From assembly GCA_022821265.1 (NCBI GenBank), contig JAJEDW010000345.1, positions 1 through 33,969 of the forward strand: a DNA stretch of 33,969 nucleotides, written 5' to 3'. The notes under the pieces were generated by a model. The model was not told where the DNA came from. It searched no databases and saw nothing but the letters and a program-made list of their open reading frames with translations. Positions within the stretch are counted from its first letter, which is position 1. The number at the start of each line of letters is the position of its first letter. The translations under genes were made by a program, and so were the position numbers. Shown piece after piece: positions 1-33,969 of this stretch. Source of the stretch: Acidobacteriota bacterium (GTDB taxonomy: Bacteria; Acidobacteriota; Terriglobia; 20CM-2-55-15).

Positions 1-696
1 CCAGCCAAAGAGTTCGTCGCCCCACAGCGAAGCCATCAATAGGCCCGTTGGAAGCGCCGTGACAAGTAGCGCCGCACCCTTGAGGCGGCGCGCGGGAACG
101 AATCGAACGAGCCATCCGATAAGAGCGCAACAAACCAGCGCCGCGATCAGGCCGCTGCCCAGAGTGGCCAGGAAATGCGCGGGCGGGTACGCGGCCGCCG
201 GAAAACCGGGGCCGTGTGGCAGGAAAAATCCCACCAGTGCGGGCACGGTGTTGACGCCGGCCGCGACATACAGCACGAGCCGAGCCAGGTGGGTCAGTTT
301 GGCGCCGGCCCACGTGGCGCCGTTCACCGGCATGTGGGCGAAGACCGCGCCCTCGACCGGGTTCACGAGGTTCTCCGCGGCTTCGGGGAGCATGACGATT
401 GCGAGCGAAATGGTCGTGAGCGCGATGAAGAAGGGGAGGTAGTACGTGTCCGAGTAGTCGCCGGTGGCGATCCATAGGATGCTGGCGACGCTCGAAAATC
501 CGAACAACAGAATCAGCAAGTACCGCAGCGAGGTGTCGTGATGGCCGAGCTGGATTCGTTCGTTGCGTTTGCTGAGGGCCTTGTAGAGGTCGACGAGCAC
601 CCAGTACCGCTTCGGGTCGATTCCGAGGCGCTCCAGGGCCCGGGCCGCCGCGCGGCCGCGGAGGCGTTCCGTACGCGACGGAGCCGGCGCGCTCAA
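1..696 (-). CDS. ABC exporter membrane subunit (5' part only)
   Basis: The first about 232 codons of a membrane protein that runs off the left edge. The likely start is TTG at 696-694, overlapping the TGA of the ATPase gene (TTGA), so the two are probably translationally coupled; no ATG lies nearby. A hydrophilic N-terminus (about 65 residues, many Arg/Glu) precedes hydrophobic segments at roughly residues 66-82, 93-110, 147-168 and 186-206, with another beginning near the edge. This suits an ABC-2-type permease or a large exporter membrane subunit that partners the adjacent ATPase. No substrate can be deduced. The membrane character and gene pairing are visible in the sequence; the transporter role is inferred from the neighbour. 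The stretch reading ENLVNPVEGAVFAHMPV between two hydrophobic segments resembles the cytoplasmic loop seen in large uncharacterised bacterial ABC exporters. Confidence 0.72.
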   Translation of the reverse strand, partial: MSAPAPSRTERLRGRAAARALERLGIDPKRYWVLVDLYKALSKRNERIQLGHHDTSLRYLLILLFGFSSVASILWIATGDYSDTYYLPFFIALTTISLAIVMLPEAAENLVNPVEGAVFAHMPVNGATWAGAKLTHLARLVLYVAAGVNTVPALVGFFLPHGPGFPAAAYPPAHFLATLGSGLIAALVCCALIGWLVRFVPARRLKGAALLVTALPTGLLMASLWGDELFGW

Positions 697-1493
697 CGAC
701 GGAGCCCCTCGACGATCTCCGCGGCGCCGCTCATGGTTCCCTCCGCGTGGGTCAGCGTGCGAAACACGTCCTCCAGGCTGCCGCGTTCGGTGGACGCCTT
801 CAGCGAGTCGAGCGATCCGTCGGCGATGAGGCGTCCTTCATGGATGATGAGGGCCCGGTCGCACACGCGCTCGACCACGTCGAGCACGTGCGAGCTGTAC
901 AAGACGGTCTTGCCGTCGGCCGCCAGCGCGGCGACCAGGTCCCGGACCATGAGACCGGCGTTGACATCCAGGCCCGACAGCGGTTCGTCAAGCATCACGA
1001 CCTCGGGATTGTGCAGCAGGGCGGCGGCGAGCAAGACTTTCTGGCGCATGCCCTTGGAATAGGAGTCCAGGGCGCGGAGGCGGTCGTCGGTCAGGTCGAA
1101 GTGCTTCAGGAACAAGGCGATTCGGGACTGCAGGGTCTCCTCGTCCACGTCCTGCAGCCGTCCCGACAGCTCGAGGAACTCCTGTCCGGTCAGGCTTTCG
1201 AAGAGCTCGGCTGCTTCCGGAACGTACCCGATGCGTTTCTTGGCCTCGACGGCCTCGGAGGGCAGGGAGCAGCCGGCCACCTGGACCCGGCCCCCGTCCA
1301 GAGGCAGGATGCCGGTCAGGATCTTGATGGTCGTGCTCTTCCCGGCGCCGTTCGGCCCCAAGAGGCCGACGACCTCGCCTCGCCGCAGGGCGAAGGAAAT
1401 CCCGTGGAGAACCTGGCGGCTGCCGTAGCTGAACGTGAGCCCGTCCACGGAAACGACCGGATCCCGGCTTTCCGATACGCTGGAGGAATGCAT
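693..1493 (-). CDS. ABC transporter ATP-binding protein (CcmA/ABC-2 type)
   Basis: A single-domain ABC ATPase of 266 residues that would energise the membrane subunit encoded just downstream. Walker A is GPNGAGKST at 46-54, the signature is YSKGM at 145-149 (a common variant of LSGGQ in this exporter group), Walker B is VVMLDE at 165-170, and the switch His is in SSH at 200-202. The Q-loop position reads IGYVPE, with Glu in place of Gln, which is typical of ABC-2 exporters with a CcmA-like ATPase. The start is the ATG at 1493. The gene is transcribed away from the SMP-30-like gene at 1751, so the 257 bases between them should hold two divergent promoters; I see no clear boxes or operator there. 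Substrate unknown. Confidence 0.93.
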   Translation of the reverse strand: MHSSSVSESRDPVVSVDGLTFSYGSRQVLHGISFALRRGEVVGLLGPNGAGKSTTIKILTGILPLDGGRVQVAGCSLPSEAVEAKKRIGYVPEAAELFESLTGQEFLELSGRLQDVDEETLQSRIALFLKHFDLTDDRLRALDSYSKGMRQKVLLAAALLHNPEVVMLDEPLSGLDVNAGLMVRDLVAALAADGKTVLYSSHVLDVVERVCDRALIIHEGRLIADGSLDSLKASTERGSLEDVFRTLTHAEGTMSGAAEIVEGLRR

Positions 1494-1750
1494 GCGACCC
1501 CTTCGTATGTTGCCGGCTCGAAGCTAGCGCAACGCGGCAATCGATACAAGCCGTTGACGGCCGCGGGCCCGTGGATTCGGCGCGTCGGAATGGGGATTCG
1601 GTTTGACCTCGGGTCCCGCATTTGGCGAAACTCGTCGAACGTACGCGGCCGGAGAGGCTCGGCCGTGGGAGTCGGGCGATGACGGGAGACGCTGAGATTT
1701 CCCCAGCGGCGCGGCAACGCCACACAACGAACGACGAGGAGCCAACAACG

Positions 1751-2668
1751 ATGAGACTATTGCTATCCACGGGTACGGTACTGCTTGCATTCAGCATCGC
1801 GGCCAGCGGCCAGGGCGGCCCGATCCAGGTGGGCGAGCCGCTGGGCGCCGTCAACGAATCGGGCGTGGCCACGCCCATGTCTTCGAACGTCCGGGTCTAC
1901 GGCAGCTTCCGTTTCGCCGAGAGCTGCACGTTCGATCCCGGCCGGAACCTGATCCTGGCGATGAATGCCGGCGTCCCGCAGGACGTGATGGAAAACGACG
2001 GCCACGTCTCGCTGATCAACCCGGACGGCAGCGTGCACACGGCCAAGTGGATCGGCGCGAACCGGGAGAACCTGACCCTGAACCACCCCCTGGGCAGCGC
2101 CATCCGCGACGGTGTCCTCTACACGGTGGATGGGACCATGCTGCGCTCGTTCGACCTGGAGAGCGGGCAGCCGCTGAACGCGTTCGAAGTCGAGGGGGCG
2201 ACGTTCCTCAACGGCATCGGCGTCAGTGACGACGGCACGGCCTACATCTCGAACACGCGGCCGCCGGAACGGATCTACAGCGTCAGCGCCGAGGGCGAGG
2301 TCGCGGTGCTGGTCGACGGCGCCCCGCTGGCGGTGCCCAACGGCGTGGCCATCGACGGCGACGGCAACATCGTGGTGGTGAACATCGGCGACAACGCGGT
2401 CCTGACCTTCGACCGGCAAGGCGAGCTGGTCAATACCGAACACGCCGTCGAAGGGGGCAACGACGGGCTGGTCATCACCGAGGACGGTACGAAGTACGTC
2501 AGCAGCGTGCGCTTCGGCAGCGTGTCGCGGATCCGGCCCGGGCAGCCGGCGGAGATCATCGCCTCGGGCATACCCAGCGCCGCGTCCATGTGCTACGACT
2601 CCATCCAGAACCAGTTGGTGATTCCCATGAATCCCAACGACGCCCTGGCGTTCGTCCCGCTGGACTAG
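1751..2668 (+). CDS. Secreted SMP-30/gluconolactonase-like beta-propeller
   Basis: A 305-residue protein with an N-terminal Sec signal peptide (MRLLLSTGTVLLAFSIAASG). The body has repeated blades with the pattern [hydrophobic]xDDGTxYIS/V, for example around residues 155-165, 195-205 and 235-245, as in the SMP-30/gluconolactonase/LRE-like and NHL propellers. The open frame extends upstream to 1622, but ATG 1751 is preferred because it follows GAGGAG with good spacing and begins a signal peptide. Family members are lactonases or strictosidine-synthase-like hydrolases; the sequence does not fix a substrate. The frame converges on the PQQ dehydrogenase gene, with a long hairpin between them. Confidence 0.85.
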   Translation: MRLLLSTGTVLLAFSIAASGQGGPIQVGEPLGAVNESGVATPMSSNVRVYGSFRFAESCTFDPGRNLILAMNAGVPQDVMENDGHVSLINPDGSVHTAKWIGANRENLTLNHPLGSAIRDGVLYTVDGTMLRSFDLESGQPLNAFEVEGATFLNGIGVSDDGTAYISNTRPPERIYSVSAEGEVAVLVDGAPLAVPNGVAIDGDGNIVVVNIGDNAVLTFDRQGELVNTEHAVEGGNDGLVITEDGTKYVSSVRFGSVSRIRPGQPAEIIASGIPSAASMCYDSIQNQLVIPMNPNDALAFVPLD

Positions 2669-2685
2669 GATTCGGCGCTATCGGC

Positions 2686-2724
2686 CTCGCCGGATCGCGT
2701 CGTTCCGAAACGCGATCCGGCGAG
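2686..2724. terminator. Bidirectional terminator-like hairpin
   Basis: A perfect 15-bp inverted repeat (CTCGCCGGATCGCGT at 2686-2700 and its complement at 2710-2724) with a 9-base loop. It lies exactly between the convergent stop codons at 2668 and 2748. There is no T-tract on either side, so it may block transcription or stabilise both 3' ends rather than act as a classical intrinsic terminator. Confidence 0.6.
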
Positions 2725-2747
2725 CGCGATGCCGTGATCCGGACCGT

Positions 2748-3899
2748 CTAGTCGGCCGGCTCGAACCGCACGATGGCGGTCGGCGCGCCGTCGCGGTCGT
2801 CTATGGCGACGTAGATGTGCCCGTCCGGCCCCTGGCGAATGTCACGCACGCGGCCGTTCCCGTGATGGATGGTTTCCTCGTGGACGACGCGCGCGCCGTC
2901 CATTTCCAGCCGCCCTACCTGCTCTCCGGACAGGCCGCCGGCGAAGAGGTTCCCCTTCCATTGGGGGAAACGGTCGCCCGTGTACAACATCAGGCCGGAC
3001 GTGCCGATCGACGGCACCCAGACGTGCGTCGGCGGCTCCATGCCCTCGCGATGCGTGCCCTCGTGAATGGCCGTACCCGTGCGGTAGTTCACGCCGTAAC
3101 CGACGACGGGCCAACCGTAGTTCAGGCCCGGGAGCACCAGGTTCAACTCGTCGCCGCCCTGCGGCCCGTGCTCGGTGACCCAGACGTCGCCTGTCTCCGG
3201 GTGGATGACCAGACCCTGGGGGTTGCGGTGCCCGTAGCTCCATGTCTCGGGCCGGGCATCGGCCGAGTCGACGAAGGGGTTGTCCGAAGGCACGCGGCCG
3301 TCGTCATGCAGCCGCACGACCACGCCGTGGTGGTTGGTCGTGTCCTGGGCCGGGTGCGACAGCAGATCTCCCACGGACGGCGCCTGCCGCTCCCCGACGG
3401 TGATGAACAGGTAGCCGTCGGGGTCGAAGGCGAGCCGCGAGCCGTAGTGTCCGCGCCCGCGGCTGACGGCCTCGAAAATTTCCTCCACGCCCGTGAGCCG
3501 GTCGTTCTCGAAACGGCCGCGCACGACGGCCGTCGTCGACTCGCCGCCGGCGAGCGGCTTCGAGTAGCTCAGGTAGAGCAGCCGGTTGGACGCGAAATCG
3601 GGATGCGGCACGACGTCGAGCAACCCGCCCTGTCCCTGGGCGTGGACCTCCGGCACCCCGGCGACGGGGGCGTCCAGGAGATGTCCGTCCCGAACGATCC
3701 GCAGCCGGCCGGGGCGTTCGGTGATCAGGATGTCCCCCTCGGGAAGGAACGCGATCGACCACGGGTTCACGAGCCCGTCGGCCACGGTGACGACGCGATA
3801 GTCGTGGTATGCGGACCGCATGAGGGGCGATTGGGCCAATGCGAGCGTCGAGGCGCCGAACAACACGAGCGCCGCGCAACTCCAAGCTGTGCGATTCAT
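2748..3899 (-). CDS. PQQ-dependent soluble aldose sugar dehydrogenase (YliI-like)
   Basis: A secreted six-bladed propeller dehydrogenase of the soluble glucose/sorbosone dehydrogenase family (GSDH; E. coli YliI/Asd type). It would oxidise aldose sugars in the periplasm using PQQ and calcium. The start is ATG 3899, after AAAGGAG at 6-base spacing; it begins a signal peptide (MNRTAWSCAALVLFGASTLA-LAQ), giving 383 residues. Family hallmarks are the opening NPWSIAFLPEGDILITERPG, GHYGSRLAFDPDGYLFITVG, TWSYGHRNPQGL and VTEHGPQGGDELN...GLNYGWP, which carry the conserved His, Arg and acidic residues of the PQQ site. The frame is open a further 41 codons upstream, but that extension lacks a signal and a ribosome site. 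No PQQ biosynthesis genes are in the window. Confidence 0.93.
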   Translation of the reverse strand: MNRTAWSCAALVLFGASTLALAQSPLMRSAYHDYRVVTVADGLVNPWSIAFLPEGDILITERPGRLRIVRDGHLLDAPVAGVPEVHAQGQGGLLDVVPHPDFASNRLLYLSYSKPLAGGESTTAVVRGRFENDRLTGVEEIFEAVSRGRGHYGSRLAFDPDGYLFITVGERQAPSVGDLLSHPAQDTTNHHGVVVRLHDDGRVPSDNPFVDSADARPETWSYGHRNPQGLVIHPETGDVWVTEHGPQGGDELNLVLPGLNYGWPVVGYGVNYRTGTAIHEGTHREGMEPPTHVWVPSIGTSGLMLYTGDRFPQWKGNLFAGGLSGEQVGRLEMDGARVVHEETIHHGNGRVRDIRQGPDGHIYVAIDDRDGAPTAIVRFEPAD

Positions 3900-4109
3900 C
3901 AAGATCTCCTTTGGTCTGGGGCTGTATGTGGTTCGTCGGCCGAGGCCCATGTTCCTCGATGGAAGATCCGTCTCGGCCGCGAACGAACCCGTAATTATCC
4001 GACATACGGCAAGCAAGAGCATAGGGGAAACAAGCCGGCTTGCTCCCGATCGGTGGAACCGGCAGAATCGGGACCCGTGCGAATTGGCGACTGACGATCA
4101 GGTGGGGCC

Positions 4110-4748
4110 ATGGATTTCGATGTCGAACAGCATCTGGGCGCGGTCGAGCGCTCCGTGTCGTCGGGGGAACGCGACGGACGACCCGCTCGCGCCGTCACGC
4201 TGGCCCGCGGCTTCACGAAGACGGTCGAGGACTTGTGGGACGCCGTGACGAACCGCGATCGCATTTCGGACTGGTTCCTGCCCGTCAGCGGCGACCTGGT
4301 TCGCGGCGGCCGCTACCACTTGGAGGGTCACGCCGGGGGCGTGATCGCGGCCTGCGAAGCGCCCTCGTTTCTGGCCCTCACGTGGGAGTTCGGCGACGAC
4401 GTGAGCTGGGTGGATGTCCGCGTCTCGGGCGACGGGGCGGGCGCGCGGCTGACGCTGACGCATACCTCGCTGCTTTCGGAGCACTGGGACGCCTACGGCC
4501 CCGGCGCGGCCGGAGTGGGGTGGGAAATGGGCCTCCTGGGACTGGCGAACCACCTCGCCGAGCCCGCGGCGCCGAAGATGGACGAAGCCGCCTTCGTCGG
4601 TTCATCCGAAGGCCGGGCGTTCATCGCCGGAAGCAGCGAGCGCTGGGCGAAGGCGGGCGTCGCGGGCGGAATGGATCCCGGCGCCGCGCGCGCGGCGGCG
4701 CGGCGCACGACGGCGTTCTACACGGGGGAACCGTCCGAGGGGACGTAG
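4110..4748 (+). CDS. SRPBCC (AHSA1-like) domain protein
   Basis: A 212-residue cytoplasmic protein with a START/Bet v1-like fold of the activator-of-Hsp90-ATPase-1-like group. The visible pattern is an opening strand (AVTLARGFTKTVEDLWDAVT, residues 28-47), the characteristic 'I-S-D-W-F-L-P' after the first helix, the glycine-rich turn RGGRYHLEGHAGGVI, the central 'LTWEFGDD', then 'ARLTLTHTSL' and a long C-terminal helix region. Family members bind small hydrophobic ligands or act as stress or resistance accessories; no catalytic role can be assigned. The start is ATG 4110, after AGGTGGGG. It lies 76 bases upstream of pyrF on the same strand, but pyrF seems to have its own promoter. Confidence 0.8.
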   Translation: MDFDVEQHLGAVERSVSSGERDGRPARAVTLARGFTKTVEDLWDAVTNRDRISDWFLPVSGDLVRGGRYHLEGHAGGVIAACEAPSFLALTWEFGDDVSWVDVRVSGDGAGARLTLTHTSLLSEHWDAYGPGAAGVGWEMGLLGLANHLAEPAAPKMDEAAFVGSSEGRAFIAGSSERWAKAGVAGGMDPGAARAAARRTTAFYTGEPSEGT

Positions 4749-4812
4749 CCGGCGCTTCGGTTTCGTCGCGCCTGGCGCGGCGCACCGCCCCGAACGCAAC
4801 GGGACCGGCTGT

Positions 4813-4818
4813 TACACT
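4813..4818 (+). promoter_or_regulatory. Possible -10 box for a leaderless pyrF transcript
   Basis: The hexamer TACACT ends seven bases before the A of the pyrF ATG, where transcription would be expected to begin. No Shine-Dalgarno sequence precedes that ATG (the bases are GCCCCC). The -35 region is not recognisable. The idea of a leaderless mRNA is inference from spacing only. Confidence 0.33.
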
Positions 4819-4824
4819 GCCCCC

Positions 4825-5652
4825 ATGAGCACGTTCATCGAACGGCTGGACGCCGCGGCCGCCCGCAACCGGAGCCTGTTGTGCGTCGGCCTCGATCCGT
4901 GGCGTCCCGCGATGCCGGTCGATGACATCGCCGAGTTCAACCGCGCCATCATCGCCGCCACGAGCGATCTGGTCTGCGCGTTCAAGCCTCAGTGGGCGTT
5001 CTACGAGGCCGAGGGCGTGGCCGGCCTCGAGGCGCTCCACGCGACCATCGACGCCGTCCCGGACGACGTGCCCGTCGTGCTCGACGCCAAGCGCGGCGAC
5101 ATCGGCAATACCGCGGTCGCGTATGCGCACGCGGCGTTCGAGACGTGGGGCGCGGACGCCCTCACGGTGAATCCGTACCAGGGGCGGGACGCGGCGCAGC
5201 CGTTCCTGGACCGCGCGGACCGGGGCGTGTTCGTGCTCGTGCGCACGTCCAACCCCGGCAGCGCCGAGTTCCAGGACCTTCAGGTTCGCGGCCCCGAGAC
5301 GGTGGCCCCGTTCTTCGAGGAAGTCGCACGGCAGGTCGTCGCATGGAACGAACACGGCAACGTCGGGCTCGTGGTCGGCGCAACCGTTCCGGACGAGCTT
5401 GCGCGCGTGCGCCGCATCGCCGGCTCGATGCCGATCCTCGTTCCCGGCGTCGGCGCGCAGGGCGGCGACCTCGAAGCGTCCGTGCGGAACGGAACGGACG
5501 TCCACGGCCGCCGGGCCCTCATCGCGGCGGCTCGCAGCGTGATCTACGCGTCGAAGGGCTCCGATTTCGCGAAGGCGGCAAGGGCCGAAGCCGAGCGTCT
5601 ACGGGACGCCATCAATGCTGAGCTCAAGCGGATGGGCAAGCCATGGGCGTAG
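4825..5652 (+). CDS. pyrF: Orotidine 5'-phosphate decarboxylase (type 2)
   Basis: Catalyses the last step of de novo pyrimidine synthesis, OMP to UMP plus CO2, in the cytoplasm. The 275-residue length and motif spacing match the longer 'PyrF subfamily 2' found in actinobacteria and acidobacteria. The catalytic Asp-Lys-Asp array is in LDAKRGDIGNT (D87, K89, D92). Upstream are the substrate-contacting CVGLDPW (20-26) and the Lys of FKPQWAFYE (K54). The phosphate-binding C-terminal part is VPGVGAQGGDLEASV, followed by the IYASKG strand. The start ATG 4825 gives a standard N-terminus; there is no ribosome site (see the -10 entry). No other pyrimidine genes lie nearby, so it is not part of a pyr operon here. 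Confidence 0.95.
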   Translation: MSTFIERLDAAAARNRSLLCVGLDPWRPAMPVDDIAEFNRAIIAATSDLVCAFKPQWAFYEAEGVAGLEALHATIDAVPDDVPVVLDAKRGDIGNTAVAYAHAAFETWGADALTVNPYQGRDAAQPFLDRADRGVFVLVRTSNPGSAEFQDLQVRGPETVAPFFEEVARQVVAWNEHGNVGLVVGATVPDELARVRRIAGSMPILVPGVGAQGGDLEASVRNGTDVHGRRALIAAARSVIYASKGSDFAKAARAEAERLRDAINAELKRMGKPWA

Positions 5653-5761
5653 TGTTTCATCCCGCCCGGTGCGCGCGTGCCGGGCAGAATCCGGCTCCGC
5701 GCCCGTGTCGGCCTGGCGCGGCGGCCCGCGTTCGTTCCACAGCCTCCGGGTTACGTCACCG

Positions 5762-6565
5762 ATGAGCCGCCCCCTCCTCTCCGCCACCCGTTTGAAGTTG
5801 TGGGAGCAATGCCAGACCGCGTTCCGGCGCATCGTCATCGAGGGGCTGGAGGATCCCGGCGGCGACGAGGCCCACGCGGGACAGTTCGCCCATGACGTGC
5901 TCGCCGAGCTCATGGCGCTGCCGGGCGACGCGCGCACGGCGGCCCGGGCCGGCGACATCGCCGACCGGCTCGAGAGCGAGTACAACGCGGAGCACGATTG
6001 GCCCGACGCGGTGTTCGACCGGGGCCGGCTCGGCGTGTCCGGGGCGGTCGCGCTGTACGGCGGCGCGTGGTCCGGGTGGGAGGTGCTCCACGTCGAGGAG
6101 CCGATCCACACGGACATCGACGGCGTTCCCATACGGTCCACCCCGGACCTGATCGTCCGGGTCGGCGACGAGACGGTCCTGCTCGACTGGAAGACCGGCC
6201 GGCCGCCGAGGCGGGACGATCAGCCCGAAGCGTTCCGGCAGCTCGTCATCTACGCGATCCTGGCCAAACGGACCGGACTGGTCGAGCGTGTCGACCGGAT
6301 CACGCTGGCCTACACCACCGGCCGCCAAGTGCTGACGGTCGAGTTGACGCCGGCGATGGAGCACGCCGCCGTGAGCGAGTTGAAGCAGGCCGCCAGGGAA
6401 GTCGACGACGCGCTGGTCACGGGAGAATGGGGTCTTAACCCATCGGCGCTGTGCTCGTGGCGCCCCTGCGTCGCCGACTGTCCGGAAGGGCAGGCAAACA
6501 CCCGCCAACGCATCCGCGATGGCCGCAAGGTGGGCCGGTTCGGGCTCGACGCCGCCGGTGGATGA
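5762..6565 (+). CDS. RecB/Cas4-like PD-(D/E)XK nuclease
   Basis: A stand-alone 267-residue protein of the PD-(D/E)XK superfamily (PDDEXK_1/RecB C-terminal type). The visible motifs are the N-terminal LSATRLKLWEQCQ; the helix GQFAHDVLAEL with H44; STPDLIVRV with D129; LLDWKTG with D142 and K144; and the Q-motif RQLVIYA with Q160. Cys17, Cys231, Cys236 and Cys240 (C-x4-C-x3-C at the C-terminus) are placed like the four cysteines that hold an iron-sulfur cluster in AddB and Cas4, although the spacing differs from the classical one. The start is ATG 5762; the frame is open further upstream, but the conserved region begins here. No helicase, cas or rec gene lies beside it. Its role could be repair, recombination or defence. 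Confidence 0.85.
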   Translation: MSRPLLSATRLKLWEQCQTAFRRIVIEGLEDPGGDEAHAGQFAHDVLAELMALPGDARTAARAGDIADRLESEYNAEHDWPDAVFDRGRLGVSGAVALYGGAWSGWEVLHVEEPIHTDIDGVPIRSTPDLIVRVGDETVLLDWKTGRPPRRDDQPEAFRQLVIYAILAKRTGLVERVDRITLAYTTGRQVLTVELTPAMEHAAVSELKQAAREVDDALVTGEWGLNPSALCSWRPCVADCPEGQANTRQRIRDGRKVGRFGLDAAGG

Positions 6566-6640
6566 GACCGACGGTGTGACTCGTTCCGCCGCACAGGGCG
6601 CGCCGGCAGGTTGCCGGCAACAGTCCGGGACGCTCGATCG

Positions 6641-7012
6641 TCACTTCACCGGCGCCGCCAAGGGCACGAGCTTCGATCGCCGGATGGCGCGGTCGCGGGT
6701 CAGGAGCGGGACGTCGTGCACGACGCTCGTGGCGGCGATGATCTCGTCCGCCGGATCGCCCCGGAAGTCGAGTCGGGTGGACGCCCGCGCAACGGCCAGG
6801 TCGATGGGCCAGACATGCAGTTGAGCCAGCACATGCCCGACTTCACGGTCATCGAGGTCCATGTCCAGGCGGCCGAGCTGAACGAGCTTGGCGAGCTCCC
6901 AGAGCACGATGGCCGAGACCGACCATTGCGCCCGCGACAACAGCGCGCGTTCCACCGGGCGCAAGGCGCCGCTGACGGCATGGACGAGGATGTGGGTGTC
7001 AAGATTCAGCAC
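6641..7012 (-). CDS. PIN-domain toxin (VapC family)
   Basis: A 123-residue PIN ribonuclease, the toxin half of a type II TA pair with the Phd-type gene just upstream. The acidic metal-binding residues are D5 (NLDTHILVH), E39 (VLWELAKL), D89 (DPADEIIAAT) and D107 (LLTRDRAI). The domain is full length and looks intact. Its start overlaps the end of the antitoxin gene by 14 bases, so the two are probably co-translated. Known family members cut tRNA or rRNA; the target here is unknown. The gene converges with the nuclease gene at 6565. Confidence 0.88.
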   Translation of the reverse strand: MLNLDTHILVHAVSGALRPVERALLSRAQWSVSAIVLWELAKLVQLGRLDMDLDDREVGHVLAQLHVWPIDLAVARASTRLDFRGDPADEIIAATSVVHDVPLLTRDRAIRRSKLVPLAAPVK

Positions 7013-7223
7013 CGGCGTCCCATTCGATTCCGGTGGACAGGAGGTCGCCCCGGACGTTCACCTTGTCGCGCAGGCGGCCGACCAGCTCGGCGTGCTGTCG
7101 CTCGAAGGGAAGCACACGCGCGACGGGCTTGCCGCGCTTCGTGATCACAAGGCCATCCGGGTCGAGGCCGTCGAGCAGGGCCAGGCACTGTTCCTTGAAC
7201 TTCGCGGCGCCGATCGTCTTCAT
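6999..7223 (-). CDS. Phd/YefM-type antitoxin
   Basis: A 74-residue antitoxin. The N-terminal DNA-binding fold shows the typical AAKFKEQCLALLDGL helix, then the strand LVITKRGKPVARVLPF, followed by a toxin-binding tail. It should neutralise the PIN toxin downstream and repress its own promoter. The start ATG 7223 follows AGGAGAG at suitable spacing; the frame is open to 7310, but that extension runs through the operator and promoter and is not part of the protein. A near-palindrome with embedded -35 and -10 boxes lies directly upstream. Confidence 0.88.
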   Translation of the reverse strand: MKTIGAAKFKEQCLALLDGLDPDGLVITKRGKPVARVLPFERQHAELVGRLRDKVNVRGDLLSTGIEWDAGAES

Positions 7224-7242
7224 CTTTCTCTCCTGCACATAG

Positions 7243-7278
7243 TGGACATATAATATGACTAGTCTTTTAATATGTCCA
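7243..7278 (-). promoter_or_regulatory. Palindromic operator containing the phd-vapC promoter
   Basis: A 36-base near-palindrome. The outer 9-base arms are perfect (TGGACATAT at 7243-7251, ATATGTCCA at 7270-7278), the centre is ACTAGT (7258-7263), and 15 of 18 base pairs match overall. Read on the minus strand, it carries TGGACA (7278-7273) and TATTAT (7255-7250) separated by exactly 17 bases, a good sigma-70 promoter firing towards the antitoxin at 7223. Binding by the Phd/PIN complex would cover the whole promoter. Confidence 0.77.
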
Positions 7279-7420
7279 TATCGATGTGCTGTTCGGAGCG
7301 CGCTGCGCACCCGTGACGGCGACCCGGTCCCGCGAGCGCAGGATCGACGCCCGGAGTCTCCGCCGGCACGTTGCGGCTTTCGAGCGCCGTCTCGTCGAAC
7401 CGGCGAGAAGTCCAGGGTAC

Positions 7421-7449
7421 GATATCACCCTGTCCGAATCTGATATCAC
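7421..7449 (+). promoter_or_regulatory. Direct-repeat operator of the RHH/PIN locus
   Basis: Two copies of GATATCAC at 7421-7428 and 7442-7449, 21 bases apart (two helical turns) and each containing the palindrome GATATC. They lie just upstream of the ribbon-helix-helix gene. RHH proteins typically bind such phased repeats cooperatively, so this is the likely autoregulatory site. Promoter boxes are not distinct. Confidence 0.5.
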
Positions 7450-7467
7450 TACGGGAGAGTGGAGCCG

Positions 7468-7710
7468 GTGATACGGACCATCGTCAGCCTCGATCGCGAG
7501 CACAAGGAGTGGCTGGATCGGCGAGCCGAGATGGAGAATGTTTCCATGGCGGAGTTGATTCGGATCGCCGTTCGGGAGTATCGCGAACGGACGCCGTCGG
7601 ACGCTGACGCGTTCGACGCGCTGCTGGAGCGAACCCGCGGGATCTGGACGGGCCCGGAGGCTCTGGCGCACCACCGGGCGCTTCGAAGCGAACGGCGACC
7701 GAGAAGTTAA
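7468..7710 (+). CDS. Ribbon-helix-helix (CopG-like) antitoxin
   Basis: An 80-residue protein with an N-terminal ribbon-helix-helix: the beta-strand IRTIVSLD, helix EHKEWLDRRAEME, then NVSMAELIRIAVREYRER. The C-terminal tail ends TGPEALAHHRALR, typical of antitoxins paired with PIN toxins. The chosen start is GTG 7468, downstream of GGGAGAG; an upstream GTG at 7459 would add three residues. The stop TAA at 7708-7710 lies inside the next reading frame, which encodes a PIN domain. Divergent from the Phd/VapC locus with 245 bases between the starts. Confidence 0.8.
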   Translation: MIRTIVSLDREHKEWLDRRAEMENVSMAELIRIAVREYRERTPSDADAFDALLERTRGIWTGPEALAHHRALRSERRPRS

Positions 7711-8075
7711 CCGTTCTCGCCGATTCCGTCATCCTGATCGATCACTTCAGCGGCATCGCGGCGGCGACCGATTTCCTGGCGCGCACGCGCGGCCGCGTCG
7801 CGATCTCCGCGATCACGCGCGCGGAAGTGCTGGCGGGTTTCGAGCCTCGCCGGCGCCGTCTGCCCCGGCGGTTCCTGGATCGGTTTCCGTTGATCGTGAT
7901 CGACCGGGAGGTGGCCGACCTGGCGGCGGCCCTGCGCCGGCAGCACGGTTGGAAGATGCCGGACGCCCTGCAAGCCGCCGCGGCGAAACGGCGCCGGTTG
8001 AAGTTGGCCACGCGGGACGTCGACGATTTTCCGCCGGAACGGCACAGGTTCGTCGTCGTGCCGTACCGGCTTTGA
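7707..8075 (+). CDS. PIN-domain toxin lacking a standard start codon
   Basis: A complete-looking PIN domain in the -1 frame relative to the RHH gene. The four acidic positions are all present: LADSVILID (first Asp codon 7722), ITRAEVLAG, KMPDALQAAAA and ATRDVDDF. The frame is open from the TGA at 7605 to the TGA at 8073, but contains no ATG, GTG or TTG before a GTG at 7827, which is too late because it loses the first catalytic Asp. The true start, if any, would be a CTG (7644), another rare codon near 7707-7713, or a -1 shift from the RHH frame. No slippery heptamer is evident. It may be a toxin silenced by loss of its start codon. The left boundary given is approximate. Confidence 0.6.
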   Translation, partial: LTVLADSVILIDHFSGIAAATDFLARTRGRVAISAITRAEVLAGFEPRRRRLPRRFLDRFPLIVIDREVADLAAALRRQHGWKMPDALQAAAAKRRRLKLATRDVDDFPPERHRFVVVPYRL

Positions 8076-8171
8076 AGCGGCCGTCCCAGGGCGGACTTCA
8101 GCGCCGGCGCCCGTCTCGATACGATCATGGAGTCTTCTCCAATAATCGCGTGCAGGCGTTGCGATGTTGAG

Positions 8172-9020
8172 CTAGGGAACGATCCGGCTGCGGTCGACGT
8201 CGTCTTCCGCGCCGATCATGATGTCGATCGCGTAGTTGTTGTCCTGGCAGATGTACTCGAACAAGGCGGCGCCGTCCATCCAGCGCAGATCGAACTCGCC
8301 GGTCCAGGGCTCCGTATACACACCGGGGTCGTCGATGGTCACCTCGTACTTCATGTTGTCGAAGTCGGTCCGCGTGAAGCGTTCCACCATGCGCAGCCGC
8401 TCGGTGTGCGGCGTGTGGCCGCGGTCCATCCAGAACCGCTCGTTGTATCCGGCCGACTCGACCACCAGCGTGTCGCCGTCCCAGTAGCCGATGTTGTGCC
8501 CGTAATAGCTGGGCGCGAGATCGTCGGGGTGAGGGCGCCCGTCCATGTGGACGATCCGATACGTGTGCGGGCCGCCGACGTCGAAGATGTACAGCGTCCG
8601 GGTCTCGCGGACCTCCACGAACTCCACGCCGTAGGGCGTCAGGAACTGCCGCGGGCCGCCCGAGGGCTTGCAGCGCGTGTGCGGTTCCAGGGGGCTGCTC
8701 CGCCGGTAGCGGACCAGCTCGCGCGCCCAGGGCTGGTAGGGAACTTCCGTACGGTCGACGACCGACAACGTGGTGATCCCGCCCACCCAGAGACCCGGCG
8801 CTTCGCCCACCGGCGACTGGAGCATCATCCGCCCGTCTTCGTGGCGGGGCGCTTCCCGGTGTGACGCCGGGTCCGGCAGCTCGAAAGCGTCCGGACCCTG
8901 GCCGACCGTGTCCAGCGCCTGCGTGAACGCGGCGCCGGGAAACAAGACGGCCAGCGCCAGCAGTCTGACTGACGGCCCGTGCACGGGACCGACCGTATAC
9001 CGGAAGCCGGAACGTGTCAC
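8172..9020 (-). CDS. Secreted protein of the 'DGRxHPD...GDTLV' family, copy 1
   Basis: A 282-residue exported protein of unknown function. The start is GTG 9020 after AAGGA; a basic N-terminus leads into a signal segment (VRLLALAVLFPGAAFTQA). The C-terminal two thirds carry HMDGRPHPDD, GHNIGYWDGDTLVVESAG, TERLRMVERFTRTD and YEVTIDDPGVYTEPW, then a conserved Cys near the C-terminus (EYICQDNN). The same motifs occur in the same order in the protein at 17176-17883, so the two are paralogues. From memory, such proteins are common in Acidobacteria and related MAGs, often beside DUF6152 genes, without an assigned function. The gene is divergent from the hydrolase at 9122. Confidence 0.77.
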   Translation of the reverse strand: MTRSGFRYTVGPVHGPSVRLLALAVLFPGAAFTQALDTVGQGPDAFELPDPASHREAPRHEDGRMMLQSPVGEAPGLWVGGITTLSVVDRTEVPYQPWARELVRYRRSSPLEPHTRCKPSGGPRQFLTPYGVEFVEVRETRTLYIFDVGGPHTYRIVHMDGRPHPDDLAPSYYGHNIGYWDGDTLVVESAGYNERFWMDRGHTPHTERLRMVERFTRTDFDNMKYEVTIDDPGVYTEPWTGEFDLRWMDGAALFEYICQDNNYAIDIMIGAEDDVDRSRIVP

Positions 9021-9121
9021 GGAAAATCCTTCGATCGGCTTCGCCCGCGGACGGCTTGCGCCTGGCCCGTCTCGTGGGGGATCATTCCACCTAACATTCC
9101 GGAAACCCAGGAGCTCGAATC

Positions 9122-10018
9122 ATGAAACGAACGTTGACGGCGACTCTCGCGGTGGCGGCGCTCGCCATCGTCGGCGGCGCGCAGGCGCCCCAGGGCATCA
9201 CTCCCGAGATGATCTCGCGGGCCTTGCCCCTGGAGGGCGCGCCGCTGGCCGTGCCGGGTCCCTACGAGGTGCAATCGGGGGCCGCTTTCGGCTCCCCTGG
9301 ACTTCTCGTCTTCCACCCGGCCGATCTCGATGCGTTTCCCGCGGACGACTCGCTTCCGGTCATGGCGTGGGGCAACGGCGGCTGCGCGATCGACGGCGCG
9401 CGCTATTCGGGTTTCCTGTCGACGATCGCCTCTCACGGCTTCCTCGTGCTGACCACGGCCGCCCGCGAGGGCGCCGGGCGCGGACGCGCGACGGCCGACG
9501 ACCTGGGCGCGGCGCTGGACTGGGCGGAGGCCGAGAACGCCCGGGGCGGATCGCCGCTGGCGGGGAAGATCGCGATCGATCGGATGGCGGTGATGGGGCA
9601 GTCCTGCGGCGGCTTCATGTCGGTCACTCTCGGCGCCGACCCGCGCGTCGACACGATCGGGCCTTTCAATTCGGGCGTTTCGGCCGGCGGACGCGGCGGG
9701 GCGGACATCGGGGCGTTGGCCGACCTGCACGGCCCCGTCCTGCTCATCAACGGCGGCGAGGTCGACTTCATGTACGAGGCGGCGGCGGCCAACTACGACG
9801 CGATCGACCACGTGCCGGTCTTCTACGGCGCGCGGGACAACGCCGGGCACACGGCCACGGTCTTCCACCCTGGAGGCGGCGAGTTCGCCAACGTCGCTTC
9901 GAGCTGGCTCCGATGGATCCTGAAGGGCGACGACACGGCCGGCCGGATGTTCAGCGGGCCGGATTGCACGCTCTGCGGGGACCCGAACTGGGAGACGCGC
10001 TCGAAGGGTTGGGAGTAG
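9122..10018 (+). CDS. Exported alpha/beta hydrolase
   Basis: A 298-residue hydrolase with a Sec signal (MKRTLTATLAVAALAIVGGA). The alpha/beta fold is shown by the oxyanion-side segment PVMAWGNGGC (79-88), the nucleophile elbow MGQSCGG with S161, the acid in GGEVDF (D215), and the His in NAGHTATVFHPGGGE (H243). The arrangement is like dienelactone-hydrolase, chlorophyllase or cutinase-like esterases. A C-terminal CTLCGD pair could form a disulfide outside the cytoplasm. The start ATG follows CAGGAGC. Substrate unknown; an ester or lactone is likely from the family. Confidence 0.85.
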   Translation: MKRTLTATLAVAALAIVGGAQAPQGITPEMISRALPLEGAPLAVPGPYEVQSGAAFGSPGLLVFHPADLDAFPADDSLPVMAWGNGGCAIDGARYSGFLSTIASHGFLVLTTAAREGAGRGRATADDLGAALDWAEAENARGGSPLAGKIAIDRMAVMGQSCGGFMSVTLGADPRVDTIGPFNSGVSAGGRGGADIGALADLHGPVLLINGGEVDFMYEAAAANYDAIDHVPVFYGARDNAGHTATVFHPGGGEFANVASSWLRWILKGDDTAGRMFSGPDCTLCGDPNWETRSKGWE

Positions 10019-10027
10019 CCGGCCGGA

Positions 10028-11023
10028 TCACTCGCCCGCGAACGTCTCCCAGGCCGGACACATCCTCTCTTCGAGCGGGATGTCCAGCGGCTGGTAGTTC
10101 GTCTCGTCGACGACCGTGATCGGGATCAGGATCTCGTCGGGCACGGGCAGGTTCCGGACGTGCCGGACGGCGGCCATCGCGCCGAGGCAGCCGTGGTTGA
10201 AGCCGTCGCAGTCTCCGGAAGCCAGCAGCGTTCCGGCCTTGATGGCGTCGATGGCTTCCTGCGTGCCGTTCAACCCCACGACGAGCGCCGGGCGGTTCGC
10301 CGCCTCCAGGGCCTCGATGGCGCCCATCGCCATGGAATCGTTGGCGGCCAGGACGGCGTCGATCTCGGGGTAGGTCTGCAGGAGGTTCTCCATCACCTGC
10401 AGCGCCTGCAGCCGCTGGAAGTTGCCGGGCTGGGACGCGAGCAGCGTGACGTCGGGAAATTCCTCGACGGCGGCCATGAACCCGGAGACCCGGTTGTTGC
10501 TGTTGACCGACCCGCCGACGCCTTCCAGGATCACCACGTTCCCGGCGCCGCCCAGTCGTTCGAGGACGTAACGGCCCGTGTCCCGGGCCAGGGTGACCTC
10601 GTCGCAGCCCACGAAGCTGACGATGTCCCCGCCCAACACGGGGTCGGTGATGTTGACGACGGGAATGCCCGCCGCGTTGACTTGCTCGACGCCGGGCACC
10701 ATCGCCTGCGTGTCGACCGGGGTGAACACGATCGCGTCGGGCCGGCGGACCACGACGTCCTCGATCTGGCTCATCTGCTCGGGAATGTTGTCCGGGCGCG
10801 TCGGGATGTACTGGACGACGTCGGCGCCCATGTCCGCGGCCCCTCGAGCCGCCCCGGTGCGCACGACCTCGAAGAATGGATTCGTCTGGTTCTTGGTGAA
10901 GACCGCGATGGTCTCGCGCCCCTCGCCCGCGGCGTCCGATTCGTCGCCGCCGCCCGCGCAACCCGCCATGCCGACGGTGGCCAGGATCGCCACGGCCAGT
11001 CCCTTGCGCTTGAAATCGATCAT
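10028..11023 (-). CDS. Sugar ABC transporter substrate-binding lipoprotein (RbsB-like)
   Basis: A 331-residue periplasmic binding protein of the ribose/galactofuranose (Peripla_BP_4) type, the fourth gene of the importer operon. The start ATG 11023 follows GGGAGA. A lipobox (VGMAGC) places the lipidated Cys at 22. The first lobe has AVFTKNQTNPFFEVVRTGA; further on are DAIVFTPVDTQAM, AGIPVVNIT and EIDAVLAANDSMAMGAIEAL, all standard for this family. It keeps several Cys residues (FVGCDE, GDCDGFNHGC) not typical of RbsB. The open frame runs far upstream through the permease gene on the same strand, but that part is a shadow. Substrate unknown. Confidence 0.92.
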   Translation of the reverse strand: MIDFKRKGLAVAILATVGMAGCAGGGDESDAAGEGRETIAVFTKNQTNPFFEVVRTGAARGAADMGADVVQYIPTRPDNIPEQMSQIEDVVVRRPDAIVFTPVDTQAMVPGVEQVNAAGIPVVNITDPVLGGDIVSFVGCDEVTLARDTGRYVLERLGGAGNVVILEGVGGSVNSNNRVSGFMAAVEEFPDVTLLASQPGNFQRLQALQVMENLLQTYPEIDAVLAANDSMAMGAIEALEAANRPALVVGLNGTQEAIDAIKAGTLLASGDCDGFNHGCLGAMAAVRHVRNLPVPDEILIPITVVDETNYQPLDIPLEERMCPAWETFAGE

Positions 11024-11085
11024 CGTTGTCTCCCAGGTGTGCGGACGGTCCGTGACCGCGTGAGTTCTCCGACGGCGCCGATCGT

Positions 11086-12045
11086 TCACGCCCGCGCTTC
11101 GGCGCGGCGCCGCGTCGAAGCGTCCAGCCACGCGGCGAGCAGCACGATGACGCCCATCACCAGCGGTTGCCAGTTCGTGTCGATCGTCAGCAGGTTCATC
11201 CCGTTCAGCGTGAGCGTCAGGATGAGCGCTCCAACGAACGTGCCCGACAGCGTCCCGATCCCGCCGAACAGCGACGTGCCGCCGATCAGCACGGCGGCGA
11301 TCGCCGGCAGCAGCAACGGGTCCCCCATGCCGGCTTCGGCCGAATTGAGCCGCGCCAGGTAGACGATCCCCGACAGCCCGGCCATCGCCCCGCTCAACGT
11401 GTAGACCAGCATCAGACGCGAACGGATGGGAATACCCGAAAGGCGCGCGGCCTCGCGGTTCGCCCCGATCGCGTAGATGTCGTGGCCCCACGTAGTGTAT
11501 CGGGTGAACAGGCCGCCCACAAGCATCGACGCGGCCATCAGGTAGACCGGAACCGGGACGCCCAGGGCGTCGCCGCTGCCGAGGTTCCGGAATCCCTGGG
11601 GGAAGTCGTAGATCGTCGTGCCCGCCATGTACCAGTAGTTGACGCCGTACACCATCCACAGCATGCCGAAGGTGGCGATGAACGGGGGAAGCCCGAGCCA
11701 GGTGACCATCACGCCGTTCATGACGCCGATGACGATCCCCGAGGCCAGCCCCACGGCCGCGCCCAGCAGGACCGAGCCCGAGGCCTGGATGACGGCGGCC
11801 GCGAAGCACGCGCTCAAACCGAGGTTGGCGCCTATGGAGAGATCCAGCCCGGCCGTGACGATGACCAGCGTCAGTCCCGACGCGATCAGGAACGTCAGGC
11901 TGGCCTGCCTCATCACGTTCAGCAGGTTCGGAAGCGTGAGGAACGCGTCGGTCGCCAGGGCGAGCGCCAGGCACAGCGCGGCGACGCCGAGCAGGCGGTA
12001 TCCGATCGACGGCATCCGAAGCGGCCACGCGGCGGGCGCCGTCAT
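11086..12045 (-). CDS. Sugar ABC transporter permease 2 (RbsC/YtfT type)
   Basis: A 319-residue inner-membrane permease of the BPD_transp_2 family with about eight to ten hydrophobic segments. Family marks are VIVTAGLDLSIGA near residues 60-72, VTWLGLPPFIATFGM, YAIGANREAARLSGI (the ATPase-contacting loop) and AAVLIGGTSLFGGIGTLSGT. The ATG at 12045 overlaps the stop of the upstream permease as ATGA, so the two are coupled. Having two different permeases plus one double ATPase resembles the YtfQRT-YjfF galactofuranose importer more than RbsABC. Frames extending further upstream are shadows. Confidence 0.92.
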   Translation of the reverse strand: MTAPAAWPLRMPSIGYRLLGVAALCLALALATDAFLTLPNLLNVMRQASLTFLIASGLTLVIVTAGLDLSIGANLGLSACFAAAVIQASGSVLLGAAVGLASGIVIGVMNGVMVTWLGLPPFIATFGMLWMVYGVNYWYMAGTTIYDFPQGFRNLGSGDALGVPVPVYLMAASMLVGGLFTRYTTWGHDIYAIGANREAARLSGIPIRSRLMLVYTLSGAMAGLSGIVYLARLNSAEAGMGDPLLLPAIAAVLIGGTSLFGGIGTLSGTFVGALILTLTLNGMNLLTIDTNWQPLVMGVIVLLAAWLDASTRRRAEARA

Positions 12046-13004
12046 GAACGCCCCCGGATCGAATCCACCAGAAGCGCCGCGATCAGCAGGAGCCCGATGC
12101 TCGCCACCTGGAGCGACGAGGGGACGGCCAGGACGTTGAGCCCGTTCTTGAGTACGCCCACCGCGAGGACCCCCAGCACCGTGCCCGGCAACCCGCCGTA
12201 GCCGCGTTCGAAGCGCGTCCCACCGACGATGACGGCGGCGATCGCGTCGAACTCCATGCCGATCGCGGCCGTCGGATGCCCGGCGTTCATCCGGCCCGTC
12301 AGCAGCAGCGCCGCGAAACCGGCCATCAGGCCTCCGAGCGCGTAGATCGCCGCGTGGTAGGCGTGGACGCGGACGCCGGCCAGCGCCAGCGCGTCCCGGT
12401 TGCCGCCGATCGCGAAGACGCATGCGCCGAAACGCGTGTGGTAGAGCAGCACGTGGAACGCGCCGTAGGCGGCGACGGCCACCCAGATCGAGAACGGTAT
12501 TCCCAGCCACGAACTTGCGTAGAGAGCGGGCAGGCTCGGCCCGATGCCCACGACGCTCTGACCGCCGGTCGCGACCAGCGCGCCGCCCTGGGCCGCGCCC
12601 AACGTTCCCAGCGTCGCGGCGAACGGCGGCAGCCCGACGCGCGTCACCAGGAGCCCGTTCGCCACGCCGAAGACGAGCCCCACGGCCAGCGCGGCGCCGA
12701 GCGCCGCCGGAAGCCCGTAGCCGGCCACCAGCGCCGAGGCGAGCACGATGCCGGCCAGCCCGAGCACGGCGCCCATGGACAGGTCCAGCCCCTCGGCCAT
12801 GATGATCAGCGTCATCGGCAGCGCCAGCAGCAGAAGGATCGAGGACTGGATACCGATGTTGAGCAGGTTGGGCGCGGAGGCGAAGCGCGGCCCGAAGAGG
12901 GCGAAGAACACGAGCAACGCCGCCAGCAGATAGGCGACGCCCGGCGCCCGCGACGCGGCGGCCCTCCAGCGCGCGCCACCTTCGAGAACGGCCGCCCTAC
13001 TCAT
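12042..13004 (-). CDS. Sugar ABC transporter permease 1 (RbsC type)
   Basis: A 320-residue membrane permease, BPD_transp_2 family. Visible motifs: LIIMAEGLDLSMGAVLGLAG (about 66-85), VTRVGLPPFAATLGTLG, FAIGGNRDALALAGV and AAVIVGGTRFERGYGGLPGT. It is clearly related to, but different from, the permease downstream, suggesting a heterodimeric channel. The start ATG 13004 lies within the last codons of the ATPase gene (8-base overlap), and the end overlaps the next permease by 4 bases, so the genes form a tight operon. Confidence 0.92.
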   Translation of the reverse strand: MSRAAVLEGGARWRAAASRAPGVAYLLAALLVFFALFGPRFASAPNLLNIGIQSSILLLLALPMTLIIMAEGLDLSMGAVLGLAGIVLASALVAGYGLPAALGAALAVGLVFGVANGLLVTRVGLPPFAATLGTLGAAQGGALVATGGQSVVGIGPSLPALYASSWLGIPFSIWVAVAAYGAFHVLLYHTRFGACVFAIGGNRDALALAGVRVHAYHAAIYALGGLMAGFAALLLTGRMNAGHPTAAIGMEFDAIAAVIVGGTRFERGYGGLPGTVLGVLAVGVLKNGLNVLAVPSSLQVASIGLLLIAALLVDSIRGRS

Positions 13005-14520
13005 GGTGCATCGCCAGTTTCAGGATGTTCTCCTCCGTCAGGTCGCGGCGGTCCAGCTCTCCGACGATGGTCCGGTCCCGCATGACGTAGGCGCGGTCGC
13101 AAAGCGCGACGACCTCCGGAAGCTCGGAGCTGATCATCAGCACGGCCGCGCCGTCCCCGACGAGCGTCTCCATCAGGCCGAACATCTCGGCCTTCGCCGC
13201 GACGTCGATCCCCCGCGTCGGCTCGTCGAACACGTAGAAGTGAACGCCGGCCCCGAGCCATTTGCCGACGACCACCTTCTGCTGGTTGCCGCCGCTGAGG
13301 AACTTGGCCAGCCGCCCCGGCGATGGCGTGGCCACCTGCAGGCGGGCGATCAGGTCGGCGACGATGCGGGCCGCCGTTCCGAAACGGTACCATCGATTCG
13401 GGAAGATGCGTGGGAGGGCGGCAACCAGGAGATTGTCGCCGACCGAGCGCGTCAGCGCGAGCCCGCTCTCCTTGCGGTCTTCGGGAACCAGTCCCATGCC
13501 GCGCGCCACGGCCTCGGCCGGGCCGCCCGGGAGCCGCTGGCCGCCGAGGCGCACCTCGCCGCCCAGCACGCGGTCGGCTCCGAAGATCGCGCGCGCCAGT
13601 TCCGTGCGTCCTGAACCGACGAGGCCCGCCACGCCGACGATCTCTCCGGCGCGCACGTGGAGGCCGATACCGTGCACGCCGTTTTCGGCTTCCAGGTCCC
13701 GCACCTCGAGCACGATGTCGCCGGCGCTTTCCCCGAACCGGCGCCGGTGGGTCCGGACTTCGCGGCCGACCATCAACCGCACCAACCCGGCCATGTCCGT
13801 GCGGGCGGACTCCAGCGTGGCCGCGTGACGGCCGTCGCGGAGCACCGTGACCCGATCGCCGATCGTGAAGACCTCCCGCAGCCGATGCGAGATGTAGATG
13901 ACGGCGATGCCGTCCTGTTTGAGCTTGCGGATCCGGGCGAACAGGCGGTCGATCTCGTGATCCGAGAGCGCCGCCGTGGGCTCGTCCATGACCAGGATGC
14001 GCGCGTTCTGCGACAGGGCCTTGGCGATCTCGACCATCTGCTGCTGCGCCACGCCCAGTTCCGCCGCCGGAAGGCGCGTGTCCAGATCCATGCCCAGCGC
14101 GTCGAGCAGGGCGCGCGCCTGGGCGTGCATCCGCCGCCGGTCGACGACGCCGGGGAACCGGCTCCCGGGTTCGCGTCCCAGGAAGATGTTCTGGGCGATG
14201 TCCAGGTGCGGAACGAGAGAGAACTCCTGGAATATGACGGCCACGCCCAGCCGGCGGGCGTCGGCGGCGGATTCGATGCGGACGGGCCGGCCGTCGATCC
14301 GGAACTCGCCCGAGTCGGGATGCACCGCGCCGCAGAGAACCTTGATCAACGTGGACTTGCCGGCGCCGTTCTGGCCGACGAGCATGTGGACCTCACCGGC
14401 ATGGACCGTCAGCGAGACGTCGTCCAGAGCGCGGACACCCGGGAAGCGTTTCGAGATCCCGCGCATCTCGACGCGAGGGACAGCCCGGGCCGGCGGCTCC
14501 TGGATCGGCGCCCGTTCCAT
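12997..14520 (-). CDS. Sugar ABC transporter double ATPase (RbsA-like)
   Basis: A 507-residue ATPase with two ABC domains that powers import through the two permeases downstream. Domain 1 has Walker A GQNGAGKST (about 49-57), the signature region LGVAQQQMVEIAKAL (the degenerate form usual in RbsA and MglA) and Walker B ILVMDEPTAAL. Domain 2 has the usual degenerate Walker A (GLVGSGRTE), signature LSGGNQQKV and Walker B YVFDEPTRGID. ATG 14520 is preferred; a GTG at 14529 adds three residues, and neither has a convincing ribosome site. This is the first gene of the operon ATPase-permease-permease-binding protein, and the order is unbroken. Confidence 0.93.
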   Translation of the reverse strand: MERAPIQEPPARAVPRVEMRGISKRFPGVRALDDVSLTVHAGEVHMLVGQNGAGKSTLIKVLCGAVHPDSGEFRIDGRPVRIESAADARRLGVAVIFQEFSLVPHLDIAQNIFLGREPGSRFPGVVDRRRMHAQARALLDALGMDLDTRLPAAELGVAQQQMVEIAKALSQNARILVMDEPTAALSDHEIDRLFARIRKLKQDGIAVIYISHRLREVFTIGDRVTVLRDGRHAATLESARTDMAGLVRLMVGREVRTHRRRFGESAGDIVLEVRDLEAENGVHGIGLHVRAGEIVGVAGLVGSGRTELARAIFGADRVLGGEVRLGGQRLPGGPAEAVARGMGLVPEDRKESGLALTRSVGDNLLVAALPRIFPNRWYRFGTAARIVADLIARLQVATPSPGRLAKFLSGGNQQKVVVGKWLGAGVHFYVFDEPTRGIDVAAKAEMFGLMETLVGDGAAVLMISSELPEVVALCDRAYVMRDRTIVGELDRRDLTEENILKLAMHHE

Positions 14521-14868
14521 CGCTTTCACGCGGCGCTTTTCGGCATGGGTGTGTTCTCGCCCGAGGAGGGATTCCCGGACCGGGCCGCGAAACGGCGCCG
14601 GTTCAGGAAGACGCGCGTTCCCCCCACGGCTCTCGTGTCGCGAGCCGGGCCCCCTCGGCCAGCACGCTCAGCCTGGCCCACTGGGTCTCGGGATGAACGG
14701 GGCGCGCGAAGGCGCCCCGTGTGAACCCGCCGGCGGCGTACGACGATATCTTCAATACCTTACAAGTCTCGGCGGGATGGGCGATCTCCGGAGACGCCAC
14801 ACGCTCGGGCGAGATATCCGGCCCGACGAGGGCGCCGACGTCGTATCGCGAACTTGCCGAACGCCGCA
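14521..14868. other. Gap between lipoprotein gene and importer operon
   Basis: About 350 bases without a gene I can support. On the minus strand a GTG at 14869 overlaps the TAG of the lipoprotein gene and opens an 88-codon frame to 14603 with no recognisable domain and only moderate codon bias. A hairpin lies at 14699-14718 (7-bp GGGGCGC stem, 6-base loop, no T-run). A short AT-richer patch at about 14745-14775 is the most likely place for the importer promoter, but no clear boxes can be named. Confidence 0.4.
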
Positions 14869-15492
14869 CTAGCGAGGCGCCGTCTCGATGACGAAACGCG
14901 CCCTCCGGTCGATCTCCCCGGCGGTCCGGGTGATGACGTCCAACCGTTCCGACGCGTCGGCGAACGCGCCGTCGTCCATCAGTTGCCGCGCCAGGTTCAT
15001 CAAGACGGCCAATTCGGACAGTTGCGTCTCCAGCGCCTGCGCTTCCTGAAACGACAGTACGGGCCGGGCTTCGGCCACCACGTCGAACGCATCGTCCAGC
15101 ATGGTCTGCGCCACGGGAATCTTGGCCTGCGCGTCCAGGAACACCTGGGCCTTGATCTCCTCAGCCAACGCCTGGGCGCGCTCGGCGTCCAGGATGGCGG
15201 CGTCCAGGAACGCGAGCGCGCGATCGTAGCTGCGGCCCACGGCCGAAACCTGCTCCTGGTCCTCGATCTCGGTCTGGGCCAGCTCCAGGTTCATCAACGC
15301 AAGGTCGTATTGGTCCGGGGCGTACAGGTCGGCCTCGAAGTCCCGGGCGGCGGCCAGCGCCTCGCGGGCTTCCTGGAGCTCCAGGACGGGCGGCGCGGCG
15401 CAACCGGATGCCAGGACCACCGCCAAGAGCGAGACACCCAAAAGCGTTCCCGAGGTCGGCGAAACGCTCCGCCGGCCATTGGTCGTCGCCAT
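14869..15492 (-). CDS. Helical lipoprotein (DUF4398-like)
   Basis: A 207-residue protein with a signal peptide ending in a lipobox (VVLASGC), so it is probably anchored in the outer membrane or periplasm. The mature part is almost entirely alanine- and glutamate-rich amphipathic helix, starting with LELQEAREALAAARDFEADLYAP. The run of AxxxAxxA repeats plus the 'AP..Y..A...L..A' pattern resembles DUF4398 and other helical lipoproteins. I chose ATG 15492; alternatives at 15516 (ATG) and 15579 (GTG) would put extra residues before the signal, and none has a strong ribosome site. Function unknown; probably structural. Confidence 0.75.
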   Translation of the reverse strand: MATTNGRRSVSPTSGTLLGVSLLAVVLASGCAAPPVLELQEAREALAAARDFEADLYAPDQYDLALMNLELAQTEIEDQEQVSAVGRSYDRALAFLDAAILDAERAQALAEEIKAQVFLDAQAKIPVAQTMLDDAFDVVAEARPVLSFQEAQALETQLSELAVLMNLARQLMDDGAFADASERLDVITRTAGEIDRRARFVIETAPR

Positions 15493-15687
15493 GTGTTCGT
15501 GGTCTCGGGTTTCCATGCTGTAACCGACGGCCTGCACGTCGAACGGCTCTCGTGAAGGCCGCGAACCATTGTAAATCACCGGGGCCGTCGCCTGGACGGA
15601 TGTCGGGCGGGGTTAGGATGGGGTGCGGCCACGCGCGACGGCGGCGGGTATCGGCCCGTGTTCCGACTGCCCGGGGAAACGAGCTCC

Positions 15688-17076
15688 ATGACGAATTCGG
15701 CGATGGCTACCTGGATCAAGCAACCCGCGGCCGTGTTCACCGGCAACGATGCCGACTCGTCGGACGGCATTGTCGTCCGGGGGAACCGGATCGTCGAACT
15801 CGTCGGAGGCGGCCGGGCGCCCGAGACGCCCGTCGACAACGTGTTCGACGCATCGGGGCGCGTCCTGCTGCCCGGGCTGATCAACGGCCACCACCACTTC
15901 TACCAGTCGTTGACGCGTGCGTGTCCGCCCGCGCTGAACAAGCCGTTGCTGGGTTGGCTGCAGAGCCTGTACCCGATCTGGGCGAATCTCGATGAAGCGG
16001 CCGTCGCCGTGTCCACCCGGCTCGTGATGGCCGAGCTGATGCTGTCGGGGTGCACGACGACCAGCGATCATCACTACCTGTTCAACGCGGCGCTGGACCA
16101 GGCGATCGACATCCAGGCGGAGGCGGCGGCGGAACTGGGCATGCGCGCCGTGCTGACCCGCGGTTCGATGACCGTCTCGGTCGAAGACGGCGGATGGCCG
16201 CCCCGCTCCATCACCGAGCCGGAAACGACCGTTCTGGACGAATCGGAACGCCTGATCCGCCGCTATCACGACGGCGCCCCCCACGCGATGCTCCAGATCG
16301 CGCTCGCGCCCTGTGCGCCGCTGTTGGTGACGCCGGATCTGATGCGCGAGTCCGCCCGGATCGCTCGGGCGCACGGGGTCCGTCTCCATACGCACCTGGG
16401 CGAGACCCTGGACGAAGACGAGCTGTGCATGTCGAGTTTCGGAATGCGTCCGGTCGACTACCTCGCCGACGTCGGATGGTTGGCCGACGACGTCTGGCTG
16501 GCGCACGGGATTCACTTCACGCATCCGGAGATCGAACGCCTCGGATCCGCCGGCGTCGGCGTATGCCACTGTCCCTCGTCCAACATGCTCCTGGCGTCCG
16601 GGATATGCCCGGTGAACGACCTGGTCTCGGCGGGCGCGCCCGTCGGTCTCGGCGTCGACGGCTCCGCTTCGAACGACAGCTCCAACCTGATGCAGGAGGT
16701 GCGCCAGGCGCTGCTCGTCGGACGCCTGCGGTACGGGGCGGATTCCGTGTCTCACGAATCCGTCCTGCGGTTGGCGACTCGCGGAACCGCGGATCTGCTC
16801 GCGCGGCCCGAGTTGGGTGAGCTGCGCCCCGGGGCCGCCGCCGACGTGGCGCTGTTCGGTCTGGACGAGGCCCGGTTCAGCGGGCACGGAGACCCGCTCG
16901 CGGCGCTCGTCCGATGCGGGGCGTCGCGCGTGTCGGACCTGATGATCGCCGGCGCCTGGCGTGTGAAGGGCGGGGAACTCGTGGACGTCGACCTGGACGC
17001 GCTGATCCGCGAGCACGGGCGCATCGCCGATACGCTTGCGGAACAGGCGGGATCGCCCGCTCGCAGGAGCCGCTGA
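15688..17076 (+). CDS. 8-oxoguanine deaminase-like amidohydrolase (ATZ/TRZ family)
   Basis: A cytoplasmic zinc amidohydrolase of 462 residues, probably converting 8-oxoguanine to urate plus ammonia (purine salvage and clearing of oxidised base). Metal and catalytic positions: H68 and H70 in GLINGHHHFYQSLTRA, H236 and E239 in HTHLGET, H273/H276 in AHGIHF, and D324 in GVDGSASND. The segments CTTTSDHHYLF, LTRGSMTVSVEDGG and SSNMLLASGICPV match my recollection of the 8-oxoguanine deaminase branch rather than atrazine or guanine deaminases. The start ATG 15688 is one of several in-frame (15658, 15703). No other purine gene adjoins it. The sugar-type importer lies nearby on the opposite strand. Confidence 0.88.
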   Translation: MTNSAMATWIKQPAAVFTGNDADSSDGIVVRGNRIVELVGGGRAPETPVDNVFDASGRVLLPGLINGHHHFYQSLTRACPPALNKPLLGWLQSLYPIWANLDEAAVAVSTRLVMAELMLSGCTTTSDHHYLFNAALDQAIDIQAEAAAELGMRAVLTRGSMTVSVEDGGWPPRSITEPETTVLDESERLIRRYHDGAPHAMLQIALAPCAPLLVTPDLMRESARIARAHGVRLHTHLGETLDEDELCMSSFGMRPVDYLADVGWLADDVWLAHGIHFTHPEIERLGSAGVGVCHCPSSNMLLASGICPVNDLVSAGAPVGLGVDGSASNDSSNLMQEVRQALLVGRLRYGADSVSHESVLRLATRGTADLLARPELGELRPGAAADVALFGLDEARFSGHGDPLAALVRCGASRVSDLMIAGAWRVKGGELVDVDLDALIREHGRIADTLAEQAGSPARRSR

Positions 17077-17175
17077 TCCATGGGTGTGGTTTCGGGTTCT
17101 CGTTGCGCAGCCCCTCCTGTAGACTGACGCGTGTCCCCGAAGATCAACGTCGACAGCCGTCGGGAGGTGAGGACC

Positions 17176-17883
17176 ATGAGATCGGTTCTCGCGGGTGGAA
17201 TTCTTGTCGGCCTGCTCGGCGTCGCGCCGACGGCGCCGGCCCAGTCCATGCCCGACATCAGCGGGCTCTGGATGGGCCCGGGGGCGGCGGTCCTGAGTCC
17301 CAACTTCGAACGGCAGGCCGGCGAGCTGCCGTTCACGCCGTACGGGCTCGAGCGGTACCTGAACTTCGATCACGCCCTGAATACGGGCGCCCGGTGTCTG
17401 CCGTTGGGCCCGACGCGGACCTGGCAGGTGAATCTTCCGTTCCGGATCGTCCAGACGCCGGAGCTGGTCGTCATCGTCTACGAGATCCGGCGGACGTTCC
17501 GAATCATCTACACCGACGGGCGCGAACACCCGGACATCGTCTTCAACTATCCGGAATGGATGGGACATTCCGTCGGCCGGTACGAAGGCGACACGCTGGT
17601 GTTCGAGACGGTCGGCATTAATCCGCGGGCGGACCTGGACAACATCGGTCACGAGCACAGCGATCAACTGCGCCTCGTCGAGCGGATTCGCCGCACCGAC
17701 GGCGACACGCTCGACTGGGAGATCACCATCGAGGATCCCGTCTTCTACACCGAGCCGTTCACCGTGACGAAAACGTTCGAGCGGATGGACAACGACCGCG
17801 TCATGGACTACACGTGCCAGGAGAACGAGCGGGACGTCGAACACCTGGTGCCCGGTATCGCCGTCGGTCCCGCCGACGACTAG
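17176..17883 (+). CDS. Secreted protein of the 'DGRxHPD...GDTLV' family, copy 2
   Basis: A 235-residue exported protein. The start ATG 17176 follows GGAGGTGAGG; the signal peptide is MRSVLAGGILVGLLGVAPTAPA. The mature part begins DISGLWMGPG and contains YTDGREHPDI, GHSVGRYEGDTLVFETVG, QLRLVERIRRTD, EITIEDPVFYTEPF and a conserved Cys (YTCQENE). It is a paralogue of 8172-9020 but about 47 residues shorter at the N-terminus. DUF6152 follows 13 bases downstream on the same strand, so the two are probably an operon. From memory this pairing recurs in Acidobacteria and related MAGs. Function unknown. Confidence 0.82.
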   Translation: MRSVLAGGILVGLLGVAPTAPAQSMPDISGLWMGPGAAVLSPNFERQAGELPFTPYGLERYLNFDHALNTGARCLPLGPTRTWQVNLPFRIVQTPELVVIVYEIRRTFRIIYTDGREHPDIVFNYPEWMGHSVGRYEGDTLVFETVGINPRADLDNIGHEHSDQLRLVERIRRTDGDTLDWEITIEDPVFYTEPFTVTKTFERMDNDRVMDYTCQENERDVEHLVPGIAVGPADD

Positions 17884-17896
17884 GAGGGCCGGTTAG

Positions 17897-18304
17897 ATGA
17901 AACGCGGACTGTTCGTCGGTCTCGCCCTCGCTCCGGCCCTGGCGTGCACGGCGGCCCCCGCCCGCGCGCATCACTCGTTCGCCGCGCAGTACAACGCCGA
18001 CAACCGCATCGAGTTCGAGGGTACGGTGACGCGGATGGAGTGGATGAGCCCGCACATCTATTTCTACGTGGACGTGACGGATGCGAGCGGGGAACTCACC
18101 AACTACGCCGTCGAAGGCGGCGCCCCGACGCGGCTGTACCGGCAAGGATGGCAGCCCGACACCTTGCAGCCGGGGGACACCGTTTCGGTCGAAGGGGCCA
18201 TGGCCCACGACGGGTCTCCCATGGTCAACGCATCGACGATCATGAAGGACGGGCGCCGGCTGTTCGCCGGAACGTCGAACCCGGACGACCCGGCGAACAA
18301 CTGA
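17897..18304 (+). CDS. DUF6152 family exported protein
   Basis: A 135-residue protein with a signal peptide ending near APARA, followed by HHSFAAQYN, the almost invariant start of mature DUF6152 proteins. The remainder is a small beta-barrel-like domain: IEFEGTVTRMEWMSPHIYFYVDV, a central VEGGAPTRLYRQGW, then LQPGDTVSVEGAMAHDGSP and a C-terminal strand. The start ATG 17897 follows AGGAGG. Function is not known; OB-fold-like ligand binding is a reasonable guess. It is co-transcribed with the paralogue gene upstream, and the amidohydrolase at 18388 may belong to the same unit. Confidence 0.87.
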   Translation: MKRGLFVGLALAPALACTAAPARAHHSFAAQYNADNRIEFEGTVTRMEWMSPHIYFYVDVTDASGELTNYAVEGGAPTRLYRQGWQPDTLQPGDTVSVEGAMAHDGSPMVNASTIMKDGRRLFAGTSNPDDPANN

Positions 18305-18387
18305 TTGCGGGTTCCGTTCCACCAGAGCCGGTGGCGCCGGTATCCGCGCACACAGCGTCGCCGTTCCGGCCGAGCCGAGAGGACGCG

Positions 18388-19572
18388 ATGATGAACCGAC
18401 GCCAGTTCATGGGCGCGAGCGCCGGGGCGGTGCTGGCCGCACGGGTCCAGGATCCGCCGGCAGGCGCGTACGACCTGGTCATCCGAGGCGGCCGCGTCAT
18501 CGATCCGTCCATCGGTGTGGACGGCATCCGGGACGTGGCCATCGCCGCGGGACACATCGCGGCGGTCGAGCCTGACATCGCCGCCGGCGCCGCCGAGACG
18601 ATCGACGCCGCCGGCAGGATCGTCGCTCCGGGCCTGATCGACATTCACACGCACGCCGCGCGCGACGCCGGCGGGCCGGCGCTGGCGCTCCAGGACGGCG
18701 TGACCGGCTTCGTGGACGCGGGGTCGGCCGGCGCCGACAACATCGACCCGATCGCCGAGAATATCCGCCAAGCGCCCCAAATCGGCTGCGCGCTGCTCAA
18801 CATCGCGCGCACCGGCGTCGTCTCCGGAGGCGAGCTCAACGACATCAACGCGGCCAGCGTGGCGCTCGCCCGCGGGGCCATCGGCCGGAACCTGGACGTC
18901 GTTGTCGGCGTCAAGGTGCGGCTTTCCGACAGTGTGGTGGGCGCGAACGACCTGGAGGCGCTGCGGCGGGCGCGGGAGGCGGCCGAATCGTTCGATCTGC
19001 CGGTAATGGTCCACATCGGGCAGGGGTACTCGCCGCTGCGGGCCGTCATGCCCCTGCTCCGGAGCGGCGACATCGTCACGCACATGTACGCGCCGCCGCC
19101 CAACAGCGTGCTGGACGACCGGGGCCGCCTGTTTCCAGAAGTGGCCGCCGCCCGACGCCGCGGCGTCGTCTTCGATTTCGGCAACGGGGTCACCGGTCAC
19201 TTCACCTGGGAGATGGTCGAGCGCGCGACCCGCCAGGGGTTGTGGCCGGACACGATCTCCACGGACTGGAACATCCGCTCCGGCACGACGGGCGTCGTCG
19301 ATTTCCCGAATGTCATGTCGAAGCTGCTGATGTTCGGCATGCCGCTGACCGAAGTCACCGCGGCCGCGACGACGAACGCCGCGCGCGTGTTCCCGGTCTT
19401 CAGAAACCGCGGCACGCTGAACGTGGGCGCGCCGGCGGACGTGGCCGTGATGGAGTTGCGCGAGGGCGAATTCGAGTTCGTCGACAACTACCAGGGCACG
19501 CGCACCGGCTCGCAGCGGCTGTTCCCGTTCGCCACCGTGCTCGACGGCCGGCTCGTGCCCGCCGGCGCGTGA
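18388..19572 (+). CDS. Tat-exported amidohydrolase/deacetylase family enzyme
   Basis: A 394-residue metallohydrolase with a twin-arginine signal (NRRQFMGASAG). The amidohydrolase residues are H87 and H89 in GLIDIHTHA, the probable carboxylated K176 in VVGVKVRLS, H209 in VMVHIGQG, H232 in VTHMYAP and D293 in STDWNIRS. This is the metal set of the 'amidohydrolase/deacetylase' group (EF_0837/AHA_3915-like), members of which act on N-acyl amino acids. The start is ATG 18388 (a second ATG follows immediately) after AGAGGA; the frame is open far upstream but overlaps DUF6152 in another frame. Export suggests the substrate is extracellular. Confidence 0.9.
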   Translation: MMNRRQFMGASAGAVLAARVQDPPAGAYDLVIRGGRVIDPSIGVDGIRDVAIAAGHIAAVEPDIAAGAAETIDAAGRIVAPGLIDIHTHAARDAGGPALALQDGVTGFVDAGSAGADNIDPIAENIRQAPQIGCALLNIARTGVVSGGELNDINAASVALARGAIGRNLDVVVGVKVRLSDSVVGANDLEALRRAREAAESFDLPVMVHIGQGYSPLRAVMPLLRSGDIVTHMYAPPPNSVLDDRGRLFPEVAAARRRGVVFDFGNGVTGHFTWEMVERATRQGLWPDTISTDWNIRSGTTGVVDFPNVMSKLLMFGMPLTEVTAAATTNAARVFPVFRNRGTLNVGAPADVAVMELREGEFEFVDNYQGTRTGSQRLFPFATVLDGRLVPAGA

Positions 19573-19717
19573 GGATGGGCGAGCCGGCGTTCGCTGCCAG
19601 AGCCGAGTGCGCAGCCGGCGAATCGGACGTGTTTCCTGCCGGGGTCATGGATTACTTCGACCGAAGCCGGTCAATACGTTGACGTTGTCGCTACTTGTAT
19701 CTACCTTCGAAAGCGCG

Positions 19718-20008
19718 ATGAAGACTGCCGGTATTCAAGACGTCCAGAATCGACTGAGCGCGTACATCCGGATGGTCGAGAAAGGCGAGCGTGTGGCCAT
19801 CACGCACCGTGGCCGCATCGTCGCCGAGTTGGGACCGCCCACTCACGCGACCGAGGGCGAAGCTGGCGCCGAGTCGAGTCGTCGCGCCCGGGCGGGCGCC
19901 GTCCGGCCGGGGGCCCCGAATCGACCCGACGTCTATCCCCGTCCTTGGCGCCGGCTGACGACACGTGCGGTCCAGGACTTGTTGGACGAAGTTCGGGGCG
20001 GGCCATGA
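19718..20008 (+). CDS. Phd/YefM-type antitoxin beside a broken vapC
   Basis: A 96-residue antitoxin: MKTAGIQDVQNRLSAYIRMV followed by GERVAITHRGRIVAELGPP is the standard Phd fold (strand-helix then the 'VxITxxGRxVAEL' strands). The C-terminal part is rich in Arg, Ala and Pro and ends TTRAVQDLLDEVRGG, the typical toxin-binding helix. ATG 19718 is preferred over the upstream starts that open the frame. The stop overlaps the ATG of the truncated PIN gene as ATGA. It appears intact although its toxin is not. Confidence 0.8.
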   Translation: MKTAGIQDVQNRLSAYIRMVEKGERVAITHRGRIVAELGPPTHATEGEAGAESSRRARAGAVRPGAPNRPDVYPRPWRRLTTRAVQDLLDEVRGGP

Positions 20009-20187
20009 ACCCGTACGCGGAGACCCGCGCCGCCGTCGTATGGCCCCTGGACAAGGAGCGTGGTGATCGCGCCTGGGATCAACTGACCGCCGCCGCGGCG
20101 GTGCACACGTTCGACCTGACGCTGACCGAGTGCGATCGGACCCGTCGTCGCGTCTGCAGGCGATCGTCGACGCCACTCGGAGATTGA
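20005..20187 (+). pseudogene. Truncated PIN toxin (VapC) remnant
   Basis: The first about 50 codons read like the VapC branch that starts 'M..YAETSAVxAWLLxE': MNPYAETRAAVVWPLDKERG, then ending with LTLTECDRT, the segment carrying the second acidic residue. After that the frame turns into basic, non-PIN residues and stops at 20185-20187, so about 80 C-terminal residues, including the last two acidic positions, are missing. Another forward frame continues to a TGA at 20241 with RLQAIVDATRRLK but also lacks PIN motifs. It overlaps the antitoxin stop (ATGA), as in an intact pair. A loss by deletion or frameshift is inferred. Confidence 0.65.
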
Positions 20188-20359
20188 AGAGCGCTCGAGA
20201 AGGAACGATCGGCACGGTGGCGGCCGTTATCGGCGGGCTCTGATAGGACCGGGGTGGAGACGGTCCCCGGCGTGTCGCAAGGCGGGGCGGGTTCGGCCAT
20301 TTCTGTTGATGACTCGGTTGATTTCCTCAACGGAAACTTGTAGAAATCCAGAGAACCAA

Positions 20360-20431
<72 letters not shown>

Positions 20432-20448
20432 CTCGAGTCAGCATGTTG

Positions 20449-20474
20449 CGGGCCGGCCTTCCGGCCCGTTTTTT
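20449..20474 (+). terminator. Intrinsic terminator of tRNA-Gly
   Basis: A perfect 8-bp stem (CGGGCCGG at 20449-20456, CCGGCCCG at 20461-20468) with loop CCTT, followed by six T residues and a second T-rich patch. It lies 17 bases after the tRNA. Confidence 0.92.
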
Positions 20475-20650
20475 CGTTTTCCGCGACAGGGCGGCGTTAT
20501 TCGACGTAGCCCGACCAGTGGTTCCCTCCGAATCGTCAGCAAGGTGTCGGGCCAAGTTTTTGGACGGTCGACCCAACCGAAAATTCGAACTCCATCAAGC
20601 GCAGGCGAAATGATTTCGTCTTCTGACGCGAACGCCCTCATCACTGTCAT

Positions 20651-20686
20651 GTTGAAGGTCTGTTCCTCGTTGAAGGTCTGTTCCTC
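20651..20686. repeat. Tandem duplication of an 18-base unit
   Basis: GTTGAAGGTCTGTTCCTC occurs twice back to back (20651-20668 and 20669-20686) with no mismatch. It sits in a 240-base intergenic stretch between the tRNA terminator and the MNT gene, upstream of its start. A partial third copy (GTTGAA) occurs at about 20697. Probably a recent slippage event. Confidence 0.9.
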
Positions 20687-20715
20687 GCGACCGGGCGTTG
20701 AACCGTCAAGCGCGC

Positions 20716-21024
20716 ATGGCTACACTCGATGCCATGGACCCCGTCCGTGTCTTGACAGACAACCGGAAGCACGTGCTCGACCTCGCCCGGAGACACGGGG
20801 CGCGTGAGGTCCGTCTGTTCGGTTCCGTGGCGCGAGGCGATGCAGGACCATCGAGCGATATTGATTTCCTCGTGGACATGGAGCCGGGCCGGAGCCTGCT
20901 CGACCTTGGCGGGCTGGTTGCAGATCTGCAAGAACTGCTTGGTCGCAGCGTCCATGTCGTGACCGAGCGCGGACTGAAGTCACGCGTTCGCGCGCGCGTT
21001 CTGGAAGAGGCGATTCCCGTGTGA
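20716..21024 (+). CDS. MNT-domain nucleotidyltransferase antitoxin (MntA-like)
   Basis: A 102-residue minimal nucleotidyltransferase. The catalytic signature is [26 protein letters not shown] at 36-37, and D48 and D50 forming the metal pair. In the HEPN-MNT type of TA system, MNT proteins silence the HEPN RNase by adding AMP to it, and the two genes overlap. Here the stop (TGA 21022-21024) overlaps a GTG that begins a short HEPN-like remnant (see next entry), so the antitoxin seems to have lost its partner. ATG 20716 is chosen; ATG 20734 ([10 protein letters not shown]) is equally possible. Neither has a clear ribosome site. Confidence 0.85.
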
Positions 21025-21077
21025 GGGATCCGCGGGAACGACCCCGAGGCGTTCATGTGGCAATCGGTTGGATCTAA
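21021..21077 (+). pseudogene. HEPN toxin remnant (N-terminus only)
   Basis: An 18-codon frame starting at the GTG that overlaps the MNT stop (GTGA) and ending at TAA 21075. It reads [22 protein letters not shown] (DUF86) toxins paired with MNT genes commonly begin M-R-D-P-R-E-R-L-R-D-I-x-x-A-I, so this is very probably the first helix of such a toxin, with everything after it deleted. The cut point abuts the end of the convergent HicB gene (21074). Too short for a database domain hit. Confidence 0.52.
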
Positions 21078-21487
21078 GCGACGCTCTTGCTGACGACAAC
21101 CTCTCGATCATTGACGGCCTTCAACAGCGCGTCGAGCTTTTCGATCGTGGGTAACGAATCGCCCCGTTCGTAACGGGCGTAGGCGTTCCGTGACTTGGCG
21201 CCCAAGCGCGCCGCGACATCGTTCAGCGACAGTCCACTCCGCTGCCGGCATCGTCTCAACAGCAGGCCGATCATTCTGCGCAGGTCGTTCGCGCTCACCT
21301 CGAATTCGCCGTGCCGGCCCGAATGCACATCGACCTTGAAACCGTCGGCGTGCACCGTGGTTTCGAACCAGTCACGTATCATGTCGAGGGCGTCATTCTT
21401 CGTTCGCCCTTCGGTCATCGCGTCGAAGAGCGGGACTTCCGCCAGCCAGACGCCGGAGTCCTTGTAGACCGTTCCCTGGAATCTCAT
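21074..21487 (-). CDS. HicB-like antitoxin with C-terminal XRE helix-turn-helix
   Basis: A 137-residue antitoxin. Residues 1-45 form a degenerate HicB/RNase H-like fold (MRFQGTVYKDSGVWLAEVPL...DALDMIRDWF). Residues about 72-127 are an XRE helix-turn-helix (MIGLLLRRCRQRSGLSLNDV, then LGAKSRNAYARYERGDSLP). It should bind DNA and neutralise a HicA RNase. The ATG overlaps a 15-codon frame upstream as ATGA, which looks like what is left of hicA. It is convergent with the MNT locus, and the two overlap by four bases (21074-21077). Confidence 0.85.
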   Translation of the reverse strand: MRFQGTVYKDSGVWLAEVPLFDAMTEGRTKNDALDMIRDWFETTVHADGFKVDVHSGRHGEFEVSANDLRRMIGLLLRRCRQRSGLSLNDVAARLGAKSRNAYARYERGDSLPTIEKLDALLKAVNDREVVVSKSVA

Positions 21488-21531
21488 CGGTCGGTTTCAC
21501 TCCGTGCGCGTTTCAGATCCCGTTGCTTCAC
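21484..21531 (-). pseudogene. HicA toxin remnant
   Basis: A 15-codon frame from GTG 21531 to the TGA that overlaps the hicB ATG. It reads VKQRDLKRARSETDR. HicA proteins often start (M/V)KQRDL or (M/V)KRRDL, and hicA normally sits directly before hicB with such an overlap, so an internal deletion that removed most of hicA is the best reading. The match covers only about eight residues; chance cannot be excluded. Confidence 0.4.
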
Positions 21532-21885
21532 ACCGAAATCGTATACCAATACGTGTACATCGTTCGATTCGCGGATGGGTCCGAACGATGATGTTCCTCA
21601 ATGGCGTGGAGGCTTCTGACGAAGCACCGCGACTTCGGCGGTCGCCCGGCTTGTCCCCCGGACGGCCAGAACTCACGTTGTCGACATTGCGGGAATATCG
21701 CTTTGTTAGACTCGGTGAATCCGTCGCGATCAGGCATCCGTTCGGCTTCGGCTGAAACAGGAGGATCGGTAGGGTCGAACGCCGAGTTTGCGGACGCGTG
21801 CGCGTATCGTCGCTTACGCGTTTTTCACGGAGTACGCCGCCAATAGTCGCGATGTGTGGGCTGAGTCGAATACGGGAGTTTCCCA
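21532..21885. other. Non-coding stretch upstream of hicB remnant locus and methyltransferase
   Basis: About 350 bases, less GC-rich than the surroundings, with only short frames on both strands that share no recognisable domain. A small inverted repeat CGTAT-ACCA-ATACG at 21540-21553 lies just upstream of the hicA remnant and could be a relic operator. The right end should hold the promoter of the methyltransferase gene; GGGAG before 21886 is its ribosome site. Confidence 0.4.
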
Positions 21886-22608
21886 GTGTCTGTCGACGAG
21901 CAACACCGCGCGCCTGACGCGGGCCGCGACGGAGCGCGTTCCGTGCGTGATGGGGACACGTTCGGCGTCGCCGATGTCGTTGCGGGTTACGAGCGCCACG
22001 GATCCGGACTCGTCGACGACTACGAACGCTTGCCGTTCGAGGACGTGCATGCGGAGATTCTCGACCTCCTGCCCAAGACGTCGGGGCGTGTGCTTGACAT
22101 CGGAGCCGGCAGCGGTCGCGATGCCGCCTGGTTTGCCGATCGCGGGCACGAAGTGGTCGCGGTCGAACCGTCGGCCGCGATGCGCGACGCCGCCCGCGAT
22201 CGGCACTCTTCGCCCCGGATTCGTTGGATCGATGACCGACTTCCGGCGCTCGACAAGGTGCGTCGCTCCAAGCTTTCGTTCGATCTGGTTTGGCTGAGCG
22301 CCGTCTGGATGCACGTGCCCAGGAGCGAACGGACACCGTGTTTCCGCAGATTGGTGTCCGTTGTCCGTCCCGGCGGCAGCATGATGGTGAGCCTGCGGCA
22401 CGGGCCGCCGCCTCCGGGACGGCCGATGGAGCCGGCGACGGCCGCGGAGATAGGGACGCTGGCGCACGGCCATGGCTTTCAGACGATCCGCGTCAAAACG
22501 CGTCATGACGCCGCCGGGCGGCCCGACATCTCCTGGGACGTCGTCTGGCTGCATTCCCCGGGAAGAGCCGCCGCGTCACGGTCCGACCGGGGCGAAGGGA
22601 ATCGGTAG
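21886..22608 (+). CDS. Class I SAM-dependent methyltransferase
   Basis: A 240-residue Rossmann-fold methyltransferase. Motif I is RVLDIGAGSGRDAAWFADRG (about 68-87), with D71 and the GAGSG loop for SAM. Motif II ends VVAVEPSAAM (E94 binds the ribose), motif IV is FDLVWLSAVWMHVP, and a post-motif RLVSVVRPGGSMMVSLRHG follows. The start is GTG 21886 after GGGAG. The N-terminal 25 residues are polar and look like a tail. Substrate unknown; the UbiE/Methyltransf_11-like pattern suits a small molecule. It is convergent with the VOC gene, 35 bases apart. Confidence 0.85.
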   Translation: MSVDEQHRAPDAGRDGARSVRDGDTFGVADVVAGYERHGSGLVDDYERLPFEDVHAEILDLLPKTSGRVLDIGAGSGRDAAWFADRGHEVVAVEPSAAMRDAARDRHSSPRIRWIDDRLPALDKVRRSKLSFDLVWLSAVWMHVPRSERTPCFRRLVSVVRPGGSMMVSLRHGPPPPGRPMEPATAAEIGTLAHGHGFQTIRVKTRHDAAGRPDISWDVVWLHSPGRAAASRSDRGEGNR

Positions 22609-22643
22609 GAACTCCCGCGTCAGGAGGAAGAACGCCTCCATCC

Positions 22644-23144
22644 TCACTCGCTCTTGTACTCGATCAGCTCGAACGTGTTGCCCGAGTTGTCCCGCACGAA
22701 GAAGAAGATCGCGCCCGGGTTGTCGACCGGGCCCATGACGATCTCGGCGCCCTTCGATCGAAGGATCTCCAGCGCCGCCATTGCGTCTTCCACCTGGTAG
22801 GCGAAGTGCGCGGTGCCGTGGACGCGGAGGTCGGCCGACGGGTCGCGCCGGTACTCGGGCAGCGGCGCGGCGTCCGGGATCTCGAACAGCTCGATGAAGG
22901 CGCCGCCCCGGCCCAGCAGCGCGATCGCGCTTTGGCCTTCTGCCTCGCGCTCGCGCATGCGCAGGACCTCGAAGCCGAGCATCTCCCGGTACCACGCGAC
23001 GGACGCTTCCAGGTCGGGGACGGATATCCCGATGTGGTGCGGCGTGATCTCGAACCCGGGGTCGCCGGCCTGCGGGAACGCCGCTGTCGGCGCGGATGCG
23101 AGAACGGCGAGCGCGGCTCCGATCGCGATGGTGCGCCCGTGCAT
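22644..23144 (-). CDS. Exported VOC (glyoxalase-like) protein
   Basis: A 166-residue protein with a signal peptide (MHGRTIAIGAALAVLASAPTAA) followed by one vicinal-oxygen-chelate module pair: HHIGISVPDLEASVAWYREMLGFEVL, then FIELFEIPDA, and AHFAYQVEDAMAALEILRSKG with GAIFFFVRDNSGNTFELIEY. Metal ligands are likely the His of HHIGI, Glu of FIELFE, His of TAHFAYQ and Glu of FELIEY. The start ATG 23144 follows GGAGGG; open frame further upstream runs antisense through the cytochrome gene and is a shadow. Export is unusual for this family. Possible roles are isomerase, dioxygenase or lyase. Confidence 0.85.
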   Translation of the reverse strand: MHGRTIAIGAALAVLASAPTAAFPQAGDPGFEITPHHIGISVPDLEASVAWYREMLGFEVLRMREREAEGQSAIALLGRGGAFIELFEIPDAAPLPEYRRDPSADLRVHGTAHFAYQVEDAMAALEILRSKGAEIVMGPVDNPGAIFFFVRDNSGNTFELIEYKSE

Positions 23145-23277
23145 TGGGAACCCTCCTCGTCGATGTGCAAGTTCAACCAGAACAGAGTCTTGCATTAACC
23201 TTGCGCGCGCGCCGGTCTCTGAATAGACTCGGTAGGAGTTTTCGGTGGGACGGGTGCGTCCCGGCGGGTATGGCTCG

Positions 23278-25725
23278 ATGAAAAATCGCTCGGTGACGAT
23301 CGGATTCGCGGGAGCCGGCATGCTTCTGTGCGTGGCCGTTGCCGGCCATGGTCCGGCCGCGGCCCTCGGCGCCGTGCAGACCGGCGCGGCGGCAATCGAC
23401 GCGCATCGAGAGCTGATCGACCAGTACTGCATGGGCTGCCACAGCGATGCGGCGCGGTCCGGCGGGCTGGCGCTGTCGGAGTTGAACCTGGACGCGGTGG
23501 CGGAGAATCCCGAGGTTGCCGAGACGGTCATTCGCAAGCTGCGCGGCGGTCTGATGCCGCCGGCCGGCGCGCGGCGTCCCGACAACGAGTCCACGGCGGC
23601 GCTCGTCGCATGGCTGGAGCGCGAGATCGACACGGCCGTCGGGGATCCGGAGCCCGGCCGCGTGGCCCTGCGGCGACTCAACCGCCGGGAGTACGGCTAC
23701 GCCATACGCGACCTGCTCGGGCTGAACGTCGACGCGGAGGCATGGCTGCCCGTCGACAATGTCGAGGGTCACTTCGACAACAATGCGGACGCGCTGCAGG
23801 TGTCGCCCGCCTTCATCGACCAGTACATCGATGCCGCGCGCGCGATCGCGCTCGAGGCCGTCGGCAACCTCGAGGCGCCTCCCGTCACCACAACGTACGG
23901 CGACGTCGCCAACATGGTGATCTCGCTGCCGCCGCGGGGCGCTCCGGGCACCGGGCGCCAGCAGCATCACGTCGAAGGGATGCCTTTCGGCACTCGCGGT
24001 GGATTCATCGTCGAGCACAACTTCCCGGCCGACGGCGAGTACGAGCTCACGATCGGCGACATGGCGCTTGCGCGCGAAGTCCCGCGGATGGAATTCGAGA
24101 ATACGGTGATCGTGTTGCTGGACGGAGCGGAGATCTACCGCACGAACATCGGCGGCGAGCCCGACCACAAGGCGATCGACCAGTTGCTGGATCCGGCGGT
24201 CGAGGAGGTCAACGGGCGGCTGCGGAAGATCCGGTTCCAGGCGGCGGCGGGGCAGCATCGGCTGGCCGTCACGTTCCAGCATCGGAGCTTCGCCGAGAGC
24301 GACGAGCGGACGCGCACGGCCGCGCTCGAAGGCGGCCAGGAGCGCATCCAGGCCGTGCATGCCCTCCAGATCCGGGGGCCGCTTTCGGTCACGGGCATCG
24401 GCGACTCGGCGAGCCGACAGAAGATATTCATCTGCCGTCCCGCATCGGCCGTCGAGGAGGAACCCTGCGCGCGCCGGATCCTCGCGAACCTCGCCGAGCG
24501 CGCTTTCCGCCGCCCCGTGACCGGCGAGGATCTCGATCCGCTGATGGCGTTCTACCGGGCTGGACATGAGCGCGACGGTTTCGAGCGCGGCGTGCGCGAT
24601 GCGTTGAGCGCCATCCTGGCGAGCCCGCACTTCCTGTACCGTCCGGAATCCGGAGCCGAGGTCGGCGCCGTCGCGCTGGACGACCTGGAACTCGCCTCGC
24701 GCCTGTCCTTCTTCCTGTGGAGCAGCCTGCCCGACGCCGAGCTCTTGGACCTTGCGCGCCGGGGGCGCCTCAACGATCCCGACGCGTTGGCCCTTCAGGT
24801 GCGCCGGATGCTGGTGGACGAGCGGGCCCTGTCGCTGGTGGACGACTTCGCGTTCCAGTGGCTCGACCTTGCCAAGCTGGACGAGATCGTTCCCGACCGG
24901 GGCCGATTCCCGCACGCCAGCGGCCTGCTCGATACGCGCGATCTGCTGAGGCAGGAGTTGCGGCTGTTCGTCGACAGCGTCTTCGGTGAGGGCCGCAGCC
25001 TCGTCGAGTTGATGACGGCGGACTACACCTTCCTGAACGAGCGCCTGGCGATGCACTACGGCATCGAGACCGTCAAGGGCGCCCGTTTCCGCCGGGTCAT
25101 GCTGGAGGAGGACGCGCGCCGCGGCCTGTTGGGGAAGGGCGCCGTGTTGACGTTGACGGCCTACCCCAACCGCACGTCGCCGGTCCTTCGGGGTGCATGG
25201 ATCCTGGAACGGCTGCTGGGCGCGCCGCCGCCGGAGCCGCCTGCGAACGTCCCGGAACTCGGTGAGAACGGGCGCGGCCAGCCGGCGCGAACGCTGCGCG
25301 AGAGACTCGAGCAGCACAGCGCGAACCCGGCGTGTTTCGCGTGTCACGGCATCATGGACCCGTTGGGGATGGCGTTGGAGAATTTCAACGCCGTGGGCCA
25401 GTTTCGGACGCACGACCCCGAGACCCGGACTCCGATCGACACCGCGGGCGTTCTGCCCGACGGCGCGCCGATCGGCGGGCCCGCCGAACTCCGGCAAGCG
25501 CTCATTGCCCGGCCGGATCGTTTCGTTCAGGCGTTCACCGAAAACCTGTTGACGTTTGCGTTGGGGCGCAGCCTGGACTATCGCGACATGCCCACGGTGC
25601 GCGCGGTCGTCCGGCGCGCGGAGGCGGACGATTACCGCTTCGAGTCCATCGTGACGGCCGTCGTTTCGAGCGACGCGTTCCGGAGGCGCGAGGGATGGAG
25701 TCCCAACGCGGTTTCCGCCGAGTAG
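23278..25725 (+). CDS. Secreted DUF1592-type cytochrome c protein (DUF1587/1595/1592/1588/1585)
   Basis: An 815-residue exported protein. The signal peptide is MKNRSVTIGFAGAGMLLCVA. A heme c site CMGCH (51-55) opens the planctomycete-type cytochrome part, followed by RLNRREYGYAIRDLLGL (DUF1587), a beta-rich region (about 220-350), FRRPVTGEDLDPLMAFY (DUF1595), ALSAILASPHFLYRPE (DUF1592), PNRTSPVLRGAWILERLLG (DUF1588) with a second CxxCH (CFACH, 686-690), and LLTFALGRSLDYRDMPTV (DUF1585). The family is frequent in Planctomycetes and Acidobacteria and probably moves electrons outside the cytoplasm; its substrate is unknown. ATG 23278 is preferred over GTG 23245. The next gene follows after 24 bases. 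Confidence 0.93.
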   Translation: MKNRSVTIGFAGAGMLLCVAVAGHGPAAALGAVQTGAAAIDAHRELIDQYCMGCHSDAARSGGLALSELNLDAVAENPEVAETVIRKLRGGLMPPAGARRPDNESTAALVAWLEREIDTAVGDPEPGRVALRRLNRREYGYAIRDLLGLNVDAEAWLPVDNVEGHFDNNADALQVSPAFIDQYIDAARAIALEAVGNLEAPPVTTTYGDVANMVISLPPRGAPGTGRQQHHVEGMPFGTRGGFIVEHNFPADGEYELTIGDMALAREVPRMEFENTVIVLLDGAEIYRTNIGGEPDHKAIDQLLDPAVEEVNGRLRKIRFQAAAGQHRLAVTFQHRSFAESDERTRTAALEGGQERIQAVHALQIRGPLSVTGIGDSASRQKIFICRPASAVEEEPCARRILANLAERAFRRPVTGEDLDPLMAFYRAGHERDGFERGVRDALSAILASPHFLYRPESGAEVGAVALDDLELASRLSFFLWSSLPDAELLDLARRGRLNDPDALALQVRRMLVDERALSLVDDFAFQWLDLAKLDEIVPDRGRFPHASGLLDTRDLLRQELRLFVDSVFGEGRSLVELMTADYTFLNERLAMHYGIETVKGARFRRVMLEEDARRGLLGKGAVLTLTAYPNRTSPVLRGAWILERLLGAPPPEPPANVPELGENGRGQPARTLRERLEQHSANPACFACHGIMDPLGMALENFNAVGQFRTHDPETRTPIDTAGVLPDGAPIGGPAELRQALIARPDRFVQAFTENLLTFALGRSLDYRDMPTVRAVVRRAEADDYRFESIVTAVVSSDAFRRREGWSPNAVSAE

Positions 25726-25749
25726 ATTGACGACTGGAGGAATCTCGTC

Positions 25750-27033
25750 ATGTACCTGACCCGAAAGCATCTGTCACGGCGCACGGTCCTGAAGGGAGCC
25801 GGCGTGTCGATCGCGCTGCCGTTGCTGGACGCCATGATTCCCGCGCGCACCGCGCTGGCGCAGACGGCGGCCGCGCCCAGCCCGCGCGTGGGTTTCGTCT
25901 ACTTCCCGCACGGCGCCCTTCAGGACGAGTGGGAGCCCGCGGCCGCCGGCCGGGACTTCGAATTTCCGTTCATCCTGGAACCGCTGGAGCCGATGCGCGA
26001 GCACGTAACCGTGGTCAGCGGCCTGCGCAACAAGGGCGGGGAAAGCGCCAGCCCGCATGGCATCATCCAGGAGACGTGGCTGAACTGCGTCAGCCCGCGC
26101 CGGCGTAGCAACGAGACCGGCGTCGGGGTGACCGCGGACCAGATCGCGGCGCGACACCTGGGAGCGGACACGCCGCTGCCGTCGCTGGAGTTGTGCGGCG
26201 AGCCGGGCGGCATGATCTCGTTCCGGACGCCGGAGCAGCCTTTGCCCATGGAAGGCAATCCGCGCAGGGTGTTCTACACGATGTTCGGGCAGGGTGACAC
26301 GCAGCAGGAGCGCGAGGCGATTCTCAACACGACGAACAGCCTGCTCGACTACGTGAGGGAGTCCACCGCCAGCCTGAACCGACGGCTCGACGCCGGCGAC
26401 CGGGCGAAGGTGAGCGACTACCTCGATTCGGTCCGCGAGATCGAGGTCCGCGTCCAGCGTCTGGCCGACAGCGCCGAATCGATGGGCGAGTTGCCGGACG
26501 CCCCGATCGGGCCGCCGGAGGACTTCGGCGAGCTGCTCGACCTTCAGTTCGAGTTGATCGCGTTGGCCTGGCAGACGAACCGGACGAACGTGGCCTCGAT
26601 CAAGATGGTCGAGGAAGCCAGCATGCGGACCTACCCGAACCTGGGCGTCCACGAAGCGTTCCACCCCACCTCCCACTGGGGCGGATACCCGGAACGCGTG
26701 GCCAACCTGAGGCTCATCCAGAACTACCACACCGCGGTGTTCGCCAAGTTCGCCCAGCGGCTCAAGGACACGCCCGACGGCGACGGCTCGATCCTGGACC
26801 ACGCGATCGTCCTGTTCGGCAGCAACATGGCCAACAGCGACGCCCACAACAACGACCCGCTCCCGCAGGTCCTCGTGGGACGCGGCGGCGGCATACGCGG
26901 CGGCCAGCACCTGCGGTATCCGCAGGATTCGCCGCACGCCAACATCCTGGTGACGATGCTGGAGCGCGTGGGCGTGCCCGCGGAGGAACTGGAGAACTTC
27001 GCCGACAGCACCGGGCCTTTGAGCGAGGCATGA
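25750..27033 (+). CDS. DUF1552 protein, Tat-exported
   Basis: A 427-residue protein with a twin-arginine signal (LSRRTVLKGAGVSIALPLLDA), so it is probably folded, perhaps with a cofactor, before export. The family body is recognisable by RVGFVYFPHGA, WEPAAAGRDFEFPFILEPLEP, VVSGLRNKGG, HWGGYPERVANLRLIQNYH and VLFGSNMANSDAHNNDPLPQVL, which resemble the alkaline-phosphatase-like (DUF1501/DUF1552) fold. Start ATG 25750 follows GGAGG. It is almost always found next to a DUF1592 gene, as here. Its stop overlaps the ankyrin gene start (ATGA). No function is established; a metal-dependent hydrolase or partner protein is a guess. Confidence 0.93.
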   Translation: MYLTRKHLSRRTVLKGAGVSIALPLLDAMIPARTALAQTAAAPSPRVGFVYFPHGALQDEWEPAAAGRDFEFPFILEPLEPMREHVTVVSGLRNKGGESASPHGIIQETWLNCVSPRRRSNETGVGVTADQIAARHLGADTPLPSLELCGEPGGMISFRTPEQPLPMEGNPRRVFYTMFGQGDTQQEREAILNTTNSLLDYVRESTASLNRRLDAGDRAKVSDYLDSVREIEVRVQRLADSAESMGELPDAPIGPPEDFGELLDLQFELIALAWQTNRTNVASIKMVEEASMRTYPNLGVHEAFHPTSHWGGYPERVANLRLIQNYHTAVFAKFAQRLKDTPDGDGSILDHAIVLFGSNMANSDAHNNDPLPQVLVGRGGGIRGGQHLRYPQDSPHANILVTMLERVGVPAEELENFADSTGPLSEA

Positions 27034-28550
27034 TGACGAGACGCACCGCCATCGCCGCCGTCTGCGCCGCCGCCGCCGCCGCGGCCTTCGGCGCCCCCGT
27101 GGCGCATGCACAAGCTCCGGAGATCGACCGCCGGTACGCCGACGGCAGCACGCCCTTGCAGTGGGCGGTCTTCGAGGGAAACGCCGCCGAGGTCGCGCGC
27201 TTGCTGGACGCCGGCGCCGATGCGTCCCTCGCCAACAACTACGGCGCCTCGCCGATGGGGCTGGCCGCCGAGGTGGCCGACACCGCGATACTCCGCCTGC
27301 TGCTGGACGCCGGCGCCGACCCCGACTCGCCCAATCCCGAGGGACAGACCGCCTTGATGGCCGTGGCCCGAACCGGCAACGTGGAGGCGGCGCGGTTGTT
27401 GATCGACCGCGGCGCGACGGTGGATGCGCGGGAGGGCTGGGGCGGACAGACCGCGCTGATGTGGGCGTCCGCGCGGCGGCATCCGGAGATGATGGTGTTC
27501 CTGATCGCCCACGGCGCCGACGTCGACGCGCGCTCGATCCATCGCGACTATCAGCGCCACGTGACGGCCGAAGGGCGTCCGAAGAACATGGACAGCGGCG
27601 GCTTCACGCCGCTGCTGTACGCCGCGCGCGAGAACTGCCGGGCCTGCGTCGACGTGCTGCTCGAGAGCGGCGCGGACATCGACCTGCCCGACCCCGACGG
27701 CGTGTCGCCGCTGCACGTCGCGATCATGAACGCGAACTGGGACCTCGCGAAGCGGTTGATCGAGGCCGGCGCCGACGTCAACCAGTGGGACATGTACGGC
27801 GAATCGCCGCTGTTCACCGCCGTCGGCCTCTATACGCGGACCGACGGGGGACGCGCGTCGATCGACCCGTTGAACGCGACCGACGGCCTGACGATCGTCA
27901 GGATGCTGCTCGACGGCGGCGCCAACCCGAACATGCAGCTCTTCTTCCGTCCGTCCAACGTGCGGGGCTCGACCAACACGCGGGGCTCGACGCCCCTGAT
28001 CCGCGCGGCCACCAACGGCGATCTCGACATGGTCCAACTGCTTCTGGAGAACGGCGCGGACGCCACGGTCTACATGGCCGACCGCCAGACCCCGATTCAC
28101 GCCGTGCTGGCGGGCCGGTCCTCGGAGCCGCAGGCGCTGGAGCTGATCCGGATCCTTCACGACGCCGGCGCCGACGTCAACGTCGTCGCGCTGGTGAACC
28201 ACCGGGAGGAGGTCCGGGGCGGCACGGCGCTGCACTACGCCGTACGGAAACGCTACCCGGATGTCATCCGCGAGTTGGCCGCCTACGGCATCGACATGGA
28301 CGCCCGCGACCAGGACGGCCTGACGGCGCTCGACTACACGCAGTCCCGCGGCTTCATGCCGTTCATGGCCCTGCAGACGCCTCACTACGCGGAAGAGGAG
28401 GCGCTCCTGCGCGAGTTGGGCGCGACCGCGGAGATGGCCGAGGATCCCGTGTGGCCGGTGTTGGGCCCGCCCCAGGGCGTCTGGGCGGACATCTGGCCCG
28501 TGGGCGAGGCGCGCGTCCACGATCCGGTCTACACGCACTCCGACGAGTGA
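27030..28550 (+). CDS. Exported ankyrin-repeat protein
   Basis: A 506-residue protein with a signal peptide (TRRTAIAAVCAAAAAAAFGA) and about nine ankyrin repeats from about residue 35 to 455. Clear units include DGSTPLQWAVFEGNAAEVAR, GQTALMAVARTGNVEAARLL, GVSPLHVAIMNANWDLAKRL and GGTALHYAVRKRYPDVIREL. Two repeats carry insertions (about 171-190 and 268-315); the second contains a small internal duplication (RGSTNT-RGST, 27962-27991). The C-terminal 50 residues (PVWPVLGPPQGVWADIWP) are not ankyrin. Translationally coupled to DUF1552 by ATGA. It is probably a protein-binding partner in the periplasm or cell envelope. Confidence 0.93.
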   Translation: MMTRRTAIAAVCAAAAAAAFGAPVAHAQAPEIDRRYADGSTPLQWAVFEGNAAEVARLLDAGADASLANNYGASPMGLAAEVADTAILRLLLDAGADPDSPNPEGQTALMAVARTGNVEAARLLIDRGATVDAREGWGGQTALMWASARRHPEMMVFLIAHGADVDARSIHRDYQRHVTAEGRPKNMDSGGFTPLLYAARENCRACVDVLLESGADIDLPDPDGVSPLHVAIMNANWDLAKRLIEAGADVNQWDMYGESPLFTAVGLYTRTDGGRASIDPLNATDGLTIVRMLLDGGANPNMQLFFRPSNVRGSTNTRGSTPLIRAATNGDLDMVQLLLENGADATVYMADRQTPIHAVLAGRSSEPQALELIRILHDAGADVNVVALVNHREEVRGGTALHYAVRKRYPDVIRELAAYGIDMDARDQDGLTALDYTQSRGFMPFMALQTPHYAEEEALLRELGATAEMAEDPVWPVLGPPQGVWADIWPVGEARVHDPVYTHSDE

Positions 28551-28578
28551 GATTCCGTTCGAGGGCGGAACCGCGCGG

Positions 28579-29463
28579 CTATTCCAACCCGCAGGCGCGG
28601 GCCTGTTCCCGGGCCAGCACGGCCTGGTCGCGGTCGCCGTCGCCGTGCGCGATGGCGCCGAGCAGGCGTTCGCGGTAGACGTCCAGGCTCGGCAGCGGCG
28701 CCCGCGCCAGGTCGGCGGCGGCCAGTATCAGGTTGGCGTCCTTGATCCCGACCCACACCGGCGAGCCCACGTTGTCGAACGTGCCCTCGACCATCATCTT
28801 GCCGTAACCCGAGTACGCCGGCGCGCCCGAGAACAGGCCGTCCGTCATGGTGTCGTACAGAACCTGCGGATCCACGCCGTATTTCCGCACCAGGGAGAAC
28901 GCTTCGCCTTGAGCCACGATCGCCGCCCCCAGCGCGAGGTTGTTGGCCAGCTTGATCGCGGTGGCCGTCTCCGGCTTCGACCCCGCCTCGAAGACCCGGC
29001 GGCCCAACCACTCGAGCACCGGGCGCGCGCGCTCGACCGCGTCGGGCGGGCCTCCGGCGACGATCCCCAGCTTGCCCGCGGCGGCGAGGTCGGGCCGGCC
29101 CAGCACCGGCGCGGCGACGAGCGCCTGTCCGGCCTTGGCGTGGGCGTCCTCCAGCGTCCGTATGGCCCCGACGCCGTACGTTCCCATGGCCAGGTGGACG
29201 CTTCCCGCGGGAAGCGAATCGCACAGTCCGCCGTCGCCGCAGGCGACCTCGACGACCGACCGATCCTCGACCAGCATGGTCGCCACCGCCTCGCGGCCGT
29301 CGCACAGCTCCGCCACCGACGACGCCACGCGCGCTCCGGCGGCGCCGAGCTCCGCGGCCGCTTCGGGCACGATGTCGTACACCGTCAGGTCGTGGCCGCC
29401 TTCCAGGACACGCCGCGCCATTCCCCTGCCCATACGGCCCAGACCGATGAAACCGACCTTCAT
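28579..29463 (-). CDS. NAD(P)-dependent beta-hydroxyacid dehydrogenase (3-HIBDH/GLYR1-like)
   Basis: A 294-residue cytoplasmic reductase of the 6-phosphogluconate/3-hydroxyisobutyrate dehydrogenase superfamily. The Rossmann loop is GFIGLGRMGRGMA (4-16); the substrate segment is APVLGRPDLAAAGKL (118-132) and the catalytic Lys is K171 in AIKLANN with N174/N175 following. 'LGRPDLAAAGKL' in place of the usual 'SGGxxGAxxGxL' marks the GLYR1-like/succinic semialdehyde reductase side of the family, so the substrate could be a semialdehyde. The start ATG 29463 follows GAAGGAG. It is convergent with the ankyrin gene (28 bases apart), with no clear terminator. Confidence 0.92.
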   Translation of the reverse strand: MKVGFIGLGRMGRGMARRVLEGGHDLTVYDIVPEAAAELGAAGARVASSVAELCDGREAVATMLVEDRSVVEVACGDGGLCDSLPAGSVHLAMGTYGVGAIRTLEDAHAKAGQALVAAPVLGRPDLAAAGKLGIVAGGPPDAVERARPVLEWLGRRVFEAGSKPETATAIKLANNLALGAAIVAQGEAFSLVRKYGVDPQVLYDTMTDGLFSGAPAYSGYGKMMVEGTFDNVGSPVWVGIKDANLILAAADLARAPLPSLDVYRERLLGAIAHGDGDRDQAVLAREQARACGLE

Positions 29464-29620
29464 GCGCGCACTCCTTCCGCAATTGGGGCTGAAACGAGCG
29501 AACACTATAGCACCGGCGCGAGCACCCGGAGTCGAGCCCAGGGGCGTTCCGGCAATCACGCCGGCGTCAAGTCCGGCGCGGTGTGATACGTTTCACTTTC
29601 GAGCGGTAGGCCGCTTCACG

Positions 29621-30562
29621 ATGCGATCGACAGGCACTCCAACGACTGCGGACCGGCTTTCGAGGCGCGGCTTTCTGGGCGCGGGCGCGGCCGCGCTGGG
29701 CGCGCCCCTGGCGTCCGCCTTCGCCTCCGGTTCGCGCCAGGCCGCTCGGCTGACATCCACGGACCTCGGGGGCGTCACGCTCATCCAGGGCGCCGGCTGC
29801 AACGTGGTCGCGATGGCGGGCCCGGACGGCGCGCTGATGATCGACGGGGGGCTTGCCGAGAACGCGGACGCCTTGCTGGACGCGGTCCGGGACGCCACGG
29901 GAAACAGCCGCGTCCACACGCTGATCAACACGCACTGGCATCCCGAGCACACCGGCGCCAATGAGGCCGTCGGCCGCGACGGCGGCGTGATCATCGCCCA
30001 CGAGACCACGCGGATGTACGTCAGCAACGCGGTCTATTCGGTGACCTTCGAGGGCCGCCTGGCGCCGCTGCCGCAAGTGGCCCGGCCGAACCGGACGACG
30101 CGCGCGGCGGACTCGCTGGAGTTCGCCGGCCAGCGCGTCGACTACGAACACCTGCCCTCGGCGCACACGGACGGGGACCTCTACGTGCGTTTCCCCTCGC
30201 TGAACGTTCTGGCCGCCGGCGGCGTGGTTTCGGGCGAGGCGTGGCCCATCCTGGACTACCGGAACGGCGCTTGGTACGGCGGCCGCGTGCGCGCCCTCGA
30301 ACGGCTGGCCGAGATGGTCGACGTCGACACGCGCGTGGCGCCCGCCCACGGCCGCCCGATCACCGGCGCCGACATCGTGCGCCACCGCGATATCTACCAG
30401 GAACTCTTCCTGACGATGATCGACTACATGAACATGGGCCTGGGCCCCGAAGACGTCGTGGAACGCAACCCGCTGTCGGAGTACGAGGCCGAGTTCGGCG
30501 ACCCGTCGACGTTTCTCGACGGCGCATACCGCAGCATGCTGATCGCCTACGTCCCGGACTGA
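29621..30562 (+). CDS. Tat-exported metallo-beta-lactamase-fold protein with altered metal ligands
   Basis: A 313-residue protein with a twin-arginine signal (LSRRGFLGAGAAALGAPLAS). The MBL fold is visible: GALMIDGGL (70-78), the metal motif NTHWHPEHTGAN, H182 in PSAHTDGDLYV and H243 in VAPAHGRP. The motif is H105-x-H107-x-E109-H110, with Glu where the family has Asp. At the place where most relatives have the bridging metal Asp ('GD'), it has G200-G201 (LAAGGVVSGEAWPILDY). It may therefore bind one metal or none. The start ATG 29621 has no strong ribosome site. The next gene follows after 11 bases. Confidence 0.87.
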   Translation: MRSTGTPTTADRLSRRGFLGAGAAALGAPLASAFASGSRQAARLTSTDLGGVTLIQGAGCNVVAMAGPDGALMIDGGLAENADALLDAVRDATGNSRVHTLINTHWHPEHTGANEAVGRDGGVIIAHETTRMYVSNAVYSVTFEGRLAPLPQVARPNRTTRAADSLEFAGQRVDYEHLPSAHTDGDLYVRFPSLNVLAAGGVVSGEAWPILDYRNGAWYGGRVRALERLAEMVDVDTRVAPAHGRPITGADIVRHRDIYQELFLTMIDYMNMGLGPEDVVERNPLSEYEAEFGDPSTFLDGAYRSMLIAYVPD

Positions 30563-30573
30563 GGCGGGCGTCC

Positions 30574-31074
30574 ATGCAGAAGGACAGCGTGGTGACCATC
30601 GTTTCCGCCCTCAACCGGCGTGGCGTGCGTTACCTGATCGTCGGCGGGCTCGCGGCCGTCGCCCACGGAAGCGTTCGCTTCACGGCTGACGTGGACGTCA
30701 TGCTGGCATGGGACGAGCCAAACGTGCGGCGGGCCATCGCGGCGTTGACCGCGCTGGGTTACCGTCCTCGCGCACCCGTGAAGTTCGAGGCCTTGCTGGA
30801 TCGATCGGAGCGCGAGCGCTGGGCGCGCGAAAGGAACATGACAGTGTTCTCGCTTTATTCCGACGCGCACCGCCTGACCGAGATCGATTTCCTGCTGGAC
30901 GCTCCGATCGAGTTCGAGCACGCGTGGGCGCGGTCGGTTCGAAAGCCGGTTGCGCCCGGTGTGGAGGCCCCGTTCTGCGGTGTCGACGACTTGATCGAAT
31001 TGAAATCGGGAACCGGCCGCGCCCGGGACCGCGACGATGTCGAGCGGCTGAAGCGGTTGACCGAGGATTCGTGA
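30574..31074 (+). CDS. AbiEii/DUF6036-like nucleotidyltransferase
   Basis: A 166-residue nucleotidyltransferase-fold protein. The pattern YLIVGGLAAVAHGSVRFTADVDVML has the GG of the active loop (24-25) and the metal pair D39 and D41. Further acidic positions are TEIDFLLD. The C-terminal part FCGVDDLIELKSGTGRARDRDDVERL is the family ending. Such enzymes are the NTase halves of AbiE-like TA or abortive-infection loci, and others are stand-alone. The next gene starts inside its stop codon (TGATG), so the pair is coupled. The start ATG 30574 lies just after the MBL gene, perhaps in the same transcript. Confidence 0.85.
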   Translation: MQKDSVVTIVSALNRRGVRYLIVGGLAAVAHGSVRFTADVDVMLAWDEPNVRRAIAALTALGYRPRAPVKFEALLDRSERERWARERNMTVFSLYSDAHRLTEIDFLLDAPIEFEHAWARSVRKPVAPGVEAPFCGVDDLIELKSGTGRARDRDDVERLKRLTEDS

Positions 31075-31259
31075 TGGTCGAGGTCGGAGTCCGGGAGTGG
31101 GAGTCGGGGTGGGAAGGCCATGAACGGCTTCAGATGCGGCGTTTTGCCGCGCTTCCGATGGCCGAGAAACTGGAGTGGCTCGAAGAAACGCAACGCATGG
31201 TGTTGACGCTCCACGCCGAGAACGGGAATCCAGCCCACTCGGACGTCAAGCTAGAATAG
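31074..31259 (+). CDS. Small partner protein of the AbiEii-like nucleotidyltransferase
   Basis: A 61-residue protein starting at ATG 31074, which overlaps the stop of the nucleotidyltransferase gene by one base (TGATG). It reads EVGVREWESGWEGHERLQMR, then MAEKLEWLEETQRMVLTLHA, a short helical protein with no signal. From memory, small proteins with the 'WEGHERLQLRR...PLAEKLxWLEE' pattern occur next to such NTases in other genomes. That the two work together is inferred from coupling; function unknown. Confidence 0.72.
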   Translation: MVEVGVREWESGWEGHERLQMRRFAALPMAEKLEWLEETQRMVLTLHAENGNPAHSDVKLE

Positions 31260-31287
31260 TCACGATCGCCGCGAAGATGAGTCGAGG

Positions 31288-31443
31288 ATGAAGGACAGGA
31301 ACAACGTCACGGCGCAAAGTAAGGTTCGCGTCGACCCGGTTGCCATTGACGATTCCTTCCGGGATCTGCCGGCGCCTTCCGTGCCTTTCGAGGTATTGAT
31401 GAAAGCCGTCGAGCAGGAACGCAGTGAGGATCCGGACGTTTAG
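31288..31443 (+). CDS. Possible 51-residue small protein
   Basis: A short frame from ATG 31288 to TAG 31441, preceded by GAGG close to the ATG. It reads MKDRNNVTAQSKVRVDPVAI, then a proline-containing middle, ending AVEQERSEDPDV, an acidic C-terminus. It lies on the same strand between the small partner gene and the rhomboid gene, with a seven-base gap to the latter. No similarity is recognised; short and of uncertain reality. Confidence 0.42.
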   Translation: MKDRNNVTAQSKVRVDPVAIDDSFRDLPAPSVPFEVLMKAVEQERSEDPDV

Positions 31444-31449
31444 GCTCGC

Positions 31450-32223
31450 ATGTTCCCTATACGAGACGACAACCCGCGGGTCCTGACGCCGTACGCGACG
31501 TACGCGATCGCCATGTTGAACGTCGCGGTGTGGGTCCTGATTCAGGGGATGGGGACCGAGCCGGCGCTGTCGGCGTCGGTATGCCGGCTCGGCCTGATTC
31601 CGGGCGACCTGCTCGGCACGGTCCCGGCGGGCACGAGCTTCCGGATCGGCTTCGACACCTCGTGCGTCCTGGGCGGAAGCTCAAGCTGGTATACCACGGT
31701 CACGTCGATGTTCATGCACGGCGGATGGTTCCACCTCATCGGCAACATGTGGTTCCTCTGGATCTTCGGCGACAACGTGGAGAGCTCGATGGGGCACCTC
31801 CGCTTCGTGGTCTTCTACCTGCTGTCGGGTTTTGCCGCCGCCGCGCTGCAAGTGGCGACGAATCCGGAATCGGCGATTCCGATGGTAGGGGCGTCAGGCG
31901 CCATTGGCGGCGTCATGGGCGCCTACATCATCCTGTCTCCGCGGGTCCACGTGCACATGCTCATCCCGCTCGGCTTCTTCATCACGACGATCGCCGTTCC
32001 CGCGTTCCTGATGCTGGGCTACTGGCTGCTGGTCCAGCTCGTCAGCGGCGTCGGAACGATCGGCATGGAGGGCGGCGGCGTGGCCTTCTGGGCGCACGTC
32101 GGGGGGTTCGTCGCGGGCGCCGTCATGGTCTTCGGGTTCCGCAAGAGGCGCCTGCTCGAACGCCACCCCTACCACGGCTGGCGCCGCCGCTCGCCCACCC
32201 GAAGCTGGCACAGCGTGCGGTAG
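31450..32223 (+). CDS. Rhomboid-family intramembrane serine protease
   Basis: A 257-residue polytopic inner-membrane protease that cuts other membrane proteins within the bilayer. The active-site Ser is S149 in MVGASGAIGG and the His is H216 in AFWAHVGGF. The conserved HGGWFHLIGNMWFLWIFG stretch (90-107) supplies the His and Asn of the oxyanion region. About six hydrophobic segments are visible (15-33, 84-108, 117-136, 147-165, 172-200, 212-229). Residues 40-80 form an insertion with two Cys (C45, C72), which could be a disulfide-bonded periplasmic loop. The start ATG 31450 lacks a strong ribosome site. Substrates unknown. Confidence 0.93.
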   Translation: MFPIRDDNPRVLTPYATYAIAMLNVAVWVLIQGMGTEPALSASVCRLGLIPGDLLGTVPAGTSFRIGFDTSCVLGGSSSWYTTVTSMFMHGGWFHLIGNMWFLWIFGDNVESSMGHLRFVVFYLLSGFAAAALQVATNPESAIPMVGASGAIGGVMGAYIILSPRVHVHMLIPLGFFITTIAVPAFLMLGYWLLVQLVSGVGTIGMEGGGVAFWAHVGGFVAGAVMVFGFRKRRLLERHPYHGWRRRSPTRSWHSVR

Positions 32224-32258
32224 GCTCGAAGGCCGGACGTCGTCACGACGATATGACC

Positions 32259-32678
32259 TCAGGGCGTTTCCCATGGATCGACGACGCTGACGTCCAGGCA
32301 TTCGAAATCCTTGACGTTGCGGGTCGCCACGGCCAGATCGTGGGTCTTCGCCGTGCCCGCGATCAGCGCGTCGCCCAAATCCAGCGGACGTCCGAAACCG
32401 TGCGCCTGTGACCGAAAACGGGCGGCCCACTCGGCCCCGACCCTCTCCAGCGGAAGAATGCGATCGTCGAATTCGCCGATAAGACCCCGCAGAGCCTCTT
32501 GAAGCTTGCGCCGCCGCCTTCCGTGCGGCATTCGACGCAATCCGCATTCGAGTTCATGAACGACGATCGACGACAGCCAGAGATCGTCGTGTTCGGTGAG
32601 GAATGCGATGACGCGCGCGTGGGGGTCGTGCCGCACGACCTCGGAGATCACGTTCGTGTCCAGGAGATAGCCCCTCAC
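32259..32678 (-). CDS. PIN-domain toxin (FitB-like VapC)
   Basis: A 139-residue PIN RNase with all four acidic residues: D7 in LLDTNVISEV, E42 in VVHELECGL, D103 in LDLGDALIAGTA and D124 in ATRNVKDFE. The LLDTNVISE start and 'ATRNVKDFE' end place it with FitB/VapC toxins. Length and motifs are complete. The start ATG overlaps the antitoxin stop by four bases (ATGA). It converges with the rhomboid gene (35 bases between stops). Confidence 0.92.
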   Translation of the reverse strand: MRGYLLDTNVISEVVRHDPHARVIAFLTEHDDLWLSSIVVHELECGLRRMPHGRRRRKLQEALRGLIGEFDDRILPLERVGAEWAARFRSQAHGFGRPLDLGDALIAGTAKTHDLAVATRNVKDFECLDVSVVDPWETP

Positions 32679-32953
32679 GCGTCCGTTTCGTCAATGAACG
32701 GGATCTTTCGATTCGAATGGCGCTCCGGGAGTTCGAGATCGATGCCTCGCGGCATGTTCTCGACCAGCCATGAGCCCAGCCGTTGACGCGGTGTCCTGGC
32801 GTCCCACACGGCGGCGGGCACCACGACGAACGAACGGCGGGCGCCGATCCGTTGCGGCCCCTCTTCTTCGGCAAGCCTCAGGATTTCGGACAGTCGCGAC
32901 TTGGCCTCGGCCACGGTCCAAGTGCGGTGGGGTTCGGAAGATTTGGCAGACAC
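32675..32953 (-). CDS. Phd-type antitoxin of the FitB-like locus
   Basis: A 92-residue antitoxin: WTVAEAKSRLSEILRLAEEE is the Phd helix, and QRIGARRSFVVVPAAVW are the strands that follow. The C-terminal toxin-binding part includes LGSWLVENMPRG and IDLELPERHSNRK. The start is GTG 32953, placed right after GGAGGG. An upstream ATG (32986) lies inside the operator and promoter and would lack a leader, so it is not preferred. The gene is regulated from the palindrome at 32970-32998, which it should bind itself. Confidence 0.86.
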   Translation of the reverse strand: MSAKSSEPHRTWTVAEAKSRLSEILRLAEEEGPQRIGARRSFVVVPAAVWDARTPRQRLGSWLVENMPRGIDLELPERHSNRKIPFIDETDA

Positions 32954-32969
32954 GCGCCCTCCAGTGGAC

Positions 32970-32998
32970 CCATTATAGTCCAACATGGACTATAATGG
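32970..32998. promoter_or_regulatory. Perfect palindromic operator with two divergent -10 boxes
   Basis: Perfect 13-base arms (CCATTATAGTCCA at 32970-32982 and its complement at 32986-32998) around a 3-base centre. Each arm contains TATAAT: on the plus strand at 32991-32996, pointing at hicB (33019), and on the minus strand at 32977-32972, pointing at the Phd gene (32953). One bound repressor could shut both promoters at once. The -35 hexamers are not obvious. Confidence 0.8.
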
Positions 32999-33018
32999 CT
33001 GCGGAACCGCGTTGGCTA

Positions 33019-33258
33019 ATGAAACGGAGCGCGCAATACGTCAAGATCGTCGAATGGTCGGAGGAAGACCAGTGCTTCGTGGGTAGCTGCCCGGGTCTGC
33101 TTCTCGGCGGGTGTCACGGTGACGACGAGCAGGCGGTTTTCGCCGAGCTGTGCCAGATCGTGGACGAAACACTCGACCTGTTCGCCAAGGAAGGCAAACC
33201 CTTGCCGGCGCCCACGGCCGGCAAGGACTATGCCAACAAGATGCTGAAGGTTGGGTAA
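33019..33258 (+). CDS. Orphan HicB-family antitoxin-like protein
   Basis: A 79-residue HicB-like protein: YVKIVEWSEEDQCFVGSCPG, then the turn LLLGGCHGDDEQAVFAELCQ and the helix IVDETLDLFAKEGKPLP. The catalytically dead RNase-H-like HicB fold is complete, but no DNA-binding tail is visible and no hicA lies on either side. ATG 33019 is preferred because an ATG at 32995 sits in the -10 box of the operator. It is divergent from the Phd/FitB-like locus and apparently shares its operator. It could be a captured antitoxin or an anti-toxin decoy. Confidence 0.8.
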   Translation: MKRSAQYVKIVEWSEEDQCFVGSCPGLLLGGCHGDDEQAVFAELCQIVDETLDLFAKEGKPLPAPTAGKDYANKMLKVG

Positions 33259-33276
33259 CCGGCGAGCACTCGCCGG
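33259..33276 (+). terminator. Hairpin after the HicB-like gene
   Basis: CCGGCGAG at 33259-33266 and CTCGCCGG at 33269-33276 form a GC-rich hairpin starting right after the stop codon. There is no T-tract, so it is only a possible terminator or 3'-end stabiliser. Confidence 0.4.
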
Positions 33277-33420
33277 CCTGCAGGCGGCCGGAACGCACAC
33301 CCGACCCGCTGCCGCAACGCGTTGAGAACCGCGGGGCCGGCGTTCCCGCCCCATAGGGCGTCGGTCGGCGCGTCCGTTCCAGCAACGCGCCTTCCGCGCA
33401 CCCGCCAGTCCGTTGCCGCG

Positions 33421-33969
33421 CTAGTCGACCGGCGCGATCTTCATCACGACGCGGTTCGTCGAGTCCGAAGCGTACAGTGCGCCGTCGCTGTCGATCGTCA
33501 GGCCGTGGGGCCGCCCCAATCCGCCGATCGTCTCGACCACCTCGCCGTCCTTGATGACGGAGACCGCGCCGGCGTTGACGTCGCTGACGTAGACCGTGTC
33601 GTCGTCGGCGATGACCATGGTTCCACGCGAGGGAACATCCCACGTCTCGACGAACGCGCCGTCCTTGTCGAACACGGACACGCGCTGGTTGTCGCTGTCG
33701 CTCACGATGATGTTGCCCGCGGAATCGATAGCCAGACCGTGCGGCAGGTCCAGTTGCCCGGGCTCGGAGCCCTCGACACCGCCGATGATGCGGACCAGCT
33801 CGCCTTCGGGGTTGAAGTGCACGACACGCGAGTTGGCGTAGCCGTCCGTCACGTAGATGTCGCCGTCCGGCGTCACCGCCACGTGGTTGGGCCGATTGAA
33901 CATGTCCGTCGAGTCGTTGTCGCCCGCTTCGCCCCTCTGCCCGAGCGTCATCAGCAGCTCGCCGTCGGC
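33421..33969 (-). CDS. NHL-repeat protein (C-terminal part)
   Basis: The last 183 codons of a protein whose start lies beyond the right edge. It has successive NHL-type blades with the motif 'FNRPNHVAVTPDGDIYVTDG', 'LDLPHGLAIDSAGNIIVSDS', then 'GRPHGLTIDSDGALYASDST', forming part of a six-bladed propeller. This resembles the peptidyl-alpha-hydroxyglycine alpha-amidating lyase-like secreted NHL proteins common in Acidobacteria. Catalytic assignment is not possible from this part. It ends 162 bases from the HicB-like gene, converging on it. Confidence 0.88.
   Translation of the reverse strand, partial: ADGELLMTLGQRGEAGDNDSTDMFNRPNHVAVTPDGDIYVTDGYANSRVVHFNPEGELVRIIGGVEGSEPGQLDLPHGLAIDSAGNIIVSDSDNQRVSVFDKDGAFVETWDVPSRGTMVIADDDTVYVSDVNAGAVSVIKDGEVVETIGGLGRPHGLTIDSDGALYASDSTNRVVMKIAPVD

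Follow-up and report, generated by a model that had tools for sequence, protein, structure and literature searches.

The window (the whole 33,969-nt stretch of DNA that was analysed) carries, close to its right-hand end, a palindrome between two outward-reading genes: phd, the antitoxin gene of a leftward toxin–antitoxin (TA) operon, and a rightward hicB. The features of this locus are as follows.

32259..32678, minus strand: gene for a PIN-domain toxin (FitB/VapC type), 139 aa (PF01850, E 1.7e-17)
32675..32953, minus strand: phd, Phd/YefM-like antitoxin, 92 aa, GTG start at 32953 (profile matches, relatives)
32957..32962, minus strand: GGAGGG, Shine-Dalgarno of phd (from sequence)
32970..32998, no strand: palindrome CCATTATAGTCCA-ACA-TGGACTATAATGG, probable phd-PIN operator; found in relatives as well, at -37 to -44 from phd
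32972..32977, minus strand: TATAAT, probable phd-PIN -10 of this lineage, without a good -35 (from sequence)
32991..32996, plus strand: TATAAT, candidate -10 for hicB, without a good -35 (sequence and inference)
33019..33258, plus strand: hicB, orphan Class 1 HicB antitoxin, 79 aa, without a recognisable DNA-binding domain (homology, operon context)

A repeat search recovered the palindrome as two 13-nt arms (32970-32982 and 32986-32998) that are 100% complementary and separated by a 3-nt loop, and the sequence reads TATAAT outward in each arm, at 32991-32996 on the plus strand and at 32977-32972 on the minus strand. Both agree with a previous description of the locus from its letters (the sequence-only reading), which had reported a perfect palindrome with an outward -10 box in each 13-base arm. 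Because the site is a palindrome, one box implies the other. The window contains one other perfect inverted repeat with arms of at least 13 nt and a loop of at most 10 nt, at 2686-2724; its 15-nt arms are GC-rich and enclose a 9-nt loop, possibly marking a terminator. First-order Markov copies of the window, random sequences that keep its dinucleotide make-up, contain 0.1 such repeats on average (10 in 100 copies), so the length of the palindrome by itself is modest, suggestive evidence. As judged by sequence comparison, what is decisive against chance is that the site holds the same position in distant relatives.

A genome search at up to 3 mismatches found no second copy of the palindrome, and a Phd regulon was rejected on this ground. 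Of three matches to the palindrome in viral contigs, just one (L201) keeps a 3-nt spacer; it sits within a longer AT-rich inverted repeat next to a methyltransferase-like gene and was judged unrelated. A Phd search of the viral contigs returned no relatives. Across 100 relatives, the site pattern and its reversed control matched about equally often once the congener and the phd loci are set aside.

The antitoxin gene phd is first in its operon and overlaps the PIN toxin gene by 4 nt; an alternative upstream ATG lies at 32986, inside the palindrome. Its product scores above the TIGR01552 cut-off (22.9 bits, cut-off 20.8), matches Pfam PF02604 at E 4.9e-5, under the Pfam cut-off, and is 53-64% identical to its relatives outside the genus. 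The predicted Phd model has low confidence (mean pLDDT 65) and gave an empty fold search. The best solved relative of the PIN toxin is FitB (2h1c, E 2e-23). With the TIGR01552 and PF01850 matches, the leftward Phd/PIN operon of the sequence-only reading is confirmed.

No Pfam or NCBIfam model matches the 79-aa rightward protein, and we assigned it to the HicB family by homology and operon context. In the class, its closest relatives outside the genus are 53-69% identical, and several are encoded directly downstream of hicA. A scan of 84,980 species genomes (GTDB species) identified at least 453 stretches encoding relatives, and we kept the best 80. Among these best 80 of at least 453, hicA lies immediately upstream in 65 loci, usually overlapping the hicB start, and is missing from its usual place in 15, while several others retain just its 3' end. 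The window protein has the characters of Class 1, which is described as lacking a DNA-binding domain (PMC10865869): it falls within 60-90 aa, has no Pfam match, and its close homologs sit downstream of hicA in those same 65 of 80 loci. Longer relatives contain a C-terminal ribbon-helix-helix (RHH) domain (PF05534, residues 68-106 of a 112-aa relative) to which the window HicB has no match; because the latter is 79 aa long and ends about where the RHH of longer relatives begins, it has no recognisable means of binding DNA. For the partial RNase H fold of Class 1 HicB, its predicted model, likewise of low confidence (mean pLDDT 65) and without a PDB match in the fold search, gave no confirmation.

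The window hicB is intact, keeping all 21 invariant residues of a 42-sequence family alignment, and starts 21 nt from the palindrome, with an in-frame alternative ATG at 32995. The operator occupies the place where hicA would be expected, so the locus is not a complete hicAB module. By eye we saw no hicA remnant before hicB, and the HicA matches found in this genome, which is 86% complete, and in the congener included no close Class 1 hicA. With hicA missing, homology and the operon context of relatives uphold the earlier identification of the gene as an orphan HicB. Solitary genes of this kind can be kept by selection, because the orphan pair L128/L133, which shares its context, differs by 7 synonymous and 3 non-synonymous changes (dN/dS 0.12, Fisher p 0.0017); this result covers that pair, not the window hicB.

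The palindrome overlaps the -10 at the antitoxin gene promoter, which was assigned by sequence only. No good -35 lies at 16-18 nt from either outward TATAAT, and a promoter scan reported just one weak leftward match, located at another place within the site (TAGCCA-18-TATAGT, 9/12). Transcription of hicB is predicted to start near 33003, and the gene has no clear Shine-Dalgarno; given this and the lack of a good -35, it may be silent or expressed from elsewhere.

We found PIN relatives, 52-64% identical, in four other families. In 15 relatives outside the genus phd was readable, and every one of them has a site of the form TRGTCYA-N3-TGGACYA about 37-44 nt before phd; one contig without a recognisable phd (G444) was left out of the 15. 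In 13 relatives the site stands at -37 to -44 and differs at 1-6 of 18 positions, and the fraction of shuffles (n=500) scoring as good was 0.000 in eleven relatives and 0.026 and 0.038 in two. The remaining two have 5 mismatches, after correction of the phd start. No HicB was present beside the site within the 1.2-1.5 kb stretch around each of these relatives. Their neighbours on the hicB side vary, including an MFS-like transporter, a membrane protein, a HEPN-like gene and a peptidase-like gene (names assigned by eye, with no family search). At hicA-hicB loci, no such site exceeded shuffled expectation, bar two related matches with 5 mismatches near hicA in Nitrosomonas (L137, L143), which were set aside because they are not palindromic. 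Thus, since relatives keep the site without HicB, their neighbours differ and hicA-hicB loci lack it, the site belongs to phd-PIN: a TA operator travels with its own operon while the neighbours change.

In an alignment, the phd promoter of most relatives consists of a TTGAC or TCGAC -35, a spacing of 17-18 nt and a TAT(A/G)YT -10 in the palindrome centre, followed by TGGAC. In the window and its congener (G001), the -35 of the relatives is gone, the palindrome centre reads CATGTT or CATATT, and TATAAT is found in both arms. The likeness to relatives ends at the hicB-side edge of the operator.

We found no HicB sharing the site outside one genus, in which one congener (G001) stands beside the window species, among 399 class genomes, 396 phylum genomes and the 80 best HicB loci across GTDB species. 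The sequence-only reading had proposed to look for co-occurrence of the two loci in other genomes and had named a lack of conservation as evidence against it; confined as it is to a single genus, the pairing largely lacks such conservation. Moreover, window 22644-33969 and congener L087 4618-15937 form a block of 11.3 kb that is 98.8% identical, whereas identity to the congener is about 86-90% in the best-matching segments of the rest of the window. The part just left of the block falls to 81-84%, and the block edge at 22644 is sharp. This pattern points to a likely recent exchange of the block between species. Because the congener copy of the pairing lies inside this near-identical block, it is no independent conservation, and we rejected it as support. 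At 30607-31074 the window also encodes a small protein that weakly matches DUF6036/DUF2204 nucleotidyltransferases and may be one member of a further TA-like pair.

These observations make it likely, in our judgement, that the palindrome is the phd-PIN operator and that HicB is not one of its regulators. It would be an autoregulatory operator of the leftward type II TA operon, at which, by analogy with homologous systems, Phd would bind as a dimer, more tightly with the PIN toxin, to the half-sites TRGTCYA / TRGACYA; bound Phd would then cover the -10 box and repress the operon. In this genus a Class 1 hicB, having apparently lost its hicA, directly abuts the operator. On the simplest reading, hicB would have been joined to the operator by a rearrangement in which hicA and the old -35 were lost, and the promoter would then have been regained in the arms, leaving the operator perfectly symmetric with a TATAAT on each side. 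Because the rebuilt phd promoter holds one TATAAT per arm, the site may now carry the hicB promoter too, which would place hicB under Phd/PIN repression as a bystander. Lacking a recognisable DNA-binding domain, HicB would take no part in repression; if made, it would probably serve to neutralise HicA-type toxins. The geometry allows such one-way control of hicB by Phd/PIN, and we regard it as plausible from the sequence. Whether the site controls hicB at all is about an even bet.

The sequence-only reading went further, proposing that the Phd/PIN complex and HicB both bind the palindrome and so coordinate two TA modules. The layout of the site, from which hicB starts 21 nt away, is what such a two-way operator would lead one to expect. 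Against it, HicB has neither a recognisable HTH nor an RHH, the missing hicA means that there is no second module, phd relatives retain the site without HicB, and hicB relatives do not carry it. The locus thus holds one intact module, not two regulators on a shared site, and a role for both antitoxin families as regulators is unsupported, because HicB is an orphan without a DNA-binding domain; we consider this reading very improbable. Even less credible is that the palindrome acts as a terminator or recombination site instead of an operator. Its perfect stem-loop potential would suit such a function, but it lies between two outward-reading gene starts without a T-run, keeps a fixed distance to phd across families, and is 10 kb away from the detected end of the exchanged block.

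A much stronger competitor, to which we give somewhat less than an even chance, is that the site regulates phd-PIN only and that hicB is a decaying or silent leftover, its TATAAT a mirror image of the phd -10. The second TATAAT is forced by the palindrome, hicB lacks a -35 and a clear Shine-Dalgarno, and the pairing is confined to one genus and to a recently shared block. However, the window hicB is intact with every invariant family residue in place, the orphan pair L128/L133 elsewhere is under purifying selection, and the relatives' phd promoter has been replaced by a symmetric one exactly here. The fullest version of our reading, in which a TA operator captured an orphan antitoxin of another family, the phd promoter being rebuilt after the loss of hicA as a perfectly symmetric bidirectional promoter-operator so that Phd/PIN levels set HicB, is tentative and on the whole doubtful. 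If true, it would tie PIN toxin release to the expression of an anti-HicA antitoxin.

FitB, the nearest solved relative of the window PIN toxin, comes from Neisseria gonorrhoeae, where the FitAB complex recognises an inverted repeat within its own promoter. The antitoxin FitA is of the ribbon-helix-helix type (PMC4803016), in contrast to the Phd-like window antitoxin. Antitoxin-bound palindromes overlapping the -10 are standard for the Kis/Kid and YefM operators (PMC4803016); as in the window, the palindrome of Kis/Kid and YefM/YoeB lies over the -10 of its own operon, and there it is antitoxin-bound (PMC4803016). YefM belongs to the same antitoxin superfamily as Phd, but the window half-site is unlike the YefM TGTACA, the palindrome is single, and a divergent gene abuts it.

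The window HicB resembles that of Class 1 hicAB modules, which the account in PMC10865869 gives as 60-90 aa without a DNA-binding domain; there hicB is normally close to or overlaps an upstream hicA (PMC10865869), whereas in the window hicA is absent. The same source records, within one defence island, a vapBC locus along with hicB genes that stand alone, and its treatment of that island describes no shared operator. The sequence-only reading took a cross-regulated arrangement with a shared operator as not known to be described. Antitoxins acting on another module's promoter are known, and a cross-regulated, divergent pair of unlike and adjacent modules, mazEF and txpA-ratA, is already reported for Enterococcus faecalis (reviewed in PMC10305079). 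That pair comprises two modules with a sequence in each promoter, as compared with one module, an orphan antitoxin and one site in the window. Searches of the open-access literature gave no example of a TA operator that an orphan antitoxin from a different family shares. What is unusual here is the perfect symmetry of a site that faces an orphan antitoxin gene lacking a DNA-binding domain: an ordinary operator in an unusual, lineage-specific setting. It represents one case in which an orphan antitoxin gene abuts a TA operator that has become perfectly symmetric, each arm holding a -10. How Class 1 hicB is regulated is posed as an open question in PMC10865869; if hicB is indeed driven from the operator of another module, this would be one answer for orphan Class 1 hicB genes.

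The wider scan gave several observations on this family. The 79-aa Class 1 HicB proteins (L113-L192) occur in many phyla, mostly beside hicA, and no Pfam or NCBIfam model matches the members tested, which marks an annotation gap. Class 1 hicB is often preceded by a degraded hicA, the antitoxin outliving the toxin; in L122, L141, L156, L161, L170 and L179, from several phyla, hicA is truncated or has an internal deletion, and the hicB that follows it is intact. That hicB has repeatedly survived the loss of hicA, and that one orphan pair shows purifying selection, hints at a useful function of solitary antitoxins. Two hicAB loci with an RHH-type HicB (L025 and L027) carry a different near-palindrome, TGGTACTAATGTAGTATCATA, upstream of hicA, a candidate operator of their HicB.
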